This document shows, in pieces, positions 1 through 64,000 of a stretch of DNA of 64,000 bases. The position numbers were made by a program, and so were the translations under genes. The notes beneath the pieces were generated by a model, which worked only from the letters and a program-made list of their open reading frames with translations, did no database searches and was not told the DNA's origin. Positions within the stretch are counted from its first letter, which is position 1. Each line of letters starts with the position of its first letter. Source of the DNA: Oscillospiraceae bacterium. Its GTDB lineage: Bacteria > Bacillota > Clostridia > Oscillospirales > Oscillospiraceae. The stretch spans positions 992,001 to 1,056,000 of the forward strand of contig AP025583.1 in NCBI GenBank assembly GCA_022846095.1, written 5' to 3'.

Positions 1-494
1 GCGCACGCCCGGCTCCAGTCCCGCCAGCCCAGGGTGAGCTCCAGCAGGCGGCGGGCGTCGGGGAGCACGGCCAGGTCGTCCCGCGTCCAGGCCCCCAGGC
101 GGGCGAACACGGCCAGGCCCAGGATCGGCCCGCCCTGCGCGCCGTCGGACAGGGGCAGGCAGACCGGCTCCAGCCCCGGCAGCAGGGCCGTCGCCCGTTC
201 CTCCAGCGCCCCGGCGGGCACTGCGCCCAGCCCGGGCCAGTCCAGCCCGCCCGCCAGCTCGGCCCAGGGGCGCACGGGCCCGCCCTCCAGCAGGGCGCCG
301 TCCCGCCACAGGGCGGCCCCGAACGGCGGAAAGAGCAGCGCGGCGGCGCGCAGGGGAAACTGCCGCGCAAGCACTCCGCTGAGGAACTCCAGCACCTGCA
401 CGAAGCTCCACCGGCCCGCCATACGCTCGTCCAGCGGGTCCGCATTGAGTTGAAAGGCCCGTTTGGGGGCCGCGCCCAGACCGTCGCGTTCCAT
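1..494 (-). CDS. Partial protein, possible GAF-like sensor domain (C-terminus off the left edge)
   Basis: An open frame starts at an ATG (494-492) preceded by an AAGGGAG ribosome site and runs off the left end without a stop, giving at least 164 residues. The visible part begins MERDGLGAAPKRAFQLNADP and alternates hydrophobic and small residues. A stretch near the edge (LAVFARLGAWTRDDLAVLPD) resembles the end of a GAF-type sensory domain, which often precedes a GGDEF or other output module. That likeness is weak and no catalytic motif is visible. The gene reads toward the window edge, away from the MATE gene on the same strand. Confidence 0.5.
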   Translation of the reverse strand, partial: MERDGLGAAPKRAFQLNADPLDERMAGRWSFVQVLEFLSGVLARQFPLRAAALLFPPFGAALWRDGALLEGGPVRPWAELAGGLDWPGLGAVPAGALEERATALLPGLEPVCLPLSDGAQGGPILGLAVFARLGAWTRDDLAVLPDARRLLELTLGWRDWSRAC

Positions 495-538
495 CGACAG
501 CGCTCCCTTCGCGGAGGCGGCGCGCCGCCCCCGGGAAA

Positions 539-1948
539 TTACACATCTTTATCAGTATATACTATGTTATCCGGTTTGGGAAGGGGCTGCGCCGCCTCCA
601 TGCCCCGCATTTTGCGCAGGAAGCCCAGCCCCATGGGCACGGAGAGCAGGAAGGTGCACAGGTCTGCCGTGGGCTGGGCCAGCTGCACGCCGGTCAGCCC
701 CGCCACGGGGGGCAGCAGCAGGATGACGGGCAGGAAGAAGAGCCCCTGCCGCGCCAGGGCCAGGACGGAGGCCTTGCCCGACTCCCCCACGGTCTGGAGC
801 ATCATGTTGTTGAGGATGATCAGCGACGACAGGGGCAGGGTGAAGCACTGGAAGCGCAGGGCCTGGGCGCCGATGGCGATGACCGTGGGGTCCTCCCGGC
901 GGAACACGGCGATGATCTGGGGGGCGAAGAGGAACCCCAGCACGGCCACCGCCGCCAGGAAAACGGCCGAGAGCTTAAGGCAGAAATAGTACCCCCGGCG
1001 CACCCGCCCGTAGAGCCTGGCGCCGAAATTGAAGCCGCACACGGGCTGGAAGCCCTGGCCGAAGCCCAGCAGGGCGGAGTTTGCGAACATGCTCACCCGG
1101 GTGACCACCGACATGGCGGCGATGGCCGCGTCCCCGAAGGGCCCAGCCGCCCGGTTGAGGCAGATGGTGGCCACGCTGGCCAGCCCCTGCCGGTAGAGGG
1201 AGGGCAGGCCGCCCCGGAAGATCTCGCGGTACACCGGCCAGGAAAACGTGAAGTGGGAGGGGCGTATGCGCAGGGTGCCGCCGCGGCCGCAGCTGGCCAG
1301 CAGGATAAGGAAGCTCACCAGCTGGCTGAGGATGGTGGCCAGGGCGGCCCCGCCGGTCTTGAGGTCCAGCACGAAGATGAAGATGGGGTCCAGCGCGATG
1401 TTTAAAACCGCCCCGGTGGCGATGCCCAGCATGGAGTAAAAGGCGCTGCCCTGGTAGCGCAGCAGGTTGTTGAGCACCAGGGAGGCCGCCATATAGGGCG
1501 CGCCCAGCAGGATGTAGCGGGCGTAGTCCCTGGCGTAGGGGAGGATGGTGTCGGTGGCACCCAGCAGGCGCACCAGGGGGTCCAGGAACACAAGGCCCAG
1601 CACGGCCAGCGCCAGCCCCACCCCCAGGGCGGAGAAAAAGCCGGTGGAGGCCACCCGGGAGGCCAGCGCCCGGTCCTTCTGCCCCAGCAGGCGGGAGATG
1701 TAGTTGCCCGCCCCGGAGCCGAAGGTGAAGCCCAGGGCCTGGATGATGGCCATGAGGGAAAAGACCACCCCCACCGCGCCCTGGGCGCTGGTGCCGATGC
1801 GCCCGACGAAGAAGGTGTCCGCCATATTGTAGATGGAGGTGATCATCATGCTCACAATGGTGGGCACGGCCAGGGTGCCGATAAGGCCCGGCAGGGGCGC
1901 GGTGGTCATCCACTCAAACTTCTCGTCCTGGTTGGTTATCCGCTTCAC
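539..1948 (-). CDS. MATE family multidrug/sodium efflux transporter
   Basis: The 469-residue protein has the size and about twelve hydrophobic segments expected of a MATE exporter, with the usual duplicated six-helix halves. The N-terminal half holds the family-like stretch PTIVSMMITSIYNMADTFFV, and the second half repeats a similar pattern (LPSLYRQGLASVATICLNRA). MATE proteins expel cationic drugs or metabolites in exchange for sodium or protons in the cytoplasmic membrane. The start used is a GTG at 1948 with only a weak ribosome site; an internal ATG at residue 14 is an alternative. It lies alone downstream of a repeat element. Substrate cannot be told from sequence. Confidence 0.9.
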   Translation of the reverse strand: MKRITNQDEKFEWMTTAPLPGLIGTLAVPTIVSMMITSIYNMADTFFVGRIGTSAQGAVGVVFSLMAIIQALGFTFGSGAGNYISRLLGQKDRALASRVASTGFFSALGVGLALAVLGLVFLDPLVRLLGATDTILPYARDYARYILLGAPYMAASLVLNNLLRYQGSAFYSMLGIATGAVLNIALDPIFIFVLDLKTGGAALATILSQLVSFLILLASCGRGGTLRIRPSHFTFSWPVYREIFRGGLPSLYRQGLASVATICLNRAAGPFGDAAIAAMSVVTRVSMFANSALLGFGQGFQPVCGFNFGARLYGRVRRGYYFCLKLSAVFLAAVAVLGFLFAPQIIAVFRREDPTVIAIGAQALRFQCFTLPLSSLIILNNMMLQTVGESGKASVLALARQGLFFLPVILLLPPVAGLTGVQLAQPTADLCTFLLSVPMGLGFLRKMRGMEAAQPLPKPDNIVYTDKDV

Positions 1949-2029
1949 TCAAATTCCAGCTTCCGTTCACACATTTTTGCCCATTATACCACAAAAACGC
2001 GGGAGAGGAAACTCTCCCGCGTCCCAGCA

Positions 2030-2552
2030 TGTCGAAAAACTGTATCATAGGATTTTGGGTGCAGGCCCGGATCGCGGCGCCTGCACGAGAGGTGCGGCTC
2101 AGGCGGACCCTGTCATTGCGAGGAGGCCCCACGGGGCCGACGCGGCAATCCGTCTTTTTGGAGGCCCGGCCTCCGGCGGCGGGGTTCTTTGCTTGCAAAG
2201 AACCCCGGGAAGAAACAACCAGGGGCTTCGGCCCCTGGACCCGAGGCCCCGCGGCGGTGGAGTTCAGGTAGCCCGCAAAGATTGAAAGCGCTCAGGGCTC
2301 GGTTCGGTCTGGCACTTGAGGCGAATAGGGCTGCCGCCCCTGCGGCACATGACCCGCCCAGACTTGATAGTAGTTGCTATTCAAGTACTGCCTGAAAAGC
2401 CGCCCGTACTGCCATGCCCCATACAGCGCTTGGCACTCGTAGGGGCCGATGCCCACATCGGCCCGCTGCTCCAGGCCCGTAGGGGCGATTCACGAATCGC
2501 CCGTCCTCCATCGGCCGCCTTATCCGCCTAAGTTACGGCTAGTTTTTCGACA
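2030..2552. repeat. Interspersed repeat element, copy 1 (reverse orientation), with outer 12-bp inverted repeat
   Basis: This gene-free stretch is a copy (core 2101-2532) of a repeat seen again at 50411-50802 and 58252-58793 in the opposite orientation. It carries the same ordered blocks: a short inverted repeat ending AGGCGGA / TATCCGCCT, a CATTGCGAGGAGGCC hairpin, a GGCCTCCGGCGG block, a paired GGGTTCTTTGC block, and a GGGCGATTCACGAATCGCCC palindrome. A further perfect 12-bp inverted repeat (TGTCGAAAAACT at 2030-2041 and its complement at 2541-2552) encloses this copy only. No convincing coding frame is present. It looks like a structured non-autonomous element. Confidence 0.75.
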
Positions 2553-3144
2553 GCCGGAATTTTTTCTCCCCGCCCCGCCGGATCCGGCCCAGGCCATCCA
2601 GGTGGCGGGAGAGCATCAGCGCCGCCGCCAGGGCGGCCAGCGCCCCCGCCTCCGGGCCGCAGCACAGCAGGGCGGGGAGGACGAACACGCAGGGGATGAC
2701 CACCGCGCCCACCGGCAGGTAGCCGGTCAGCAGCACCACGGCGGCCCCCGCCAGGTTGGCACACAGCCCCCAGAGGGGCAGGGCGAAGACCAGGAAGGCG
2801 CAGGTGACCGCCACCCCCTTGCCCCCCTTGAAGCGCAGCCAGAGTGGGAAGTTGTGTCCCAGCGCCGTCCCCAGCCCGGCGTACAGGGCGGCCAGGACGC
2901 CCAGGCCGGGGAACAGCACCAGGCGGCATAAAAAGCAGGCCAGGGCGGTCTTGGCCACGTCCCCGGCCAGCACCAGAAAGCCGGGGGCCTTGCCCAGCTG
3001 CTCCATCACGTTGGCCATGCCGGGGTTGCCCGAGCCCATGGCCCGGGCGCTGCGCCCGGCGCGCAGGCGGCAGACCACCTCGGCGGTGAGGAAATTGCCG
3101 CAGGCGTAGCCGATCAGCAGGCAGAGGATTCGTTGCATCTCCAT
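2539..3144 (-). CDS. plsY: Glycerol-3-phosphate acyltransferase PlsY
   Basis: The 201-residue integral membrane protein transfers acyl groups from acyl-phosphate to glycerol-3-phosphate, the first step of phospholipid synthesis in most Gram-positive bacteria. Family signatures visible are GSGNPGMANVMEQLGK near residues 37-52 (usually GSGNPGATN), GHNFPLWLRFKGGKGVA near residues 100-116, and five or so hydrophobic segments. The change of GATN to GMAN is unusual. Two starts are possible: ATG 3144, four bases after AAAGGAG, or ATG 3138, which has the better spacing. The stop codon falls inside the outer inverted repeat of the neighbouring element, so the C-terminal end may have been altered by that insertion. 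Confidence 0.85.
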   Translation of the reverse strand: MEMQRILCLLIGYACGNFLTAEVVCRLRAGRSARAMGSGNPGMANVMEQLGKAPGFLVLAGDVAKTALACFLCRLVLFPGLGVLAALYAGLGTALGHNFPLWLRFKGGKGVAVTCAFLVFALPLWGLCANLAGAAVVLLTGYLPVGAVVIPCVFVLPALLCCGPEAGALAALAAALMLSRHLDGLGRIRRGGEKKFRLSKN

Positions 3145-3185
3145 CGCTCCTTTTACAAGAGAACGTTGCCCACTTTGCCCGCGAA

Positions 3186-3752
3186 TTAAACCGGATCCAC
3201 GGCCCGGATGACCCGGCAGGGGTTGCCCGCGGCCACCACCCCGGCGGGGATGTCCCGGGTCACTACGCTGCCTGCGCCGATGACGCTGCCCCGGCCGATG
3301 GTCACGCCGGGCAGCACGCTGACCCCGCCGCCGATCCACACGTCGTCCTCCACGGTGATGGGGCGGGCGAACTCCAGCCCCGTGTTCCGGGTGGCGGCGT
3401 CCAGGGGGTGGCCCGCCGTGTAGAAGCCGCAGTTGGGCGCGATAAAGACGTTGTCCCCAAAAGTCACGGGGGCGCAGTCCAGGATGACGCAGTTGTAGTT
3501 TACATAAAAATTCTCGCCCACCTTGATGTTGTAGCCGTAGTCGCACAGGAAGGGCTGGTTGATGGTGAACCGCTCCCCCGTCCCGCCCAGCAGCTGTCCT
3601 ATCAGGGCGCGGCGCCCCGCCTCGTCCCCGGGCGGGAGCTGGTTGTAGGCCCGGCACAGCGCCGCGCAGCGCGCGTGCTCCGCGCTCAGCTCCGGGTCCC
3701 CGCAGTTGGGGTTGTAGAGCGCCCCGGAGAGCATCTTCTCCTTCTCGGTCAT
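3186..3752 (-). CDS. Maltose/galactoside-type O-acetyltransferase (left-handed beta-helix)
   Basis: The 188-residue protein matches the LacA/Maa sugar O-acetyltransferase family: an N-terminal alpha domain (MTEKEKMLSGALYNP is the family opening), then hexapeptide turns, with GHPLDAATRNTG carrying the catalytic histidine and VEDDVWIGGGVSVLPGV following. These enzymes acetylate the 6-hydroxyl of glucosides, galactosides or maltose with acetyl-CoA in the cytoplasm, probably as detoxification. The ATG at 3752 has a GGAGGG ribosome site and overlaps the stop of the upstream phosphatase gene by four bases (ATGA). It is the last gene of a three-gene translationally coupled group with the M24 peptidase and the phosphatase. 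Confidence 0.88.
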   Translation of the reverse strand: MTEKEKMLSGALYNPNCGDPELSAEHARCAALCRAYNQLPPGDEAGRRALIGQLLGGTGERFTINQPFLCDYGYNIKVGENFYVNYNCVILDCAPVTFGDNVFIAPNCGFYTAGHPLDAATRNTGLEFARPITVEDDVWIGGGVSVLPGVTIGRGSVIGAGSVVTRDIPAGVVAAGNPCRVIRAVDPV

Positions 3753-4195
3753 GGGTTTCCCTCCAAAATCAGGTCCAGCAGGGCCCGGCAGCCCTCGTTC
3801 ACGTCCCGCCAAGCGGCCTCGAAATCCCCGGTGTACCAGGGGTCGGCCACGTCCCGCTCCAGCAGGGGGCGGATCTTGCCCTGGGGATCGCCGCCGCAGA
3901 TGCGGCGCATATAACGCAGGTTGGCCCCGTCCATGCCCACCAGGAGATCCCAGCGCTGGTAGTCCCCGGCCCGGAGCTGCACGGCCCGCTTGCCCGCCGG
4001 GTCGATGCCGTGCTCCAGCAGCTTGCGGCGGGCCGGGGGGTAGACCGGGTTGCCGATCTCCTCGGCGCTGGTGGCGGCGGAGGCCACGGCGATCTCTTGC
4101 GCCAGCCCCGCCCGCCGCACCATGTCCCGCATCACGAACTCTGCCATCGGGCTGCGGCAGATATTGCCGTGGCAGACGAACAGGATCCCCGTCAC
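3749..4195 (-). CDS. Low-molecular-weight protein-tyrosine phosphatase
   Basis: The 148-residue protein has the complete low-Mr phosphatase signature at its N-terminus, VCHGNICRSPMAEF. The usual pattern is CxGNxCRSP; here the second position is His (CHGNICRSP), which is common in bacteria. The general acid loop DPWY is near residue 117. These enzymes dephosphorylate protein tyrosine or arginine residues in the cytoplasm. The start chosen is GTG 4195, which overlaps the preceding peptidase stop as GTGA; a longer frame upstream lies wholly inside the peptidase gene and has no family similarity. Coupling on both sides indicates one transcript. Confidence 0.92.
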   Translation of the reverse strand: MTGILFVCHGNICRSPMAEFVMRDMVRRAGLAQEIAVASAATSAEEIGNPVYPPARRKLLEHGIDPAGKRAVQLRAGDYQRWDLLVGMDGANLRYMRRICGGDPQGKIRPLLERDVADPWYTGDFEAAWRDVNEGCRALLDLILEGNP

Positions 4196-5268
4196 AGCCC
4201 CACCACCCGCAGGTCCTTTGTTTCGGCGTTGAGCACCTCGCAGCCGTCCGGGGTGACCAGCACCAGATCCTCGATGCGCACGCCCAGCCTGCCGGGCAGG
4301 TAGATCCCCGGCTCCACTGAAAAGACCATGCCGGGCTCGGCGGGCTGGCGGCAGGCGGCGCTGTTGTCGGGGGGCTCGTGGCAGTCCAGGCCGCAGCCGT
4401 GGCCCAGGCGGTGGGTGAAACAGGGGCCGTACCCCGCGTCCTCGATGACCCGGCGGGCGGCCCGGTCGATGTCGCACATGGGCACGCCGGGGCGGATCAC
4501 GGCCTCGGCGGCCAGGTTGGCGGCGCGCACCGCCTCGTACACCCGGCGGCCCTCGCCGTCCGCCGAGCGGAAAAAGACGGTGCGGGTCATGTCGCACCAG
4601 TAGCGGCGGATGGGGGTGAACAGGTCCAGCACCACGCTGTCCCCGTCCCGGAGGACCGTGCGGCCGGGGGCGTGGTGGGGATCCGCCCCGTTGGGGCCGA
4701 AGGAGACGATGACCCCCTCGCTGGAGCGCTCCCCGCCGTGGGCGCGGTACTGCGCCTCCACCAGGGCGGCGATATCGGCCTCCACGGCCCCCTCGCCCAG
4801 GGCGGCGACGGCGGCGGCCATGACCTGGTCGTTGATTTGGGAGGCCGCCCGCATGGCCGCGATCTCGTCGGCGTCCTTAATCCGCCGGGCCTCGTCCACC
4901 GGGGCGGAGCCGGGGACGGGGGCCACGTCGGGGCGCAGCCCCAGCAGGGAGATGAGGAACTTGCTGGGCCAGGCCTTGTCCACCCCCAGCGTCCCGGGGC
5001 GCAGGGCGGCGGCCAGGGCGGCGGCGGGGTCGTCCCCGTCCCGGTGGAGCTCCAGCGCCAGACCGGGCTGGGGGGCGAGGCCGAAGAGCTCGTTGGCGTA
5101 GAGGGTGCGCGTGCCGTCGTCCCGGAGGTAGAGCGCCAGCATCCGCTCCATGGGCTCCACCCAGTACCCGGTCAGGTAGTAGACCGAGGCGGTGGAGGTC
5201 ACGACAATCTGGGACAGGCCCTGGCGCGCCATGTGCTCCAGCACGCGGGCCAGACGGGTTTCGTTCAT
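4192..5268 (-). CDS. M24 family aminopeptidase (Xaa-Pro peptidase-like)
   Basis: The 358-residue protein has the two-domain creatinase/prolidase layout: an N-terminal alpha/beta domain (residues 1-125) and a C-terminal pita-bread domain. The metal ligands are visible in order: VVLDLFTPIRRYWCDMTRT (both aspartates), HRLGHGCGLDCHE (His), FSVEPGIYLPG (Glu) and GVRIEDLVLV (Glu). Such enzymes remove N-terminal residues before proline, or act on related small substrates, using two divalent metals. It is the first gene of a coupled group with the phosphatase and the acetyltransferase. The ATG at 5268 follows AAAGGATG. It is transcribed divergently from the GntR regulator gene. Confidence 0.92.
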   Translation of the reverse strand: MNETRLARVLEHMARQGLSQIVVTSTASVYYLTGYWVEPMERMLALYLRDDGTRTLYANELFGLAPQPGLALELHRDGDDPAAALAAALRPGTLGVDKAWPSKFLISLLGLRPDVAPVPGSAPVDEARRIKDADEIAAMRAASQINDQVMAAAVAALGEGAVEADIAALVEAQYRAHGGERSSEGVIVSFGPNGADPHHAPGRTVLRDGDSVVLDLFTPIRRYWCDMTRTVFFRSADGEGRRVYEAVRAANLAAEAVIRPGVPMCDIDRAARRVIEDAGYGPCFTHRLGHGCGLDCHEPPDNSAACRQPAEPGMVFSVEPGIYLPGRLGVRIEDLVLVTPDGCEVLNAETKDLRVVGL

Positions 5269-5395
5269 AAAAACATCCTTTCCGGCGGGGAGAACTGCCC
5301 TGGCGCCGGGCCCCGCGCCCGGCGCACTCCAAGTTTACCACCGCCGGGCGGGTTGGGCAAGCGCTTCCCCGGCGGGGCAAAGAAAAAAGCCGTTT

Positions 5396-5448
5396 CGTCG
5401 AGTTTAGACGCTTTTTTTCTGGTATTTTCGCGGGCGGGACGGTATAAT
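5396..5448 (+). promoter_or_regulatory. Promoter and possible dyad operator of the GntR-type gene
   Basis: A good -10 box TATAAT lies at 5443-5448, 27 bases before the start codon; the matching -35 region is poor, which suits a controlled promoter. Just upstream, CGTC and GACG flank a 7-base spacer at 5396-5410 and could bind a dimeric regulator. The GntR-type gene that follows is the obvious candidate to bind here, but this is inference. Confidence 0.45.
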
Positions 5449-5474
5449 GGGGGACAGAGCGAGGGGGGTGCAGG

Positions 5475-6917
5475 ATGCCGAACAGCAACAGTCAGGAACA
5501 GATCATTTACCGCAGCCTGGCGGGGAAGATCCAGCTGGGCTTTTTTGACGACGGCACGCGCTTCCCCTGCGTCCAGCAGGTGGCCGCACAGTACGGCGTC
5601 TCCTACTGTCCGGCCCAGCGGGCCCTCAAGGCCCTGGAGGGGGACGGGCTGATCAGCCTGTGCCGGGGCAGGGAGACGCAGGTGCTGGCCAAGCCCTACG
5701 GGGACTTCCTGGCCAGCCCCGTGTTCCGGGAGCGGGCCGCGGCGCTCTCCGACCTGACCCGGGCCCTGAAGCTGATCTCCCCGGAAATCGGCCTGCAGGG
5801 CATGAGCAGGCTGGAGCGGACGCCGGCCTGGGCGGAGGCGGGCGGCGCGCCGGGCAAGCGGCTCTACGACCTGTTCTGGCGCTCCCTCCGGACGCTGGGC
5901 AGCCGGACCGCCCTGAGCCTGTACTACGACGTGGGCTCCTTCGCGCAGAGTGCCTTCCTGGACATCCTCCAGCTGCGGCAAGGGGAGGAGGGGCGCTTCC
6001 CGGAGGCGATCTACGCCGACATGCTGTGCAGCTGGGAGGCGTGCCGCGGCGGCCGTTATGCCATGGCGCGGCAGCGGATGGATCAGGTGGGGCGGCGGTT
6101 CACCGGCGAGGTGGAGGCCTACCTGGACGGCTTGCCCGCCGCGGCGGAGGGAGCCGGAGAGGCCTTTTCGTGGGAGCCCCACAAGGGGCGCACCCGGTAC
6201 TGCGACGTGGTGGCCATCGACATCATCTGCAGAATCAACCAGGGGGAGTACCCCGTGGGGGCGCTCCTGCCCAACGTGGCGGAGGTGGCGGACACCTACC
6301 ATATCTCGGTCATCACTCTTCGGCGCACCATCGCGGTGCTGAACAAGCTGGGGATTACCCGGTCCATCAACGGCGTGGGTACGCGGGTGATCTCCGCGGG
6401 GGATTCCTCCATCCTCGGCAAGATGGAGGAGCTGATGCTGGACGAGAATCTGCGCGGCTTCCTGGAGGCCCTCCAGCTGCTGACCATGACCTGCGAGGCC
6501 GTGCTGCGGCAGGCCTTCCCCCACTTTACGGGGGAGGTGCTGGAGGGGCTGGACCGGGCGGCGGCGGCGCCGGGGGAGAATGCCTCCATGGTGGGAGTGC
6601 TCACCGCCTGCCTCCAGGCGGCGATCCGCTGCAGCCCGGCGGCGGCCATACGGGAGATCTACGGAAAGCTGACCCTGCAGCTGCTTAAGGGCAGCGTGCT
6701 GCGGCTGTCCGAGACGGGGGAGGAGCCGGTGCCCGGCTGGCCCGCCTGCGCCCGCGCCCTGCGGGAGGCGCTGGCGGCGGGGGACGGGGCGCGCTTCGCC
6801 CGGACCGTCCGGCTGCTGAGCGAGGAGAACTTCCTGGCGACCAAGCGCACCCTGCTGGAGCTGGGCGTGTCTGGCGCGGCGGAGGTGGCGGACCCTCTGG
6901 GCATCGAGCTGGAATAG
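5475..6917 (+). CDS. GntR-family transcriptional regulator with two winged-helix domains
   Basis: The 480-residue cytoplasmic protein has a GntR-type winged helix at residues 8-70 (IIYRSLAGKIQLGFFDDGTR, then a QVAAQYGVSYCPAQRALKAL recognition segment). A second one lies near residues 240-310 (VVAIDIICRINQGEYPVGAL, then EVADTYHISVITLRRTIAVL). About 170 residues of helical sequence separate them and a further 170 follow. Most GntR proteins have one such domain plus a ligand-binding domain, so this tandem form is uncommon. It could bind two sites as a monomer or bridge them. The target is unknown; its own promoter and the divergent peptidase operon are possible. The ATG follows a GAGGGGGGTGCAGG region. 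Confidence 0.8.
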   Translation: MPNSNSQEQIIYRSLAGKIQLGFFDDGTRFPCVQQVAAQYGVSYCPAQRALKALEGDGLISLCRGRETQVLAKPYGDFLASPVFRERAAALSDLTRALKLISPEIGLQGMSRLERTPAWAEAGGAPGKRLYDLFWRSLRTLGSRTALSLYYDVGSFAQSAFLDILQLRQGEEGRFPEAIYADMLCSWEACRGGRYAMARQRMDQVGRRFTGEVEAYLDGLPAAAEGAGEAFSWEPHKGRTRYCDVVAIDIICRINQGEYPVGALLPNVAEVADTYHISVITLRRTIAVLNKLGITRSINGVGTRVISAGDSSILGKMEELMLDENLRGFLEALQLLTMTCEAVLRQAFPHFTGEVLEGLDRAAAAPGENASMVGVLTACLQAAIRCSPAAAIREIYGKLTLQLLKGSVLRLSETGEEPVPGWPACARALREALAAGDGARFARTVRLLSEENFLATKRTLLELGVSGAAEVADPLGIELE

Positions 6918-6930
6918 GGAATAAAAGGAC

Positions 6931-6966
6931 GGGCGGCCCTCTTCTGCAGGAGGGCCGCCCGATTTT
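6931..6966 (+). terminator. Rho-independent terminator after the GntR-type gene
   Basis: An 11-bp GC-rich stem (GGGCGGCCCTC pairing with GAGGGCCGCCC, 6934-6961) is followed by GATTTTT. It separates this gene from the convergent kinase gene, whose stop lies at 6966, and may serve both. Confidence 0.85.
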
Positions 6967-9900
6967 TACGGGGTTGACTCCGGCCGGTCCAGCCAGCGGT
7001 GCAGGCTCTCCAGCAGGCGATTCACGTCCAGGGGCTTTGCCACGTGCTCGTTCATCCCGGCCTGCCGGGCGCGGTACACGTCGTCGGCAAAGGCGTTGGC
7101 GGTCAGGGCCAGGATGGGGATGGCTGCGGCGTCGGGCCGCTCCCCGGTCCGGGCCAGCGCGCGGATGGCCCGGGTGGCCTCGTATCCGTCCATCACCGGC
7201 ATCTGGATGTCCATGAGGATCAGGGCGTAGGTGCCCGGCGGGTGGGCGGTGAAGAGCTCTACCGCCTGCTTCCCGTTTTCGGCGCAGGCGGTCTCCAGGC
7301 CGTTCATGCGCAGCAGCTCGCAGGCGATCTCCCGGTTGAGCGCGTTGTCCTCCGCCAGCAGCAGCAGGGTGCCGGGGGGGAAGGGGCGCCGGGCCTCCGG
7401 CGCGGCGGCGGGTTGGGGGGCGGGGGCCTCCCGCGCCTCCCGCTTGAGGTACACCGTCACGGTGAAGCGGGTGCCCCGGTTGGGCTCGCTCTCCACCCGG
7501 ATGGAGCCGTTCATCATCTGCACCAGGTTGCGGGTGATGGACAGGCCCAGGCCGGTGCCCTGCACCGCGCTGACCCGCGCGTCCTCCGCCCGCTCGAAGG
7601 GGGTGAACAGCCTGCCCAGGAACTCCTGCGGGATGCCGATGCCGTCGTCCTCCACCGTGAACTCGAAGCAGGCCACGCCGCTGTGGCCGGAGAGCTTCTC
7701 CTCCGCCGCCAGGCTGATGTGCCCGCCCTCGGGGGTGTACTTCACGGCGTTGGACAGCAGGTTGAGCAGAATCTGCTGCAGGCGCATGGGGTCGCCGCGG
7801 ACGGCGCCGCCGGGCAGGGCGGTGCGCAGGGTGAGGTGCTGCCCACGGCGCTCGGCGTCGGGGCGGATGATCTGCACCACGGCGTTCAGGGTGTCGCCCA
7901 GCAGGAAGGCGCTCTCGCTGAGGCTGACGCTGCCCGACTCGATCTTGGACATGTCCAGCACCTCGTTGATAAGGCCCAGCAGGTGGTCCCCCGAGACGCG
8001 GATCTTGTCCAGGCAGTCGGCCAGCCTGTGGGGGTCGTCCATGTGCCGCTCCGCGATGGAGGCCATGCCCAGGATAGCGTTCATGGGGGTGCGGATGTCG
8101 TGGCTCATGCGGGAGAGGAACTCCGACTTGGCCAGGTTGGCCCGGCGGGCCCCCTCGTAGGCCTCCTCCAGGGCCTGCTTGGCCGCTTTTTCTTCCGTCT
8201 GGCGCTCCAGCTCCCGCCGTTTCTCCCCGCTGACGTTGCGCAGGGTGAAGATGGCGGCCCTGGCCTCCGCCTGGGCCATGCACACCGGGTGGATCTCCAG
8301 CCGCAGCCACTGGGCCGCCCGCTCGCCGGCGCCGGACTGGTGGAACTCCACCTCCGTGTGGCCGCCCGGGCGGGCGAGCCGCTCCAGCAGCGCGGCCCGG
8401 TCGCAGATCCGGGCCAGGGCGGGGCGGTCCTCCTGCGCCGCGTGGGGGAGCAGGCGGCGGCACAGGTCGGCGCTGTAGCTCCCCGAGCGGGGGAAGCTCA
8501 GCGTGTCCCCCACCTGGGGCAGGCGCACGGCGTAGTAGCTGTCCCCGGCCAGGTTGACGTAGAAGATGCAAAGGTAGACCCCGCTGATGGCCTGCAGGGC
8601 GGACTGGCTCATGTGCAGGCGCTCCCGGTTGGCCGAGAGGGTCTCCTTCATGGCGTGGATGTCCTGGATGGTACCCACCACGCGGGAGGGCTGCCCGTCC
8701 CGCAGGATCAGCCGGCTGCTCACCCGGTGCCAGCGGTAGTCGCCGGGGGCGGCGTCCGGGGTGACCACCCGCACGTCGAACATCTCGGCGCGGCCGTTGC
8801 AGATGTTGTCCCGGGCCGAGGGCGCGTCCTCGGGGTGCATAAAGCCCTCGTCCAGCAGCAGCCGGGAGTAGTGGGGCAGCGCCCGGCGGATGACCCCCTG
8901 GCCGGGCCGGGGCTCGTAGCTGACGAAGGTGTCGGTGTCCATCTGGTACTCAAACATGGTGCTGGAGCCGGCCTCCATGGCCACCCGGTACATCTCCTGC
9001 TCCTGCTCCAGCTGCTGCTGGAGCAGCTTGCGCTGGGTGATGTCGATCAGGGTGCGCTGGATGACCGCCTCCCCGTCCGCCGTCACGTCCACCACCATGT
9101 TGGTGCCGTCCAGCCAGTGCAGGGAGCCGTCCCGCCACCGGGCGCGGTACTCCCGGTCCTGCCGGTCGCCCACCTTGTGGAGCTGGCCGTAGGCCTGGCG
9201 CAGCGTGGCGCGGTCCTCCTCCAGCACCGCGCCCAGCACGCCCTCGTGCCAGTCGCGCAGGCCCTCCTCCGGGCTTTGGTAGCCCAGCAGGGACAGGGCC
9301 GCCGGGTTGAGGGAGGTCAGCTCGCAGGAGCCGTCGCGGCGGCGGATGAAGCGGATGATGCCGCAGGGTACCGTGTCGTAGATGCTGGCCAGCAGCTGCT
9401 TCTGCGCCCGCAGGCGCCGGGCGTCCTCCTCGGCGCGGGTCACGTCCAGGTAGAGGCTGTTGACCATCCAGTTGCCCTCGGCGTCCCGGGCCTTTTTGCC
9501 GCTGTCGATGACCCATTTCAGGCTGCCGTCCTTGCAGCGGATCCGGTAGCGGGTGGAGTAGGCCAGCCCGCCGTCCTTGAAGGCCTCGGCGCAGTCGGCC
9601 AGGGCCTGGTCCAGGTCCGGGGGGTAGACGGCGCCCACGGCGGTGCCGCCGGTGACCCGCATGAACTCCTCCACCGTGTAGCCGAAGAGGGCGGCGGCCT
9701 CCCGGCTGACGAAGGCGTAGGAGTAGGCGTCGTCGTCGCGGCTGATCTTCAGGCCCCCCGCCACCGACGAGAGGATTACGTCCAGCTGGCGGTTCTGCTG
9801 GAGGGTCTGCGCCTCCAGCTCGGCCAGCCGCTCCTGCACGTACTCGTAGGACTGCCGGCCGATCTTCTCCGGGAAGAGCTCCCCGCCCACCAGCTCCTGG

Positions 9901-10358
9901 TAGGGGTTGGAGCAGTGGATATGGGCCACGCGCAGGCCCTGCGCCGTCTCCTGAAAGACAAAGCTCACCCGCTGGTGCACCTTCAGGTACATCTCCACCC
10001 CGGGCCTGGTGGCGATCCACATCCGGCCCGCCACCACATACAGGCCGGGCACCGGGACGATGACGTCGTAGGCCTCGTCCCAGATGGTGCAGGGGGGGAT
10101 CGCGTCCCCGAACCGGCAGAACATCTCCGCCGCGGCCTCCCGCCCGGCGATGTACTGCTCCTCGCCCGCGCCCAGCCAGATCAGCTGCGGCGCAAAATAA
10201 TCGGCTACGCCCCGGGCGTTGCCGTCGCAGTAGTGCATATGCATCAGGCGGCTGGCGAGGGACCTCGCCGCTTCAAGGCGCTGCGCCCGTGTAAGGCCGG
10301 TCAGATCTTCCAAATTGCCCCAACCCTTCTCTCCCGTTTGTGGAGATATAACATGCAC
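6966..10358 (-). CDS. Hybrid sensor histidine kinase/response regulator with NTF2-like and multiple PAS domains
   Basis: The 1130-residue protein has no clear membrane segment, so it is probably a cytoplasmic sensor. Domains in order are an NTF2/SnoaL-like region (about 20-160, with HMHYCDGNARGVADYF); several PAS units between about 185 and 730; a HisKA dimerisation helix with the phospho-His in MSHDIRTPMNAI near residue 751; a HATPase with N (LLNLLSNAVKY), G1 (EDDGIGIP) and G2 (GTGLGLSI) boxes; and a C-terminal receiver domain (about 995-1115) with LMDIQMPVMDG holding the phospho-Asp near 1045 and the conserved KP. The ATG at 10358 has no good ribosome site; a TTG sixteen codons in follows AGAAGGG and may be the true start. 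No partner regulator lies beside it. Confidence 0.9.
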   Translation of the reverse strand: MHVISPQTGEKGWGNLEDLTGLTRAQRLEAARSLASRLMHMHYCDGNARGVADYFAPQLIWLGAGEEQYIAGREAAAEMFCRFGDAIPPCTIWDEAYDVIVPVPGLYVVAGRMWIATRPGVEMYLKVHQRVSFVFQETAQGLRVAHIHCSNPYQELVGGELFPEKIGRQSYEYVQERLAELEAQTLQQNRQLDVILSSVAGGLKISRDDDAYSYAFVSREAAALFGYTVEEFMRVTGGTAVGAVYPPDLDQALADCAEAFKDGGLAYSTRYRIRCKDGSLKWVIDSGKKARDAEGNWMVNSLYLDVTRAEEDARRLRAQKQLLASIYDTVPCGIIRFIRRRDGSCELTSLNPAALSLLGYQSPEEGLRDWHEGVLGAVLEEDRATLRQAYGQLHKVGDRQDREYRARWRDGSLHWLDGTNMVVDVTADGEAVIQRTLIDITQRKLLQQQLEQEQEMYRVAMEAGSSTMFEYQMDTDTFVSYEPRPGQGVIRRALPHYSRLLLDEGFMHPEDAPSARDNICNGRAEMFDVRVVTPDAAPGDYRWHRVSSRLILRDGQPSRVVGTIQDIHAMKETLSANRERLHMSQSALQAISGVYLCIFYVNLAGDSYYAVRLPQVGDTLSFPRSGSYSADLCRRLLPHAAQEDRPALARICDRAALLERLARPGGHTEVEFHQSGAGERAAQWLRLEIHPVCMAQAEARAAIFTLRNVSGEKRRELERQTEEKAAKQALEEAYEGARRANLAKSEFLSRMSHDIRTPMNAILGMASIAERHMDDPHRLADCLDKIRVSGDHLLGLINEVLDMSKIESGSVSLSESAFLLGDTLNAVVQIIRPDAERRGQHLTLRTALPGGAVRGDPMRLQQILLNLLSNAVKYTPEGGHISLAAEEKLSGHSGVACFEFTVEDDGIGIPQEFLGRLFTPFERAEDARVSAVQGTGLGLSITRNLVQMMNGSIRVESEPNRGTRFTVTVYLKREAREAPAPQPAAAPEARRPFPPGTLLLLAEDNALNREIACELLRMNGLETACAENGKQAVELFTAHPPGTYALILMDIQMPVMDGYEATRAIRALARTGERPDAAAIPILALTANAFADDVYRARQAGMNEHVAKPLDVNRLLESLHRWLDRPESTP

Positions 10359-10494
10359 ATATCATACTTGATTGCGCACCGACCGTCAAGGAGGACGGGG
10401 AAAAGTCCCGTTGCGACCAAGACGTTGTTGAGATGAACAGGCCGGTATGATAAACTATTCAACAGATAGGGACAAATAACAGGGGGAACAACAC

Positions 10495-11988
10495 ATGGAC
10501 TTCATGGAACAGTGCCAGGCCTGGAATGAGAACGACGAGTACCAAACGATCGTGGACGCCATCGAGGCCCTGCCCGAGGAGGCGCACACCCCGGAGCTGG
10601 ACAGCGAGCTGGGCCGGGCCTACAACACTCTGGCGGGGGTGGAGGACCGGGAGCTCTACGAGAAGGCCATCGCCGTCCTGAAGCCCCACGAGGAATACTT
10701 CGCAAAGGACCACAATTGGAACTTCCGTATGGCCTTCGCCTACTACTACCTGGACCAGGAGGGCCCCGCCCTGCGCTACTTCCAGCAGGCGCTGGAGGCC
10801 CGGCCCGGGGACGAGGACACCCAGGCGTTCATCGACGACTGCCGGCGGCGGCTGCTCCTGCCCCGGTTCAGGAAGAACTTCCGGGAGCGGACGGCGGAGG
10901 CCTGGGCCGCCTTTGAGGCGGGGGAGGCCGGGCTGCGGGAGCTGCTGGACCGCAAGGACCAGGACGAGGCGGCGGCGGAGCTGGTGGCCAAGTGCAGCGC
11001 CATCCTCTCCACCGCCCTGGAGAACCCGGCCTTTGAGCTGGGCTTCAACGGCGAGAAGTACGAGCTCATCCTCACCCCGGAGGGGGACCGGGTGAAGCTC
11101 TTCGAGCTGGTCTATTTCCGGCGGCAGGCCCCCGCCGAAGTGCTGGAGCGGTGGAACATCCTGGTGGGGCGGCAGTCCTTCCGGGGCGGCGCGCTGCGCA
11201 TCTACGGCCAGGAGATTTCCGCCGCTGACGTGCGCTTCCGGGCCGAGCCCAAGGGCGAAGGGGACAAGCCCACCGGCGTGGAGCTGACCCTCTACTGCGG
11301 GAAGCTGCTGCCCATGCTGCGGGAGCGGGAGCAGCATGCGTGGCTGCTCCTGTCCATCCTGACCGATCAGGTGCTGGGGGAGATCCCCGCCATGGCCGTC
11401 ATCGAGGACTTCCAGGTGGCGGACGCGCCTCTGGAGGGGCCGGATATGGCCCTCACGCAGCTGCCCGGGGCCCTGGAGCAGATGGGCCTCTCACTGAACA
11501 GCGACGCGGCGGCCTTCCTGGAAAACGGCTACACCGCCTACCGGATGGAGCCCAACAAGGACCCGGACGCCGACTGGCGGCTGGATGTGTACGCGGGCTC
11601 CACCCGCTGCCCCGCGCTGGTGAGCGAGTATCTGCACGGCGAGAGCGGCGCCATGGACAGCCTCCACGCGGACGGCGCGGTGGCCGGCTTCTTCTGCTAC
11701 CCCCTGGCCGGCTTCACCGGCGGGGACCGGGCCGCGGCGGTGCTGGACTTCCGGGACGCGCTGGAGGCGGCGGTCCGGGAGAGGGCCGGGGCGCAGTGTG
11801 TGACCTTCCTGGGTGGGGCCAGCGGCGTCTACTGCGGCTATCTGGACTTTATCGCCTGGGACCTGCCGGCGGTGCTGGACGCGGCGGCGGAATTCTTCAA
11901 GGCTGCCCCCCTGGCTTGGGCCAGCTTCCACACGTTCCGCCGGAACGTGGGCACGCTGCGGCTCTTGAACCGGGAGGAGCAGGGCTGA
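10495..11988 (+). CDS. TPR-repeat protein of unknown function
   Basis: The 497-residue protein starts at an ATG behind AGGGGG. The first 130 residues contain tetratricopeptide-type helices (LGRAYNTLAGVEDRELYEKA, then AFAYYYLDQEGPALRYFQQA). The rest is a soluble alpha/beta region with no catalytic motif I can recognise, and there is no signal peptide or membrane helix. Similar long proteins are common in gut Clostridia, where they are annotated as hypothetical or TPR proteins; I cannot assign a role. It is a single-gene unit, divergent from the hybrid kinase and closed by a strong terminator. Confidence 0.75.
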   Translation: MDFMEQCQAWNENDEYQTIVDAIEALPEEAHTPELDSELGRAYNTLAGVEDRELYEKAIAVLKPHEEYFAKDHNWNFRMAFAYYYLDQEGPALRYFQQALEARPGDEDTQAFIDDCRRRLLLPRFRKNFRERTAEAWAAFEAGEAGLRELLDRKDQDEAAAELVAKCSAILSTALENPAFELGFNGEKYELILTPEGDRVKLFELVYFRRQAPAEVLERWNILVGRQSFRGGALRIYGQEISAADVRFRAEPKGEGDKPTGVELTLYCGKLLPMLREREQHAWLLLSILTDQVLGEIPAMAVIEDFQVADAPLEGPDMALTQLPGALEQMGLSLNSDAAAFLENGYTAYRMEPNKDPDADWRLDVYAGSTRCPALVSEYLHGESGAMDSLHADGAVAGFFCYPLAGFTGGDRAAAVLDFRDALEAAVRERAGAQCVTFLGGASGVYCGYLDFIAWDLPAVLDAAAEFFKAAPLAWASFHTFRRNVGTLRLLNREEQG

Positions 11989-12008
11989 GCATCCATTTCC
12001 CGGAACGC

Positions 12009-12042
12009 AGGGGGCGGCAGCCAATCGGCTGCCGCCCCCTCT
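12009..12042 (+). terminator. Terminator between the TPR gene and the convergent catabolic operon
   Basis: A 13-bp perfect stem (GGGGGCGGCAGCC with its complement) closes a 4-base loop. There is no long T run, but the stem lies between two convergent genes, about 20 bases after each stop codon. Confidence 0.75.
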
Positions 12043-12064
12043 GCGCGCCCCCCGGCCGGACGGG

Positions 12065-12883
12065 CTATTTGAGATGGAACATTTCGCGCACGTCGGCCGG
12101 GGTGGCGATGGGCCGGTTAAACTCCCCGGCGATCCGGACGGCCCGCTCCACCAGTTGCGCGTTGGATTTTGCCAGCACCCCACGGTCGTAGTAGATGTTG
12201 TCCTCGAATCCCACCCGCACGTGCCCGCCCAGCAGGAGCGCGGCGGCCATAATGGGGATGTGGTATTTTCCCACCCCCAGGGCGGACCAGGTGGCGTCCT
12301 CCGGCAGCATACGGGTCAGGTAGATCAGGTTTTCAATGGTGGCGGGCATTCCGCCGCCCACGCCCAGGACGAACTGGTAGTGGACGGGGGCCTTGAGGAC
12401 CCCTGTTTTCAAGTAGTGCAGGGAGTTGCCAATCATGCCCGTATCAAAAATTTCCACCTCCGGCTTGATGCCGTACTCGTTCATCACGCCGCCCAGCCGC
12501 TCCAGGAACTGCGGGGAGTTGTAAAAAATCTCCTCGTTGGCCCAGTTCATCGTGCCGCAGTCGAAGGAGGCGATCTCCGGCCGCAATTCGCCCAGATGGG
12601 CCATGCGGATGTCGTCCCCCGCGGTGATGTCCCCCGACGTGGTGAGGTTGATGACGATGTCGCACTTCTCCCGCACGCGCCGGAAGGTCTCCCGGAACCG
12701 CTCGGTGGACATGGTGGGGCGCCCCTGCGCGTCCCGGACGTGCAGGTGTGCAATGGCCGCGCCCGCCAAATAGCTCTCGTACACGGAGTCGGCGATCTCC
12801 TCCGGCGTAATGGGCGTGGCGGGGTTGGCGGCCTTGGTGGGCCCCTCCCCGGTGGGCGCCACGGTAATAATCGCTTTCTTCAC
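12065..12883 (-). CDS. Beta-keto acid cleavage enzyme (BKACE; 3-keto-5-aminohexanoate cleavage enzyme family)
   Basis: The 272-residue protein fits the BKACE (DUF849) family. These zinc enzymes condense a beta-keto acid with acetyl-CoA and split it into acetoacetate and a new CoA ester. The zinc pair in HLHVRD falls at His46 and His48, as in Kce, and the third ligand is expected in VGFEDNIYYDRG near residue 230. The GTG start at 12883 follows GGGGGACAAAAAC. It is the last gene of the sigma-54 operon after the dehydrogenase and the ADP-forming synthetase, so the CoA ester it makes can be used for ATP formation. Family members act on many keto acids (lysine fermentation, carnitine, others), and the substrate here is not determined. 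Confidence 0.9.
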   Translation of the reverse strand: MKKAIITVAPTGEGPTKAANPATPITPEEIADSVYESYLAGAAIAHLHVRDAQGRPTMSTERFRETFRRVREKCDIVINLTTSGDITAGDDIRMAHLGELRPEIASFDCGTMNWANEEIFYNSPQFLERLGGVMNEYGIKPEVEIFDTGMIGNSLHYLKTGVLKAPVHYQFVLGVGGGMPATIENLIYLTRMLPEDATWSALGVGKYHIPIMAAALLLGGHVRVGFEDNIYYDRGVLAKSNAQLVERAVRIAGEFNRPIATPADVREMFHLK

Positions 12884-12897
12884 GTTTTTGTCCCCCT

Positions 12898-13599
12898 TTA
12901 CTTTTTTAAGAGCATCCTGACGTCTACGGGCAGCAGGCCCTGCGGGTAGAGGAAAAAGGGATTGACGTCTATCTCGGCCAGCTCCGGCTCCGCCTCGGCC
13001 AGCGCGCCCAGCCTGCATATCAGCTCCGCCGCCGCGGGGCGGTCCAGCGGTCCCGCCCCCCTGTAGCCGTCCAGCAGCCGCGCGCCCCGGATGCCGCGGG
13101 TCATCTCCAGGGCCTCGTCCCTGTCCACGGGCAGGAGCTGGAGGGCCACGTCGTCCAGCGCCTCCACAAAGACGCCGCCCAGCCCGAACATCAGCGCCGT
13201 GCCAAACTGCGGATCGCGGGTCATGCCCACCACACACTCCAGCCCCGGCAGGGCCTGCTTCACGACCAGCAGCCCGGCGATTTCGGCCTTGGGCGCCCCC
13301 AGGGCCACGCGCTCCAGTATGCGCCGGCACGCCGCCCGGACCGCCGCTTCGGTGTCCAAGCCCGTCTCGACTCCGCCCACGTCCGATTTGTGCACAATAT
13401 CCTTGGAGACGATCTTGACGGCCACCGGCATACCGATGGCCCGGGCGGCCTCCGCCGCGGCGTCCGCGTCCGCGCCCGCTAGAAACTGGTGTGCCGGGAT
13501 GGGGATGCCGTATTCCCGCAGCAGGGCCAGGGCCTCGTGCTCCAGCAGGTCCCTGCCCTGCGCCCGCGCGGCCGCAATCAGCTTATGCACGCGCCTCAC
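12898..13599 (-). CDS. ADP-forming acyl-CoA synthetase, beta subunit (ATP-grasp)
   Basis: The 233-residue protein matches the ATP-grasp beta subunit of ADP-forming acetate/acyl-CoA ligases. Typical segments are LREYGIPIPAHQFLA, then PVAVKIVSKDIVHKSDVGGV (containing the KSD.GGV nucleotide-binding motif), and AEIDVNPFFLYPQG near the C-terminus. Together with the alpha subunit it converts an acyl-CoA, ADP and phosphate into the free acid, CoA and ATP, the usual way these anaerobes conserve energy from CoA esters. The GTG start at 13599 overlaps the alpha gene by 17 bases, showing coupling. The BKACE gene starts 15 bases after the stop. Confidence 0.9.
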   Translation of the reverse strand: MRRVHKLIAAARAQGRDLLEHEALALLREYGIPIPAHQFLAGADADAAAEAARAIGMPVAVKIVSKDIVHKSDVGGVETGLDTEAAVRAACRRILERVALGAPKAEIAGLLVVKQALPGLECVVGMTRDPQFGTALMFGLGGVFVEALDDVALQLLPVDRDEALEMTRGIRGARLLDGYRGAGPLDRPAAAELICRLGALAEAEPELAEIDVNPFFLYPQGLLPVDVRMLLKK

Positions 13600-14944
13600 C
13601 CCGCTTTCCCTTGCTGCCCAGCAGGGCGGCGAGGGCGGCGACCGCCCGTTCCGGCGCCGGAAAGACCGGAATCCCCATGCGGTTCATCCGCCCCGTCTCT
13701 TCCTCCTGGACGCGCCCGCCCCCCAGATAGCTCACCAGCACGGGCAGCTCCGCATACGTTCGGAAGCGCGCGACCACGTCCGCCGCCCCCGGAATCGGAT
13801 CCCCGAAGATCGCCAGCACCGCGTCAAAGTACGCGCCGCCTTCCCGGGCCAAGAGCCGCAGCACGGCCTCATACCGCTGGGCGGTGGCGTCCCCAGTGAG
13901 ATCCAGGGGGTTTGCCAGCACGCACTGGCTGGGCAGAAGGCCCGCCAGCGCCTCCCGCAGCGGCGCGGGCAGGGGGGCCACCGAAACGCCCCGGGGTTCG
14001 GCCGCATCGGTGGCCAGAATCCCGGATCCGCCGCTGCTGGTCAGGATCAGAAGGCGGCCGCCCCGGGGGGGCCTCATCAGGGCGGCCAGCTTGCAGAACT
14101 CGTAGAATTCCGTCATGGTGTCAGCGCGCATCAGGCCGTATTTTTGACAGAAGACCGAAAAGAGCCTGTCGTCCCCCGCGATGGATTTGGTGTGGGACGC
14201 CGCCGCGATGCGCCCGGCGGCCGTGCGCCCGGGCTTCAACACCACGATCGGCTTGCTGGCGGCGGCCCGGGCGGCCTCCTCCAGAAAACCGGAGCCCGCC
14301 CCGATGCCCTCGATATTGAGCGCGATGACGTCTGTGTTGGAATCCTCCAGGAAGAAGCGGATAAAATCCACCTCGTCGATGTCCAGCTTGTTGCCCAGCG
14401 CCGCAAAGCAGGACACGCCCAGGCCGTCGGCCTCGGCCAGCCGCTCCAGCTCGGCCCCGATGGTGCCGCTCTGGGAGACCACGCCGATCCGCCCCGCGGT
14501 GGTGGCCAGGGGCCAGGTCGCGCACAGGCGGTTGGCGGTGTAGTTGATGCCCTGGCAGTTGGGGCCGACCACGCGGATGCCGTGGCGGCGGGCGATCTCC
14601 AGCACCTTCCGCTCCAAATCCCCGTTGCCGATCTCGCGAAAGCCGCCGCTGATGATAATCGCGCCCTTGACGCCCTTTTGTCCGGCCTGCTCCAGCGCAT
14701 CCGGCACCCCCGCCGCGGGGATGCACAGCACCGCCAGATCCACCTGGCCGGGCACATGCTCCAGGCTGGGGCAGCACTTCAGGCCGCACAGGACCGCCTC
14801 CCGGGGGTTGACGGGATAGACCGCCCCCTGAAAGCCGCCGTCCACCAGGTTTTGCAGTAGCGTGTGGCCCATTTTCCCCACGGCAGCGGAGGCGCCCACC
14901 ACGGCGACCGACCGGGCAAAAAGCATATCCCTGAGGGTGTTCAC
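13583..14944 (-). CDS. ADP-forming acyl-CoA synthetase, alpha subunit (CoA-binding/succinyl-CoA-ligase-like)
   Basis: The 453-residue protein opens with the CoA-binding domain (SVAVVGASAAVGKMGHTLLQ, then FQGAVYPVNP). It continues with two succinyl-CoA-ligase-like flavodoxin folds, including VSQSGTIGAELERLAEADGL near residues 150-170 and ASHTKSIAGDDRLFS near 255, where the phosphohistidine region is expected. It pairs with the beta subunit encoded next. The GTG at 14944 has a GAGGGG site directly behind the dehydrogenase stop; a TTG eight codons earlier lies within that gene and is less likely. Split alpha/beta genes are known from archaea and some Firmicutes; fused forms are commoner in other bacteria. 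Confidence 0.9.
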   Translation of the reverse strand: MNTLRDMLFARSVAVVGASAAVGKMGHTLLQNLVDGGFQGAVYPVNPREAVLCGLKCCPSLEHVPGQVDLAVLCIPAAGVPDALEQAGQKGVKGAIIISGGFREIGNGDLERKVLEIARRHGIRVVGPNCQGINYTANRLCATWPLATTAGRIGVVSQSGTIGAELERLAEADGLGVSCFAALGNKLDIDEVDFIRFFLEDSNTDVIALNIEGIGAGSGFLEEAARAAASKPIVVLKPGRTAAGRIAAASHTKSIAGDDRLFSVFCQKYGLMRADTMTEFYEFCKLAALMRPPRGGRLLILTSSGGSGILATDAAEPRGVSVAPLPAPLREALAGLLPSQCVLANPLDLTGDATAQRYEAVLRLLAREGGAYFDAVLAIFGDPIPGAADVVARFRTYAELPVLVSYLGGGRVQEEETGRMNRMGIPVFPAPERAVAALAALLGSKGKRGEARA

Positions 14945-14946
14945 CC

Positions 14947-15858
14947 CTAACCCCTCTTGTTGAGCCAATCGGCGCTTTCATAGGCCGGGTGGGGGTAGCG
15001 GTAGAAGCCCTCCCCGGTCTTGACCCCCATTTTCCCGCCGTCGATGAGCGCCAGCAGCTTGGCGGGGGGCTGGTCGGAGGGATCGCCGCTTTCGCTGTAA
15101 TAGCTCAGCTCGATGTCGCGGATGACGTCCAGCCCCACAATATCCATCAGCCCGAAGGGGCCGTACGGCGTGCCGAATTCCAGCATAAAGGCCCGGTCCA
15201 TGTCCTCGTAGTCGCAGTAGTCCTGCTCCCAGAGCTTCAGCGTCTCCTTTTTAATGGCGCGCCAGACCCTGTTGTGGGAAAAGCCCTTAATCTCCTTTTT
15301 CGTCACGATGGGGACCAGCTTCAGGTCGTACAGGAAGGTGAGCGCCACCTCGCGGGTGCGCTGCGTCGTGCAGGCGTTCCACATGACCTCCACCAGATCG
15401 TCCTTGACGGGGGTCATAAAGTTGATGTTGAAGGTCTTTCCCTTCCTGCTCTGGGTGAGGTTGGCGCCCATGTCGGAGCTCTTCAGGGAGGAACTGTTGC
15501 TGGTGAGGTAGGTGTGCTCCGGGGCCAGCCGGTCCACCTCGCTCCACACCTTCTGCTTGAGCTCCAGCCGCTCCGGGACCACCTCGATGACCAGATCGGC
15601 GTCCGCCACTCCCTCGGCCAGCTGGCCGGCATAGGTAATCCTGTCCAGGAAGGCCGCGGGGCCGCCGGGAATGGGCCTGCCCTCCTCCCCGTACTGGGTG
15701 AGCCAGCCGTCGATTTTCCGCGCCGCGGTCCGCTGCGCCTCCTGGCTCAGGTCGTATATGCGCACCTGCTTGCCGTAAAGTGCGCACCGGAACGCGATTT
15801 GGGCCCCCTGCGTCCCCACGCCTACAATCGTCACGCGCTCAATCGTCTCATTTGCCAT
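14947..15858 (-). CDS. 3-hydroxyacyl-CoA dehydrogenase family protein, divergent active site
   Basis: The 303-residue protein has an N-terminal Rossmann fold (VTIVGVGTQGAQIAF, residues 9-23) and the C-terminal helical domain of this NAD-dependent family (GFSHNRVWRAIKKETLKL, then the substrate-domain segment LEFGTPYGPFGLMDIVGLDV). In classical enzymes an HFFNP motif carries the catalytic histidine. The matching region here reads GKTFNINFMTPVKDDLVEV, with no histidine at that place. It may therefore oxidise a 3-hydroxy acid that is not a CoA ester, as in carnitine or gulonate dehydrogenases. It is the first gene of the operon behind a sigma-54 promoter. ATG 15858 is preferred over the ATG six bases earlier because of its spacing from GGAGGAG. 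Confidence 0.85.
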   Translation of the reverse strand: MANETIERVTIVGVGTQGAQIAFRCALYGKQVRIYDLSQEAQRTAARKIDGWLTQYGEEGRPIPGGPAAFLDRITYAGQLAEGVADADLVIEVVPERLELKQKVWSEVDRLAPEHTYLTSNSSSLKSSDMGANLTQSRKGKTFNINFMTPVKDDLVEVMWNACTTQRTREVALTFLYDLKLVPIVTKKEIKGFSHNRVWRAIKKETLKLWEQDYCDYEDMDRAFMLEFGTPYGPFGLMDIVGLDVIRDIELSYYSESGDPSDQPPAKLLALIDGGKMGVKTGEGFYRYPHPAYESADWLNKRG

Positions 15859-15920
15859 GTTCATACTCCTCCTTTTGTCCTTGTTGTGCGGAGCGGGATG
15901 CCCGCCTGCCAATGACCAGG

Positions 15921-15936
15921 TGCAATTGGAGTGCCA
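15921..15936 (-). promoter_or_regulatory. Sigma-54 (-24/-12) promoter of the dehydrogenase operon
   Basis: Read on the minus strand the sequence is TGGCACTCCAATTGCA, a perfect match to the sigma-54 consensus TGGCAC-N5-TTGCA. It lies 63 bases before the dehydrogenase start codon. The adjacent gene encodes a sigma-54 activator and a second such promoter lies on its other side, which makes a chance match very unlikely. Confidence 0.93.
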
Positions 15937-15950
15937 GATTTTCAGACTGA

Positions 15951-15997
15951 AAAACAGGGGCCGGACAGCACGCTTTGCGCTGTCCGGCCCCTGTTTT
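15951..15997. terminator. Bidirectional terminator after the sigma-54 activator gene
   Basis: A 19-bp perfect stem with a 9-base loop has A runs on the left and T runs on the right. On the minus strand it ends the activator transcript (stop at 16060). It sits between the activator binding sites and the sigma-54 promoter, so it also insulates the operon from read-through. Confidence 0.88.
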
Positions 15998-16040
15998 CCT
16001 CTGGAACACCCCGTAAAAGGAGGGAATCCGGGCCTACGGG

Positions 16041-16075
16041 AATTCAAAGGTGAATTGAGCTATTCGTTTTTGAAT
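16041..16075. promoter_or_regulatory. Tandem activator sites (UAS) for the dehydrogenase operon
   Basis: Two dyads lie one after the other. The first is AATTCA-AAGG-TGAATT at 16041-16056. The second is CTATTC-GTTTTT-GAATAG at 16060-16077, whose core ATTCG-TTTT-TGAAT is at 16062-16075. Their centres are 20 bp apart, about two helical turns. The near edge is 105 bp upstream of the -24 element. The same ATTCA-N4-TGAAT pattern occurs before the other sigma-54 promoter. The second dyad overlaps the last codons of the activator gene. Confidence 0.75.
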
Positions 16076-17448
16076 AGCCCCCGGTACTTGCTGATTTTCC
16101 GCGCGGCCGTGGGCTGGCTGATCCGCAGCGCCCTGCCCACATCCACTGTGGTGTGGTATTTCTGATAGGCGTGCATAACCAGCTTGCCCTCGTAATGCTC
16201 CAGCGCCTCCTTGAGGCCCATGTCCTCCCGGCCGAACGCCTCGGAGTTGAGCAGCAGCTCACTGGGGATGTGGGCGGTGGTGATATTGTCCTCCACCGAG
16301 GTCACGATAAGCTGCTCCAGCACGTTTTCCAGCTCGCGCACGTTTCCGGGCCAGCTATAGGCCAGCAGAAGCCTGCGCGCCTCCAGGGAGAGCCTTTTTT
16401 TCTTCCCGTACTTCCGGTTGAGGCGGTAGAAGAGCATGTCTATCAGCGCCTGTAAATCCGCCGGGCGCTCCCGCAGCGGCGGGATCGTCAGCGGCACCAC
16501 GCTGATCCGGAAAAACAGGTCGGCCCGGAATTTGTTTTCCTTGATCATGGCCTTTAAATCCCGGTTGGTAGCGGTGATCAGCCTGAAATCGACGCCCACC
16601 GACTTTACCCCGCCCACGCGGGTGATCCTGCGCTCCTGGAGCGTGTGGAGGAGCTTTACCTGGAGGCCGTGCGACATCTCGCCCACTTCGTCCAAAAACA
16701 GGGTGCCGTGGTTGGACAGCTCGATTAGTCCGATCTTACCCTCCCGGCTGGCCCCGGTGAACGCGCCCTTCTCATAGCCGAACAGCTCCGATTCCAGCAG
16801 GTTTTCCGGTATGGCGCCGCAGTTGATCTCGATGAAGGGGCCGTCGGCGCGGCGGCTCATCTGGTGCACCAGCTTTGCAATCATGCTCTTGCCCACCCCG
16901 GTCTCGCCGGTAATGAGCAGGTTGATGTCCTCCTTCGCCACCAGCTCCGCCACGCCCAGCAGATGCTTCATCTGCTCGCTCTCGGCCACGGGCTTCGGGG
17001 TGCGCAGGCTCCTGGCCCGCAGCTCCTTCAGCTCGGCGGAGTAGCGCTCCATCTGCTGCTTTGTCTCGCTGTACTTCTCCTTCAGCTCGTTGAAATTGGA
17101 GATGTCCCAGGCGGAGTAGCTCACGACCCATGCGATCTCCCCCTGCTCGTTGAAGATCGGCACGCCGGAGACCAGGATTTTCTCCCCGTATTTGTTGTAC
17201 TGGATCATCTCGACGCGCTTTTTTTCGCGCAGGACCGCCAAGGTCACGGAGGGCCGGAATACCCCCCGTTTTTCAAGGACCGCCGCGTTGATCCCCACGA
17301 CCTCACCCGCCTCGACGTCGTGTTTTTTCAGCCAGGTCCCGCTGACCCGCAGCACGGTCCCCTCCCCGTCCATGATGCAGAGATCGTCGTGCAGCTCCTC
17401 GATGAAAAAATCCATCAGCTCCTGTACCGTCTGTTGATCGCCCCCCAT
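16060..17448 (-). CDS. Sigma-54-dependent transcriptional activator (PAS, AAA+, HTH)
   Basis: The 462-residue protein has an N-terminal PAS sensor (about 10-115, MDFFIEELHDDLCIMDGEGT). A central AAA+ domain follows, with Walker A GETGVGKS near 181-188, the sigma-54-contacting loop GAFTGA near 225, Walker B GTLFLDEVGEM, and an arginine-finger region near LFFRISVVPL. A C-terminal helix-turn-helix lies at about 420-462 (TVDVGRALRISQPTAARKIS). It uses ATP hydrolysis to open sigma-54 promoters. ATG 17448 is preferred over a GTG nine bases earlier that is too close to the ribosome site. It lies between two operons with consensus sigma-54 promoters and is almost certainly their activator, with the PAS domain sensing the substrate. 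Confidence 0.95.
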   Translation of the reverse strand: MGGDQQTVQELMDFFIEELHDDLCIMDGEGTVLRVSGTWLKKHDVEAGEVVGINAAVLEKRGVFRPSVTLAVLREKKRVEMIQYNKYGEKILVSGVPIFNEQGEIAWVVSYSAWDISNFNELKEKYSETKQQMERYSAELKELRARSLRTPKPVAESEQMKHLLGVAELVAKEDINLLITGETGVGKSMIAKLVHQMSRRADGPFIEINCGAIPENLLESELFGYEKGAFTGASREGKIGLIELSNHGTLFLDEVGEMSHGLQVKLLHTLQERRITRVGGVKSVGVDFRLITATNRDLKAMIKENKFRADLFFRISVVPLTIPPLRERPADLQALIDMLFYRLNRKYGKKKRLSLEARRLLLAYSWPGNVRELENVLEQLIVTSVEDNITTAHIPSELLLNSEAFGREDMGLKEALEHYEGKLVMHAYQKYHTTVDVGRALRISQPTAARKISKYRGLFKNE

Positions 17449-17518
17449 GGCGCCCACCCCCCTCAGCGGTTTTACAGGCCTATGCTACTATCCGGGACGG
17501 CCCTTGTCAACCGGCGCT

Positions 17519-17532
17519 ATTCAAAAATGAAT
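17519..17532. promoter_or_regulatory. Activator site (UAS) for the symporter operon
   Basis: A perfect dyad, ATTCA-AAAA-TGAAT, ends 112 bp before the -24 element of the symporter promoter. It shares half-sites and 4-bp spacing with the sites at 16041-16075. The extended form CTATTCAAAAATGAAT is nearly identical to the reverse complement of the 16060-16077 site. This is the expected arrangement for a sigma-54 activator. Confidence 0.75.
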
Positions 17533-17643
17533 GATTTCCGCCCGCGGGCAGGTCGGCCGCCCCTTGTAAAAGAAAAAATCGTGGGCCGGGCGGGTTTTGC
17601 AGCGGCCCGGGTTTCCGCCGCCGCCCCCATTCCGCCGGGGGCT

Positions 17644-17659
17644 TGGCACCTTGCTTGCT
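17644..17659 (+). promoter_or_regulatory. Sigma-54 (-24/-12) promoter of the symporter operon
   Basis: TGGCAC, five bases, then TTGCT matches the consensus TGGCAC-N5-TTGCW exactly. The start codon of the symporter is 108 bases further on, so a leader of about 95 bases is expected. The 319-bp gap between the activator and the symporter gene is accounted for by this promoter, its UAS and the leader. Confidence 0.93.
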
Positions 17660-17766
17660 AGCTTATGCGGTAGGCAATCTTTGGAGAGGGGAGGCGGGCG
17701 GATCGACATAGCCTGACGGATTTCGACGTGGTATAGTTGTACCGAGTATCGTAAGGGGGATGTGTT

Positions 17767-19155
17767 ATGCTACAGGTTATCTGGGCGGTTACCTTTGCAG
17801 GAATTGTATTTTTTGGAATTCTGGCTGGACGAAAGATCAAAAACATCCGCGACTGGGCCCTGGGCGGCAGGACGCTGAGCTGGCTTGACGTGGGCGCGCT
17901 GACGGCGGCCTTCCAGATGGGCGGCACCACCATAGTTGGCATCGCGCAGAACGGCTTTTTAATCGGCTACGCCGGCGCGTGGTACAGCATCACCGGCACG
18001 CTCGCCATCCTCTGTATGGCGCTGATGGTGGGGCGAATCCGAAAGCGGATGACCAACGACTCGGTGGCGGCCTTTATTGAGGAGCGCTTCAGCAAGCCCA
18101 CCGCCAAGGTCTACTCCTACTCGTACCTGTTGATGGGCTTTTTCTATATCCCGATCCAGCTGTTCGCCCTGTGCACCATTATCCAGGTTGTGATTCCCAA
18201 TGCCAGCCTGGCCGTGGCCGCGATTGTCGGGCTGCTGCTGTCGGTCTCGTACAGCGCGCTGTCCGGCATTCAGGGGGCCAAGACCGTGGGCAAGCTGACC
18301 TGCCTGCTGGCCTACGTGTTCATCGCAGCGGGCGTCGTTTGGACGCTGTCCAAGGTGGGCGGCTGGGGTGCGCTGTCGGAAAACCTGCCCCACTCCTACT
18401 TTACGATGACGACGATGCCGTGGATGACCGTGATCGGCTGGTTCATCACGACCTTTATCGCCTTTATCACCATGCAGGCCGCCATACAGCCGGTGCTGGC
18501 GGCCAAGGACGAGCGCCACGCCAAAATCGGCGCGGTGGCGGGCGCCTTCATCTCCCTCCCGATGGGCTTCCTCACGGCGACCTGCGGCCTGATTGCCAAG
18601 GTGTCCCTGCCGGAGACCGACAGCGCAAGCGCCTTTGTGGCCACCATCGGCCACTATCTCCCGGTATGGCTGGTCGGCATTATCTTCGGCGCGGTGGCCC
18701 TGATTATCGCCACCACGCTCTCCTCCCAGGTGCTGGCCGTCGGCACCATCATGAAGAATATCTACGTGGACGACATTAACAAGAAGGCCGATGATAAAAA
18801 GGTCCTCCTGGTCTCCCGCTCCCTCACCTTCCTCTTCTCCGCGCTGACCTTAATCCCCATCTTCCAGATCAGCCGCGCCACCCTGTCCAACATTTTCGTC
18901 ATTCTCCTGGCCTGCGGAACCGGCCCCATGGCCTTTGCCGTCGCGGGCGGGCTGTACTGGAAGCGGGCCACCAAGCAGGGGGCGCTTTGGAGTATGCTCT
19001 CGGGGTTTGCCGTGGGGATTGTCTGGGTCGTTTTGGGCCTCAGCGACAAGCTCCATCCCATCTACCCCATCCTGATCGTCTCCCTGGCGGCCGGCATCCT
19101 CATTTCCATCGCCACCGGCGGCCGGCAGGGTGATATAGCCGCGAACGAACCGTAG
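17767..19155 (+). CDS. Sodium:solute symporter (SSS family)
   Basis: The 462-residue membrane protein has about thirteen hydrophobic segments, as in the SSS family. The N-terminal marker is IKNIRDWALGGRTLSWLDVG followed by GGTTIVGIAQNGF; the central loop SYSALSGIQGAKTVGKL is also typical. Such carriers import organic acids, amino acids, choline-like compounds or sugars with sodium. The gene is preceded by a consensus sigma-54 promoter and followed at 22 bases by the M20 hydrolase, so both are induced together with the divergent catabolic operon. It is the likely uptake route for the unknown substrate. Confidence 0.92.
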   Translation: MLQVIWAVTFAGIVFFGILAGRKIKNIRDWALGGRTLSWLDVGALTAAFQMGGTTIVGIAQNGFLIGYAGAWYSITGTLAILCMALMVGRIRKRMTNDSVAAFIEERFSKPTAKVYSYSYLLMGFFYIPIQLFALCTIIQVVIPNASLAVAAIVGLLLSVSYSALSGIQGAKTVGKLTCLLAYVFIAAGVVWTLSKVGGWGALSENLPHSYFTMTTMPWMTVIGWFITTFIAFITMQAAIQPVLAAKDERHAKIGAVAGAFISLPMGFLTATCGLIAKVSLPETDSASAFVATIGHYLPVWLVGIIFGAVALIIATTLSSQVLAVGTIMKNIYVDDINKKADDKKVLLVSRSLTFLFSALTLIPIFQISRATLSNIFVILLACGTGPMAFAVAGGLYWKRATKQGALWSMLSGFAVGIVWVVLGLSDKLHPIYPILIVSLAAGILISIATGGRQGDIAANEP

Positions 19156-19177
19156 GCCTATGGGCAAGGAGGTAAAA

Positions 19178-20464
19178 ATGACTTGTATTCAGACACAGAA
19201 GGAGCGGGTGTTCTCCCTGATTGAACAATCCCGCGGCGAATTGGCCCAGCTCACCAGCCAGCTCGTCAAGTTCCCCAGCCTCTTTACCAGGGAGGAGGAG
19301 ATTCAGCGCTACCTCGCGCAGAGGCTCCGGGACATGGGGGTCGATGCGCTGGACGTCTGGTACCCGGATATGGAGGAGATGCGCAAGCACCCGGCCTACT
19401 GCTCCGCGCGGACGGATTTCAGCACCAGCCCGGTGGTGGTGGGCACCTTCCGCGGGACGGGCGGCGGGCGTTCCCTGATTCTGAACGGGCACGTGGACGT
19501 GGTGCCCGAGGGGGACGGCTGGGACGCCTCCCCATGGAGCGGCGAAATTACCCAGGACCGCGTCTGGGGCAGGGGCTCCGGCGATATGAAGGCCGGGATC
19601 GCGGCCAACCTAGTGGCCCTGGAGGCCATTCGCAGAGTGGGGATCCGCCTGAAGGGCGACGTGCTGCTGGAGACGGTGGTGGATGAGGAAAACGGTGGCA
19701 TGGGCTCGCTGGCCACCATTGTGCGCGGCTACCGGGCGGACGGCGTCCTGATTCCCGAGTGCACCGGCATGAACGTCGTCAACACCACGATTGGAAGCAC
19801 CTGGGTGCGTATTACCGTCCACGGGAAGGCGGCCATCCTGGCCAACGCCAACGAGGGGGTGAGCGCCATTCAGAAGTGCATGTACCTGTGCGCCAAGCTG
19901 GAGGAGCTGGAGTTGGAGCGGACCGGCAGGCTGGCCCACCCTATGCTCTCCCGCTTCCCGACACCCTTCAAAATCAACGTCGGCAAGCTGAACGCGGGGA
20001 TCTGGCCCTCCTCGGTGCCGGATCTGGCCGTGATGGAAATCCGCTACGGGATGTCGCCCATGGAGACGGTGGAGCAGGCCAAGCGGGAGTTTGAAGAATT
20101 CCTCGCCCGGGTCTGCGGCGAGGATCCGTGGCTGTGTGAAAACAGGCCGGAGCTGGAGTGGCTGGGTACCTGCTGGCAGCCCATGAGCGTGGACGAGGAC
20201 AACGAGCTCATTCAGCTGACCAAGGCCAATACGCAGTTCGTGCGCAAGCAGGCCGTCCAGGTCACCGGCATGGCCTATGCGGCGGACGGCGCCCTTTACA
20301 CCAGGTACCTGGGGATCCCCTTTGTGCTGATCGGGCCGGGCGGCTTGCAGGAGGCACACCAGGTGAACGAGTTTGTCAGCATCGGCGACACCGTGGATAC
20401 CTGTAAAATCATCGCCGCCACAGTTCTGGACTGGTGCGGCTGCGAACCGGCAGACGGGGCATAA
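19178..20464 (+). CDS. M20 family metallohydrolase (ArgE/DapE/peptidase-like)
   Basis: The 428-residue protein carries the M20 metal and catalytic residues in order: NGHVDVVPEGD (His and Asp), GRGSGDMKAG (bridging Asp), VVDEENGG (catalytic Glu pair) and EAHQVNEF near the C-terminus (His). A dimerisation domain sits between about residues 205 and 320. Members hydrolyse N-acyl amino acids, dipeptides or carbamoyl compounds. The start is ATG 19178 behind AAGGAGG; an in-frame ATG eighteen bases earlier lacks a site. With the symporter it likely imports and deacylates the inducer or growth substrate feeding the dehydrogenase and keto acid cleavage steps. Confidence 0.9.
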   Translation: MTCIQTQKERVFSLIEQSRGELAQLTSQLVKFPSLFTREEEIQRYLAQRLRDMGVDALDVWYPDMEEMRKHPAYCSARTDFSTSPVVVGTFRGTGGGRSLILNGHVDVVPEGDGWDASPWSGEITQDRVWGRGSGDMKAGIAANLVALEAIRRVGIRLKGDVLLETVVDEENGGMGSLATIVRGYRADGVLIPECTGMNVVNTTIGSTWVRITVHGKAAILANANEGVSAIQKCMYLCAKLEELELERTGRLAHPMLSRFPTPFKINVGKLNAGIWPSSVPDLAVMEIRYGMSPMETVEQAKREFEEFLARVCGEDPWLCENRPELEWLGTCWQPMSVDEDNELIQLTKANTQFVRKQAVQVTGMAYAADGALYTRYLGIPFVLIGPGGLQEAHQVNEFVSIGDTVDTCKIIAATVLDWCGCEPADGA

Positions 20465-20469
20465 AACGA

Positions 20470-20507
20470 AAATGGTGCGGGGGTATATACCCCCGCACCA
20501 TTTTTAT
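20470..20507. terminator. Terminator after the symporter-M20 operon
   Basis: A perfect stem (AAATGGTGCGGGGGTAT and its complement) is followed by a T run; the flanking A run makes it work in both directions. It separates the operon from the convergent DUF4317 gene. Confidence 0.92.
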
Positions 20508-20600
20508 ATTAATGAAGAATAGGCTCATAGAGCCGTATGATAGAATTCTTTTGACTTTGAATTCCCGTAACGGGGCGCTGCGTTTTCGGCCGATTGTCGT

Positions 20601-21746
20601 TTATTCGGCTCTTTCAGCCGTCCCCACGTTGACCGGGAGGCCGTTGACCTCCACCTCATCCGCCGGGATCAGGATGTACTTGCGCCCGCCGATGACCCGG
20701 GCCTCCACCAGATAGCTCTGCTCCGGGTCGACGGACACTCTGGCCTGGGCCGTCTTGACCTCAAACCGCTTGGGATCGATGAGGTTGACCGGGCTGAGCA
20801 CCGCCCCGCCGCCAAACCGCTCGCCGCATTTCTCCTTGAAGGCGGCCACGTGGGCCTCGGACACGCCGCAGCCGGCCAGGATGCCGCCCAGCTCCCCGGC
20901 GGTCACTGCCAGAGGCTCCGGGTCGCGGCTCTCCTTGTGCTGCTCGATCTTCCCCCACAGCTGCTCATGGACGGCCTGCACGACCTCTATGCTGCAGGCG
21001 TCCTCCAGGGCTTCGGTCAGCGCGGTCTGGAACGCCTCCCTCTGCTCGGCGGCGGACATGGGCGGCTCCACATGGAAAACCGCGTCGATGAACTCCTGGT
21101 GGACCTCGTCCGGCTTGCGGGAGTAAAAGAGGGCGTTGTAGAGGTTGGCCGCCCGGTCGTCAAGGGCCGGGAACAGGAAGCCCAGCTCCGGCGCGGCCAC
21201 GGTCTGCCCGGCGGCGCAGTGGAACTCGTTGTCTCCCGGGAAGAAGCCCAGTTCCACCTTGCCCTCCTTCACCGGGCAGACGCAGCAGACGATGTAGGAG
21301 AACACCTCGTGGTCGGCGTCGGCCTGGAGCTCGTCGTCCTTCCCCCGGCGGGGCACGTCGTAGGCGTCGTGGGCCAGGAGGATCAGGTAGCTGCCGTCCC
21401 CCATGTCCAGGCGCTCAATGACCTTCTGATAAAAGGCCTTCCGGGCCTCGCCGTCCTTGAGGCCGGAGGAGCGCAGGGCGGTGAGCAGCTTGTGCTCGGG
21501 GCTGTCCGCCACCTGCTGGGTGGAGAACACGATGTCCATCTGGTGCTTGCCCAGGGTGCCGGACAGGGCCTTTTTCAGCAGACCCAGGTACTTCTCCGCC
21601 TCCTCCTCGGGCATGGCCCCCAGGGATTCGGCCAGATCGGAAACGATCTCCTTGCCGGTGTTGACGTAGCAGCCGTAGATATGAGTGATGGCGCTTTTAT
21701 CCGGGCGGAAGCGGCGGCGCAGCTCGCTCAATTCTTTCTGATTCAT
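20601..21746 (-). CDS. DUF4317 family protein
   Basis: The 381-residue soluble protein matches DUF4317, a family seen mainly in Clostridia. The opening MNQKELSELRRRFRPDKSAI, the segment ITHIYGCYVNTGKEIVSDL and the SYIVCCVCPVKEGK region are what I recognise. It has no signal peptide, no membrane helix and no known catalytic motif. Its function is unknown. It is a single gene between a terminator and the tRNA-Leu gene, with its ATG behind a GAGGT site. Confidence 0.8.
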   Translation of the reverse strand: MNQKELSELRRRFRPDKSAITHIYGCYVNTGKEIVSDLAESLGAMPEEEAEKYLGLLKKALSGTLGKHQMDIVFSTQQVADSPEHKLLTALRSSGLKDGEARKAFYQKVIERLDMGDGSYLILLAHDAYDVPRRGKDDELQADADHEVFSYIVCCVCPVKEGKVELGFFPGDNEFHCAAGQTVAAPELGFLFPALDDRAANLYNALFYSRKPDEVHQEFIDAVFHVEPPMSAAEQREAFQTALTEALEDACSIEVVQAVHEQLWGKIEQHKESRDPEPLAVTAGELGGILAGCGVSEAHVAAFKEKCGERFGGGAVLSPVNLIDPKRFEVKTAQARVSVDPEQSYLVEARVIGGRKYILIPADEVEVNGLPVNVGTAERAE

Positions 21747-21868
21747 AATGTAGAATACCTCACATTCAGATTGGATTTTCAGGGCCGCCGGGAAAACAAG
21801 ACGTTTTTGTAAGAAATATAAGCTACATTTTAACCCTGTATCACAAGGGCAAAATGCAGCTTATAAGT

Positions 21869-21954
21869 TGGTACCGGTGGTGGGACTCGAACCCACACGG
21901 TGTCGCCACCAACGGATTTTGAGTCCGTCACGTCTACCATTCCATCACACCGGC
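21869..21954 (-). tRNA. tRNA-Leu (anticodon CAA), CCA encoded
   Basis: The minus strand folds as a class II tRNA of 86 nt with encoded CCA. The acceptor stem is GCCGGTG with CACCGGT (a G-U pair at position 1-72). The anticodon stem ACGGA/TCCGT bears loop CTCAAAA with anticodon CAA. A long variable arm (GGTGGCGACACC) and a T arm GTGGGTTCGAGTCCCAC follow. The DNA reads UUG leucine codons. Its promoter is at 21989-22017, and the prophage begins just beyond it. Confidence 0.95.
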
Positions 21955-21988
21955 GCAGAATATGCAGTTTATGCGGATAACGAACTAC

Positions 21989-22017
21989 ATTATACATGAT
22001 CCGCCCCCGCTTGGCAA
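21989..22017 (-). promoter_or_regulatory. Promoter of tRNA-Leu
   Basis: On the minus strand TTGCCA (22017-22012) and TATAAT (21994-21989) are separated by exactly 17 bp, about 35 bases before the tRNA 5' end. The prophage direct repeat starts 13 bp upstream of the -35 box, so the insertion left this promoter intact. Confidence 0.85.
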
Positions 22018-22029
22018 GGGAAAATCGCT

Positions 22030-22095
22030 TGGGATAAATGGCAGTGTGAAGTGTCAGAATTATTGCGAAAGGTACTGCGGTGCCCTTCGCAATTT
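22030..22095. repeat. Left end of the prophage: direct repeat, terminal inverted repeat and hairpin
   Basis: The region contains the 15-bp direct repeat (22030-22044), a 16-base spacer and the inverted repeat TATTGCGAAAG (22061-22071). The same sequence pairs with a second, inverted ATTGCGAA about 15 bases on, making a local hairpin over 22062-22095. Transposase binding and a promoter formed after circularisation are both plausible roles. Confidence 0.75.
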
Positions 22096-22119
22096 TTTAT
22101 TGAAAGGACTGACCCGAAA

Positions 22120-22401
22120 ATGATGACCGTAATTGGCACCCGCGAAACCTCGTTTACCGCGCAGGACGGCAAGACAATCTCTGGCAAGAACTTCTACGTG
22201 ACCTACCAGTTGGACGGATGTAGCGGCCTGGCCTGTGAGCGCATCTTCCTTACTGATGACAAGCTGCGCACCTTCCCCTTCGTCCCCCAGGTGGGTGATC
22301 AGGTATCCCCCACGTACAATCGCTACGGCAAGGTGGAGCTGTTCATGAAGGTGGACAAGCCCGTCCCGGAGGCGTTTCCCAACGAGAAGGTAGGTAAATA
22401 A
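22120..22401 (+). CDS. Small phage protein, candidate ssDNA-binding protein
   Basis: The 93-residue acidic/basic mixed protein begins MMTVIGTRETSFTAQDGKTI and contains alternating hydrophobic residues consistent with a small beta barrel (NFYVTYQLDGCSGLACERIF). It has no signal peptide or membrane helix. It lies directly before the replication gene, where inoviruses often place the single-stranded DNA-binding protein that coats phage DNA. The ssDNA-binding role is inferred from size, predicted strands and position only. The ATG at 22120 follows AAAGGACT; a second ATG is next to it. The stop is five bases before the first 53-bp repeat. Confidence 0.7.
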   Translation: MMTVIGTRETSFTAQDGKTISGKNFYVTYQLDGCSGLACERIFLTDDKLRTFPFVPQVGDQVSPTYNRYGKVELFMKVDKPVPEAFPNEKVGK

Positions 22402-22405
22402 GAAC

Positions 22406-22458
22406 GTAACACAAATTAGCTTTAGCTCCAGCGGAGCTGCGGGAGCCGGTTGTGTTAC
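22406..22458. repeat. 53-bp inverted repeat, copy A
   Basis: GTAACACA and TGTGTTAC end a 53-bp unit with a central CCAGCGGAGCTGC. It lies between the ssDNA-binding candidate and the replication gene. Its orientation is opposite to the other four copies relative to the gene whose 3' end it abuts. Confidence 0.9.
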
Positions 22459-22559
22459 ATACTGAGAACGTCGTGATGATGTGCTCCGGCCCAGGGTGTG
22501 GGCCCCTCTCTCCCATGCCCTGGGTCTGTTGTTAACTAAAGCAACAGGGGTGTTTCAGC
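22459..22559 (+). other. Candidate double-strand origin and leader of the replication gene
   Basis: Three short dyads crowd the 100 bases before the HUH initiator: GGCCC with GGGCC, CCCAGGG with CCCTGGG, and TGTTG with CAACA around TTAACT. Rolling-circle origins usually lie beside the initiator gene in such hairpins. No nick consensus is recognisable, so this is positional inference. Confidence 0.4.
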
Positions 22560-23498
22560 ATGGCGGTAAAACAGGCGCCGGGGCTTCCCGGTTTAGGATA
22601 CTCGACCCTGTATCGTTTTCCGGGAAGCCCTTCTCCTGTATCGGTTTCCGAGCGCGCCAAACCTGACTACATAATCCATGGCTACACTGAGGAGATTTAC
22701 AAAGTAATTCGCTTCAAGCGCAGCGCCTACGACGGCCCGCCGTCCCTGGCAAAGCTCCACAAGGATGACCAGAAGGAGAACTCCACTAAGCTGGACAACA
22801 ACTTTTCCCGCGCCCGTTCCATGCTCCTGCAATACGCCCTCTGCAATCCTTGGGACTATTTCTTCACCGGGACGATAAACAAGGAGTGGTACGACCGCAT
22901 GAACCTGGAGCGGTTTTATACGGCCTTGTCTCAGTGGATACGTGACAAGCGGAAGGAGTACAAAACCACCGTGCAGTATCTCCTGGTGCCGGAGCGCCAC
23001 AAGGACGGCGCATGGCATATTCACGGCCTGCTCCATGGCCTCCCCCCGGAAAAGCTCTCCGCTTTCGTTTCTGGTATCCACCCAAAGAAGCTGGTAGACG
23101 GCAAATATGTGAACTGGGGTGACTACGCTGAAAAATTCGGATTTTGTTCTCTTGGCGTTGTCCGTGATCCTATTGCTACTGCTTTCTATGTGGCTAAATA
23201 TCTGGATAAGGATATTGGTGGGCGCTCCGCTGACCTGGGAAAGCATCTCTATTTTCACTCGCGCCCACTGAAAACGGCCCAGGCCATAGCCGAAGCCTAT
23301 GGCTCTCAGCCCGAGCTGGACAGGTACATAAACCGGGAATATCCCTTTTGTGCTGTCGGCATGGTGCTGGATGCTGAATGGTCATTTCCAGGGGACTATG
23401 AAGTTTGCACCATGGCCCAGGCTCCGGCACCGAGTATATCATCCCGTGCTCCGTCGCTGCCTGAGTGGGAACAGATGCAAATGTACATGTACGAATAG
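22560..23498 (+). CDS. Rolling-circle replication initiation protein (HUH endonuclease)
   Basis: The 312-residue protein has the HUH motif in GAWHIHGLLHG (about residues 150-160), with the two metal-binding histidines around isoleucine. The catalytic tyrosine lies in FYVAKYLDKD (about 209-218), a YxxK-type motif. Such enzymes nick the plus strand, stay covalently attached through tyrosine and start rolling-circle replication of inovirus double-stranded DNA. One tyrosine motif (Rep_1-like) is visible rather than two. The ATG follows AGGGGTG. The frame overlaps nothing on either side, and the next gene starts nine bases after the stop. Confidence 0.88.
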   Translation: MAVKQAPGLPGLGYSTLYRFPGSPSPVSVSERAKPDYIIHGYTEEIYKVIRFKRSAYDGPPSLAKLHKDDQKENSTKLDNNFSRARSMLLQYALCNPWDYFFTGTINKEWYDRMNLERFYTALSQWIRDKRKEYKTTVQYLLVPERHKDGAWHIHGLLHGLPPEKLSAFVSGIHPKKLVDGKYVNWGDYAEKFGFCSLGVVRDPIATAFYVAKYLDKDIGGRSADLGKHLYFHSRPLKTAQAIAEAYGSQPELDRYINREYPFCAVGMVLDAEWSFPGDYEVCTMAQAPAPSISSRAPSLPEWEQMQMYMYE

Positions 23499-23507
23499 GA
23501 GGTGCCC

Positions 23508-23678
23508 ATGTCCGTCCTCTATGTAATCTACGATGAAAATGAGTTTGTCCGAAAAGTGACCGACGATTACGACGAGGCCCGCGCCGCCCTGCAAAAGCTG
23601 GTGCATTTAAACGGCAGCCCCCGCCTGGAGGTCTACGGCAATTACTTGGCCGAAATGCTCAACAACACAAAAAGATAG
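23508..23678 (+). CDS. Small phage protein of 56 residues, unknown function
   Basis: A complete reading frame starts at ATG 23508 behind a perfect AGGAGG site and ends at TAG 23678, nine bases after the replication gene. The product begins MSVLYVIYDENEFVRKVTDD; it is acidic and soluble, with no membrane segment. Its stop codon lies inside the left arm of a terminator hairpin. The strong ribosome site and tight spacing support expression. Inoviruses carry small regulators in this position, but nothing in the sequence identifies the role. Confidence 0.75.
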   Translation: MSVLYVIYDENEFVRKVTDDYDEARAALQKLVHLNGSPRLEVYGNYLAEMLNNTKR

Positions 23679-23699
23679 CGCCCGGTCAGGGGCGCTATC
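23674..23699. terminator. Terminator hairpin at the end of the replication module
   Basis: A 10-bp perfect stem (GATAGCGCCC with GGGCGCTATC) lies between the plus-strand replication genes and the minus-strand pair that ends at 23707. There is no T run, so it may act as a transcript-stabilising or factor-assisted stop for both directions. Confidence 0.7.
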
Positions 23700-23706
23700 C
23701 TGTAGG

Positions 23707-23943
23707 CTATTTAAATTTCCCCGTTCTCATCCACTTCTTGCCGGGGTCTTCTTTGGGCTTCCTGCCAAAGAACAACCATTTCAGTACGCTGATTAGGCCG
23801 ATGACTGCCAGGAGCATGACGATACCAAATACCAGATATGTAAGTACGCCGCCCCAAGTGTCATTATAGTAAAGCCCGATACCGCCTCTGTAGGTGGCCC
23901 GCTCCAGCCAATTCCAACCGCCCTCGCCTATCATGAATCTCAT
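23707..23943 (-). CDS. Small phage membrane protein (one transmembrane helix)
   Basis: The 78-residue protein has a hydrophobic helix (VLTYLVFGIVMLLAVIGLIS) near residues 33-52 and a strongly basic tail (WLFFGRKPKEDPGKKWMRTG). The ATG at 23943 overlaps the stop of the upstream gene by four bases, so the two are co-translated. It is encoded against the main phage direction. Function unknown; superinfection exclusion or membrane-linked regulation would fit, but that is speculation. Confidence 0.7.
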   Translation of the reverse strand: MRFMIGEGGWNWLERATYRGGIGLYYNDTWGGVLTYLVFGIVMLLAVIGLISVLKWLFFGRKPKEDPGKKWMRTGKFK

Positions 23944-24212
23944 TCTGCTCCACCCTCTCTATCTGTATAGCTTCTAGCCGCTACTTTTGCGATTTGCTCT
24001 AATTTCTCTTCGGCGCTGCCGTACTCTATTCCGAGTTGCCGGGCAATGAGGTCAATTTGGGCAGACAATCGATTCTCTTGTGGATTGTTGGTTCCCTTCA
24101 CTAACGAGTAGATAAGTAGATAGACTAGCAAAATGATTCCGATTGGCCAGAGTGGTGTAATTAAGGCAACTATTGTGAGAATTAAGCATGTGACCCAAAC
24201 GCTTTTTTTCAT
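23940..24212 (-). CDS. Small phage membrane protein with coiled C-terminal region
   Basis: The 90-residue protein has two close hydrophobic segments (VTCLILTIVALITPLWPIGI, then ILLVYLLIYSLV). An acidic helical tail follows (IDLIARQLGIEYGSAEEKLE). ATG 24212 is chosen because AAGGAG lies eight bases before it; an in-frame GTG nine bases earlier overlaps that site. It is divergent from the large coat gene at 24244, with only 31 bases between, so a shared promoter region is compressed there. The gene is AT-rich compared with the host. Function unknown. Confidence 0.7.
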   Translation of the reverse strand: MKKSVWVTCLILTIVALITPLWPIGIILLVYLLIYSLVKGTNNPQENRLSAQIDLIARQLGIEYGSAEEKLEQIAKVAARSYTDREGGAE

Positions 24213-24243
24213 TAGTATCACTCCTTAGAAGGGGGATTTTACC

Positions 24244-25980
24244 ATGTTATATCGTAAACGCATTATAGCATGTATATGCACGGTTGTCATGTGCTTTTCT
24301 ATAGTTGCTGTGCCTGCATCCGCTACTGAGAAGAGCGACATAGGTTGGCGTATTGCGGAAACTATTTTCGATAGCCCGTTTTCCTCCTGGGTAGTTGACT
24401 TGCTTAAAGAGTTTCTAGGCTCCGGCACCACCCCCGAGACGGCCACCCCCCAGGACTGGCAGGATGCCTATGGGCGGTACACCATCAATATCCAAAACAA
24501 TTATGGTACGTCGATTATTGATTCGGATGGCGCTGGACGAATTTATATTACTAATTGGCAGTATCATTTCGGGTCGTATAGCAGCTATTCCGATGTTGTC
24601 CCTTCTGAGTGGTCATCTTTCCATGCGTCTGTTAGCCCGCTCTCATTTTCTCTTGTAGCATCAGCGTCTACAATTGAAAATATTGTGTTTATGTCCTCTC
24701 CCTTTGGGGTTCCTGCTACAGGAGATTATGATTTCTATTATCCTTCGGCTAACATTTTTGGTGCGGTTTCTGGTTCTGGTTTTTCTTTTGGCCCTACAGC
24801 TATCTGTCAGGTTATGGAGGGTAACGATTATGTTTGGGCTGGTGCGCAACGATGGAGTAGGGATAAAAATTTAACGCAGTTTTTTATGGAAAAAGAAATC
24901 GCTTCTGTTCCTTTAAGTTCAGGAGTGCCGTATAGGCTCTGTTGGCAAGTCCCTATCTATACAAATAGTTCAGACGTGCTGTGTTCTTTTGCCGCTACTG
25001 GCTACCCTTATTTTATATGCCCGGATGCTTTTTCTGACGGTGGTTCCTCGGTTAGTGTCAACTCTCGCCCCGGCAGTCTCCAGGGTATTACCTACGGCTA
25101 CCAGAACGACACAGGTGAAATCATCGTCTACACCGACGTGGACAGCGGCATGTTCAATGAGGAAGGCGGGTATTTGTTCAATCCAGTTACGGGAGAAACC
25201 CTCCAGGCCGCAAGCTGGTACTACGACTATGAGAATCGCCGCTATGACATAGCCCTTGCCAACAACCAGGGCAGTGCCTCCCTGGAGTATGGAGATGATA
25301 AAGCCACCGTCACTATTACCAACTCCGGCAATACCGCGACTTACAATTACTTTTACATGGTGCCCGAAGGAGGCGGCGGTGAAGTTACTCCGTCCCCCAG
25401 CCCGTCCCCGGAGGTCTGCCAGCATACGTACACCTCCAGCGTCACCACCCCTGCCTCCTGCCTCTCTACCGGCCTTACCACCTACACCTGTAGCAAATGC
25501 GGGAATACCTACACCGAGATCATCCCCGCCACCGGGCACAGCTACGTAGTAGACCGCACTGTCAATACCACCTATGACAAGGATGGCAACATCCTCACCC
25601 AGGGCTACACCATCTACAAATGCACTGGCTGCGGCAATGAGTATAAAGACGCAGACAGTACAGGCCCGCCCCCCAGCGGGGGCGGAGACAGCGGCGGCAA
25701 CTGGTTTACAAACCTCTTGAAAAAGATAGGTGAATTACTCGGCTCCGTCGTCGGCGGCCTCCTGGAGCTTATCGGCACGGCCATTATGAGCATCATAGAC
25801 AGCCTCATTACCCTGGTCGGGACAGCCGTTGAAAAGCTCTCCAACCTGGTCAATCTCTTCGGCTCCTTTGGTGAAGCTCTCGGCGTGCTCTGGTCATGGC
25901 TTCCCCCGGAGGTGGTCACTGTCCTGGTCGCTGGCGTGACCGTCGTGATATTCGCCGCAGTCCTGAAAATCTTCCTGTAA
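24244..25980 (+). CDS. Inovirus minor coat/adsorption protein (pIII-like), secreted with C-terminal anchor
   Basis: The 578-residue protein has a signal peptide (RIIACICTVVMCFSIVAVPA, ending ASA near residue 27), a long polar ectodomain and a C-terminal hydrophobic anchor (about 555-578). Residues 390-475 contain two CxxC modules with spaced TxxCxxCGN motifs and an ATGH motif, of a kind common in clostridial surface proteins. A short proline/serine-rich linker (PSPSPSPE) precedes them. This layout is that of the adsorption protein that sits at the phage tip and meets the host receptor. Codon use in the first 800 bases is AT-rich, then becomes host-like from about 25.05 kb, suggesting a mosaic gene. 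The stop codon lies in the arm of a 53-bp repeat. Confidence 0.78.
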   Translation: MLYRKRIIACICTVVMCFSIVAVPASATEKSDIGWRIAETIFDSPFSSWVVDLLKEFLGSGTTPETATPQDWQDAYGRYTINIQNNYGTSIIDSDGAGRIYITNWQYHFGSYSSYSDVVPSEWSSFHASVSPLSFSLVASASTIENIVFMSSPFGVPATGDYDFYYPSANIFGAVSGSGFSFGPTAICQVMEGNDYVWAGAQRWSRDKNLTQFFMEKEIASVPLSSGVPYRLCWQVPIYTNSSDVLCSFAATGYPYFICPDAFSDGGSSVSVNSRPGSLQGITYGYQNDTGEIIVYTDVDSGMFNEEGGYLFNPVTGETLQAASWYYDYENRRYDIALANNQGSASLEYGDDKATVTITNSGNTATYNYFYMVPEGGGGEVTPSPSPSPEVCQHTYTSSVTTPASCLSTGLTTYTCSKCGNTYTEIIPATGHSYVVDRTVNTTYDKDGNILTQGYTIYKCTGCGNEYKDADSTGPPPSGGGDSGGNWFTNLLKKIGELLGSVVGGLLELIGTAIMSIIDSLITLVGTAVEKLSNLVNLFGSFGEALGVLWSWLPPEVVTVLVAGVTVVIFAAVLKIFL

Positions 25981-26029
25981 CACATACCGTCCGGCTGCAT
26001 CCGCTGGGCCTGAAGGTTTTTTGTGTTAC
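25977..26029. repeat. 53-bp inverted repeat, copy B
   Basis: GTAACACA to TGTGTTAC over exactly 53 bp; the perfect arm extends to 11 bp (CCTGTAACACA) including flanking bases. The TAA stop of the pIII-like gene is bases 2-4 of the repeat. The central block is CCGGCTGCATCCGCTGG, the reverse complement of that in copy D. Confidence 0.9.
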
Positions 26030-26046
26030 AGGCTGGAGGTATTCCA

Positions 26047-26292
26047 ATGCTTGAAGATACTGCAAAGCTCGGACAAGCCCTATTTTCCGGCTGGTGGTCT
26101 ATGCTCTCCGTCCAGGTGCCCGGCTTCACGTTTACCTTCGGCCAGATGTATTTAGGCGTAGGTATCTGTACCCTCTCGCTTTTCGTGCTCAAGCTGCTGT
26201 TTGGCTTCGGAGGCAGCGGCGGGGAGTCCTCCCGCTCCAGCTCCTCCCGGAACCCTAAAATCTCAAAAGAAAGGCAGGGTGATGAATTTTGA
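26047..26292 (+). CDS. Small phage membrane protein, candidate minor coat component
   Basis: The 81-residue protein (MLEDTAKLGQALFSGWWSML...) has one hydrophobic segment (MYLGVGICTLSLFVLKLLFG) followed by a Gly/Ser-rich and then charged tail. The ATG follows TGGAGG. It overlaps the next gene by four bases, so both are made together. Position between the adsorption protein and the small coat genes fits a pVI-like or end-cap role. That is inference, as these proteins diverge too quickly to recognise. Confidence 0.68.
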   Translation: MLEDTAKLGQALFSGWWSMLSVQVPGFTFTFGQMYLGVGICTLSLFVLKLLFGFGGSGGESSRSSSSRNPKISKERQGDEF

Positions 26293-26771
26293 AGAAGCTG
26301 CCCGTGCTCCTGCTGGTGCTGCTCCTGCTCCTGGCCGTCCCGGCCATGGCGGTGGAGAACGGTACATATGAGCTGTCGGACACTCCGGCTATCCCTTCTA
26401 TTGATGTGCCTATCATCCCCGGTGTAGATCCAGACGTGATCAGCGTCCCGGATGATGTGACGGCCTCGGTCTTTAATTTCGACCTCAACTTCAACGATGC
26501 GTCCCAGCCCGCGATTTATACCACATCCTACCTCGTTGTTTCCTCCGAAGAACCCCGCGATGGTCTCGCCGGGCTGGTGTCCTCCATCTTTGGCAGCTAC
26601 ACCCCCCGCACCTACATGACGGACACGGTAGTTGACGGCGTAATCGTGGACACCGTGGAGCAGTACGTCCCCGGCCTGGCTGGCCTGGACTATGAGTGGA
26701 TAGCTGGTGTCGCTCTATTCGGCATCATGCTGTTCTGCTTCATGAAGATGACAGGGGGCTTGTTGAAATGA
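26289..26771 (+). CDS. Secreted membrane-anchored phage protein, candidate structural or assembly protein
   Basis: The 160-residue protein begins with a classic signal peptide (MKKLPVLLLVLLLLLAVPAM, cleavage near AMA-VEN). It has an acidic ectodomain with a proline-rich part (AIPSIDVPIIPGVDPDVIS) and a C-terminal hydrophobic helix (WIAGVALFGIMLFCFMKMTG). The start is a TTG overlapping the preceding stop (TTTTGA), because the nearby ATG is in another frame and would destroy the signal peptide. A secreted, C-anchored virion or exit-complex part is likely. The next gene overlaps its stop as ATGA. Confidence 0.7.
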   Translation: MKKLPVLLLVLLLLLAVPAMAVENGTYELSDTPAIPSIDVPIIPGVDPDVISVPDDVTASVFNFDLNFNDASQPAIYTTSYLVVSSEEPRDGLAGLVSSIFGSYTPRTYMTDTVVDGVIVDTVEQYVPGLAGLDYEWIAGVALFGIMLFCFMKMTGGLLK

Positions 26772-26923
26772 TCGATATGGCCCCTATGGTTGAAATGGTA
26801 AATTTCTCTGCGGCCATGCTCCAGGCCCTGGCCGATTTCCTGGGCACCCCGCCCATTCTCTATTTGTTTGGTCTTGTCCTCCTGCTGTTCATAGCGGGAT
26901 TGTTCAAGAAAATTATGCCGTGA
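26768..26923 (+). CDS. Small phage protein of 51 residues, candidate coat protein
   Basis: The 51-residue product has an acidic/amphipathic N-terminus (MIDMAPMVEMVNFSAAMLQA), one hydrophobic helix (PILYLFGLVLLLFIAGLF) and a short basic end (KKIMP). This order, acidic outside, helix in the membrane, basic inside to touch DNA, is that of filamentous phage coat proteins. It has no cleavable signal, like the small end-cap proteins or signal-less coats. It overlaps the previous gene (ATGA). Confidence 0.68.
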   Translation: MIDMAPMVEMVNFSAAMLQALADFLGTPPILYLFGLVLLLFIAGLFKKIMP

Positions 26924-26956
26924 AAGGAGGTATAGGTTATGGAAGGAGGTGTCACT

Positions 26957-27121
26957 ATGGCGACCGTAATTGAGGCTATTACCAGTGTCTTTACTGCTGG
27001 CCTCGGCTGGGTCGGTCAGGTTGCATCCACCGTCGCAAGTGAGCCCCTGCTGCTCATCGGTGTGGTGGTCGGCTTTGTCGGCCTGGGTATCGGTCTGTTT
27101 GGCCGTCTGCTGCACGTGTAG
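26957..27121 (+). CDS. Candidate major coat protein (pVIII-like), 54 residues
   Basis: The product MATVIEAITSVFTAGLGWVG... has an amphipathic first half, a Gly/Val-rich hydrophobic helix (LLLIGVVVGFVGLGIGLFG) and a basic tail (RLLHV). Two starts each have an excellent ribosome site: ATG 26939 behind AAAGGAGGT and ATG 26957 behind AAGGAGGT, which is itself within the first codons of the longer form. The shorter form is preferred because its helix layout is the usual one. Strong ribosome sites, small size and a following terminator match the most highly expressed inovirus gene, gene VIII. Confidence 0.72.
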   Translation: MATVIEAITSVFTAGLGWVGQVASTVASEPLLLIGVVVGFVGLGIGLFGRLLHV

Positions 27122-27129
27122 CAGCTCTC

Positions 27130-27182
27130 CCAGAGGCGGGGCGCAGCGCAAACGCAGTGCGCGCGCCCCGCCCGTCTCTAAT
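27130..27182 (+). terminator. Terminator/attenuator after the major coat gene
   Basis: A long GC-rich stem (AGAGGCGGGGCGC pairing with GCGCGCCCCGCCCGTCTCT, slightly imperfect) is followed by AATTAATTTT. It divides the strongly expressed coat genes from the Zot gene, as the central terminator does in coliphage f1. Confidence 0.8.
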
Positions 27183-27202
27183 TAATTTTAGGAGGCTATA
27201 TT

Positions 27203-27916
27203 ATGCTTTCTTTCGTTATAACCATTGTCCTGGCGGTTGTACTCTGGCGCTCGTTTCTTCCTCCGAAACATCGTCAAGTGCTCAATGTCTATTTCGGAGT
27301 CCCCGGCTCCGGCAAAACGACTTTCGCGGCATGGCTCACGAAATATTGTGGCAAAGAATCCCGAATTATCCGCCTGTGCCGCAGGCAGGAAAACCGTGTA
27401 ACCAAGGCTATTATGAAAAGTCGCTTCTTCAAGCGGAAGCTGCCCGTATATTCCAATGTCCCCATTACCGGGGCCTACATGCTGGACGCGAAAACCGACA
27501 TTGGCAACTTCATGATCCAGGACGCCAAAATCATCATTGATGAAGCGGGTATTGAGTACAACAACCGCAGCTATAAGACATTCCCCTCGGAGGCCGTCTA
27601 CTTCTACAAGTACCACCGCCATTACAAAACCAGTGTGGATGTGTTCAGCCAGAGCTACGATGACATGGACATTACGCTCCGCCGCCTGGCCCAGAATTTT
27701 TATGTCGTGCGGAAGAGCCTAATCCCCTTCTGCGTTGTCCGCCGCCGTGTCCGGCGGAAGATAGGTGTGGATGAAACCACACACCAGATCATGGACTTGT
27801 ACGCCATGGGCTTCCCCATTATCGATACAAAGCGCATATTCTCCCCGCCCCTCTGGAAGCTGTTTAACAGCTACTCCAGGAAGGAGCTGCCGGGAAAGGA
27901 GTGGGCAAAGTGGTAG
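27203..27916 (+). CDS. Zot-type assembly ATPase (inovirus pI-like)
   Basis: The 237-residue protein has a Walker A (GVPGSGKTTF, residues 31-40) and Walker B (AKIIIDEAG, about 108-116), then the family segment KYHRHYKTSVDVFSQSYDDMD. This is the hallmark gene of inoviruses: it drives extrusion of phage DNA through the membrane during coat assembly. A single hydrophobic helix lies at the N-terminus (FVITIVLAVVLW), whereas coliphage pI is anchored nearer its C-terminus. The protein is also short, lacking the periplasmic extension needed to meet an outer-membrane channel, which fits a host with one membrane. The ATG follows AGGAGG. Confidence 0.9.
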   Translation: MLSFVITIVLAVVLWRSFLPPKHRQVLNVYFGVPGSGKTTFAAWLTKYCGKESRIIRLCRRQENRVTKAIMKSRFFKRKLPVYSNVPITGAYMLDAKTDIGNFMIQDAKIIIDEAGIEYNNRSYKTFPSEAVYFYKYHRHYKTSVDVFSQSYDDMDITLRRLAQNFYVVRKSLIPFCVVRRRVRRKIGVDETTHQIMDLYAMGFPIIDTKRIFSPPLWKLFNSYSRKELPGKEWAKW

Positions 27917-28047
27917 AGGACATCTTCCCGAAGGACTGTCCCCGCCGCTGCCATGGTTCCTGTATTCCGCCCTGCTGTGACTGTGACTGCCTCTATGAGT
28001 GTGCTTACTTCGGCTTCTCTGAGCTGGCCCGCCAGGAAGAGGGGTAA
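27910..28047 (+). CDS. Cysteine-rich 45-residue phage protein
   Basis: A GTG at 27910, overlapping the end of the Zot gene, opens a frame to TAA 28047. An AAAGGAG site lies eight bases upstream, inside the Zot gene, which supports real translation. The product (45 residues) has eight cysteines in a 22-residue stretch, spaced C-x3-C-x3-C-x3-CC-x-C-x-C-x3-C. No signal peptide is present. It could bind zinc or another metal, or an Fe-S cluster; I know of no inovirus protein like it. A terminator follows at once. Confidence 0.7.
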   Translation: MVEDIFPKDCPRRCHGSCIPPCCDCDCLYECAYFGFSELARQEEG

Positions 28048-28050
28048 ATG

Positions 28051-28090
28051 AAAAGCAGGCCCGTGCCTCCCGGCGCTGGCCTGCTTTCTC
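28051..28090 (+). terminator. Terminator of the phage structural operon
   Basis: AAAGCAGGCC and GGCCTGCTTT form a 10-bp stem with T residues after it. It lies right behind the Cys-rich gene and before 53-bp repeat C. Confidence 0.85.
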
Positions 28091-28143
28091 GTAACACAAT
28101 TCCCGTCCGGCCCCAGCGGAGCTGCGGCCCCCGGATGTGTTAC
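28091..28143. repeat. 53-bp inverted repeat, copy C
   Basis: Same length and ends as the other copies, with CCAGCGGAGCTGC in the centre. The TAA stop of the minus-strand gene at 28140 is part of the right arm. Confidence 0.9.
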
Positions 28144-28409
28144 ACGCTAATGCAGTGGTAGTCGATATACTTGGTATAGGCTTCCTCCAGTGTCTCGAAG
28201 TAATAACCCTGTTCCCAGTCAATGGACATATACTCGTGCTGTTGGATGCCGTAGGCTACAATGAACTGCCCTATCTGGCCCTCCCTATAGACCAGGGCCA
28301 CGCTCTTCCCCAGCTCCCGGATGAAGTGGGTGGTAAGGATATGATACCGCATGTCGTCGAAGTCGGTGATACCCTGGGCCACCTCGATATTATAAAGCCT
28401 GTACGCCAT
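28140..28409 (-). CDS. Phage cassette gene of unknown function, 89 residues
   Basis: The soluble protein (MAYRLYNIEVAQGITDFDDM...) is rich in tyrosine and acidic residues and has no membrane helix, signal or known motif. The ATG follows GGGGGAAC. It lies on the strand opposite to the structural genes, alone between 53-bp repeats C and D, with its stop inside repeat C. It resembles the two genes that follow in layout but not in sequence. Non-essential cargo such as host-takeover or phage-exclusion functions often occupies such places; here that is only a guess. Confidence 0.65.
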   Translation of the reverse strand: MAYRLYNIEVAQGITDFDDMRYHILTTHFIRELGKSVALVYREGQIGQFIVAYGIQQHEYMSIDWEQGYYFETLEEAYTKYIDYHCISV

Positions 28410-28459
28410 TTGAAGTTCCCCCTATCTTGTGTAAATCTGGTAGAATAGTTTCTGCGTTT

Positions 28460-28512
28460 GTAACACATTTTGGCTTCAGCTCCAGCGGATGCAGCCGGAC
28501 GATATGTGTTAC
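28460..28512. repeat. 53-bp inverted repeat, copy D
   Basis: GTAACACA to TGTGTTAC over 53 bp with central CCAGCGGATGCAGCCGG, the second sequence subtype (shared with copy B). The TAA of the next minus-strand gene lies in its right arm. Confidence 0.9.
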
Positions 28513-28829
28513 ACCTGGGTACCGTCCGCGATATTCTTTGCCCGCCGCCCTGCCATTTCCAAATAGCGCTTTACGCACTCCAGGTCCTGGTGCAGTAGGT
28601 GCAGCTGCTCTGTCTCCCGGCTCAGCTGGTATAGTTCTTTTCGTCGCTTGTCAATTTCCTCGTTCACGTTTTCCAACTCCCGTTTCCGGGCCTCAACGCT
28701 TTGGTAACAGAAGAGCACCAGGTTTTCAAACTTGTCGTTGAGGTTCTTGCCCTCCTGGGCCTCCAGCGCCGCTGCCACCTCGTCCGAAAAGCGGAAGGAG
28801 CGGATATTCTTCTTGGGTGCGTTATACAC
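28509..28829 (-). CDS. Ribbon-helix-helix-like phage regulator with coiled coil
   Basis: The 106-residue protein has an N-terminal segment fitting a ribbon-helix-helix DNA-binding fold (KNIRSFRFSDEVAAALEAQE, then NDKFENLVLFCYQSVE). A long charged coiled coil follows (residues 45-95, ELENVNEEIDKRRKELYQLS). The GTG at 28829 follows AAAGGAGG with good spacing; the frame reaches further upstream but without a ribosome site. It could be the phage repressor or copy-control factor and might bind the 53-bp repeats. Its own stop codon is inside repeat D. Confidence 0.65.
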   Translation of the reverse strand: MYNAPKKNIRSFRFSDEVAAALEAQEGKNLNDKFENLVLFCYQSVEARKRELENVNEEIDKRRKELYQLSRETEQLHLLHQDLECVKRYLEMAGRRAKNIADGTQV

Positions 28830-28951
28830 GGTGATGCCTCCTTTAATCTGCAATTCTCTTTGAACAACAAAAAACAAGCCATGCTGACATAAGTTCCAGG
28901 GCCGACACCGAGCCGCGCCCCGTCGCGGCGACACTTTGTAGTAGCGTTTAT

Positions 28952-29004
28952 GTAACACAATATCTTCCCGACCCCAGCGGAGCTGCCCGAGCCGGATGTG
29001 TTAC
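28952..29004. repeat. 53-bp inverted repeat, copy E
   Basis: The fifth copy, again exactly 53 bp with central CCAGCGGAGCTGC. It ends four bases before the stop codon of the minus-strand gene at 29009. About 120 bases between it and the regulator start at 28829 hold no gene. Confidence 0.9.
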
Positions 29005-29008
29005 GCAC

Positions 29009-29203
29009 TTACTCTTTATCGCAGATTTCCCATTCGCTGAGGTCGAATTGGTGTAGGGGATAGATTTCGGCAAGGCCAGCCGAAAGTCCCAGGCTGGGTT
29101 TTCCATCGTGGGTAGTTCCCTCGTAGACGAGTTCTACGCTGCCGTCGATGTACCGGAGAAACATTCCGGCTTTAATTTCTTCCCCGTGCTTATCTTTGTA
29201 CAT
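29009..29203 (-). CDS. Phage cassette gene of unknown function, 64 residues
   Basis: The small soluble protein starts MYKDKHGEEIKAGMFLRYID and continues with beta-rich sequence, as in small SH3-like barrels. ATG 29203 follows AAAGGAG at eight bases; longer in-frame starts upstream have no site. The sequence CATACTCCAAGCT in its leader is repeated 18 bases further upstream, so the ribosome site region is duplicated. It is the third single-gene unit closed by a 53-bp repeat. Function unknown. Confidence 0.62.
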   Translation of the reverse strand: MYKDKHGEEIKAGMFLRYIDGSVELVYEGTTHDGKPSLGLSAGLAEIYPLHQFDLSEWEICDKE

Positions 29204-29229
29204 ACTCCAAGCTCCTTTCATACTCCAAG

Positions 29230-29509
29230 CTATAGCCCTTCGGCCTGTGTGCCGAAAGCTCGCTCGCGAGCTTTCTTGCCTTCCCCGCTGCACATCGACA
29301 CTTTTCCCTGTCAAGGGGACCGTGGAATAAATCCAGTGCGCACACTGGTTTTATGCCGCGAAAGCCCCTTTACTGGGTAAAGTCTCGTGTGCCACCGTCG
29401 CCCCGCAGGGCGACACCACTTAACCCCCGTCTCCGCCGCGCGGAATAAAACTATACCTTGTTCCCCTCGTACTCTACTGATTAACTCTAACCACTGGGGG
29501 TAATGAGAA
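29230..29509. other. Hairpin-rich phage intergenic region (candidate packaging signal and origins)
   Basis: This gap holds no gene but several perfect hairpins: GAAAGCTCG with CGAGCTTTC (about 29262-29283), CCAGTG with CACTGG (29331-29346) and GTCGCCC with GGGCGAC (about 29398-29415). Filamentous phages keep the minus-strand origin and packaging hairpin in such an intergenic region. The 16-base hairpin CCAGTGCGCACACTGG also occurs in the host repeat near 33573. Confidence 0.5.
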
Positions 29510-30565
29510 ATGAAGCACCACCGTCAACTGGACAAAGATGACCGCCTCCGTCTGGAGACCCTTTATAATGCCGGGCACAGCAAGAAAGATATAGCGGCAC
29601 GCCTGCATGTCCATATCTCCACGGTATACCGGGAGTTGAAGCGGGGCCGATATGACAAGCTCCATTGGGACTTGTACATCATTCCGGGCTACTCTGCCGA
29701 CATTGCCCAGCGTGACCATGACTTCAAGGCCGCGGCAAAAGGCGCTCCGTTTAAGCTGGGTCATAATTATGCGCTGGCCGAAACCATAGAAGATATGATA
29801 ATCAACCGCCGTTATTCGCCCGGAGCTGCCGCCGCCGCGCTCCGCAGCTGCCCGGGGCATGGGACGCTCTGCGAGGCGACCATTTATCGTTACATAGACA
29901 TGGGTGTGTTTTCGCAGCTCACCCGTGAGTATCTCCCGGAGCGGGGGATACGCAAACACCCATACAAGAAGGTAGAGCATAAAAATAAAACCCACCTGGG
30001 AACGTCCATTGAAGAACGTCCCCAGGTGGTTTCTGATCGATCCGAATTTGGGCATTGGGAGATGGATTGTGTGGAGGGTAAGCAGGGCACGAAAGGCGCG
30101 TTTCTGGTACTCACCGAGCGCCTGACACGTGCGGAGCTGTCCTTCAAGCTCCCTCATAAAACCTCTAAGAATGTGGTGAAGGTGCTGGACAGGCTCCAGG
30201 AGCACTGCGCGTTTCGTAAACTCTTTAAGAGCATCACGATAGATAATGGCTCTGAGTTCGCTAATTCCCAGCGCATGGAGCACAGCCCCAGGGGCCGCCG
30301 CCGTACATACTGCTACTACTGCCACCCATATACAGCCTCAGAGCGTGGAAGCAATGAAGTAGCGAACCGTCTTGTCCGCCGCTGGTATCCGAAGGGCCAG
30401 CCCCTCACCGCTGTCACAGGCCGGGACTGCCGCCGTCTGTCCGCCTGGATGAACCAGTACCCCCGTGAGCTGTTAGGCTGGAAAACGGCCTCCCAGGCCT
30501 TCACAGATGCATGTCAGGCTGAGGGAATCAAAATTACCCACTATCTTTCGCAATATTTATATTGA
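29510..30565 (+). CDS. IS30-family transposase of the prophage
   Basis: The 351-residue protein has an N-terminal helix-turn-helix (LYNAGHSKKDIAARLHVHIS, then TVYRELKRG) that binds the ends. The DDE catalytic domain carries HWEMDCVEG (first Asp), SITIDNGSEFA (second Asp) and PYTASERGSNEVANRLVRRW (Glu), with IS30-type spacing. It is full length. Its gene is 20 bp from the right inverted repeat, but the left repeat is 7.4 kb away at the other end of the phage, so it probably moves the entire phage. The ATG follows GGGGGTAATGAGAA. Confidence 0.9.
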   Translation: MKHHRQLDKDDRLRLETLYNAGHSKKDIAARLHVHISTVYRELKRGRYDKLHWDLYIIPGYSADIAQRDHDFKAAAKGAPFKLGHNYALAETIEDMIINRRYSPGAAAAALRSCPGHGTLCEATIYRYIDMGVFSQLTREYLPERGIRKHPYKKVEHKNKTHLGTSIEERPQVVSDRSEFGHWEMDCVEGKQGTKGAFLVLTERLTRAELSFKLPHKTSKNVVKVLDRLQEHCAFRKLFKSITIDNGSEFANSQRMEHSPRGRRRTYCYYCHPYTASERGSNEVANRLVRRWYPKGQPLTAVTGRDCRRLSAWMNQYPRELLGWKTASQAFTDACQAEGIKITHYLSQYLY

Positions 30566-30587
30566 CTTTTCATGGGATAAATGGCAG
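30545..30587. repeat. Right end of the prophage: terminal inverted repeat and direct repeat
   Basis: CTTTCGCAATA (30545-30555) is the complement of the left-end repeat and overlaps the transposase C-terminal codons. After a 17-base spacer comes TGGGATAAATGGCAG (30573-30587). The left-hand spacer is 16 bases, so the ends are nearly symmetrical. Confidence 0.75.
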
Positions 30588-30683
30588 GGGCAAATTTCTC
30601 TTTCACTCTACCATTTAAGGGGCGTTTATGATAAAATATCATGAACTATGGATTTTCCCCCGGCGTGGAAGGAGGGCGGCGAC

Positions 30684-32105
30684 ATGAAAAGGCGACTGGG
30701 ATTGCTCTGCCTGGCGGCGGGGTTGTTTCTGCTGCTCTCCGGCTGCTTTGTACGCACGGTGGACGAGCTCTACCAGCTCCCCGCCGCGCCGGACGATTTT
30801 CAGAACCTCCAGGCCAAAATCGAGGAGATCAAGGCCCAGGGGGCGGAAAATATCTCCCCGCTCAGCGGGGCGCGCATTCAGAACGTACAGCTGGAGGATC
30901 TGGACGGCGACGGCGTGCAGGAGGCCATCGCCTTCTTCCGCGTCACCAGCAGCGATCAGCCCCAGATCTACATCTTCCGCCAGACGGGGGAGGGCTACGA
31001 GGTGGCCGCCGTCATCAACGGGGTGGGCACGTCGATCTACTCGGTGGACTACCAGAACATGGACAACAGCCCCACCAAGGAGGTGGTGGTCAGCTGGCAG
31101 CTGAGCACCGGAATCCATTCCCTTGCGGTCTACTCGGTGGAGGGGGATCAGGTGGAGCAGCTGGTGAGCACCGACTACACCAGCTTCCAGGTAGTGGATC
31201 TGGACCGGGACAACGTGAATGAACTGCTGGTCTTTAAGACCACGGAAAAGCCCAAGGAGAGCAGCGGAGAAAAGACGGAGCAAGCCGAGGGCGGCGGCCT
31301 GGTGGAGTACTACGACGCCGGGCCGGGCATCCTGGAGCTCCAATCCACCGCGCCCATGTCGGCCGGTATCGAGGGGATTGTGGACGGGGGTATTAAGGAG
31401 GGGCTTTTAAAGGACTCCATCCCAGCGGTTTTCGTCCAGTCCAAGCTGATGAACGATGACCCCACCATCCTGACCACCTACTATATCATCGATATTTTCG
31501 CCGTCCGTGACGGGGTGCTCACCAACATCACCCTGAACGAGGAGACGGGGGAGAGCGGCGAGACCATCCGCATCTACTCGTCGGCTGGCTGCACGGACAT
31601 TAACAGCGACTCCATCACGGAGGTGCCCCAGCCCGCGCCGGTGGCCGAGTATAAAACCTCCGGCCCCCCCAACTTCTGGTTTATCGAGTGGCGGCAGTAC
31701 GCCCTGGACGGCACGGCCACCACGGTGTTCACCACCTATCACAACGACCGGGACGGCTGGTACCTAATCCTGCCCGACGACTGGGTGGGGCGCATCACCC
31801 TCAGCCGCAGCGACCTGACCGGCGGGGGCGAGCGGGCGGTCATCTTCTCCTACTGGGATCCGGCCTCCGGAGCGGAGCCCCAGAAGTTCCTCACCATCTA
31901 CCGCCTGACCGGCAACAACCGGGTCATGTGGGCGGGCCTGCCGGGGCGCTTCCGCCTGGACGACGACCCGGGGGCGGACGGAGACGTGATCTACGCGGCC
32001 GAGTTCCGCACCGCCGCCGACGGCGGCTGGGACTGCGGCCTGGACGAGGCGGGCCTCAAAGAGAATTTCAGGCTGATCCGCACCGAGTGGTCGGTCGGCT
32101 TTTAA
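30684..32105 (+). CDS. Lipoprotein with FG-GAP/VCBS-like repeats, linked to a two-component system
   Basis: The 473-residue protein has a lipoprotein signal (LGLLCLAAGLFLLLSGC; the Cys is near residue 19). A short helical region follows, then Asp-rich repeats DLDGDGVQEAIAFF and DLDRDNVNELLVFK, like the calcium-binding FG-GAP/VCBS units of surface beta-propellers. It is attached to the outer face of the membrane. The ATG at 30684 follows GGAAGGAGGG. The response regulator starts 25 bases after its stop, so it may be a sensor accessory or the product under that system's control. Molecular role unknown. Confidence 0.78.
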   Translation: MKRRLGLLCLAAGLFLLLSGCFVRTVDELYQLPAAPDDFQNLQAKIEEIKAQGAENISPLSGARIQNVQLEDLDGDGVQEAIAFFRVTSSDQPQIYIFRQTGEGYEVAAVINGVGTSIYSVDYQNMDNSPTKEVVVSWQLSTGIHSLAVYSVEGDQVEQLVSTDYTSFQVVDLDRDNVNELLVFKTTEKPKESSGEKTEQAEGGGLVEYYDAGPGILELQSTAPMSAGIEGIVDGGIKEGLLKDSIPAVFVQSKLMNDDPTILTTYYIIDIFAVRDGVLTNITLNEETGESGETIRIYSSAGCTDINSDSITEVPQPAPVAEYKTSGPPNFWFIEWRQYALDGTATTVFTTYHNDRDGWYLILPDDWVGRITLSRSDLTGGGERAVIFSYWDPASGAEPQKFLTIYRLTGNNRVMWAGLPGRFRLDDDPGADGDVIYAAEFRTAADGGWDCGLDEAGLKENFRLIRTEWSVGF

Positions 32106-32130
32106 CGCTGGAAAGAAGGAGTGAGACGCA

Positions 32131-32817
32131 GTGAAAAAGGTGCTCGTGCTGGAAGACGAGGCCAATATCCGCAGCTTTGTGGTAATCAATCTCAAACGGG
32201 CCGGGTACGAGGCCATTGAGGCGGAGACGGGCGAGGAGGCGCTGGCCCAGCTCAAGCGCAACCCCGACATCAAGGTGGCGCTGCTGGACATCATGCTGCC
32301 CGATATGGACGGCTTCGAGGTCTGCCGCCGGATCCGGGCGACGGACAATCAGCTGGGTATCATCATGCTCACCGCCCGCACCCAGGAGATGGACAAGGTC
32401 ACCGGCCTCATGACGGGGGCGGACGACTACGTGACCAAGCCCTTCTCCCCGGCGGAGCTCACCGCCCGCATCGACGCCCTCTACCGCCGCACCGGCGGCG
32501 GCGCGGTGGAGGACACGGGGGAGATCAGCCAGCCGCCCTTCCTGCTGAACACCCGTAACCGCACGCTGGAGAAAAACGCCCAGCGGGTCAAGCTGACCCA
32601 GGTGGAGTACTCCATCATGAAGCTGTTTATGGAGAGCCCCGGCAAGGCCCTCTCACGGGAGGAGATCCTGGACGCGGTGTGGGGCCGGGACTACTTCGGC
32701 GAGCTTAAAATCGTGGATGTGAATATCCGCCGCCTGCGCATCAAAATCGAGGACGACGCCACAAACCCGACGTATATCACCACAGTGTGGGGATACGGGT
32801 ACAAGTGGGGATTTTAG
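32131..32817 (+). CDS. OmpR/PhoB-family response regulator
   Basis: The 228-residue protein has a receiver domain (residues 1-118: VLEDEANIRS acidic pair, phospho-Asp in LLDIMLPDMDG near 53, Thr in IMLTART, Lys in YVTKPFSP). The C-terminal winged helix carries RVKLTQVEYSIMKLFMESPG and DVNIRRLRIKIEDD, ending TTVWGYGYKW. The GTG start follows AAGGAG. The matching kinase is at 33680, separated by inserted DNA. The last 65 bases including the stop are repeated 193 bp downstream. Confidence 0.95.
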   Translation: MKKVLVLEDEANIRSFVVINLKRAGYEAIEAETGEEALAQLKRNPDIKVALLDIMLPDMDGFEVCRRIRATDNQLGIIMLTARTQEMDKVTGLMTGADDYVTKPFSPAELTARIDALYRRTGGGAVEDTGEISQPPFLLNTRNRTLEKNAQRVKLTQVEYSIMKLFMESPGKALSREEILDAVWGRDYFGELKIVDVNIRRLRIKIEDDATNPTYITTVWGYGYKWGF

Positions 32818-33013
32818 AGGGCTGGCGGCGTCGTCCCCCCGCGCAGCGGGGCGCGCCGAATGGCGCGGAGCCCGACGGGATTCACTCCCGGCGGGCGATA
32901 AAGTGAAATAAAAGGGGCCCCCATGGAAGCCCGCTTCCATGGGGAACGACGCCACAAACCCGACGTATATCACCACAGTGTGGGGATATGGGTATAAGTG
33001 GGGATTTTAGAGG
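32753..33013. repeat. 3'-end duplication element 1 (in the response regulator gene)
   Basis: The last 68 bases of the response regulator gene region (32753-32820) are repeated at 32946-33013 with two differences, both synonymous third-position changes (TAC to TAT). Between them is a 125-bp insert with a dyad around GGATTCACTCC and, at its right end, GGGGCCCC followed by an 11-bp perfect hairpin (CCCCATGGAAG with its complement) and GGGGA. A second element of the same design lies at 36153-36414. Confidence 0.8.
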
Positions 33014-33252
33014 CGGAGAAGCTCCAGAAGCAATTCCGCCGCCATGCGCGCCCCGGCGCGGTAAGCCTGTTCACCTTCATAGCAGGAGAACCGGCCCTGG
33101 GCTTCGCTCAGTTCCTCCGAGAAACCGCGGCCCAGCGCCTCTTCCACCTTGTCATAGTAGGGATTCAGGCGTTTGGCGGCCTGCGTGTACTCCGGTGTGG
33201 CGGGAGATTCGTAATAGTAATGTTCATAAAGTGCGGTTAGCATTTTGGACAT
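33007..33252 (-). CDS. Small hypothetical protein, 81 residues
   Basis: The helical protein (MSKMLTALYEHYYYESPATP...) ends with a segment GEQAYRAGARMAAELLLELL that recurs in small Clostridia proteins of unknown role. The ATG at 33252 follows GAGGTG. It is divergent from an XRE regulator with a dyad operator between them, so it is probably that regulator's target and the two may form a small control module. Its stop overlaps the end of the duplicated regulator sequence, so the insertion lies directly at its 3' end. Confidence 0.65.
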   Translation of the reverse strand: MSKMLTALYEHYYYESPATPEYTQAAKRLNPYYDKVEEALGRGFSEELSEAQGRFSCYEGEQAYRAGARMAAELLLELLRL

Positions 33253-33274
33253 GGCTGGCACCTCACAAAATTGA

Positions 33275-33317
33275 TTTAGGTTAAATCTAATGTTATTATA
33301 TTAGAAATAACCTAATA
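33275..33317. promoter_or_regulatory. Dyad operator between divergent small gene and XRE regulator
   Basis: TTAGGTTA on the left is matched by TAACCTAA on the right, and inner TCTAA/TTAGA halves continue the symmetry around an AT-rich centre. This is what an XRE dimer pair would bind, covering the promoters of both genes. Confidence 0.6.
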
Positions 33318-33334
33318 TGTCAACAGGAGATTAT

Positions 33335-33562
33335 ATGCTGGACAAACAACTATTCGGGGAACGGCTGCGCAGTGTCAGGCAGGGCAAAAAAGAGCCGCAG
33401 TCCGCACTTGCAGCGCTCTTAGGGGTCAGCGTAACCCAGATAAGCGATATGGAAAATGGTAAAACGGGTACGACCATGGAGCGGCTGAAGATAATCTGTG
33501 AACACTACAAGATCTCCGCCGACTACCTGCTGGGGCTGGAGGACGAAAAGCCTCCCCTATGA
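33335..33562 (+). CDS. XRE-family transcriptional regulator
   Basis: The 75-residue protein is one helix-turn-helix domain of the Cro/C1 type (LRSVRQGKKEPQSALAALLG, then VSVTQISDMENGKTGTTMER) with the frequent ending ISADYLLGLED. ATG 33335 follows AGGAG; an earlier in-frame ATG lacks a site and lies in the operator. The last codons and the stop are part of a palindromic repeat (33549 onward), so the C-terminus was probably reset by that insertion. It likely represses itself and the divergent small gene. Confidence 0.85.
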   Translation: MLDKQLFGERLRSVRQGKKEPQSALAALLGVSVTQISDMENGKTGTTMERLKIICEHYKISADYLLGLEDEKPPL

Positions 33563-33650
33563 GGGGAGGTGCCCCAGTGCGCACACTGGGGCGGAGGGGT
33601 CCGACCCCCCACCCGGCTGCGCCGGGAGCCCCCCTCATAGGGGGGGCCTA
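33549..33650. repeat. Palindromic repeat element at the end of the XRE gene
   Basis: The ends CCCCTATGAGGGG and CCCCTCATAGGGG are near-perfect inverted copies and each can fold by itself. Inside are hairpins GCCCCAGTG with CACTGGGGC and CCCGGC with GCCGGG. It fills the space between the XRE stop and the kinase gene. No coding frame. Confidence 0.7.
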
Positions 33651-33679
33651 TGGGACGTGGAAGAAGGTGAAGTAGGCCC

Positions 33680-35098
33680 ATGAGCAAAATAAAGGGGATC
33701 CGCAAGCGCTGGATGATGAACAGCGTGGGCGTGGTGCTGCTTATCGCCGTGCTGGCGGTGACCGCCTTCTCGGCGGCCATGGGCAGCTACTACTACACCA
33801 CCATGAGCACCGGCCTGGAGAAGCAGGCCACCACCGCGGCGGAGTTCTTCGGCATCTTCAAGTCGGAGAGCGAGTTCTACCAGAACATGTACAATTATGT
33901 AAACCACACCTTCGACGGCAAGGACAAGATGGACTGCCAGTTCATCGACCGCAACGGGGCCATCCGCTTTTCCAGCTTCGGCCTGACGGCCTACTCCAAG
34001 CCGGAGACCCAGGACATCGCCGACGCCCTGGGCGAGGCGGGGGCGTCGGGCGCGGTGCAGACCTGGACGGGCAAGGACCCCCACACGGGGGAGCGGATTA
34101 TGGCGGTCTCCTGCCCGCTGCTCATCGACGGGCAGACGGTGGCGGTGATCCGCTTCGTCACCTCCCTCCAGCTGGTGGACCGGCAGATCCTGCTGATCGT
34201 GGGTATCGCCATGCTGGTGGGGCTGCTGATCGTGGCGCTGGTGTACTTCTCCAACCTCTACTTTGTGCGCTCCATCGTGGAGCCGGTGGCCGACATCACC
34301 GAGACGGCCAAGCGTATCGCGGCGGGCAGCTACGGCATCCAGATCGAGAAGAAGTTCGACGACGAGGTGGGCGACCTCACCGACGCCGTCAACGACATGT
34401 CCCAAAAAATCAAGCAGTCCGAGAAGCTGAAAAACGAGTTTATCTCCTCGGTGTCCCACGAGCTGCGCACCCCCCTCACCGCCATCAACGGCTGGGCCGA
34501 GACCATTATGAACGGCGAGGTGCGGGACGCCGCCGACGTGAAGAAGGGCATGGGCATCATCGTCTCCGAGGCCCGCAGGCTGACCAACATGGTGGAGGAG
34601 CTGCTGGAATTCTCCCGCATCCAGGACGGGCGCTTCACCCTGTCCATCGAGCCCATGGACATCAAGGCCGAGCTGGAGGACGCGGTGTACACCTACCGGG
34701 AGTTCTTCCGCCGGGAGGGCATCGAGCTCAGCCACACCGACTGTGAGGAGGAGTTCCCCGTACTCAGCGGCGACCCGGAGCGGCTGCGGCAGGTCTTTTG
34801 CAACCTGCTGGACAACGCCGCCAAGCACGGCGGGTCGGGCAAGCGCATCGACACCGCCATCCACCGGGAGGAGGACGAGGCGGTCATCACCATCCGGGAC
34901 TACGGCCCCGGCATCCCCGAGGAGGAGCTGCCCCACGTGAAGTACAAGTTCTACAAGGGCTCCTCCAAGGCCCGGGGCAGCGGCATCGGCCTGGCCGTGT
35001 GCGAGGAGATCGTCACCCGCCACGAGGGCAGGCTGGAGATCGGCAACGCCGAGGGGGGCGGGTGCATCGTCACCATCCGGCTGCCGATTGGAACATAG
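33680..35098 (+). CDS. Sensor histidine kinase (membrane-bound, HAMP)
   Basis: The 472-residue kinase has two membrane helices (about 13-35 and 172-195) around a 135-residue extracellular sensor, then a HAMP domain (VEPVADITETAKRIAAGSYG). The HisKA has its phospho-His in SSVSHELRTPLTAINGW near residue 258, and the HATPase has N box VFCNLLDNAAKHG, G1 DYGPGIPEEE and G2 SGIGLAVCEEI. It should phosphorylate the regulator encoded at 32131. The two would normally be adjacent; about 860 bp of repeats, an XRE gene and a small gene now lie between them. Signal unknown. Confidence 0.93.
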   Translation: MSKIKGIRKRWMMNSVGVVLLIAVLAVTAFSAAMGSYYYTTMSTGLEKQATTAAEFFGIFKSESEFYQNMYNYVNHTFDGKDKMDCQFIDRNGAIRFSSFGLTAYSKPETQDIADALGEAGASGAVQTWTGKDPHTGERIMAVSCPLLIDGQTVAVIRFVTSLQLVDRQILLIVGIAMLVGLLIVALVYFSNLYFVRSIVEPVADITETAKRIAAGSYGIQIEKKFDDEVGDLTDAVNDMSQKIKQSEKLKNEFISSVSHELRTPLTAINGWAETIMNGEVRDAADVKKGMGIIVSEARRLTNMVEELLEFSRIQDGRFTLSIEPMDIKAELEDAVYTYREFFRREGIELSHTDCEEEFPVLSGDPERLRQVFCNLLDNAAKHGGSGKRIDTAIHREEDEAVITIRDYGPGIPEEELPHVKYKFYKGSSKARGSGIGLAVCEEIVTRHEGRLEIGNAEGGGCIVTIRLPIGT

Positions 35099-35110
35099 GT
35101 TCGATTCCGC

Positions 35111-35139
35111 TTGCCTTTTGTACCGGAGTTTGTTATACT
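35111..35139 (+). promoter_or_regulatory. Promoter of the DUF1385-prmC region
   Basis: TTGCCT (35111-35116), 17 bases, then TATACT (35134-35139). The transcript would begin just before the large GC-rich palindrome, which would be in its leader. Confidence 0.75.
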
Positions 35140-35148
35140 GTAAGAACG

Positions 35149-35213
35149 GCGGGGGCAAGCCCCCGCCCTACCCAAACTGAATGTAGGGCGGGGGCTTGCC
35201 CCCGCCGCCTTTT
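35149..35213. repeat. Inverted pair of 25-bp GC-rich palindromic repeats
   Basis: CGGCGGGGGCAAGCCCCCGC (with CCTAC) and its exact complement flank an 11-base centre, so the leader of the DUF1385 gene can form one very long stem or two separate hairpins. A third copy of the 25-mer lies at 36426-36450 just before prmC. Confidence 0.8.
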
Positions 35214-35232
35214 GACGATTGGAGACTGCGCG

Positions 35233-36210
35233 ATGTCAAACGAAAACAAGTCCTGCGCCACGCCCTTCAAGACCATGATCGGCGGGCAGGCGCTGATTGA
35301 GGGCATCATGATGATGGGCCCCGACAAGAAGGCCGTGGTGGTCCGCAGGCCGGACGGCGGCCTGGAGGAGAAGGTGGAGGACCGGGTCCTTATCAAGGAT
35401 AAGCACCCGCTGCTGGGAGTGCCCTTCATCCGGGGCATCTTCAACTTCGGCTCCTCCATGGCCAACGGCGTGAAGGCGCTGATGTACTCCGCCGAGTTCT
35501 TCCCCGAGGACGACGAGCCGGAGGAGCCCTCCAAATTCGAGGTGTGGCTGGACAAGCACCTGGGCAGCGAGAAGGCGGCAGGCTTTTTCATCACCCTGGC
35601 GGTGGTGCTGGGCGTGGCCTTCTCGGTGGGGCTGTTCATCCTGCTGCCCACCGCCCTGGTGGGCGGCGTCGGGCACTTCTTCCAGGACATGCCCATGTGG
35701 CTGCGCAATCTGCTGGAGGGCGTGGTGCGCATCATCATCTTCATGGGCTACCTGATGCTCTGCTCGAAGATGAAGGACATACGCCGCGTGTTCTCCTACC
35801 ACGGGGCGGAGCACAAGACCATCTTCTGTTACGAAAAGGGCCTGCCCCTGACGGTGGAGAACGTGCGCGCCCAGCCCCGGCACCACCCCCGCTGCGGCAC
35901 CAGCTTCCTCTTCGTGGTCATCGTGGTGGCCATCCTGCTGTCCAGCGTGGTGTTCTCCTTCGTGGCGGTGACCAACGTGTGGGCACGCATGGGGCTGCAC
36001 CTGCTGATGCTGCCCGTGGTGGTGGGCATTACGTATGAGATCAACCGCTTTGTGGGCGGGCACGACAATGCGTTCTGCCGCTTCCTCACCAGGCCCGGGC
36101 TGTGGATGCAGAACTGGACCACCTTCGAGCCGGACGACTCCATGATCGAGGTGGGCATCCGGTCCCTGGAGCTGGTGCTGCCCGACCAGAAGGGCAAGGA
36201 CTCTTGGTAA
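35233..36210 (+). CDS. DUF1385 membrane protein (PrmC-associated)
   Basis: The 325-residue protein opens with the family signature MIGGQALIEGIMMMGPDK. The conserved YHGAEHKTIFCYEKGLPLT follows near residue 195 and RHHPRCGTSFLF near 220; these hold histidines and cysteines that may bind a metal. About four hydrophobic segments follow. The role of DUF1385 is not known, but in Firmicutes it usually sits next to prmC and prfA, as here. The ATG follows TTGGAGA. Its last 58 bp including the stop are repeated 204 bp downstream around an insert; the upstream copy ends KDSW and the downstream copy KDEW. Confidence 0.88.
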   Translation: MSNENKSCATPFKTMIGGQALIEGIMMMGPDKKAVVVRRPDGGLEEKVEDRVLIKDKHPLLGVPFIRGIFNFGSSMANGVKALMYSAEFFPEDDEPEEPSKFEVWLDKHLGSEKAAGFFITLAVVLGVAFSVGLFILLPTALVGGVGHFFQDMPMWLRNLLEGVVRIIIFMGYLMLCSKMKDIRRVFSYHGAEHKTIFCYEKGLPLTVENVRAQPRHHPRCGTSFLFVVIVVAILLSSVVFSFVAVTNVWARMGLHLLMLPVVVGITYEINRFVGGHDNAFCRFLTRPGLWMQNWTTFEPDDSMIEVGIRSLELVLPDQKGKDSW

Positions 36211-36414
36211 GCGGCGGCGGGTATGTGATGCCCACCTCGCCCGCCGGGAGTCCGGCGTAAAAGGCGGAGCGGCGCGGAGGCTTTCCGCAGGCCGGATTCA
36301 TTCCGGCCGAGGAAGTCAAATCGGGGCCCCCGCAAAATGGTACATTTTGCGGGGAGGGGCATCCGGTCCCTGGAGCTGGTGCTGCCCGACCAGAAGGGCA
36401 AGGACGAATGGTAA
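36153..36414. repeat. 3'-end duplication element 2 (in the DUF1385 gene)
   Basis: Bases 36153-36210 recur at 36357-36414 with three differences. The 146-bp insert between them has the same parts in the same order as element 1: GC-rich dyads, a CGCGGAG block, a hairpin around GGATTCATTCC, an AAGTCAAAT segment, then GGGGCCCC and a 12-bp perfect hairpin (CCCCGCAAAATG with its complement) and GGGGA. The hairpin sequence differs completely from that of element 1 while pairing is kept. Confidence 0.8.
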
Positions 36415-36468
36415 TTGATAATTGAGTAGGGCGGGGGCTTGCCCCCGCCGTGCAAGGTGTGTGTTAAC

Positions 36469-37335
36469 GTGGCTACGACCTATAACAACCTCTATCTGGA
36501 CGCGCGCCGCCGCCTGCGGGAGGCGGGGATCGAGGCCGCCCAGCTGGAGGCCAGGGAGATTGTCTGCTCCGCCGCGGGCAAGACCCGGGAGCAGTTTTTC
36601 CGGGACATGCCCCTGTATGCCTCCGCCCAGGTGGAGGAGCAGGTGGAGGCGCTGATCCGCCGCCGCCTGGGCGGGGAGCCGGTGGCCTACATCATCGGGG
36701 AGTGGGAGTTCTACGGTATGCCCCTGGACATCTCCACCGACGTGCTGATCCCCCGCAGCGACACCGAGGTGCTGGCCGAACAGGCCATCCTGATCGCCCG
36801 CGGGGCGGGGGAGGGGGCCCGGGTGCTGGACCTGTGCGCCGGGAGCGGCTGCGTGGGCCTGGCGGTGGCGGAGAACGCCCCCAACTGCCGGGTGGTGCTG
36901 GCGGACGCATCCGAAGGGGCGCTGCGCATCTGCAAGCAGAACGTGCGCCGCAACGACCTGAACGCCCGGGTGACCGTGGTGCAGGCCGACGCGCGGGAGC
37001 GCCCCGCCGCCGCCCTGTGGGATTTTGATGTGATCGCCTGCAACCCCCCCTACATACCCCATGGGGACATCCCGGGCCTGGACCCCTCCGTGCGGGACTA
37101 CGAGCCCCGCCTCGCCCTGGACGGCGGGGCGGACGGCCTGGACTTTTACCGGGTCATCGCAGAGAAGTGGGGCTCCGCCCTGCGCTTGGGGGGCACGCTG
37201 CTCTTTGAGGTGGGGATCGGCCAGGCCCCCGACGTGGAGCGCATCCTGGCGGGGCAGGGGTACGAGAACATCCAGACCTTTGCCGACACCCAGGGCATCT
37301 GGCGCGTGGTGTCGGGCGTCGTTGAGAATGGATAA
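36469..37335 (+). CDS. prmC: Peptide chain release factor N5-glutamine methyltransferase PrmC
   Basis: The 288-residue protein methylates the glutamine of the GGQ motif in release factors. The SAM-binding motif VLDLCAGSGCVGLAVAENAP is near residue 115, and the catalytic NPPY is in VIACNPPYIPHGDI near 190. The N-terminal helical bundle has the family GKTREQFFRDMPL pattern. GTG 36469 is chosen (AAGGTG site); a TTG thirty bases earlier lies within the palindromic repeat. It follows DUF1385, from which it is separated by the duplicated 3' end and the repeat. Confidence 0.92.
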   Translation: MATTYNNLYLDARRRLREAGIEAAQLEAREIVCSAAGKTREQFFRDMPLYASAQVEEQVEALIRRRLGGEPVAYIIGEWEFYGMPLDISTDVLIPRSDTEVLAEQAILIARGAGEGARVLDLCAGSGCVGLAVAENAPNCRVVLADASEGALRICKQNVRRNDLNARVTVVQADARERPAAALWDFDVIACNPPYIPHGDIPGLDPSVRDYEPRLALDGGADGLDFYRVIAEKWGSALRLGGTLLFEVGIGQAPDVERILAGQGYENIQTFADTQGIWRVVSGVVENG

Positions 37336-37407
37336 TTGGCCACGCGCCCTTTCATTATCAATTCTCAATTTTCAATTATCAATTAAACTGAGAGGTGTGC
37401 GTTACAT
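37336..37407. repeat. AATTGATAATTGAGAATTG-type AT repeat tract before recA
   Basis: The 70-base gap contains back-to-back variants of AATTGATAATTG and TCAATTATCAATT. Similar tracts flank prmC (about 36405-36425) and follow the sirtuin gene (about 47017-47047). They can pair with one another. Confidence 0.6.
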
Positions 37408-38515
<1,108 letters not shown>

Positions 38516-38529
<14 letters not shown>

Positions 38530-39169
38530 GCTCTCCCCCTCCACTAAGGTCAAGGGCCGCTGGCTGGTCTGCCTGGAGGACGGCAGCATGCTCCGGGTGG
38601 GGGAGAATCAGGTGGCCGATTTCTCCCTGTACGCCGGCATGGAACTGGACGCGCGGGCGCTGGAAGCCCTGCGGGAGGCCGCCGGCACGGCCGCGCTGCG
38701 GGAGAAGGCCCTCAACTGCCTCTCCGTGCGGCCCCTGTCCCGGCGTGAGCTGGTGAAGAAGCTCTCCGCTCCCGGCAAGGCGGCGGGTGGGGAGGCGTTC
38801 GACGCGCAGGCGGCCCAGGCCACGGCCGAGGCCGTGGCCGACTGGCTGGAGGAGCTGGGTTACCTCAACGACGGGGAGTACGCCAAGACCCTGGCCCGGC
38901 ACTACGCCGCCAAGGGCTGCGGGGAGCGGAAGATTCGGGACGAGCTCTACCGCCGGGGGGTGCCCCGGACGTACTGGGACAGCGCCCTGGAGGAGGCGGA
39001 GGGGCCGGAGGAGGCCATCGACGCCTTCCTGCGCAAGAAGCTGGCCGGGCGGGAGCCTGACCGGAAGGAGCTCAAGCGGGCGGCGGACGCCCTGGCACGC
39101 CGGGGCTACCGCTGGGACGAGATTAGCGCGGGGCTGCGCCGTTACGGCGCCGAGGCCCCGGAGGACTAA
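38516..39169 (+). CDS. recX: RecA-regulatory protein RecX
   Basis: The 217-residue helical protein has the RecX three-helix repeats: [40 protein letters not shown] and [20 protein letters not shown]. RecX binds the RecA filament groove and limits its growth. The ATG lies within the last codons of recA behind GGCGGAG, so translation is coupled. The pair recA-recX is a standard operon. The 45 residues before the first repeat form a separate small domain, as in Gram-positive RecX. Confidence 0.93.
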
Positions 39170-39188
39170 AAGGAGAGGGGCGTTGTCC

Positions 39189-39764
39189 ATGGAGACCAGG
39201 GAAGTGCTGCTGACCCGGCGCAGCGTGCGTAAGTACAAGCGGGACCCCATCCCGCAGGCCGACCTGCTGGAGATCCTGGAGGCCGGGCTGGCCGCCCCCT
39301 CCGCCGTCAACCAGCAGCACTGGCACTTCGTGGTGGTGCGCAGCGAAAAGCGCATGCGGGAGCTGGCGGACGTGATGGGCAACGTGTTCGGGCGCTTCAA
39401 GCCCGTGCTGGAGGCCCGCTTCGCCAAAAACCCGGAGGCCATCGAGGACACCCGGGCCTTCCTCAACAGCCTGGGCGGCGCCCCGGTGTGCATCCTGGCC
39501 TTCTTCCTGCGGGACGACTACCCCGACCGGGACGGGGCCATGCAGAGCGTGTCCGCCGCCATTGAAAATATCCTGCTCTCCGCCTGGGACAAGGGCGTGG
39601 GCTCCTGCTGGCTCTCCGCCCCCCAGCGCATGGGCTTCGGCCCCGAGCTGCGGGAGCGCTTCGCCCCCGACAAGGGGGAGTTCGTGGCCGCGATCACCCT
39701 GGGCTACCCGGAGCAGGTGCCCAAAATGCCGCCCCGCCGGGACGGGCGGTACACCATCGTATAA
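39189..39764 (+). CDS. Nitroreductase family protein
   Basis: The 191-residue flavoprotein has the family opening METREVLLTRRSVRKYKRDP (FMN phosphate contact by RRSVRKY), the APSAVNQQHWHFVVVRSE segment, and GVGSCWLSAPQ. Such enzymes reduce nitro compounds, quinones or flavins with NAD(P)H using FMN; the physiological substrate is usually unknown. The ATG at 39189 is assumed; a TTG two codons earlier has better spacing from AAGGAG. It lies 13 bases before rimO in what looks like one long operon from recA. Confidence 0.9.
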   Translation: METREVLLTRRSVRKYKRDPIPQADLLEILEAGLAAPSAVNQQHWHFVVVRSEKRMRELADVMGNVFGRFKPVLEARFAKNPEAIEDTRAFLNSLGGAPVCILAFFLRDDYPDRDGAMQSVSAAIENILLSAWDKGVGSCWLSAPQRMGFGPELRERFAPDKGEFVAAITLGYPEQVPKMPPRRDGRYTIV

Positions 39765-39777
39765 AGGAGACAATGGC

Positions 39778-41097
39778 TTGAAGGTTGCATTCGTATCCCT
39801 TGGCTGTGCCAAGAACCTGGTGAATACCGAGCAGATGATGGCCCTCGTCCGCGCCGCGGGCCACGAGATTACCGCCGACCCCGCCGGAGCCGACGCGGCG
39901 GTGCTCAACACCTGCGGCTTTATCGACTCCGCCAAGAGCGAGGCCATCCAGAACATCCTGGAGCTGGCGCAGCTCAAGGCGGAGGGCGGGCTTCAGAAGC
40001 TGCTGGTCACCGGCTGCCTGTCCCAGCGCTACCGGGACGAGCTGATGGCCGAGATGCCCGAGGTGGACGGCGTGCTGGGCACCGGCAGCTACTCCGACAT
40101 CGTGCCCGCCCTGGAGGCCGTGATGGCCGGGGAGCACCCCCGCCTGTTCGGCGACATCGACCACACCCGGGAGGACGGCGCGCGGGTGGTGTCCACCCCG
40201 GCCTACACCGCCTACCTGAAAATCGCCGAGGGGTGCGACAACCGCTGCTCCTACTGCATCATCCCCTACCTGCGGGGCCGCTACCGCAGCCGCAGCATGG
40301 AGTCCCTGCTGGACGAGGCCCGCGGCCTGGCGGCGCGGGGGGTGAAGGAGATCATCGTCATCGCCCAGGACATCACCCGCTACGGCACCGACCTCTACGG
40401 CCGCCGGGCCCTGGGGGAGCTGCTGACGCAGCTGTGCAAGCTGGACTTCCACTGGGTGCGCCTGCACTACCTCTACCCCGACGAGGTGGACGACGCGCTC
40501 ATCGACGTGATCGCCCGGGAGCCCAAAATCCTCAAGTATATAGACATACCCCTCCAGCATATCAATGACGGTATCCTGAGGGCCATGAACCGCCGCAGCA
40601 CCAAGGCCGAGATTGTGGAGCTGCTGGCCAAGCTGCGCGCGCGCCTGCCCGGCCTGGTGCTGCGCACCTCCCTGATCTGCGGCCTGCCCGGCGAGGGCGA
40701 GGCGGAGTTCGAGGAGCTGTGCGAATTCCTGCGGGACGCGGGCATTGAGCGGGCGGGTATCTTCCAGTTCTCCCCCGAGGAGGGCACCCCCGCCGCGGTG
40801 ATGCCCAACCAGGTGGACCCCGACGTGGCCGCCCGGCGGGTGGAGCTGCTGGTGGACCTCCAGTCCCGGGTGATGGATTCCTTCAACGAAAGCCGCATGG
40901 GGGAGGTCCTGGAGGTGCTCTGCGAGGGCTTCGACCCGGACATGGGGTGCTACGCGGGGCGGTCCTACGCCGACTCCCCCGACGTGGACGGCAAGGTGTT
41001 CTTCACCGCCGCCGGGCTGGTCCCGGCGGGCAGCTTCGTCCACGTGCGCATTACCGGCGCGGCGGACGGGGATCTGACCGGAGAAATCGAGGAGTAG
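39778..41097 (+). CDS. rimO: Ribosomal protein S12 methylthiotransferase RimO
   Basis: The 439-residue radical SAM enzyme adds a methylthio group to Asp89 of ribosomal protein S12. The N-terminal UPF0004 domain has its cluster cysteines in SLGCAKN, LNTCGFI and VTGCLSQ. The radical SAM CxxxCxxC is GCDNRCSYCIIP near residue 155, and a C-terminal TRAM domain follows. LNTCGFID and the short length separate it from MiaB. The TTG start at 39778 follows AAAGGAG and gives the family start (KVAFVSLGCAKN). Three bases separate it from pgsA. Confidence 0.95.
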   Translation: MKVAFVSLGCAKNLVNTEQMMALVRAAGHEITADPAGADAAVLNTCGFIDSAKSEAIQNILELAQLKAEGGLQKLLVTGCLSQRYRDELMAEMPEVDGVLGTGSYSDIVPALEAVMAGEHPRLFGDIDHTREDGARVVSTPAYTAYLKIAEGCDNRCSYCIIPYLRGRYRSRSMESLLDEARGLAARGVKEIIVIAQDITRYGTDLYGRRALGELLTQLCKLDFHWVRLHYLYPDEVDDALIDVIAREPKILKYIDIPLQHINDGILRAMNRRSTKAEIVELLAKLRARLPGLVLRTSLICGLPGEGEAEFEELCEFLRDAGIERAGIFQFSPEEGTPAAVMPNQVDPDVAARRVELLVDLQSRVMDSFNESRMGEVLEVLCEGFDPDMGCYAGRSYADSPDVDGKVFFTAAGLVPAGSFVHVRITGAADGDLTGEIEE

Positions 41098-41099
41098 AC

Positions 41100-41627
41100 A
41101 TGAATACGGCAAACAAGCTCACCCTGACCAGGATTGTGCTCATCCCCCTCTTCCTTGTGGTGCTGTACCTGGATTTCCCCTTTAATCGTTACCTGGCCCT
41201 GGCCATCTTCGTGCTGGCCAGCGTGACCGACTTTATCGACGGCTATATCGCCCGCCACTACGACCAGGTCACCGACTTCGGCAAGTTCATGGACCCGCTG
41301 GCCGACAAGCTGCTGGTCATGGCGGCGCTGATCTGGTTCGTGGCCGAGGGCCGCTTCCCCGCCTGGGCGCTGCTGATCGTGGTGGCCCGGGAGTTCGCTG
41401 TCACCGCCCTGCGGCTGGTGGCCGTGGAGGGAGGCCGGGTCATCGCCGCGGGCTGGTCGGGCAAGGTCAAGACCGCCTCCACCATGGTGGGCATCTGCCT
41501 GATGCTGCTGCCCGTGCCCCCGGTGGTGGACGCGCTGGTGGCGGCCGTGGTGGTGGTCACCACGGCCTACTCGGGCGTGGAGTATTTCCTCAAAAACAAG
41601 GACGTCGTCAACTGGGGCGATATGTAA
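41100..41627 (+). CDS. pgsA: CDP-diacylglycerol-glycerol-3-phosphate 3-phosphatidyltransferase PgsA
   Basis: The 175-residue membrane enzyme makes phosphatidylglycerol-phosphate from CDP-diacylglycerol. The CDP-alcohol transferase signature D-G-(x2)-A-R-(x8)-G-(x3)-D-(x3)-D is seen as TDFIDGYIARHYDQVTDFGK followed by FMDPLADK. Four to five hydrophobic segments are present. The ATG follows GAGGAG. The next gene starts on its stop codon (TAATG). RimO-pgsA order is common in Firmicutes. Confidence 0.95.
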   Translation: MNTANKLTLTRIVLIPLFLVVLYLDFPFNRYLALAIFVLASVTDFIDGYIARHYDQVTDFGKFMDPLADKLLVMAALIWFVAEGRFPAWALLIVVAREFAVTALRLVAVEGGRVIAAGWSGKVKTASTMVGICLMLLPVPPVVDALVAAVVVVTTAYSGVEYFLKNKDVVNWGDM

Positions 41628-42268
41628 TGCTGGACTTTTCAAAGGCCCTCTGCGCCGGGGAGCCCCTGATCCACCCCACCTCCAGCGCCAAGAACTGCAC
41701 CTTCGGGGCCTACGTGGAGGTGGGGGACCGCTGCGTGCTGGAGGAGAGCGTGTTGGGGGACTACACCTACTGCTTCGGCGGCAACGACGTGATCTACGCC
41801 GAGCTGGGGAAGTTCAACTCCCTGGCCACCGGCGTGCGGATTAACCCCGTGCAGCACCCCGCCCACGTCCGGGCCGCCGCCCACCACTTCACCTACCGCT
41901 GCGCCCACTACGGCCTGGGGCCGGACGACGCCTCGCTTATCGCGTGGCGGCGGGAGAGCCGGGTGGTGACGGGGCACGACGTGTGGATCGGCCACAACGC
42001 GGTGGTTATGGGCGGCGTTTCCCTGGGAAATGGCGCCGTGGTGGGCGCGGGGGCCGTGGTGACCCACGACGCGGCGCCCTACGAGATCGTGGGCGGCGTG
42101 CCCGCCCGGCACATCGGCTGGCGCTACCGGGAGGAGATCATCGCCGCCCTGGAGCGCATCCGCTGGTGGGACTGGGATCACGGGACGCTGGCCGCGCGGG
42201 TGCGGGACTTCGACGACGTGGAGGCCTTCTGCGCCCGGTACGACCCCGGGCCTGTGGATCAATGCTGA
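41627..42268 (+). CDS. Hexapeptide-repeat acyltransferase (TIGR03308-like, phosphonate-associated family)
   Basis: The 213-residue left-handed beta-helix protein has the opening LIHPTSSAKNCTFGAYVEVG, the segment VLGDYTYCFGGNDVIYAELG, and HFTYRCAHYGLG before the second helix part (VVTGHDVWIGHNAVVMGGVS). This order is that of the transferase family often found near phosphonate genes, and it also resembles chloramphenicol/streptogramin acetyltransferases. No phosphonate gene is nearby, so its substrate is unclear. It overlaps pgsA by one base and is the last gene before a strong terminator. Confidence 0.82.
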   Translation: MLDFSKALCAGEPLIHPTSSAKNCTFGAYVEVGDRCVLEESVLGDYTYCFGGNDVIYAELGKFNSLATGVRINPVQHPAHVRAAAHHFTYRCAHYGLGPDDASLIAWRRESRVVTGHDVWIGHNAVVMGGVSLGNGAVVGAGAVVTHDAAPYEIVGGVPARHIGWRYREEIIAALERIRWWDWDHGTLAARVRDFDDVEAFCARYDPGPVDQC

Positions 42269-42318
42269 GCACAGCAAGAAAGCGCGGCCCTTACGGGCCG
42301 CGCTTTCTTACTGTGCTC
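42268..42318. terminator. Long terminator hairpin ending the recA-to-transferase operon
   Basis: A nearly perfect stem of about 23 bp (GAGCACAG... with AAGAAAGCGCGGCCC and its complement) closes a 4-base loop, with A and T runs inside the stem. It serves both this operon and the convergent small gene. Confidence 0.9.
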
Positions 42319-42338
42319 CACTTGGGAATGCCGTATCC

Positions 42339-42572
42339 CTACCAGTTGATTCTTTCCCCACAGTGGGGGCAGTATTTCGTGTCCGTTCTTCCTATAAACT
42401 TACCGCAGCTTGAGCATTTCCCAAAAATCAACCAGAAAATTGCGCCGGCAAGGATAACAACAAAGGTCAAGTAGCCAAATACAGCGTTTTTTGTTACAGC
42501 GAAAAGGGCAAGGCATACCGCCGCCAAGGCGCAGGCGGCAAATACCGTGGTGCGGGCCGTTTTGAGTCTCAT
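42339..42572 (-). CDS. Small membrane protein with C-terminal zinc ribbon
   Basis: The 77-residue protein has two hydrophobic helices (TVFAACALAAVCLALFAV, then FGYLTFVVILAGAIFWLI). It ends with a zinc-ribbon-like tail holding CSSCGK and CPHCGE. The ATG at 42572 follows GGAGGAGA; the open frame extends 24 codons upstream without a ribosome site. Such two-helix zinc-ribbon proteins are common in Clostridia and have no assigned role. Single gene between a terminator and the T-box leader. Confidence 0.72.
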   Translation of the reverse strand: MRLKTARTTVFAACALAAVCLALFAVTKNAVFGYLTFVVILAGAIFWLIFGKCSSCGKFIGRTDTKYCPHCGERINW

Positions 42573-42659
42573 CCGTATCTCCTCCTTGTCTGTGTTGGTC
42601 GGACCAGCTATTTGAATGATACCATATTCTCTTGTGCCTTTCAATGCAGCACCCCGGCC

Positions 42660-42935
42660 TTGACACCTTTTCCCGGCCGTGGTAATATACTAAAACAACA
42701 ACTCAATATCGCGAGGATCGGAAAGAGTAGCGCGCCAAGTGCCCGCCAGAGAGGAACCGCCACCGGCTGAGAGCGGTTCCAGGGAGACAGCGCGTGAAGT
42801 GCGTCCGGGAGCGAGGGGGATGTGGAAGCCCCCCGGTTTGCCGCCGTTACCGGGCCTTTTGAGAGAAAAATGAGAGTGGAACCGCGAGTTGATCGCCTCT
42901 TATGCCGCAGGGCATAGGGGGCGTTTTTCATCGCC
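42660..42935 (+). promoter_or_regulatory. T-box riboswitch (Cys-type) with promoter, upstream of cysE-cysS
   Basis: A promoter TTGACA-17-TAATAT (42660-42688) precedes a leader with T-box features: a long stem I region from about 42695, a candidate TGC (Cys) specifier near 42800, the T-box core TGGAACCGCG at 42877-42886, and a terminator hairpin at 42894-42923 followed by TTTTT. Uncharged tRNA-Cys would pair with the specifier and the T-box, forming the antiterminator and turning on cysE-cysS. Gene identity and the TGC triplet agree; the exact stem I fold was judged by eye. Confidence 0.88.
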
Positions 42936-42956
42936 CGGGGAAGGGGGAGCTGTACT

Positions 42957-43619
42957 TTGACCAGACTGGGGGAGACCCTGCGGGCCTACCAGGCCCGCGA
43001 CCCGGCGGCCCGGAGCCGCCTGGAGGTATTTTTGCTGTATCCCGGCGTGCACGCCATCATCTACCACCGCTTCGCCCATTTTTTGTTCCGCCACGGCCTG
43101 CGCTTTTTGGCCCGGTGCGTGTCCCAGTGGAGCCGGTTCTGGACGGGGGTGGAGATCCACCCCGGCGCGCAGATCGGGCGTCGCTTCGTCATCGACCACG
43201 GCATGGGAATCGTCATCGGCGAGACGGCCGAGGTGGGGGACGACGTGCTGCTGTACCAGGGGGTGACCCTGGGGGGCACCGGCAAGGACCAGGGCAAGCG
43301 CCACCCCACCATCGGCAATAACGTGCTGGTGGGGTCGGGGGCCAAGGTACTGGGACCCTTCACGGTGGGGGATCATTCCCGTATCGCCTCCAACGCGGTG
43401 GTGCTCAGCGAGGTGCCGCCCAACTCCACCGCCGTAGGCGTGCCCGCGCGGGTGGTGCGCATCGCGGGGGAGCGGGTGGACTACGCCGCCCAGGTGGACC
43501 AGATCCACGTCACCGACCCGGTGCAGAAGGAGCTGCAGGCCCTGTGCTCCCGGCTGGACTTTATGGAAAAACTCATGGACGAAAAATTTGATCATACAAT
43601 CGAGGAGAGCGAGCTATGA
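42957..43619 (+). CDS. cysE: Serine O-acetyltransferase CysE
   Basis: The 220-residue enzyme makes O-acetylserine from serine and acetyl-CoA, the committed step to cysteine. Signatures are LLYPGVHAIIYHRFAHFLF, IHPGAQIGRRFVIDHGMGIV (catalytic His/Asp region) and YQGVTLGGTGKDQGKRHPTI, followed by hexapeptide turns. TTG at 42957 with GGGGGAG is the start. It overlaps cysS by four bases, so both are under the T-box. The C-terminal 40 residues are charged, where feedback inhibition and CysK binding usually map. Confidence 0.95.
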   Translation: MTRLGETLRAYQARDPAARSRLEVFLLYPGVHAIIYHRFAHFLFRHGLRFLARCVSQWSRFWTGVEIHPGAQIGRRFVIDHGMGIVIGETAEVGDDVLLYQGVTLGGTGKDQGKRHPTIGNNVLVGSGAKVLGPFTVGDHSRIASNAVVLSEVPPNSTAVGVPARVVRIAGERVDYAAQVDQIHVTDPVQKELQALCSRLDFMEKLMDEKFDHTIEESEL

Positions 43620-45031
43620 AACTCTACAATTCCCTGTCCCACACCAAGGAGGACTTCGTCCCCCGGGAGCCCGGCAAGGTGAAGATGTACACCTGCGGCC
43701 CCACCGTCTACCACTTCGCCCACATCGGCAACCTGCGCAGCTATATCATGGAGGACGTGCTGGAAAAATTCCTGCGCTACGACGGGTACGACGTCACGCG
43801 GGTGATGAACATCACCGACGTGGGCCACCTGTCCTCCGACGCGGACACCGGCGAGGACAAGATGCTCAAGGGCGCCCAGCGGGAGCACAAGAGCGTCATG
43901 GAGATCGCCCAGTTCTATACCGACGCCTTCTTCTCCGACTGCGAAAAGCTCAACATCAAGCGCCCCGACGTGGTGCAGCCCGCCACCGGCATGATCGGGG
44001 ACTATATCAAGGTCATCGAAAGCCTGCTGGAGAAGGGCTACGCCTACCCCGCGGGGGGCAACATCTACTTCGACACCTCCAAGCTGGAGCAGTACTACGT
44101 CTTTAACGACCACGACGAGGAGGATCTGGCCGTGGGCGTGCGGGAGAGCGTGGAGGAGGATGACAACAAGCGCAATAAGGCCGACTTCGTGCTCTGGTTC
44201 ACCAAGAGCAAGTTCGAGGACCAGGCCCTCAAGTGGGACTCCCCCTGGGGCGTGGGGTACCCCGGCTGGCATATCGAGTGCTCCTGCATCTCCATGAAGT
44301 ACCTGGGGGAGTACCTGGACCTCCACTGCGGGGGCATCGACAACGCCTTCCCCCACCACACCAACGAGATCGCCCAGTCCGAGGCCTATTTGGGCCACCC
44401 CTGGTGCAAATACTGGTTCCACGTGCACCACCTGAACACCGCCGGGGGAAAAATGAGCAAGTCCAAGGGGGAGTTCCTCACCGTCTCCCTGCTGGAGGAG
44501 AAGGGATACGACCCGCTGGTCTACCGCCTGTTCTGCCTCCAGTCCCACTACCGCAAGGGCCTGGAGTTCTCCTTTGAGAACCTGGACAATACCCGCGCGG
44601 CCTACGACAAGCTGGTCTCCCGTGTGGCGGCGCTGAAGTGCGGCGGGGACGGGCCGGTGGACGAGGCCGCGGCGGCGCGGTACCGCGCCGCCTTCACGGA
44701 GGCCCTGGGCAGCGACCTGAACACCTCCCTGGGCGTCACCTGCCTGTACGACGTGCTCAAGGCGGACACCGACGACGGCACCAAGGCCCTGCTGGTGGCC
44801 TCCTTCGACCAGGTGCTGGGCCTGGATCTGATGAAAAAGGCGGCCGCCCTGCGGGAGAAGGAGGCCGCCCCCGTGGAGGGCGCGGCGGAGATCGAGGCCC
44901 TCATCGCCCAGCGCGCCGCGGCCAAGAAGGCCAAGGACTTCGCCGAGGCCGACCGCATCCGGGACGCGCTCAAGGATATGGGGATTGAGATCAAGGACAC
45001 CCCCCAGGGCGTGGTGTGGAAAAAGATCTAA
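43616..45031 (+). CDS. cysS: Cysteinyl-tRNA synthetase
   Basis: The 471-residue class I synthetase has the zinc/ATP site opening MYTCGPTVYHFAHIGNLRSY (HIGN motif), the zinc ligands in GWHIECSC and HHTNEIAQSE, and the KMSKSKGEF signature near residue 280. The C-terminal anticodon-binding helices end with EADRIRDALKDMGIEIKDTP, typical for CysS. It charges tRNA-Cys in the cytoplasm. The ATG overlaps the cysE stop; both respond to tRNA-Cys charging through the T-box. A terminator follows. Confidence 0.97.
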   Translation: MKLYNSLSHTKEDFVPREPGKVKMYTCGPTVYHFAHIGNLRSYIMEDVLEKFLRYDGYDVTRVMNITDVGHLSSDADTGEDKMLKGAQREHKSVMEIAQFYTDAFFSDCEKLNIKRPDVVQPATGMIGDYIKVIESLLEKGYAYPAGGNIYFDTSKLEQYYVFNDHDEEDLAVGVRESVEEDDNKRNKADFVLWFTKSKFEDQALKWDSPWGVGYPGWHIECSCISMKYLGEYLDLHCGGIDNAFPHHTNEIAQSEAYLGHPWCKYWFHVHHLNTAGGKMSKSKGEFLTVSLLEEKGYDPLVYRLFCLQSHYRKGLEFSFENLDNTRAAYDKLVSRVAALKCGGDGPVDEAAAARYRAAFTEALGSDLNTSLGVTCLYDVLKADTDDGTKALLVASFDQVLGLDLMKKAAALREKEAAPVEGAAEIEALIAQRAAAKKAKDFAEADRIRDALKDMGIEIKDTPQGVVWKKI

Positions 45032-45035
45032 ACAG

Positions 45036-45075
45036 GCTGAGGCCCGCGTCCCATGGGACGCGGGCCTCTTTTTTG
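45036..45075 (+). terminator. Terminator after cysS
   Basis: A stem GAGGCCCGCGTCCCATGGGACGCGGGCCTC is followed by seven T residues; a classic intrinsic terminator. Confidence 0.95.
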
Positions 45076-45115
45076 TCGTTGAAGGCTATCTAAAGCCGCC
45101 CCTACGGCCCTGCGG

Positions 45116-45913
45116 TTACCGCTGCTCCACGCCGTCAATGAAGAGCTCCACCGTCTGCGCCACGTAGGCCTCCTCGTCCACGTCGGCGGGCACGCCGTTG
45201 ATGATCTTGTAGAGCACCACGAAGGAGGTGAGGCTCCCCAGCAGGGAGCAGACCGCCAGATCCATGTCCAGCCCGGCCCGGACGGTGCCCAGCTCCTGCT
45301 GGTGGCGCAGAAAGCCGGTGAGCAGCCGCCGCACCGTGCAGAAGCTCTTCTCGTAGTACACGGCGCCGAAGGCGGGGAACTGGTTGGAGTCCCGGATGAC
45401 CGCGCCGAAAAAGGCGTTGCGGTGCTCGTCGTGGCTCAGCTCCATGTAGGCGCGGGCGACGCGGCGCACCTCCCGCTTCCAGTGGTTGCCGTCCAGGCGT
45501 TCCGCCGGACAGGGGGTCTCGCCGGCGTAGAGCTGGAGCACCTGGAAGAACAGATCCTCCTTGCTGGTGCAGTACTGGTAGAGCGCGGCCTTGGAGAAGC
45601 CCGCGCTCTCGGCGATCTCGTCCATGGTGGTGCCCTCGAACCCCCGCTCCCCGAAGAGGATAAGGGCGGCGCGGAGGATCTCCTCCCGGCGCTTCTCGTG
45701 CTCGGGGCGCAGGGCGGCGGCCTGGGGGATGTCCAGGGAGGAGAAGAGCTCCCGCTTGCCGCTGAAGTACAGGTAGATGGTGGAGGGGGAGATGTCCGCC
45801 CGCTGGGCGATGTCCCCGATCTTGGTCTCCGCATACCCCTTTTCCAAAAACACCTGGCGCCCCGCGTCCTGGATCCTGGCCTTCAGCTCGGCTTTGCGCG
45901 CTTCGTTGGTCAT
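45116..45913 (-). CDS. TetR-family regulator with two tandem TetR DNA-binding domains
   Basis: The 265-residue protein has two complete TetR helix-turn-helix domains. The first is at residues 8-60 (RQVFLEKGYAETKIGDIAQR, then ADISPSTIYLYFSGKRELF). The second is at about 77-125 (ILFGERGFEGTTMDEIAESA, then GFSKAALYQYCTSKEDLF). A ligand-binding region of about 140 residues follows, with a typical TetR_C ending. Most TetR proteins have only one. ATG 45913 follows GGAGGAA. No exporter or enzyme gene is adjacent on the same strand; the hairpin field at 46005 begins 92 bases upstream of its start. Target unknown. Confidence 0.85.
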   Translation of the reverse strand: MTNEARKAELKARIQDAGRQVFLEKGYAETKIGDIAQRADISPSTIYLYFSGKRELFSSLDIPQAAALRPEHEKRREEILRAALILFGERGFEGTTMDEIAESAGFSKAALYQYCTSKEDLFFQVLQLYAGETPCPAERLDGNHWKREVRRVARAYMELSHDEHRNAFFGAVIRDSNQFPAFGAVYYEKSFCTVRRLLTGFLRHQQELGTVRAGLDMDLAVCSLLGSLTSFVVLYKIINGVPADVDEEAYVAQTVELFIDGVEQR

Positions 45914-46004
45914 GTTCCACATTCCTCCCGACACGCCGGTTACTCATGATTATTATTAAATCATGCTTAGACGTGCTTGTCAACCGCCGGGAACGTGGTA
46001 AAAT

Positions 46005-46260
46005 AATGTCTGCTGAATAAACCGCCTTGCGGTTTATTCGCGCGGCGAGGCCGCGCAATCTTTTAAAAACGGTCGCATTTAGCCGTTTTCAAAAGATTCA
46101 GACATTGCTGCAATGCGTATTTCCCTTGGAGCGGCAAGCCGCTCCAAGGGAATGTGCAATGTTTTTTGGGCGTTTACGCCAAAAAACTTGCACTTGGACA
46201 AAGCCAATGAGTGTTGAAAGCCTTGGCTTTCAACACTTGCGGTTTTGTTCAGTACGCATT
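46005..46260. repeat. Field of nested perfect hairpins (two cloverleaf-like units)
   Basis: Unit 1 (46005-46106) is closed by AATGTCTG/CAGACATT and holds three hairpins: 11 bp at 46015-46039, 7 bp at 46040-46056 and 15 bp (one mismatch) at 46057-46098. Unit 2 (46112-46260) is closed by AATGCGTA/TACGCATT and holds a 15-bp hairpin (46121-46152), one of about 16 bp with bulges (46154-46193) and a 13-bp hairpin (46210-46237). Sequences near both outer ends (GAATAAACCGC and GCGGTTTTGTTC) are also roughly complementary. No coding frame fits. Confidence 0.85.
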
Positions 46261-46296
46261 AAAATAGGGTGAACAGACAAAAAGGAGGGAAGCGGC

Positions 46297-47025
46297 ATGG
46301 ACGAAAAACGGCGGCAGCTCCAGGCATGGATTGACGAGAGTGAGAACATCGTGTTTTTCGGCGGGGCGGGCGTGTCCACCGAGAGCGGCATCCCCGACTT
46401 CCGCAGCGTGGACGGGCTGTACAACATGCGCTACGCCTACCCGCCCGAGACCATCATCAGCCACACCTTTTTCACCCAGCGCCCGGAGGAGTTCTACCGC
46501 TTCTACCGGGACAAGATGCTCTGGCCGGACGCCGCGCCCAACCCGGCCCACCGCAAGCTGGCGGAGCTGGAGCGGGCGGGGAAGCTCAAGGCGGTGGTGA
46601 CCCAGAACATTGACGGGCTGCACCAGGCGGCGGGGAGTAGGAACGTGTACGAGCTCCACGGCTCGGTGCACCGCAACTACTGCATGAAGTGCGGCAAATT
46701 TCACGACCTGGACTTCGTCGTGCACGGGGAGGGGGTGCCCCGCTGCGCCTGCGGCGGAGTGGTCAAGCCCGACGTGGTGCTCTACGAGGAGCCGCTGGAC
46801 TCCGCCGTGCTGAACGGGGCATTGCGGGCCATCGAGGGGGCCGACATGCTGATCATCGGCGGCACCTCCCTGGCGGTCTACCCGGCGGCCAGCCTGATCC
46901 ACTACTACCGGGGGGAGCGGCTGGTGCTGATCAACAAGAGCCCCACCCCCTACGACCACGACGCGGACCTCATTCTGGCCGGGCCCATCGGGGAGATACT
47001 GGGCGGGGTCACGGTTGGCAATTGA
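46297..47025 (+). CDS. NAD-dependent protein deacylase, sirtuin family
   Basis: The 242-residue protein is a full-length SIR2. It has [15 protein letters not shown] (NAD binding), [12 protein letters not shown], the catalytic His in [11 protein letters not shown], a zinc ribbon with four cysteines (CMKCGK and CACGG), and the late [12 protein letters not shown] and NKSPTPYD motifs. It removes acetyl groups from lysines using NAD. CobB-type sirtuins often reactivate acetyl-CoA synthetases. The ATG follows AAAGGAGGG. The gene stands alone behind the hairpin field; an AT repeat tract follows. Confidence 0.95.
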
Positions 47026-47118
47026 GAATTGATAATTGAGAATGGAGAATGGGCGGGGGACGGGGGTCCTCCGCCTGTTCATCGCCCTACTGTTTATCGA
47101 AAAACAATAAAAAATAAT

Positions 47119-47147
47119 TGACATACGATAATGGCAGTGCTAGAATA
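47119..47147 (+). promoter_or_regulatory. Promoter of the DUF2975-YozG-radical SAM operon
   Basis: A perfect -35 box TTGACA (47119-47124), 17 bases, then TAGAAT (47142-47147), 22 bases before the start codon. Confidence 0.85.
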
Positions 47148-47169
47148 CCCTCAAAAGGAGGGTGTTTCA

Positions 47170-47718
47170 ATGGACGTGAAAAAACACGGCGCCGCGGCCC
47201 TGGCCCGGGTGCTCAAGGTGCTGGTGAGCGTTACCTTTGTGTGCAACCTGATTGTACTGCCCTGTGTGCCGATGCTGACCACCACCGGAGGCGCGGCCGA
47301 CATTGTAGAGCTCTGGGGACAGATGGGGCCATATCTCTTCCTCCTGGGCTGGCAGCTGTTCGGCACAGTCCCCTATCTGACGGTGCTCTCCCTCTTCCTG
47401 CTGTTCTGCGGCGTCTGTACAGCCGTAATCCTCTGGCAGGCCAGGCGGGTGCTGATTACGATCATCGAGGGGGATACCTTCACGCTCGGCAACGCCCGCA
47501 ACATGCGCCGGGCGGCGGTGTGCTGCTTCCTGATCTGCGCCGCGGCCCTGGCCCGGGTGGTGTGGAGCTTTTTCTACTACGCCTCCCCCGCGCCGCTGTT
47601 CACCTACAACGCCCTCTTTGTCCCCCTCTTCCTCATGGGCGGGCTGCTGTGCATGGTCATGTCCGCCCTCTTCCGGCAGGCCGCTGAGCTCAAGGAAGAG
47701 AACGACTTGACCATATAG
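47170..47718 (+). CDS. DUF2975 family membrane protein
   Basis: The 182-residue protein has four hydrophobic segments (VLVSVTFVCNLIVLPC; VPYLTVLSLFLLFCGVCTAV; AAVCCFLICAAALARVVWSF; ALFVPLFLMGGLLCMVMSAL). The cytoplasmic IIEGDTFTLGNARNMRRAAV lies between the second and third; a similar stretch is typical of DUF2975. In Firmicutes these proteins are encoded with a small YozG-type XRE regulator, as here (12 bases apart). The function is unknown. The ATG follows AAAGGAGGG. Confidence 0.85.
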   Translation: MDVKKHGAAALARVLKVLVSVTFVCNLIVLPCVPMLTTTGGAADIVELWGQMGPYLFLLGWQLFGTVPYLTVLSLFLLFCGVCTAVILWQARRVLITIIEGDTFTLGNARNMRRAAVCCFLICAAALARVVWSFFYYASPAPLFTYNALFVPLFLMGGLLCMVMSALFRQAAELKEENDLTI

Positions 47719-47730
47719 GGGGGCGGGAAT

Positions 47731-47952
47731 ATGCCGATTGTCGTCAATCTGGACGTGATGATGGCCAGACGGAAGATGAGCCTGAACGAGCTGGCCTCCC
47801 GGGTGGATCTGACCCTGGCCAACCTGTCCATCCTCAAGAACAACCACGCCAAGGCCGTGCGCTTCACCACCCTGGAGGCCATCTGCAAGGCCCTGGATTG
47901 CCAGCCGGGGGACATCCTGGAGTACGTGCCGGAGGCGGGAGATGCGGATTAA
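47731..47952 (+). CDS. YozG-type XRE-family regulator
   Basis: The 73-residue protein is almost entirely one helix-turn-helix (LDVMMARRKMSLNELASRVD, then LTLANLSILKNNHAKAVRFT) with the family ending ICKALDCQPGDILEYVPE. It is expected to regulate its own operon with the DUF2975 gene. The ATG lies behind GGGGGGCGGG. It overlaps the next gene by 11 bases, so the radical SAM gene is translated from the same message. Confidence 0.9.
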   Translation: MPIVVNLDVMMARRKMSLNELASRVDLTLANLSILKNNHAKAVRFTTLEAICKALDCQPGDILEYVPEAGDAD

Positions 47953-49291
47953 GTTTATCCTCCCGGCCCTGGAGGAGGCCAAAAGCCCCTTTTGGCGGCC
48001 CATTAAATACTCCCTCTTCCCACCCCTGGGCCTGGCCACCCTGGCGGCCTGCTGCGGGGCGGACGACGAGATCACCCTGGCCGACGAGCACGTGGAGGAG
48101 CTGGAGCTGGAGGACGACCCCCAGCTGGTGTGCATTGAGACGTACATCACCAACGCCCGGCGCTCCTACGCCCTGGCGGACCACTACCGCGCCCGGGGGG
48201 CCTACGTGGCCATGGGCGGGCTGCACGCCACCACCCTGCCGGCGGAGGCCCTGGTCCACTGCGATACGGTCCTCCTGGGCCCCGGCGAGCGGGCCTTCCC
48301 CCGCTTCCTGGCCGACCTGCGGGCGGGGCGGGCCATGCGGCGCTACTACGACCCGGAGTTCGACCTCTCCAACCCGCCGCTGCCCCGGCGGGACCTCTTC
48401 CGCCGGGAGAAGTATTTTGTGCCCAACTCCATGACCATCTCCCGGGGCTGCCCCAACCGCTGCGATTTCTGCTACGTGGGCAGCTTTTTCCCGCCCGGAA
48501 AGAGCTTCTACGCCATGAAAATCGACCGCATCCTGGCCGAGCTGGAGACTATGCCCGGCCGCCACCTCTACTTCCTGGACGACAACCTCTTCGCGGACAA
48601 GCGCCTGTGCCGGGATTTGTTCACCGAGCTGCGGGGGAGGGGAAAGCTGTTCCAGGGGGCGGTGACGGTGCCCGGCGTGCTGGACGGGGACCTCATCGAG
48701 CTGGCGCGGGACGCGGGCTTCCGCAGCGCCTTCATCGGCTTCGAGTCCACCCGGCGGGAGAGCCTGGTGTCCGCCGGAAAGGGGGTCAACGTGGACCGGG
48801 ACTACGGCGCGGCCATCAGGCGGCTGGACGAGCTGGGCATCCTCATCAACGGCAGCTTCATCTTCGGGCTGGAGGAGGACGGGCCGGAGGTCTTTGGCGA
48901 CACCGCCCGCTGGGCGGTGGACCAGGGGATCACCACCGCCACCTTCCACATCCTCACCCCCTACCCCGGCACGGCGGTGTACAAAAATATGGAGCGTGCG
49001 GGGCGCATTACCTGCCGGGACTGGGACCGCTACGACACCCGGCACCTGGTATTCGACCACCCCCGGCTGAGCGCCCGGGAGATGGAGGAGGGCTACCGCC
49101 GGGCCTACAAGACCTTCTACCAGTGGGGGAATATTGCCGCCGGGGCGGGGCGCCACGAGAAGCTGCGTATGCGCGCCAAGCACTTTTTCTACTCCGGCGC
49201 GTGGAAAAAATGCGAACCCATGTGGAATTTCATCATCAAGGCGGGGCTGCCGGGCAGGGCCAGGGCGGGCCTGGAGGCGGTGCTGCGGTAA
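47942..49291 (+). CDS. B12-binding-domain radical SAM protein
   Basis: The 449-residue protein has an N-terminal cobalamin-binding-like Rossmann region (ADDEITLADEHVEELELEDD, then AYVAMGGLHATTLPAEALVH, and LLGPGERAF). A radical SAM core follows with its 4Fe-4S cysteines in SRGCPNRCDFCYVG near residue 165. A C-terminal region of the type in many uncharacterised clostridial radical SAM proteins comes last. A DxHxxG motif for base-off cobalamin is not visible, so B12 may not be bound. The substrate is unknown. The ATG lies in the last codons of the YozG gene behind GGAGG. Confidence 0.85.
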   Translation: MRIKFILPALEEAKSPFWRPIKYSLFPPLGLATLAACCGADDEITLADEHVEELELEDDPQLVCIETYITNARRSYALADHYRARGAYVAMGGLHATTLPAEALVHCDTVLLGPGERAFPRFLADLRAGRAMRRYYDPEFDLSNPPLPRRDLFRREKYFVPNSMTISRGCPNRCDFCYVGSFFPPGKSFYAMKIDRILAELETMPGRHLYFLDDNLFADKRLCRDLFTELRGRGKLFQGAVTVPGVLDGDLIELARDAGFRSAFIGFESTRRESLVSAGKGVNVDRDYGAAIRRLDELGILINGSFIFGLEEDGPEVFGDTARWAVDQGITTATFHILTPYPGTAVYKNMERAGRITCRDWDRYDTRHLVFDHPRLSAREMEEGYRRAYKTFYQWGNIAAGAGRHEKLRMRAKHFFYSGAWKKCEPMWNFIIKAGLPGRARAGLEAVLR

Positions 49292-49306
49292 ACGGGAGGC
49301 GTAATT

Positions 49307-49621
49307 ATGACGAGTATCGGAAGTTTGATTCTGGGTCTGGCCGCGTGGGTGCTGCCCATCTGCGGCCTGGCGGAGTATGGAAAGCGGGCGGGGGGCTTTT
49401 CCGCGGCCAGCTTCGCCGCCTGCGCCCTGGCCCTGCTGCTGCAAATCTTCTATTTCCACGGCCTGTCGGCCAGGGGGGACTGGTCGGCGGTGGAGGACAC
49501 CTCCCGCGCCGTGGCGCTGGTCTCGGCCGTGCTGACGGCGGTGACGGCGCTCCTGAACGGGGCGCTCTGGGCCCTGCACCGCCGCAGGCGCTGGGAAAAG
49601 AAGGAGCGCGGAGGGGCTTGA
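49307..49621 (+). CDS. Small membrane protein, three predicted helices
   Basis: The 104-residue protein has hydrophobic stretches at about 5-22, 32-50 and 66-90, the last followed by a very basic tail (HRRRRWEKKERGG). The ATG follows GGGAGG and is 15 bases after the radical SAM stop, so it may be the last gene of that operon. There is no motif to suggest a role. High GC and typical codon use argue that it is a native gene. Confidence 0.7.
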   Translation: MTSIGSLILGLAAWVLPICGLAEYGKRAGGFSAASFAACALALLLQIFYFHGLSARGDWSAVEDTSRAVALVSAVLTAVTALLNGALWALHRRRRWEKKERGGA

Positions 49622-49734
49622 CAGGCCGGGCCGCTGCATTTAGAGTAGAGGGGAAGGGCTGGTGAACACCATGAAGCGCTGCATTGCCGAAGCCGGAATA
49701 GCGTCCCAAAAGAAATATATTAGGAGGCAGAACG

Positions 49735-50388
49735 ATGTCTATTCCGGCAAAAACAATCTATCCGCGCACGGGTGACCGGCAGACGGTCTACCTGGACGCC
49801 GTGGTCAAAAACCCCGCGATTTCCATCGGCGCTTACACCATGTACAACGATTTTGTGCACGACCCCACCGAATTCGAGCGCAACAACGTGCTCTACCACT
49901 ACCCCGTCAACGGCGACCGCTTGACCATCGGGAAATTCTGTTCCATCGCCTGCGGGGCGAAATTTATCTTTACCAGCGCCAACCATGCCATGGGCAGCCT
50001 GTCCACCTACCCGTTCCCCCTGTTCTTCGAGGCGTGGGATCTCCCGGTGTCGGAGATCACGTCGGCGTGGGACAACAAGGGCGATATTGTGGTGGGCAGC
50101 GACGTGTGGATCGGCTACGAGGCGGTGATCCTATCGGGCGTGACCATCGGCGACGGGGCGATCATCGGCACACGGGCCGTGGTCACCAAGGACGTGGCGC
50201 CCTACACCATCGTGGGGGGCGTCCCGGCGAAGCCCATCCGGCGGCGGTACGACCCCGCCGTGATTGCCCGGCTGGAGGCCATTCGGTGGTGGGATCTCCC
50301 CGAGGAGACGATCAAGGGGCTCCTGCCCGCCATCAGGAGCGGGGACGTGGTGGCCCTGGCGGCGGCCTGCGCCGGGGACAGGCGGTAA
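49735..50388 (+). CDS. Vat-like xenobiotic acetyltransferase (streptogramin A/chloramphenicol-type)
   Basis: The 217-residue left-handed beta-helix protein follows the Vat/CatB xenobiotic acetyltransferase pattern: an N-terminal MYNDFVHDPTEFERNNVLYH segment, LTIGKFCSIACGAKFIFTSA, the catalytic-His segment SANHAMGSLSTYPF, then SDVWIGYEAVILSGVTIGDG. Members acetylate streptogramin A or chloramphenicol; many chromosomal relatives have no proven antibiotic activity. The ATG follows AGGAGG. It stands alone, followed by repeat copy 2. It is a resistance candidate, not a proven gene. Confidence 0.85.
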   Translation: MSIPAKTIYPRTGDRQTVYLDAVVKNPAISIGAYTMYNDFVHDPTEFERNNVLYHYPVNGDRLTIGKFCSIACGAKFIFTSANHAMGSLSTYPFPLFFEAWDLPVSEITSAWDNKGDIVVGSDVWIGYEAVILSGVTIGDGAIIGTRAVVTKDVAPYTIVGGVPAKPIRRRYDPAVIARLEAIRWWDLPEETIKGLLPAIRSGDVVALAAACAGDRR

Positions 50389-50410
50389 ACAAATCCGGCT
50401 GGGATGGAAA

Positions 50411-50802
50411 AGGCAGGCGATGGTGGACGGGCGATTCGTGAATCGCCCCTACGAGTGCCAAGCGCGGTATGGGGCATGGCAGTACGAGCGGCTTTTTAGG
50501 CACTCCTTGAATAGCAACTATTCCCAAGTCTGGGCGGGTCATGTGCCGCAGGGGCGGCAGCCCTATTCGCCTTAAGTGCCAGACCGAACCGAGCCCTGAG
50601 CGCTGCCAAGTCTTGCAGGTTACCTGAACCGCACCGCCGCGCGGCCCCGGGTCCAGGGCCGAAGCCCTGGTTGTTTCTTCCCGGGGTTCTTTGCAACCAA
50701 AGAATCCCGCCGCCGGAGGCCGGGCCTCTGAAAAAGGAGACGGATTGCCGCGTCGGCCCCGAGGGGCCTCCTCGCAATGACAGGGTTGCCTTATCCGCCT
50801 AA
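50411..50802. repeat. Interspersed repeat element, copy 2
   Basis: The 392-bp element lies between two gene ends and carries, in order, a GGGCGATTCGTGAATCGCCC palindrome, a GCCGCAGGGGCGGCAGCC block, a long conserved segment with CGAACCGAGCCCTGAGCGCT, a GGCCGAAGCC hairpin block, the GGGTTCTTTGC block, GGCCTCCTCGCAATGACAGG, and the end TTATCCGCCTAAG. It is the shortest copy. No coding frame is convincing. Confidence 0.8.
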
Positions 50803-50899
50803 GCTGTAACGACGATATTTACATCCTGCGTACAAGCGCGACAATCTGAAATGAAACGCGCCGCACGGTTTCAAACCGTGCGGCGCGTTTATTCCCTAT

Positions 50900-51727
50900 T
50901 TATCCGTCCAGGACGTACCGCTCCACCGCCTGGCCCACGCCCCCCTCAGTGTTGGCGGGGGCGGCGTATTTGGCGGCGGCCTTGGCCTCGGCCATGCCGT
51001 TTTCCATGGCGAAGGACCAGCCCGCCCAGGAGAGCATCTCCAGGTCGTTGCACCCGTCCCCGAAGGCCATCACGGCCCCGGCGGGCACGTTCAGGTGGGC
51101 GCACAGGGCCTTGAGGGAGCCGCCCTTGCTCACACCCTCGGCGGTGAGCTCCAGGTTGTCGGCAAAGGCGTTGGCCATCGCGGCGGGGCCGGTCTGCTCC
51201 AAACGGCGGACCACCTGCTCCCGCAGCCCGGCGGGCACCCGGAACACATGGATCTTCTCCACCGTCCTGCCCGCGAGCACCCCGTCCAGATCCCGGGCGA
51301 AGATGGTGTGCCCCTGGAACATGGCGTCGTAGGCGGGGGATGGGCTCCAGGCCCCGGCCTGCTGTGCAAAGCGCTGCTCCACGTAGTTGTCCCCCTCGCA
51401 GTACACCTCGAAGGGCAGGTTGAAGTCCCGCAGGGCGGCCAGCATCAGGAGCCACTGGCGCTCGGGCAGGGGGCGGGATAAAAGCCGCTCCCCGGTGGAC
51501 AGATCCCACACCGAAGCGCCGTTGGCGCACACGCCGTAGCGCATGGCCCCGCCCAGCTGGCGGGCCACGCCCTCCAGAAAGACCATGGGCCGCCCAGTGG
51601 CGGCGGCCACCAGCACCCCCCGCTCCGCCGCCGCGCGCAGGGCGCGGGCGCTGCGCGCCGGTACGGTGGCGTGGTCGGCGTCCAGCAGCGTGCCGTCCAT
51701 GTCCAGGGCGATGAGCCGGACGTCCAT
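50900..51727 (-). CDS. Cof-type HAD family phosphatase
   Basis: The 275-residue protein has the HAD motifs: I in LIALDMDGTLLDAD (nucleophile Asp), II in AAATGRPMVF, III Lys in SKGGSLKALC, and IV in VMAFGDGCNDLEML. The C2B cap lies between about residues 85 and 190. Cof-type enzymes dephosphorylate sugar phosphates, nucleotides or cofactors in the cytoplasm, usually with broad specificity. The ATG is two bases after the transketolase stop, so it is the third gene of a tkt operon; a sugar phosphate substrate is therefore likely. Confidence 0.92.
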   Translation of the reverse strand: MDVRLIALDMDGTLLDADHATVPARSARALRAAAERGVLVAAATGRPMVFLEGVARQLGGAMRYGVCANGASVWDLSTGERLLSRPLPERQWLLMLAALRDFNLPFEVYCEGDNYVEQRFAQQAGAWSPSPAYDAMFQGHTIFARDLDGVLAGRTVEKIHVFRVPAGLREQVVRRLEQTGPAAMANAFADNLELTAEGVSKGGSLKALCAHLNVPAGAVMAFGDGCNDLEMLSWAGWSFAMENGMAEAKAAAKYAAPANTEGGVGQAVERYVLDG

Positions 51728-51729
51728 GC

Positions 51730-52677
51730 CTAGCCCTTCATGGCCAGGGCGGCGCGGGCCTTCTCCGCGATGGCGGCGGGGGTCAGGCCGTAGTGCTCCA
51801 GCACCAGGGGGGCCTTGCCGGAGCGGCCGAAGACGTCGGGCACGCCGTGGCGCACCACGGGCACGGGGCAGGCGCCGGACAGGTACTCGCACACCGCCGC
51901 GCCCAGCCCGCCGATGATATTGTGCTCCTCGGTGGTGACGATGCAGCCGGTCTCCTTCGCGGCCCTGAGGATAAGCGCCTCGTCCAGGGGCTTGATGGTG
52001 TGCATGTCCAGCACCCGGGCGTCCACGCCCTCGGCCTTGAGCAGCTCGGCGGCCTGGAGGGCCATCTGCACCATCATGCCGGTGGCGACCAGGGTCACGT
52101 CCCGGCCCTCCCGGAGAGTGGCGCCCTTACCCAGCGTGAAGGAGTAGCCGGGGATGGCGTCGGTGACGTTCTCCACCGCCAGGCGGCCCAGGCGCAGGTA
52201 GGCGGGGCCGTCGTAGTCCAGCAGGGCCTTGACGGTGAGGGTCATCTCGTGGGCGTCGCAGGGGCAGCACACCAGCATGCCGGGCAGGGCGCGCATGGTG
52301 GCGAAATCCTCGCAGCACTGGTGGGTGGCGCCGTCCTCGCCCACGGACAGCCCGCCGTGGGAGCCCACCATCTTCACGTTCAGGTGGGGGTAGGCGATGG
52401 AGTTGCGCACCTGCTCGAAGGCGCGGCCGGCGGCGAACATGGCGAAGGTGCTGGCAAAGGGCTTCTTGCCGCAGGCGGCGAGGCCGGCGGCCACGCCCGC
52501 CATGTTGCACTCGGCGATGCCCATGTTGAAGAAGCGGCCGGGGTAGGCCTTGGAGAAGGCGCGGGTCATGGTGGCGCTGGACAGGTCGGCGTCCAGCACC
52601 ACCAGCTCGGGGTACTGCCCGGCCAGGGCCACGATGGCCTCGCCGTAGGCGGCGCGGGTTGCAATCTTCTCTGCCAT
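51730..52677 (-). CDS. Transketolase, C-terminal subunit
   Basis: The 315-residue protein carries the pyrimidine-binding and C-terminal transketolase domains: RFFNMGIAECNMAGVAAGLA (the catalytic Glu in GIAE), FATFAMFAAGRAF-like region FASTFAMFAAGRAFEQVRNS, GGLSVGEDGATHQCCEDFAT, and the C-terminal LDMHTIKPLDEALI. It joins the N-terminal subunit to form the active thiamine-diphosphate enzyme of the pentose phosphate pathway. The ATG lies one base after the preceding stop. Splitting into two genes is common in Clostridia and archaea. Confidence 0.95.
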   Translation of the reverse strand: MAEKIATRAAYGEAIVALAGQYPELVVLDADLSSATMTRAFSKAYPGRFFNMGIAECNMAGVAAGLAACGKKPFASTFAMFAAGRAFEQVRNSIAYPHLNVKMVGSHGGLSVGEDGATHQCCEDFATMRALPGMLVCCPCDAHEMTLTVKALLDYDGPAYLRLGRLAVENVTDAIPGYSFTLGKGATLREGRDVTLVATGMMVQMALQAAELLKAEGVDARVLDMHTIKPLDEALILRAAKETGCIVTTEEHNIIGGLGAAVCEYLSGACPVPVVRHGVPDVFGRSGKAPLVLEHYGLTPAAIAEKARAALAMKG

Positions 52678-52678
52678 T

Positions 52679-53524
52679 TTACATCGCCTCCAATTCAGCC
52701 AGCTTGGCCTCCAGCTCGGCCCGGGCCGTCTCAAACTGCTCGTCGTTGGGGGCCTTGCCGTGCCACCCGGCGTCGTTTTCCATGAAGGAGACACCCTTGC
52801 CCTTGGTGGTATGGGCCAGGATGACGGTGGGGGAGCCCTTGCAGGCCCCGGCCTCGTCCAACGCGGCCTTGATGGCGGCGAAGTCGTGGCCGTCCACCTT
52901 CAGCACGTTCCAGTTGAAGGCGGCGAATTTGGCGTCCAGCGGCTCGGAGGGCATCACGTCGGCGGTTTTGCCGTCGATCTGCAGGCCGTTCACGTCCACG
53001 ATGGCGCACAGGTTGTCCAGGTGGTACTTGGCCGCCGACATGGCGGCCTCCCACACCTGGCCCTCGGCGATCTCGCCGTCGCCCAGCAGGGCGTACACGC
53101 GGTAGTCCTTCCGGTCCAGCTTGCCCGCCAGGGCCATGCCCACGGCGGCGGAGATCCCCTGGCCCAGGCTGCCGGTGGACATGTCCACGCCGTTGACGTG
53201 CACCATGTCCGGGTGGCCGGAGTAGTGGCCCTGGATGGAGCGGAAGAGCTTGCAGTCCTCCACGGGGAAGTAGCCCTTCAGGGCCAGGGTGGCGTAGAGG
53301 GCGGGGGTGCAGTGGCCCTTGGAGAGGACGAAGCGGTCCCGGTCCGGGTTCTTGGCGTCGGCGGGGTCCACGCGCATGTGGTCGAAATAGAGCTCGGTGA
53401 GCAGGTCCAGGGCGGAGAGGGAGCCGCCGATATGGCCGGAGGCGGCGGTGTGCACCATCTCCATGGCCAGCAGACGGGCCCGGGCCGCGGCGACGACCAG
53501 CTCGTGCGCTTTGGTCTGTTGCAT
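52679..53524 (-). CDS. Transketolase, N-terminal (TPP-binding) subunit
   Basis: The 281-residue protein is the thiamine-diphosphate pyrophosphate-binding half: AASGHIGGSLSALDLLTELY, LSKGHCTPALYATLALKGYF, SLGQGISAAVGMALAGKLDR and the GDGEIAEGQVWEAAMSA motif that binds magnesium and TPP. It pairs with the following gene. The ATG at 53524 follows AAAGGTG. The enzyme moves two-carbon units between sugar phosphates in the cytoplasm. It is the first gene of an operon of three with the C-terminal subunit and a HAD phosphatase. Confidence 0.95.
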   Translation of the reverse strand: MQQTKAHELVVAAARARLLAMEMVHTAASGHIGGSLSALDLLTELYFDHMRVDPADAKNPDRDRFVLSKGHCTPALYATLALKGYFPVEDCKLFRSIQGHYSGHPDMVHVNGVDMSTGSLGQGISAAVGMALAGKLDRKDYRVYALLGDGEIAEGQVWEAAMSAAKYHLDNLCAIVDVNGLQIDGKTADVMPSEPLDAKFAAFNWNVLKVDGHDFAAIKAALDEAGACKGSPTVILAHTTKGKGVSFMENDAGWHGKAPNDEQFETARAELEAKLAELEAM

Positions 53525-53656
53525 CGTATCACCTTTCTTTTTCGGAATTTCAGGCATGGCACTAGTATATCCCAGCGGCGTGGGACAAGCAAGTCAAAAT
53601 GCGCGGAAAAGCGGCGGAAACCGAAGGGTTCCCGCCGCCCCCTGCGCCGGGCGGGG

Positions 53657-54253
53657 CTACCGGATGCCCGCGTCCAGACCCAGGGCCGCCGCCTTGACGA
53701 CGGCCACCGTATTCTCGATGCCGATGTGGCTGCTGACGCACAGGTCGTAGGTGTCCCGGGCGCCCCAGCGGTTGGTGGAAAAGTAGTTGTAGTAGCTGGC
53801 GCGCTGCTTGTCGCGCTTGTTGACGTAGCTCTCCAGGTTCTCCATCTCCACGTGGTACTCCTCAAACGCGCGGCGGGTGCGCTCGGCCAGCGGGGCCGTG
53901 ATGAAAACCCGCAGGCAGTGCTCGAAATCCCGCAGCACGTAGTCCGCGCAGCGGCCCACAAAGACGCAGGGGCCGGACATGGCGGCCTCCTTGATGATCT
54001 TGGACTGGGCGATAAAGACCTGGTCGGGGATGGACGTGCTCTGCACGGCGCAGTACAGGTCGTACATGAAGCTGCCCGTGGGGCGCTGCTCCGCCGTCTG
54101 AATATAGTTCTCCGAAAGTCCGGTCCGCTTGGCTACCTCCTGGATGATCTCCTTGTCGTAGAAGGGGATGTCCAGCTCCTCGGACAGGCGCTTGGCGATG
54201 ATGCGCCCGCCGGAGCCGAATTCACGGCCGATGGTAATCACAACATGTTTCAT
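53657..54253 (-). CDS. Cytidylate kinase-like family protein
   Basis: The 198-residue protein has the P-loop variant GREFGSGGRIIAKRLSEELD near its N-terminus and the family segment IPFYDKEIIQEVAKRTGLSE, then GPCVFVGRCADYVL. These proteins resemble CMP kinase but are shorter and their nucleotide specificity is not proven. The ATG follows AGGAGGTG. It has a consensus promoter (TTGAAA-17-TATAAT) overlapping that of the divergent membrane protein gene. Several such genes are usual in gut Clostridia. Confidence 0.9.
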   Translation of the reverse strand: MKHVVITIGREFGSGGRIIAKRLSEELDIPFYDKEIIQEVAKRTGLSENYIQTAEQRPTGSFMYDLYCAVQSTSIPDQVFIAQSKIIKEAAMSGPCVFVGRCADYVLRDFEHCLRVFITAPLAERTRRAFEEYHVEMENLESYVNKRDKQRASYYNYFSTNRWGARDTYDLCVSSHIGIENTVAVVKAAALGLDAGIR

Positions 54254-54274
54254 GGAAGTACACCTCCTGGTTTA

Positions 54275-54311
54275 ATTATAGCTTGTTTCGGACAAAGTTT
54301 CAAGCTACAAT
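54275..54311. promoter_or_regulatory. Overlapping divergent promoters
   Basis: Plus strand: TTGTTT (54283-54288), 17 bases, TACAAT (54306-54311) for the YhhN-like gene. Minus strand: TTGAAA (54303-54298), 17 bases, TATAAT (54280-54275) for the kinase-like gene. The two overlap almost fully, so the polymerases must compete. Confidence 0.8.
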
Positions 54312-54335
54312 GGAGATACAAGGAGGTGGTAAACC

Positions 54336-54992
54336 GTGAATACCCCTTTGCTGATCCTGTTCCTCGCCCTGACCCTGCTGCACCTGGCGGCCTGCGCCGG
54401 GGGCCGGCAGAAGGCCCGTTTGGCCACCAAGCCCCTGCTCCTGCCCGCCCTCGCCGCCTTCTACTGGTGCTCGCTCCCCGCCGGGGCGGCCGCCCCGGCG
54501 GTGCTGGCGGCCCTGCTCTTCGGCCTGCTGGGGGACGTGCTGCTGATGATCCCCCGCCCCGCGGCGCCCCAGGGAAAGGTGGACGGCCTGCTGCTGGGCG
54601 GCATGGGGGCCTTCCTGCTGGGCCACGTGTGCTATATCGCCGCGTTTCTGGACGGGGGGGCGTGGGGGCGGGCGGCCTGGGCCTGCGCGGCCGCGGGCGC
54701 GGCCTGCCTGGCGGCCCTGATCCTGATTCTGCGCGCCCTCTGGGCCCATATGGGTCCCATGCGCCTGCCCGGCACCGTGTATCTGCTGGCGCTGGTGTCC
54801 ATGGCCTTCTGCGCCCTGGCCTCCGGGCTGGCACTCCCCCTGCCGTGGCGGCTGGCGGGCGGACCCCTCTTCGTGATCTCCGACTATATCCTGGCCCGCT
54901 CCATCCTGTTGGGGCCCAAGCGTTACACCGACTTCTGGGTGATGCTCACCTACGCCGCCGCCCAGCTTTGCCTGTTGCTGGGCTTCTTATAA
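54336..54992 (+). CDS. YhhN/TMEM86-family membrane protein (lysoplasmalogenase-like)
   Basis: The 218-residue protein has about eight hydrophobic segments and the family features LATKPLLLPALAAFYW, LLFGLLGDVLLMIP (a conserved Gly-Asp) and FVISDYILARSILLGPKRY (conserved Ser-Asp). Family members hydrolyse the vinyl ether of lysoplasmalogens; anaerobic Clostridia contain plasmalogens, so the role makes sense. The GTG start follows AAGGAGG. The DNA glycosylase-like gene begins 18 bases after the stop. Confidence 0.85.
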   Translation: MNTPLLILFLALTLLHLAACAGGRQKARLATKPLLLPALAAFYWCSLPAGAAAPAVLAALLFGLLGDVLLMIPRPAAPQGKVDGLLLGGMGAFLLGHVCYIAAFLDGGAWGRAAWACAAAGAACLAALILILRALWAHMGPMRLPGTVYLLALVSMAFCALASGLALPLPWRLAGGPLFVISDYILARSILLGPKRYTDFWVMLTYAAAQLCLLLGFL

Positions 54993-55010
54993 GAGAAAGG
55001 ACGTGTCCAT

Positions 55011-55841
55011 ATGCTGGAACTGCCCGAGAGCACCGTGCTCTCCCGCCAGCTGCGGGAGGCCGCCGCGGGAAAGACGGTTACCCGCGCCGTGGCCGGGGCC
55101 TCCCCCCACCGCTTCACCTTCTTCACGCCCGGCGCCGGGGAGCTGCCCGGCCTGCTGGAGGGGCGGACGGTGGACGACGCCCAGCCCTCCGGCGGACTGG
55201 TGGAGATCGCCCTGGGCAATCTGCGCCTGACCCTGGGGGACGGGGTCAATCTGCGCTGGTTGGCCCCCGGCGCGGCCCGGCCCGCCAAGCACCAGCTCCT
55301 GCTGGAGCTCTCCGACGGCTCCGCCCTGGCTGCCACCGTGCAGATGTACGGGGGTATTTCGGCCTTCCCGGCGGGGGAGAACGAAAACTTTTACTATCTT
55401 GTGACCAAGGAGAAGCCCTCCCCCCTGAGCGGGGGCTTCGACCGCAGTTACTTTGAGGGCCTGCTCTCCCAGTGCAAGCCCACCCTGTCCGCCAAGGCCT
55501 TCCTGGCCACGGAACAGCGCATCCCCGGCCTGGGCAACGGCGTGCTCCAGGACATTCTGTTCCAGGCCCGGGTCCACCCCAGGCGCAGGCTGGAGACCCT
55601 GGGCAGCGGGGCACTGGACGCCCTTTACCACAGCGTAAAGACCACCCTGGCCGACATGGCGCAGTACGGCGGGCGGGACACCGAGCGGGACCTCTACGGA
55701 CAGGCGGGCGGGTACTGCACCCTGCTCTCGGCCAAGACCTGGAAGGGCCCCTGCCCGGTGTGCGGCGGGCCCATCGTGCGGCAGGCCTACCTGGGGGGCA
55801 ACGTGTACTTTTGCCCCCACTGCCAGCGGTCGCAAAGCTAG
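55011..55841 (+). CDS. Fpg/Nei-family DNA glycosylase-like protein without the N-terminal proline
   Basis: The 276-residue protein has the family layout: an N-terminal beta sandwich, the helix-two-turn-helix (TLSAKAFLATEQRIPGLGNG, with the conserved IPGLGN) and a C-terminal zinc finger with CPVCGG and CPHCQR. True enzymes start Met-Pro-Glu and use the freed proline as nucleophile. Here the start reads MLELPES, so proline 2 is replaced by leucine while Glu is kept. A Clostridia subgroup with a similar start (MIELPE) exists to my knowledge. It may have weak or different activity. The ATG follows AAAGGAC. Confidence 0.85.
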   Translation: MLELPESTVLSRQLREAAAGKTVTRAVAGASPHRFTFFTPGAGELPGLLEGRTVDDAQPSGGLVEIALGNLRLTLGDGVNLRWLAPGAARPAKHQLLLELSDGSALAATVQMYGGISAFPAGENENFYYLVTKEKPSPLSGGFDRSYFEGLLSQCKPTLSAKAFLATEQRIPGLGNGVLQDILFQARVHPRRRLETLGSGALDALYHSVKTTLADMAQYGGRDTERDLYGQAGGYCTLLSAKTWKGPCPVCGGPIVRQAYLGGNVYFCPHCQRSQS

Positions 55842-55842
55842 G

Positions 55843-56745
55843 ATGCAGACGGACAGGCTGTTTCAGATCGTCTGGCTGCTGCTGGAGCGGGGGACCGTGA
55901 CTGCGAAGGAGTTGGCACAGCGCTTCGAGGTGTCGGTGCGCACGGTGTACCGGGACGTGGACGCCCTCTGCGCCGCCGGGGTGCCCGTCCGCGCGGCCCA
56001 GGGCCGTGGCGGCGGCTTCTCCCTGATGGAGGGCTTCGTGCTGGACCGCTCCGCCCTCACCCGGGGGGACCGGGAGCAGATGCTCCTGGCCCTCCAGAGC
56101 GTGGCCGCCGCCGGGCAGGCCGGGGCGGGGGAGGCGCTGGAGCGGCTGGGGGCCTTCCTGGGCCGGGAGGACGGCAGCTGGCTGGAGGTGGACTTCTCCC
56201 CCTGGGGGGACGGCGGCGGCGGCCGCGCGGTATTTGAGGCCCTGAGGGACGCGGCGGTGGCGCGGCGGGTGGCGGCCTTCTCCTACTACGGCGCGGACGG
56301 CACGGCCTCCCAACGGGTGGTGGAGCCGCTGAAGCTGGTCTTCCGGGGCCAGGGGTGGTACCTGTGGGCCTGGTGCCGGAAGCGGCGGGATCTGCGCTAC
56401 TTCAAGCTCACCCGCATCCGGGGCCTGGAGGTGCTGGAGGAGCGCTTCGACCGGCCCAGGCCGGGCCCGCGGCCCGCGGGCGGCCCGGCCTACTCCGGGG
56501 AGTCGGTCCGCCTGGCGCTGCGGCTGGGGCCGGAGCAGGCCCACCGGGTGCTGGACGAGATGGGGGAGGGCTGGACGCGGGAGGCGGACGGCTCCTTCCT
56601 GGTGCGGCTGGACTTCCCCCAGGGGGGCTGGCTCTGGGGCTGGCTGCTGTCCTTCGGGGAGGGGCTGGAGGTGCTGGAGCCGGAGTGGGTCCGCGCCGGG
56701 CTGCGGGACCGGCTGCGCGGGGCGCTGAAACGCTATGAAACCTGA
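55843..56745 (+). CDS. WYL-domain transcriptional regulator
   Basis: The 300-residue protein has an N-terminal DeoR-like winged helix (RLFQIVWLLLERGTVTAKEL, then EVSVRTVYRDVDALCAAGVP). The WYL domain (about 130-215) has VEPLKLVFRGQGWYLWAWCR, and a WCX-type C-terminal region follows (GESVRLALRLGPEQAHRVLD). WYL proteins sense nucleic acids or small ligands. It begins one base after the glycosylase stop with a weak ribosome site, so translation is probably coupled. The downstream GyrI-like and GNAT genes are plausible targets. Confidence 0.93.
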   Translation: MQTDRLFQIVWLLLERGTVTAKELAQRFEVSVRTVYRDVDALCAAGVPVRAAQGRGGGFSLMEGFVLDRSALTRGDREQMLLALQSVAAAGQAGAGEALERLGAFLGREDGSWLEVDFSPWGDGGGGRAVFEALRDAAVARRVAAFSYYGADGTASQRVVEPLKLVFRGQGWYLWAWCRKRRDLRYFKLTRIRGLEVLEERFDRPRPGPRPAGGPAYSGESVRLALRLGPEQAHRVLDEMGEGWTREADGSFLVRLDFPQGGWLWGWLLSFGEGLEVLEPEWVRAGLRDRLRGALKRYET

Positions 56746-56802
56746 CGGGCCGCTGTCAGGTTTTATGCGGTATACTGGGTCTGAGTAAAAGGAGGCGGCG
56801 AA

Positions 56803-57462
56803 ATGGACAAGCTGGACTATAAGAAGGAGTATAAGGATCTCTACCTGCCCAAGACGAAACCCGCGCTGATCGAGGTGCCCGCCATGACCTTCGCCATGGT
56901 GGACGGCAGGGGGGACCCCAACCGGGAGGGCGGGGAATACCAGCAGGCGCTGGCGGTTTTGTACGCCCTGTCCTACACCATTAAAATGAGCCGCATGGGG
57001 GGCAATACCCCGGCGGGCTACTTCGACTACGTGGTGCCCCCGCTGGAGGGGCTGTGGTGGATGGACGACGGCAGCCCCGTGGACTTCGCGCACATGGACA
57101 AGGAGCGCTTCTGCTGGACGGCCATGATCCGCCAGCCCGCGTTCGTCACGCCCGAGGTCTTTGGGTGGGCCTGCGGGGAGGCGGCGCGGAAAAAGGGGCT
57201 GGACGTCTCCCACGCCCGGCTGGAGGCCCTTGAGGAGGGGCTCTGCGCCCAGGTGATGCACCTGGGGAGCTACGACGCCGAGGGGCCGGTCCTGGAGGGG
57301 CTGGACAGCTTCATCGCACAGCAGGGGTACGCGCCCGACTACGGCGCCGCCCTGCCCACGGGGCAGCCGCGCCGCCACCACGAGATTTACCTCACCGACG
57401 CCCGGCGCTGCAAGCCGGAGAAGAACCGCACCGTGCTGCGCACACCCATCCGAAAGGGGTAA
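56803..57462 (+). CDS. GyrI-like small-molecule-binding domain protein
   Basis: The 219-residue protein has the family pattern YKDLYLPKTKPALIEVPAMT, then FAMVDGRGDPNREGGEYQQA and YFDYVVPPLEGLWW, and an ending RHHEIYLTDARRCKPEKNRT. Stand-alone GyrI-like proteins bind or hydrolyse hydrophobic small molecules; some protect against drugs. It has no DNA-binding domain. The ATG follows AAAGGAGG. A WYL regulator precedes it and a GNAT gene follows by six bases, so a small xenobiotic-response operon is suggested. Confidence 0.88.
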   Translation: MDKLDYKKEYKDLYLPKTKPALIEVPAMTFAMVDGRGDPNREGGEYQQALAVLYALSYTIKMSRMGGNTPAGYFDYVVPPLEGLWWMDDGSPVDFAHMDKERFCWTAMIRQPAFVTPEVFGWACGEAARKKGLDVSHARLEALEEGLCAQVMHLGSYDAEGPVLEGLDSFIAQQGYAPDYGAALPTGQPRRHHEIYLTDARRCKPEKNRTVLRTPIRKG

Positions 57463-57468
57463 AACCAT

Positions 57469-58218
57469 ATGGAGCTTATCGAGATTACGCCGGAAAACCT
57501 GGACCGGGAGCACATCTGCTGCGCCATCTCGGAGAAGAAGGGGGAGGCCTGCGTGGCCTCCAAAAAGGCCTGGCTGCGTGAACGCATGGCCGAGGGCCTG
57601 GTCTTTCGCAGGCTGGACGAGCGGGGCAAGGTGTTCATTGAGTACCTGCCCGCCGAGGCGGCCTGGTGCCCCCTGGAGGCGGCGGACTATCTGTTCATCG
57701 ACTGCCTGTGGGTGTCCGGCCAGTTCAAGGGCCGGGGCTGGGGCGCCAAGCTGCTGGAGAGCTGCATCGGGGACGCGCGGCGGCAGGGCAAGGCGGGCGT
57801 GTGCGCGGTGTCCTCCGCCAAAAAGCGGCCCTTCCTGTCCGACCCCGGCTTTTTCAAGCGCTGGGGCTTCCAGAAGGCGGACGAGGCCCCGCCCTGGTTC
57901 GAGCTGTACTACCTGCCCCTGCGGGAGGACGCCGCCCCGCCCCGGTTCAAGCCCTGCGCCAGGGAGGGCGTGCCGGGGGACCGTGGTCTGACCCTCTACT
58001 ACTGCGACCAGTGCCCCCACACGGGGAAGTACGCCCAGCTGCTGGGACAGTGGGGGGAGGCGCGGGGCGTGCCCGTGCGGCTGGTGAAGCTGGAGACGGG
58101 GGAGGCCGCCCGCAGCGCCCCCACCGCCTTCCCCACCTACAGCCTGTTCCGGGACGGCGTGCTGCTGACCAACGAGGTGCTGAGCGAAAAGGCCTTTCAA
58201 AAGCTGCTGGGGGTGTAG
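57469..58218 (+). CDS. GNAT acetyltransferase with YoaP-like C-terminal domain
   Basis: The 249-residue protein has a GNAT fold in its first 145 residues: the acetyl-CoA site is VSGQFKGRGWGAKLLESCIG (the QxxGxG/A pattern in modified form). The rest resembles the YoaP-type C-terminal domain, with LTLYYCDQCPHTGKYAQLLG holding a CxxC-like pair and ending in a thioredoxin-like strand order. Substrate unknown. The ATG follows AAAGGGG. It is the last gene of the WYL-GyrI-GNAT group and is followed directly by repeat copy 3. Confidence 0.85.
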   Translation: MELIEITPENLDREHICCAISEKKGEACVASKKAWLRERMAEGLVFRRLDERGKVFIEYLPAEAAWCPLEAADYLFIDCLWVSGQFKGRGWGAKLLESCIGDARRQGKAGVCAVSSAKKRPFLSDPGFFKRWGFQKADEAPPWFELYYLPLREDAAPPRFKPCAREGVPGDRGLTLYYCDQCPHTGKYAQLLGQWGEARGVPVRLVKLETGEAARSAPTAFPTYSLFRDGVLLTNEVLSEKAFQKLLGV

Positions 58219-58251
58219 GGGACGGCGGACCTTCAGCCTGTCAAGTTGCAA

Positions 58252-58793
58252 CTTAGGCGGATAAGGCTGCCGATGGTGGACGGGCGATTCGTGAATCGCC
58301 CCTACGGATGGAGGGTGACGGGGAAACGTCGGGCCGTATAAACGCCAAGGCAGCGAACGTGGCAGGGCAGTTCGAGCGGCTTTTCAGGCACTATTGAACC
58401 GCAACTATTACCAAGTCTGGGCGGGTCATGTGCCGCAGGGTCCAGGTGTCCGGGGGACACCTGGATGATTTCGGGCGAAGCCACCTTAAACTAGGCAGCC
58501 CTACTACCAACGGGCACAGGCCGAACCGAGCCCTGAGCGCTGCCAAGTCTTGCAGGTTACCTGAACCGCACCGCCGCCGGGCCCCTGGGTTCCCAGGGTC
58601 AGGGTGTCCGGGGGACACCCTGATGCATTCGGGCGCAGCCTCCTTTAAAAAACGAAGCCCTGGTTGTTTCTTCCCGGGGTTCTTTGCAACCAAAGAATCC
58701 CGCCGCCGGAGGCCGGGCCTCCAAAAAGACGGATTGCCGCGTCGGCCCCGCGGGGCCTCCTCGCAATGACAGGGTGCGCCTTATCCGCCTTAG
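58252..58793. repeat. Interspersed repeat element, copy 3, with two nested 50-bp inserts
   Basis: The 542-bp element begins CTTAGGCGGATAAGGC and ends with its near-complement GCGCCTTATCCGCCTTA. It contains the same blocks as copies 1 and 2. It is longer because of two related inserts at 58441-58490 and 58599-58649, each an 11-bp hairpin with a GGG loop followed by ATGATTTCGGGCG-type and CCTTTAAA-type blocks. No convincing coding frame. Confidence 0.8.
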
Positions 58794-58824
58794 TCGTGTC
58801 TCGAATATACTTTGTCGAAATGCT

Positions 58825-58854
58825 GAGCGCCCGGACGGTAACGTCCGGGCGCTC
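58825..58854. terminator. Terminator hairpin at the end of the serine hydrolase gene
   Basis: A 13-bp perfect stem (GAGCGCCCGGACG with its complement, loop GTAA) lies 9 bases beyond the stop of the minus-strand hydrolase gene. It lacks a T run on that strand. Confidence 0.7.
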
Positions 58855-58862
58855 TTTGCCGC

Positions 58863-61800
58863 TTATTTCAGGTTCCGCACCAGATTGAGGGCCACGTCCA
58901 GCGCGTCGGCGCTGGTCCACAGGTCGGGCTGGTAGCCCACGAACTCCTCAAAGTCCCCCTCGGGGAACACGCACAGGTTGCAGCCCAGCTGGACGGCCAC
59001 GCCGCTGTTGGGCAGGTACATCACGGTGTAGGCGTTGCTGGTCAGCATGCCGTAGGTGTTCTGGCCGATGATTAGCGTGTTTTCCACGTTCCGGGCCGCG
59101 TCCACGAAGATCTCCGCCGCGGAGGCGGTGTTTTTCCCGGTGAGGATAATCAGCAGGCTGTCGCTGTCCACAAAGGCGTCGGGCTGGCGGTTGGCCTCCA
59201 CGTAGTGGTCGTTGAGGGCCGCGGCGTCCGCGATGTTCTTCCAGTCCTCGGGGCTGGTGTAGTACTGGTTTTCCGGGGAGTCTCTGAGCAGGTCCTCCAT
59301 ACTCAGGTACATCAGCTCCCGGTAGTTGCTGGTCACCGGGCTGCCCGCCCAGGCCGCCAGCCATTTGAGGGGCAAAATGCCGTTGCCGCCGCCGTTGGAG
59401 CGCAGATCCAGGATGACCACCGGCTCGTCCCTGAGCTGTTCGGCGTAGGAGAGGAACTGCTTTCCGATGGTGTCGTCGTTGGCCTCGTCAAAGCCCATGT
59501 TCCGGGCAAATAGGACGGGGATGTCCCCGCTGTACTGGAGATCAACGGCGCGGTCGCTCTGCTCGTAGCCGGAGCTCCACCGGTCGGCGCTGAGCACGTC
59601 GGCGGTGCCGTCGGTGTAGCGGACGGTGAGCTCGCCCGGGGTGGCCTTGAAGTCGGTGAGCACGCCGGGGTAGTAGACCACCTGGCCGCTGGTGGAGGCG
59701 GAGAGGCGGAAGAGGCCGTCCAGGTCGGCGTACCCGTCCACCGAGGCCACCCGCCTGCCGCCGTCCTGGGTGTAGTAGCCCTGTTCGTCCTTGAGATAGG
59801 CCACCTTGGAGTAGGAGTTGTCCACCTGGACCTCGGACAGGCCCGTGCCGTTGACGGTGAAGTGCCCGTCCTTCATAAAGGCCAGGTGCTTGAGCAGGGA
59901 CTGCTCCAGCACCCCCGCGGTCAGGGCGGAGGCGTCCTTGCAGTCCTGGAGCACCGCGGCCTTGGCCGCGCCGAAGGCCTCGTCCCCGCCGAAGGCGTAG
60001 TAGGGGCCGTAGGTGGTCTGGAGGGCGCGGAACAGCACGTCCAGATCCGCCTCCGCCTGGGCCAGGGTCAGGGCCGCGCCGGGGGCGTATTCCACGTCGG
60101 TGGACTGGTAGTCGAAAATGTTGAAATCATCCCCGGAAAAGCTGTGCAGGTAGCTGGTAAAGTCCACGTCGGGCTTCACAATGGCACGGTGGCTGGCGTT
60201 CACCGCCTCCATCAGCCCCGCCATGCTGCCGTACTGGCCGGGGAGGGCGGGGGCCTCCGGCTGCGCCGGGGCGGCCTGGGTGGAGAGGTGGAACCGGGCG
60301 CCGGGCCGGCCCACAAAGACCACGTAGCCCCCCTCGGGCAGGGTGGCGGAGGTGTCCCCAAAGGCCCAGGAGCCAGCGGTGGCGGCCCCGGTCTGGTCGT
60401 AGACGTAGAACGCGCCCTGGTCGGGCACCTCCACGCTCAGGGTCTTGCCGGCGGCTCCGCCCACGGCGAACCAGCGGGCGTAGCCCTGCTCGCCCACGGT
60501 GCAGTACGCGCCGGGGCCCGCGTAGAGGTTGGCGATGGTCTCGGCGTCCACGAAGAGGTTGGCGCCGGCCTCCAGATACTCCGCGCCGTCCTCGGTATAG
60601 AAGCGGTAGTCAGACTGGTCACGCCCGGCGGTGCCGGGGATCTGGAGGTAGGCCAGGGCGGTATTTTCATCCACAATGCGGTTGGTGGACACGTAGCCGG
60701 GGGCGATGTCCAGAATCCCGGCGGGGAAGCCGGCCGCGGAGAGCCCCATGGCGTACACCGCGGAGGAGTACTTCTCGTTGACCAGCACGTAGCTCTTATT
60801 CTCACGCGCGCGCCAGGCGGCCATCACCGCGTCGGAGACCTCGTTGGCCTCCAGCCGCTGCATGGTGTACTCGCTCACCACCGTGGGGGCCAGGCCCTGC
60901 ACAGGCTGGTAGATCTGCTCCCACAGGTAGGTATTGCCGTTTTCCTCCGTGACCAGCTTGGCCCGGGTGGTGCCCGACTCGTCCCGGAAGCTGCCGTCGC
61001 CGTAGTAGCCCAGGGTCTGGCCGCCGCCGCCCAGGATCTCGGGCAGGGCGAGGGTGAGGCCGTTTTCATCAAAGGAGGCCGTCATGATCCCGGCGGTGCC
61101 GGCGTAGACCCCGGCGTACTGATCCATGTCCTGGGGCATGTCGGCCTTTTCGGCGGCGGGGAGGGCGGCGGTCTCGTCCACCGTGACCCCCTGCTCCGCG
61201 AGCGTGTCAATCAGGATGCGGGCCGCGGCCAGCTGGTTGTAGGCGCTGCTGCCGCCGGAGGTGAGCAGCGCCACCGAGAGACCGTACTCGGGCAGCACCA
61301 CCAGGGCGGCGTGGTAGGCCAGCGTGTCGCCACCCTTGACCAGGGCCTGTACGCCGCTTTGGTTGAAGGGGAACATGCGCACGTTGTCCCAGCCCAGGCC
61401 GTAAGCCAGGGCGTCGTCCTCGCTGCCGGCGGGCCAGAGGCCCCGGGCGCTCTCGTCGCTGGCCATGGCGTCCAGGGAGGACTGGCGCAGCAGCTTGGTG
61501 CCGCAGAACAGGCCGCCGAAGGAGGCCAGATCCTCCGCCGTGGCGTAGATGCCGCCGGTGCCGACGACGCCCAGGGTCTCGGGGGGCAGGGCGCTGTCGC
61601 TCTGGCCCAGGTAGGTCTTGGCCATCAGCGCCCGGTCAAACCCGTCCGCCGGGGTGAAGGTGCCGTCCAGGCCGTTGGGCCCCAGGACATGGTCGTGGAG
61701 ATAGTCGGAAAAGTCCTGGCCCGAGACCGCCTCCACCACCAGCTCGGCCAGGGTGAAGCCGTCGTTGCAGTAGACGCTGTACGCGCCGGGGTCGGCCTTG

Positions 61801-62327
61801 AGGCGCTGGGTGCTCAGGCGGTTCAGGAGATCGTCGGTGCCGGAGGTGTCCCCCGGGTCCCCCAGCAGGAAGGCGTTGGCGGTGGAGGAGCCCATGAGGC
61901 CGGAGGAGTGGTTGAGCAGCATCCGCACGGTGATCTGCCTGTAGCGCTCGTCCGCCATGGTGAAGCCGGGCAGATAGGCGGTGACCGGCTTGTCCAAATC
62001 CAGCTTGCCGGCCTCGGCCAGCTGCATGGCGGCCGAGGTGGTGTAAATCTTGCTCACCGAGCCTATACCGTACAGGTTGTCAGCGGTGAGGGCGCGGTTT
62101 TCGGTGCGGGAGTAGCTGCCGGCGTGGCCGGAGAGGACGATCTCCCCGTCCCGCCACAGGGCGTACTGCACGCTGTCCGCCCCGCCGTACTGCATGGCAA
62201 GGCCCGCGGCGGCCTGGGCGCGGTCGGCCAGGGAGGGCGAGCCCTCTTCGGCGGCCGCGGGCAGCGTCAGCAGCCCGGCCAGCAGCGCCAGTGCCAGCAG
62301 GAGGGCGAGTGGCTTGTTCTTCTTCAT
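58863..62327 (-). CDS. Secreted fusion of a beta-lactamase-like serine hydrolase and an S41-family peptidase
   Basis: The 1154-residue protein has a signal peptide (PLALLLALALLAGLLTLPAA, ending AAA-EEG). A class C beta-lactamase/penicillin-binding-like hydrolase spans about 30-380, with the SxxK nucleophile in GSVSKIYT and the YxN motif in YSVYCNDG. A middle part of about 350 residues has little similarity to known domains. A C-terminal S41 tail-protease-like domain (about 760-1150) has VVILDLRSNGGGNG and the Ser of LTGKNTASAAEIFVDA. Each half is a known extracellular hydrolase family; their union in one chain is unusual. ATG 62327 is preferred to a GTG two codons before it on ribosome-site spacing. 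Confidence 0.88.
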   Translation of the reverse strand: MKKNKPLALLLALALLAGLLTLPAAAEEGSPSLADRAQAAAGLAMQYGGADSVQYALWRDGEIVLSGHAGSYSRTENRALTADNLYGIGSVSKIYTTSAAMQLAEAGKLDLDKPVTAYLPGFTMADERYRQITVRMLLNHSSGLMGSSTANAFLLGDPGDTSGTDDLLNRLSTQRLKADPGAYSVYCNDGFTLAELVVEAVSGQDFSDYLHDHVLGPNGLDGTFTPADGFDRALMAKTYLGQSDSALPPETLGVVGTGGIYATAEDLASFGGLFCGTKLLRQSSLDAMASDESARGLWPAGSEDDALAYGLGWDNVRMFPFNQSGVQALVKGGDTLAYHAALVVLPEYGLSVALLTSGGSSAYNQLAAARILIDTLAEQGVTVDETAALPAAEKADMPQDMDQYAGVYAGTAGIMTASFDENGLTLALPEILGGGGQTLGYYGDGSFRDESGTTRAKLVTEENGNTYLWEQIYQPVQGLAPTVVSEYTMQRLEANEVSDAVMAAWRARENKSYVLVNEKYSSAVYAMGLSAAGFPAGILDIAPGYVSTNRIVDENTALAYLQIPGTAGRDQSDYRFYTEDGAEYLEAGANLFVDAETIANLYAGPGAYCTVGEQGYARWFAVGGAAGKTLSVEVPDQGAFYVYDQTGAATAGSWAFGDTSATLPEGGYVVFVGRPGARFHLSTQAAPAQPEAPALPGQYGSMAGLMEAVNASHRAIVKPDVDFTSYLHSFSGDDFNIFDYQSTDVEYAPGAALTLAQAEADLDVLFRALQTTYGPYYAFGGDEAFGAAKAAVLQDCKDASALTAGVLEQSLLKHLAFMKDGHFTVNGTGLSEVQVDNSYSKVAYLKDEQGYYTQDGGRRVASVDGYADLDGLFRLSASTSGQVVYYPGVLTDFKATPGELTVRYTDGTADVLSADRWSSGYEQSDRAVDLQYSGDIPVLFARNMGFDEANDDTIGKQFLSYAEQLRDEPVVILDLRSNGGGNGILPLKWLAAWAGSPVTSNYRELMYLSMEDLLRDSPENQYYTSPEDWKNIADAAALNDHYVEANRQPDAFVDSDSLLIILTGKNTASAAEIFVDAARNVENTLIIGQNTYGMLTSNAYTVMYLPNSGVAVQLGCNLCVFPEGDFEEFVGYQPDLWTSADALDVALNLVRNLK

Positions 62328-62446
62328 GTTCACCTGTCCTTTCGGATCTTGATAGGTTCATTTTGATGCCCAAAGCGTTATAAGTCAAGTTAAGAATGGA
62401 TTAAAAGCCGCCGGGCGTATGACCTATCGAAAGAATCGTCTACTGA

Positions 62447-62516
62447 CATTTACTGAATGTCAATACTTCTGCCAGTTTAACATATACTTTCCTAAATGAC
62501 AACTACTAAATGTCAA
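62447..62516. promoter_or_regulatory. Repeated TGACATTTA operator-like motifs before the XRE gene
   Basis: TGACATTTACTGAATGTCA forms a dyad, and TAAATGACA and TAAATGTCA follow about 35-50 bases on. The four half-sites in 70 bases lie between the divergent hydrolase and XRE genes and are probably bound by the XRE protein. Confidence 0.6.
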
Positions 62517-62531
62517 TTTGGGAGAGCGGCT

Positions 62532-62795
62532 ATGTACAAAAATAAGGCTTGCGACGGCTCCAACAATATTTGCGGGCGCAGGATCAAGGAATTCCGGGAA
62601 AGGATGCCCACCCGGCCGTCCCAGAAGGACTTTTCCGACATGCTGCAAATCGCGGGGCTGGACGTGGACAAAAACGCCATCCAGCGCATCGAGTGCGGCA
62701 AGCGCTTCGTGACCGACATCGAGCTGAAGATCATCGCCAGGGTGCTGAACGTGGGCTATGGGGATCTGCTGGACGGGACGGCGGGCGATCCGTAA
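62532..62795 (+). CDS. XRE-family transcriptional regulator
   Basis: The 87-residue protein has a helix-turn-helix (CGRRIKEFRERMPTRPSQKD, then KNAIQRIECGKRFVTDIELK) and the ending IARVLNVGYGDLLDG that is typical of small Clostridia XRE proteins. ATG 62532 follows GGGAGAG; an earlier in-frame ATG lies among the operator motifs. It probably controls itself and perhaps the divergent hydrolase gene. Confidence 0.85.
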   Translation: MYKNKACDGSNNICGRRIKEFRERMPTRPSQKDFSDMLQIAGLDVDKNAIQRIECGKRFVTDIELKIIARVLNVGYGDLLDGTAGDP

Positions 62796-62815
62796 ACCGC
62801 CCGCCCTGCGCGCTT

Positions 62816-64000
62816 TTAGCCCCCGGCCAATGCCCAGGCGTCCCTGAGCAGGCGGAAGGCGGGGTCCATGTCCTCCGCCTCCAGCCGGGCGTACCCCATG
62901 ACCAGGGTGGGGGGGCCGGGCCGGGCGGGCGGGGTCAGGCGGTAGGCGGACAGGGGGTAAACCCCCACCCCCGCCGCCCGGGCCCGGCGCTCCAGCTCCG
63001 CCTCGTCCAGGGGGCTGTCCACCCGCAGCAGCAGGTGCAGCCCCGCGTCCGCCCCGGAGAAGGCCTCCGGCCCCGCCGCCGCGCCCCAGCGGCGGGCCGC
63101 GGCCATCAGGGCCTCCTTCCGGGCCTTGTAGCCGGTGCGCATCCGGGCCACGTGGCGCTCGAAGTGCCCCCCCTCCAGGAAGCGGGCCAGGGCGTACTGC
63201 TCGAAGGAGGGCACGGTGGAGGAGTAGAAGAGGAACTCCCGGCGGTAGCGCTCCAGCAGGTGGGGGGGCAGCACCAGGAAGCTGATGCGCAGGGAGGGGG
63301 CCAGGCTCTTGGCGAAGGTGTTGAGGTAGATCACCCGCTCCGAGCGGTCCAGGCTCTGGAGGGCGGGGATGGGGCGGCCGGAGAAGCGGAACTCGCTGTC
63401 GTAGTCGTCCTCGATGATGTATCGGTTGGGGGCCTCCTCCGCCCAGGACAGCAGCTCCCGCCGCCGCCCCACCGGCATCACGGTGCCCAGGGGGAAGTGG
63501 TGGGAGGGGGTCACGTGGGCCACCCGCGCCCCCGACCAGCGCAGCGCGTCCACCCGCAGGCCCCCCTCGTCCATGGGGATGGGGCAGACCAGGGCCCCCT
63601 CGTGGGCCAGGATGCGGTGGAACTTGGGGTAGCCGGGGTCCTCGGCGGCGTAGCCCCCGTCCCGGCCCAGCAGCTGGAACAGCAGCCCCGTCAGGTACTC
63701 CGACCCGGCCCCCACCACCACCTGGTCCGGGTGGGCTGTGATGCCCCGGAAGTCGTGGAGGTACCCGGCGATGGCCCGGCGCAGCCGGGGGGCCCCCTGG
63801 GGGTGGGTGGACTGGAGCAGGGCGCTGTCCTGCTCCGAAAGGACCTCCCGCATGAGCCGGGCCCAGGTGGCGAAGGGGAAGCGCCCCGTGTCCACGCCCC
63901 CGGTGGTGAAGTCGTAGCGCAGGGGGGCGGCCGGAGCCTCCCGGGCCACCGGGCCGGGGGCGGCCGGGGCCTGCGCGGGGGCGGGCGCGCCCACGCTCTG
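62816..64000 (-). CDS. MocR/PdxR-family regulator, aminotransferase part (N-terminus off the right edge)
   Basis: At least 394 residues of a class I/II aminotransferase-like domain are visible, entering from the right edge with no start. Landmarks are YDFTTGGVDTGRFPFATWAR (MocR linker to catalytic part), VVVGAGSEYLTGLLFQLLG, AHVTPSHHFPLGTVMPVGRR, YIIEDDYDSEFRFSG and the pyridoxal-phosphate lysine in LNTFAKSLAPSLRISFLVLP. In this family a GntR winged helix precedes it, which would lie outside the window. Members are PLP-sensing regulators of vitamin B6 or amino acid genes. An Ala/Pro-rich linker lies at the edge. Confidence 0.9.
   Translation of the reverse strand, partial: QSVGAPAPAQAPAAPGPVAREAPAAPLRYDFTTGGVDTGRFPFATWARLMREVLSEQDSALLQSTHPQGAPRLRRAIAGYLHDFRGITAHPDQVVVGAGSEYLTGLLFQLLGRDGGYAAEDPGYPKFHRILAHEGALVCPIPMDEGGLRVDALRWSGARVAHVTPSHHFPLGTVMPVGRRRELLSWAEEAPNRYIIEDDYDSEFRFSGRPIPALQSLDRSERVIYLNTFAKSLAPSLRISFLVLPPHLLERYRREFLFYSSTVPSFEQYALARFLEGGHFERHVARMRTGYKARKEALMAAARRWGAAAGPEAFSGADAGLHLLLRVDSPLDEAELERRARAAGVGVYPLSAYRLTPPARPGPPTLVMGYARLEAEDMDPAFRLLRDAWALAGG

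Follow-up and report, generated by a model that had tools for sequence, protein, structure and literature searches.

The stretch at positions 46005-46260 is very probably a non-autonomous, MITE-like transposable element made of two fused cloverleaf units, and not a regulator of the sirtuin gene that follows it. It belongs to a repeat family that is new as far as we searched, and which is MITE-like, free of proteins and unusual in its target. We refer to the whole 64,000 nt of DNA that were analysed as the window; coordinates are window positions unless a copy elsewhere in the genome is named.

Results

Fold and limits of the element

The initial annotation described six hairpins in two closed groups of three, an arrangement that is borne out by the computed fold. 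The minimum free energy of 46005-46260 is -141.6 kcal/mol, compared to -74.6 +/- 4.8 kcal/mol for shuffled sequences (z -13.9, reached by 0/200 shuffles). When the fold is computed with DNA parameters, z is -13.7. Based on the fold, an alignment with 7 other full copies and covariance models, the whole element covers 254 bp (46006-46259, plus strand). The limits proposed initially were correct within one base per side, the first and last base being part of 7-bp repeats.

Unit 1 (46006-46105, plus strand) comprises hairpins at 46015-46039, 46040-46056 and 46057-46098, which are enclosed by a closing stem (46005-46012/46099-46106). Unit 2 (46113-46259, plus strand), which is defined by fold, alignment and covariance model, has the respective hairpins at 46121-46152, 46154-46193 and 46195-46251 and the closing stem 46112-46120/46252-46260. 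Between the units, the alignment of copies places a 7-bp spacer, TGCTGCA (46106-46112, plus strand), which is as long as the target duplicate; most aligned copies show the centre CAT-TGTTACA-ATG. Elsewhere, unit 1 is also mobile on its own, i.e., it is found alone between TATAATA flanks at three loci, one of them in the same genome.

The element ends, ATGTCTGCTGAATAAACC and ATGCGTACTGAACAAAACC, form an imperfect terminal inverted repeat (ATGTCTGCTGAATAAACC and ATGCGTACTGAACAAARCC), and the element is short and non-coding, both as in MITEs. With regard to coding potential, the earlier statement that there is no coding frame was nearly right: nothing supports any frame and indels between copies break the frames, but an 81-codon chance frame without support exists at 46027-46272.

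The sirtuin locus

The element is directly flanked by two identical copies of TAAAATA (45999-46005 and 46260-46266, both plus strand). By the rule observed in 52 insertions, the left one corresponds to the -10 box of the original sirtuin-gene promoter. Its -35 hexamer TTGTCA (45977-45982, plus strand) is located 16 bp before the -10 box, such that TTGTCA-16-TAAAAT scores 10/12 in a consensus scan, with a TG ahead of the -10 box. These 7-bp direct repeats, the promoter they copy and the spacer at 46106-46112 are additions to the initial annotation. The promoter hit by the element belongs to a Sir2 family deacetylase gene (46297-47025, plus strand, from the list of open reading frames; PF02146, E 1.9e-49), whose start codon is found 30 bp past the right duplicate. 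The divergent neighbour, a TetR-type regulator gene (45116-45934, minus strand; PF00440, E 4.6e-34), lies outside the element. Since the promoter is directly upstream, the element 46006-46259 is probably transcribed within the leader, as a by-product.

Copies in the same genome and in other genomes

The initial annotation had proposed to check whether the structure occurs elsewhere in the genome or only before sirtuin genes. Copies are indeed found elsewhere, and none of the other long ones precedes a sirtuin gene. A DNA search of the whole genome identified a second full copy (619463-619715; 75% identity) with TACGATA on both flanks, which precedes a P-type ATPase gene. The unit 1 model found a single-unit copy with TATAATA flanks before glmS (1958913-1959019), and a search for the end patterns an internally deleted copy (2895067-2895112). 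Lone left ends (ATGTCTGCTGAATCAA) are present at 225378, 781468, 1662517 and probably 2572765; in three cases, such an end has a -10 box on one side and a ribosome site on the other.

For the search across genomes, two covariance models were built from eight copies, one per unit. The unit 1 model matches 58/400 genomes of the family as well as a few genomes from other families of the order; named hosts are Flavonifractor, Pseudoflavonifractor, Intestinimonas, Oscillibacter and one record labelled Butyricicoccus. The unit 2 model gives up to 42 hits in one genome (G075), some of which are the same copy found on both strands. In another genome (G659), we counted 78 element ends compared to 0 for a reversed control pattern. 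Multiple dispersed copies, together with the empty sites given below, are thus present as in a MITE family.

Some loci show further repeats. In one case, another copy contributes its right end as the upstream flank, which places TTGCGG 17 bp before TATAAT; another insertion has a second left end beyond its right duplicate, and at a third locus two copies are 3 kb apart. One element in genome G329 is preceded by a repeat that is not related to it (CAGGATTCCTGCGAAAAAATTGC..., about 84 bp); this repeat occurs at more than 25 places in G329 and at a few in sister genomes. G075 harbours a second non-coding multi-copy repeat family, seen at seven loci as recurring chance frames that are 80-95% alike.

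Target duplication and empty sites

We collected 52 non-redundant insertions, where sampling started from the best model hits. The flanking 7-mers are nearly always TANNNTA, mostly TATAATA. At the 32 sites that do not show plain TATAATA on both sides, the two 7-mers are identical in 19 cases, while randomly dealing the right-hand 7-mers gives on average 1.9 identical pairs and at most 8 (10,000 trials). Considering all insertions, the duplicates differ between the sides in 13/52. In G075 and G659, the duplicate comprises 6 or 7 bp, following TANNTA or TANNNTA (e.g., TATGTA, TATTTTA, TAAGTTA). The insertions thus carry the target-site duplication known from MITEs, and matching duplicates of 6-7 bp are the mark of staggered cutting.

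Empty sites come from a murT-like locus and the purA locus, the source genome being the sole member of its genus in the set. The murT-like locus carries the element in one genome (G293) and is empty in four sister genomes, which keep the -35 hexamer (TTGACT), the spacer and one TATAATA. At the purA locus, the element is found in G329, and three sisters show a single TATAAT. The proposal of a fold-back or mobile DNA element in the initial annotation is hence substantiated by the dispersal of many copies over unrelated sites, by target duplications that match, by the empty sites and by the covariation at the DNA level reported below.

Promoters as insertion targets

Upstream of the left duplicate, the 52 independent insertions show a TTG peak at -23 (14/52; 24/52 when allowing for a spacing of 16-18 bp), near which the -35 hexamer of the sirtuin promoter is also located. 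In addition, T-5, T-3 and G-2 are enriched there, as in extended -10 promoters. On the mirrored side, a -35 motif is found in 7/52 insertions. A gene start with ribosome site is present on the same strand within 300 bp downstream in 40/52. Judged by these motifs, the target in most lineages is the putative -10 box of a sigma-A promoter. This target is not absolute, because many insertions in G075 and G659 are outside of promoters; several G075 copies follow terminator hairpins. Given the non-promoter insertions in G075, the enzyme's own preference is probably for TA-rich DNA, with promoters as the main landing place in most lineages.

When promoters are scored in both directions, the forward orientation leads by at least 2 points in 31 insertions and the reverse in 9. 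Unit 1 thus mostly faces the promoter, while about a fifth to a quarter of the promoter insertions appear reversed. An early impression of a fixed orientation was dropped after this scoring. Similarly, a -35 hexamer rebuilt by the right end (TTGCGG or TTGTGG at 17 bp) is not a general feature, as it is present in 16/52 insertions only.

The genes downstream of copies are secA, glmS (in two genomes), ddl, mutY, a P-type ATPase gene, a murT-like gene and a MATE gene, where secA, both glmS and ddl were assigned by family match; purA, behind the copy in G329, was assigned from the start of the protein. Of these, secA, glmS, ddl and purA are essential genes. These genes are unrelated, i.e., there is no association with a single gene or pathway as expected for a structured cis-regulatory RNA. 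In the case of glmS, the genome studied here carries a single-unit copy and the second genome a double copy. In each of them, TTGCG precedes the -10 box by 18 bp, and the two stem either from one insertion that is old or from repeated use of the target.

Since the left duplicate puts a -10 box at its old distance to the -35 hexamer, the promoter should stay active and transcribe through the element. In agreement with an active promoter, there are lone left ends that still join promoter to gene after loss of the remaining element.

Covariation of the stems

Among the eight copies, changes on both sides of a pair are found in 10/42 pairs of unit 1 and 15/68 pairs of unit 2, and in both cases 0/500 shuffles are as high. 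We also counted one-sided changes in a larger set, which resulted in 42 G.T and 36 A.C for unit 1 and 72 G.T and 52 A.C for unit 2. As a control, RNase P RNA from 30 of the same genomes was treated in the same way (one row was left untrimmed). The G.T:A.C ratio is 78:61 in the element and 80:16 in RNase P RNA (Fisher P 1e-5; P 0.016 with a stricter pair filter). For tRNAs, we obtain 32:0, a value to be read with the tRNA finder in mind, which may forbid A.C.

That is, G.U is not favoured over A.C as expected for a structured cis-regulatory RNA. The near-symmetric G.T and A.C counts therefore argue for a fold that is kept at the DNA level and not as leader RNA, although part of this symmetry is expected from the neutral decay of dead copies. 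The substitution pattern thus indicates that resident copies are not maintained at the RNA level; the symmetry alone is no proof of cruciforms. The recently active copies in G659 share 56% identity with the window copy and keep the six-hairpin plan, which implies that the plan is kept through mobility.

Search for a mobilizing partner

In 1.7 Mb of DNA, we found no longer element that shares these ends and has equal duplicates; the search gave only chance matches and one pair from two neighbouring copies. Likewise, the paired ends in eight genomes enclose neither a transposase nor an extended version of the element, and the multi-copy genes of G075, a genome rich in copies, showed other DNA repeats but no transposase over 760 kb. 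Plasmid and phage records show no match to the element, and neither end is matched in viral contigs. The literature searched, mostly open papers, gave no description of such a repeat.

Discussion

In the explanation that we favour, a transposase would act in trans and cut the -10 region with a 6-7 bp stagger. The copied -10 box would leave the old promoter whole on the left side, which would explain why insertions before essential genes are tolerated. Transcription would then start at the element's left end and read through into the gene. The hairpins would persist not for any host use of the RNA but because mobility depends on folded DNA, either as a cruciform or as a single strand, to which a transposase binds or from which the element is replicated. 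A bolder reading, to which we give a low probability, is that the element recognises promoters while they open. Its transposase, which RNA polymerase or the melted -10 region might guide, would insert the cloverleaf into the -10 box with a preference for one orientation, and the substrate would be folded DNA and not a duplex end. If true, the duplicated -10 box keeps the promoter alive and lets the element spread through the promoters of essential genes.

Alternatively, the element could be mobile with an RNA that stabilises or attenuates the mRNA, such that copies are selected by the host. The orientation bias (unit 1 towards the promoter, 24 to 7), the terminator-like stems inside the element, the persistence of truncated left ends between promoter and ribosome site and the presence of the element before glmS in two genomes are in line with this, but the stems of resident copies take A.C almost as often as G.T, and truncated and deleted copies are common. 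We thus consider such a host function unlikely. A similarly low probability is assigned to the perfect hairpins being repaired rather than selected, i.e., to template switching during replication that corrects imperfect palindromes. This predicts paired changes with little G.T excess, as seen; however, active copies of another family, which are 56% identical, still show the six hairpins with their sizes and order, a persistence that correction alone leaves unexplained, and one-sided changes accumulate in old copies.

It is quite doubtful that a tyrosine or serine recombinase moves the element as a cassette. CGCAT-TATAATA-ATGTC at the junction does look like a pair of inverted arms with a 7-bp crossover between them, CAT-TGTTACA-ATG in the centre is built alike, and the 7-bp spacing recurs at both ends and in the centre. 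Nevertheless, the 7-mer differs between sites yet matches on both flanks of a site. Staggered cleavage by a DDE enzyme accounts for this better than does strand exchange at a fixed crossover, and the length of the duplicate varies between 6 and 7. Finally, the other proposal of the initial annotation, control of the sirtuin gene by a structured RNA leader of the riboswitch-like or protein-binding kind, is highly improbable. The element does have a good promoter on one side and the gene on the other, and its extremely stable fold and its covariation would suit such a leader. However, it precedes unrelated genes and follows terminators elsewhere, shows strand-symmetric stem changes without G.U excess, is flanked by target duplicates, is absent from sister species at other loci, and no Rfam family reaches its gathering score in the region.

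The MITE-like element can be related to several known systems. TnGBS and ISLre2 elements, which are of the DDE type, choose sigma-A promoters and insert upstream of the -35 hexamer. Sigma-A promoters likewise direct the insertions studied here, but the present element is found in the -10 box and not upstream of -35, and no related ends or protein were found. IS200/IS605 and REP elements are moved by Y1 (HUH) transposases and use folded DNA hairpins as mobile signal; to our knowledge, they do not produce target duplications. Folded hairpin DNA is thus shared with our element, whose clear duplicates do not fit an HUH mechanism.

Bacterial MITEs (Correia/NEMIS, ERIC, RUP, QMITE) are short and gene-free with inverted terminal repeats and target duplication; they occur in many intergenic copies with strongly folding transcripts, and some carry or adjoin promoters (PMC10969869, PMC2229807). 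Our element is likewise short and gene-free and shows inverted ends, duplications and many copies between genes. It differs in its two tandem covarying cloverleafs, where MITEs have one long stem, and in that the -10 box itself is copied; a partner IS is known for none of its copies in the DNA searched. The CIR repeats of Caulobacter consist of two long simple arms joined by a linker and have a GANTC methylation motif (PMC2229807). Two long arms on a linker are a common trait, while neither three-hairpin units nor a promoter target are reported for CIR (PMC2229807). YPAL/RU-2 of Yersinia has internal inverted repeats, target duplications of 3-26 bp and ends without TA (PMC2229807). Its targets are near dyad symmetry, as for some G075 copies after terminators; it differs from the present element in these duplicate lengths, its TA-less ends and a host of a different phylum.

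Together, the copies represent a repeat family that is widespread in gut Oscillospiraceae and neighbouring families and that, as far as we found, had no earlier description. In most lineages, they mark putative sigma-A promoters exactly and could thus serve as natural promoter footprints where RNA data are scarce. The copied -10 box would offer a parasite a simple route to occupy a promoter while leaving the gene alive. With cloverleafs that covary as DNA, it becomes a testable question which transposase reads folded DNA and picks the -10 box.
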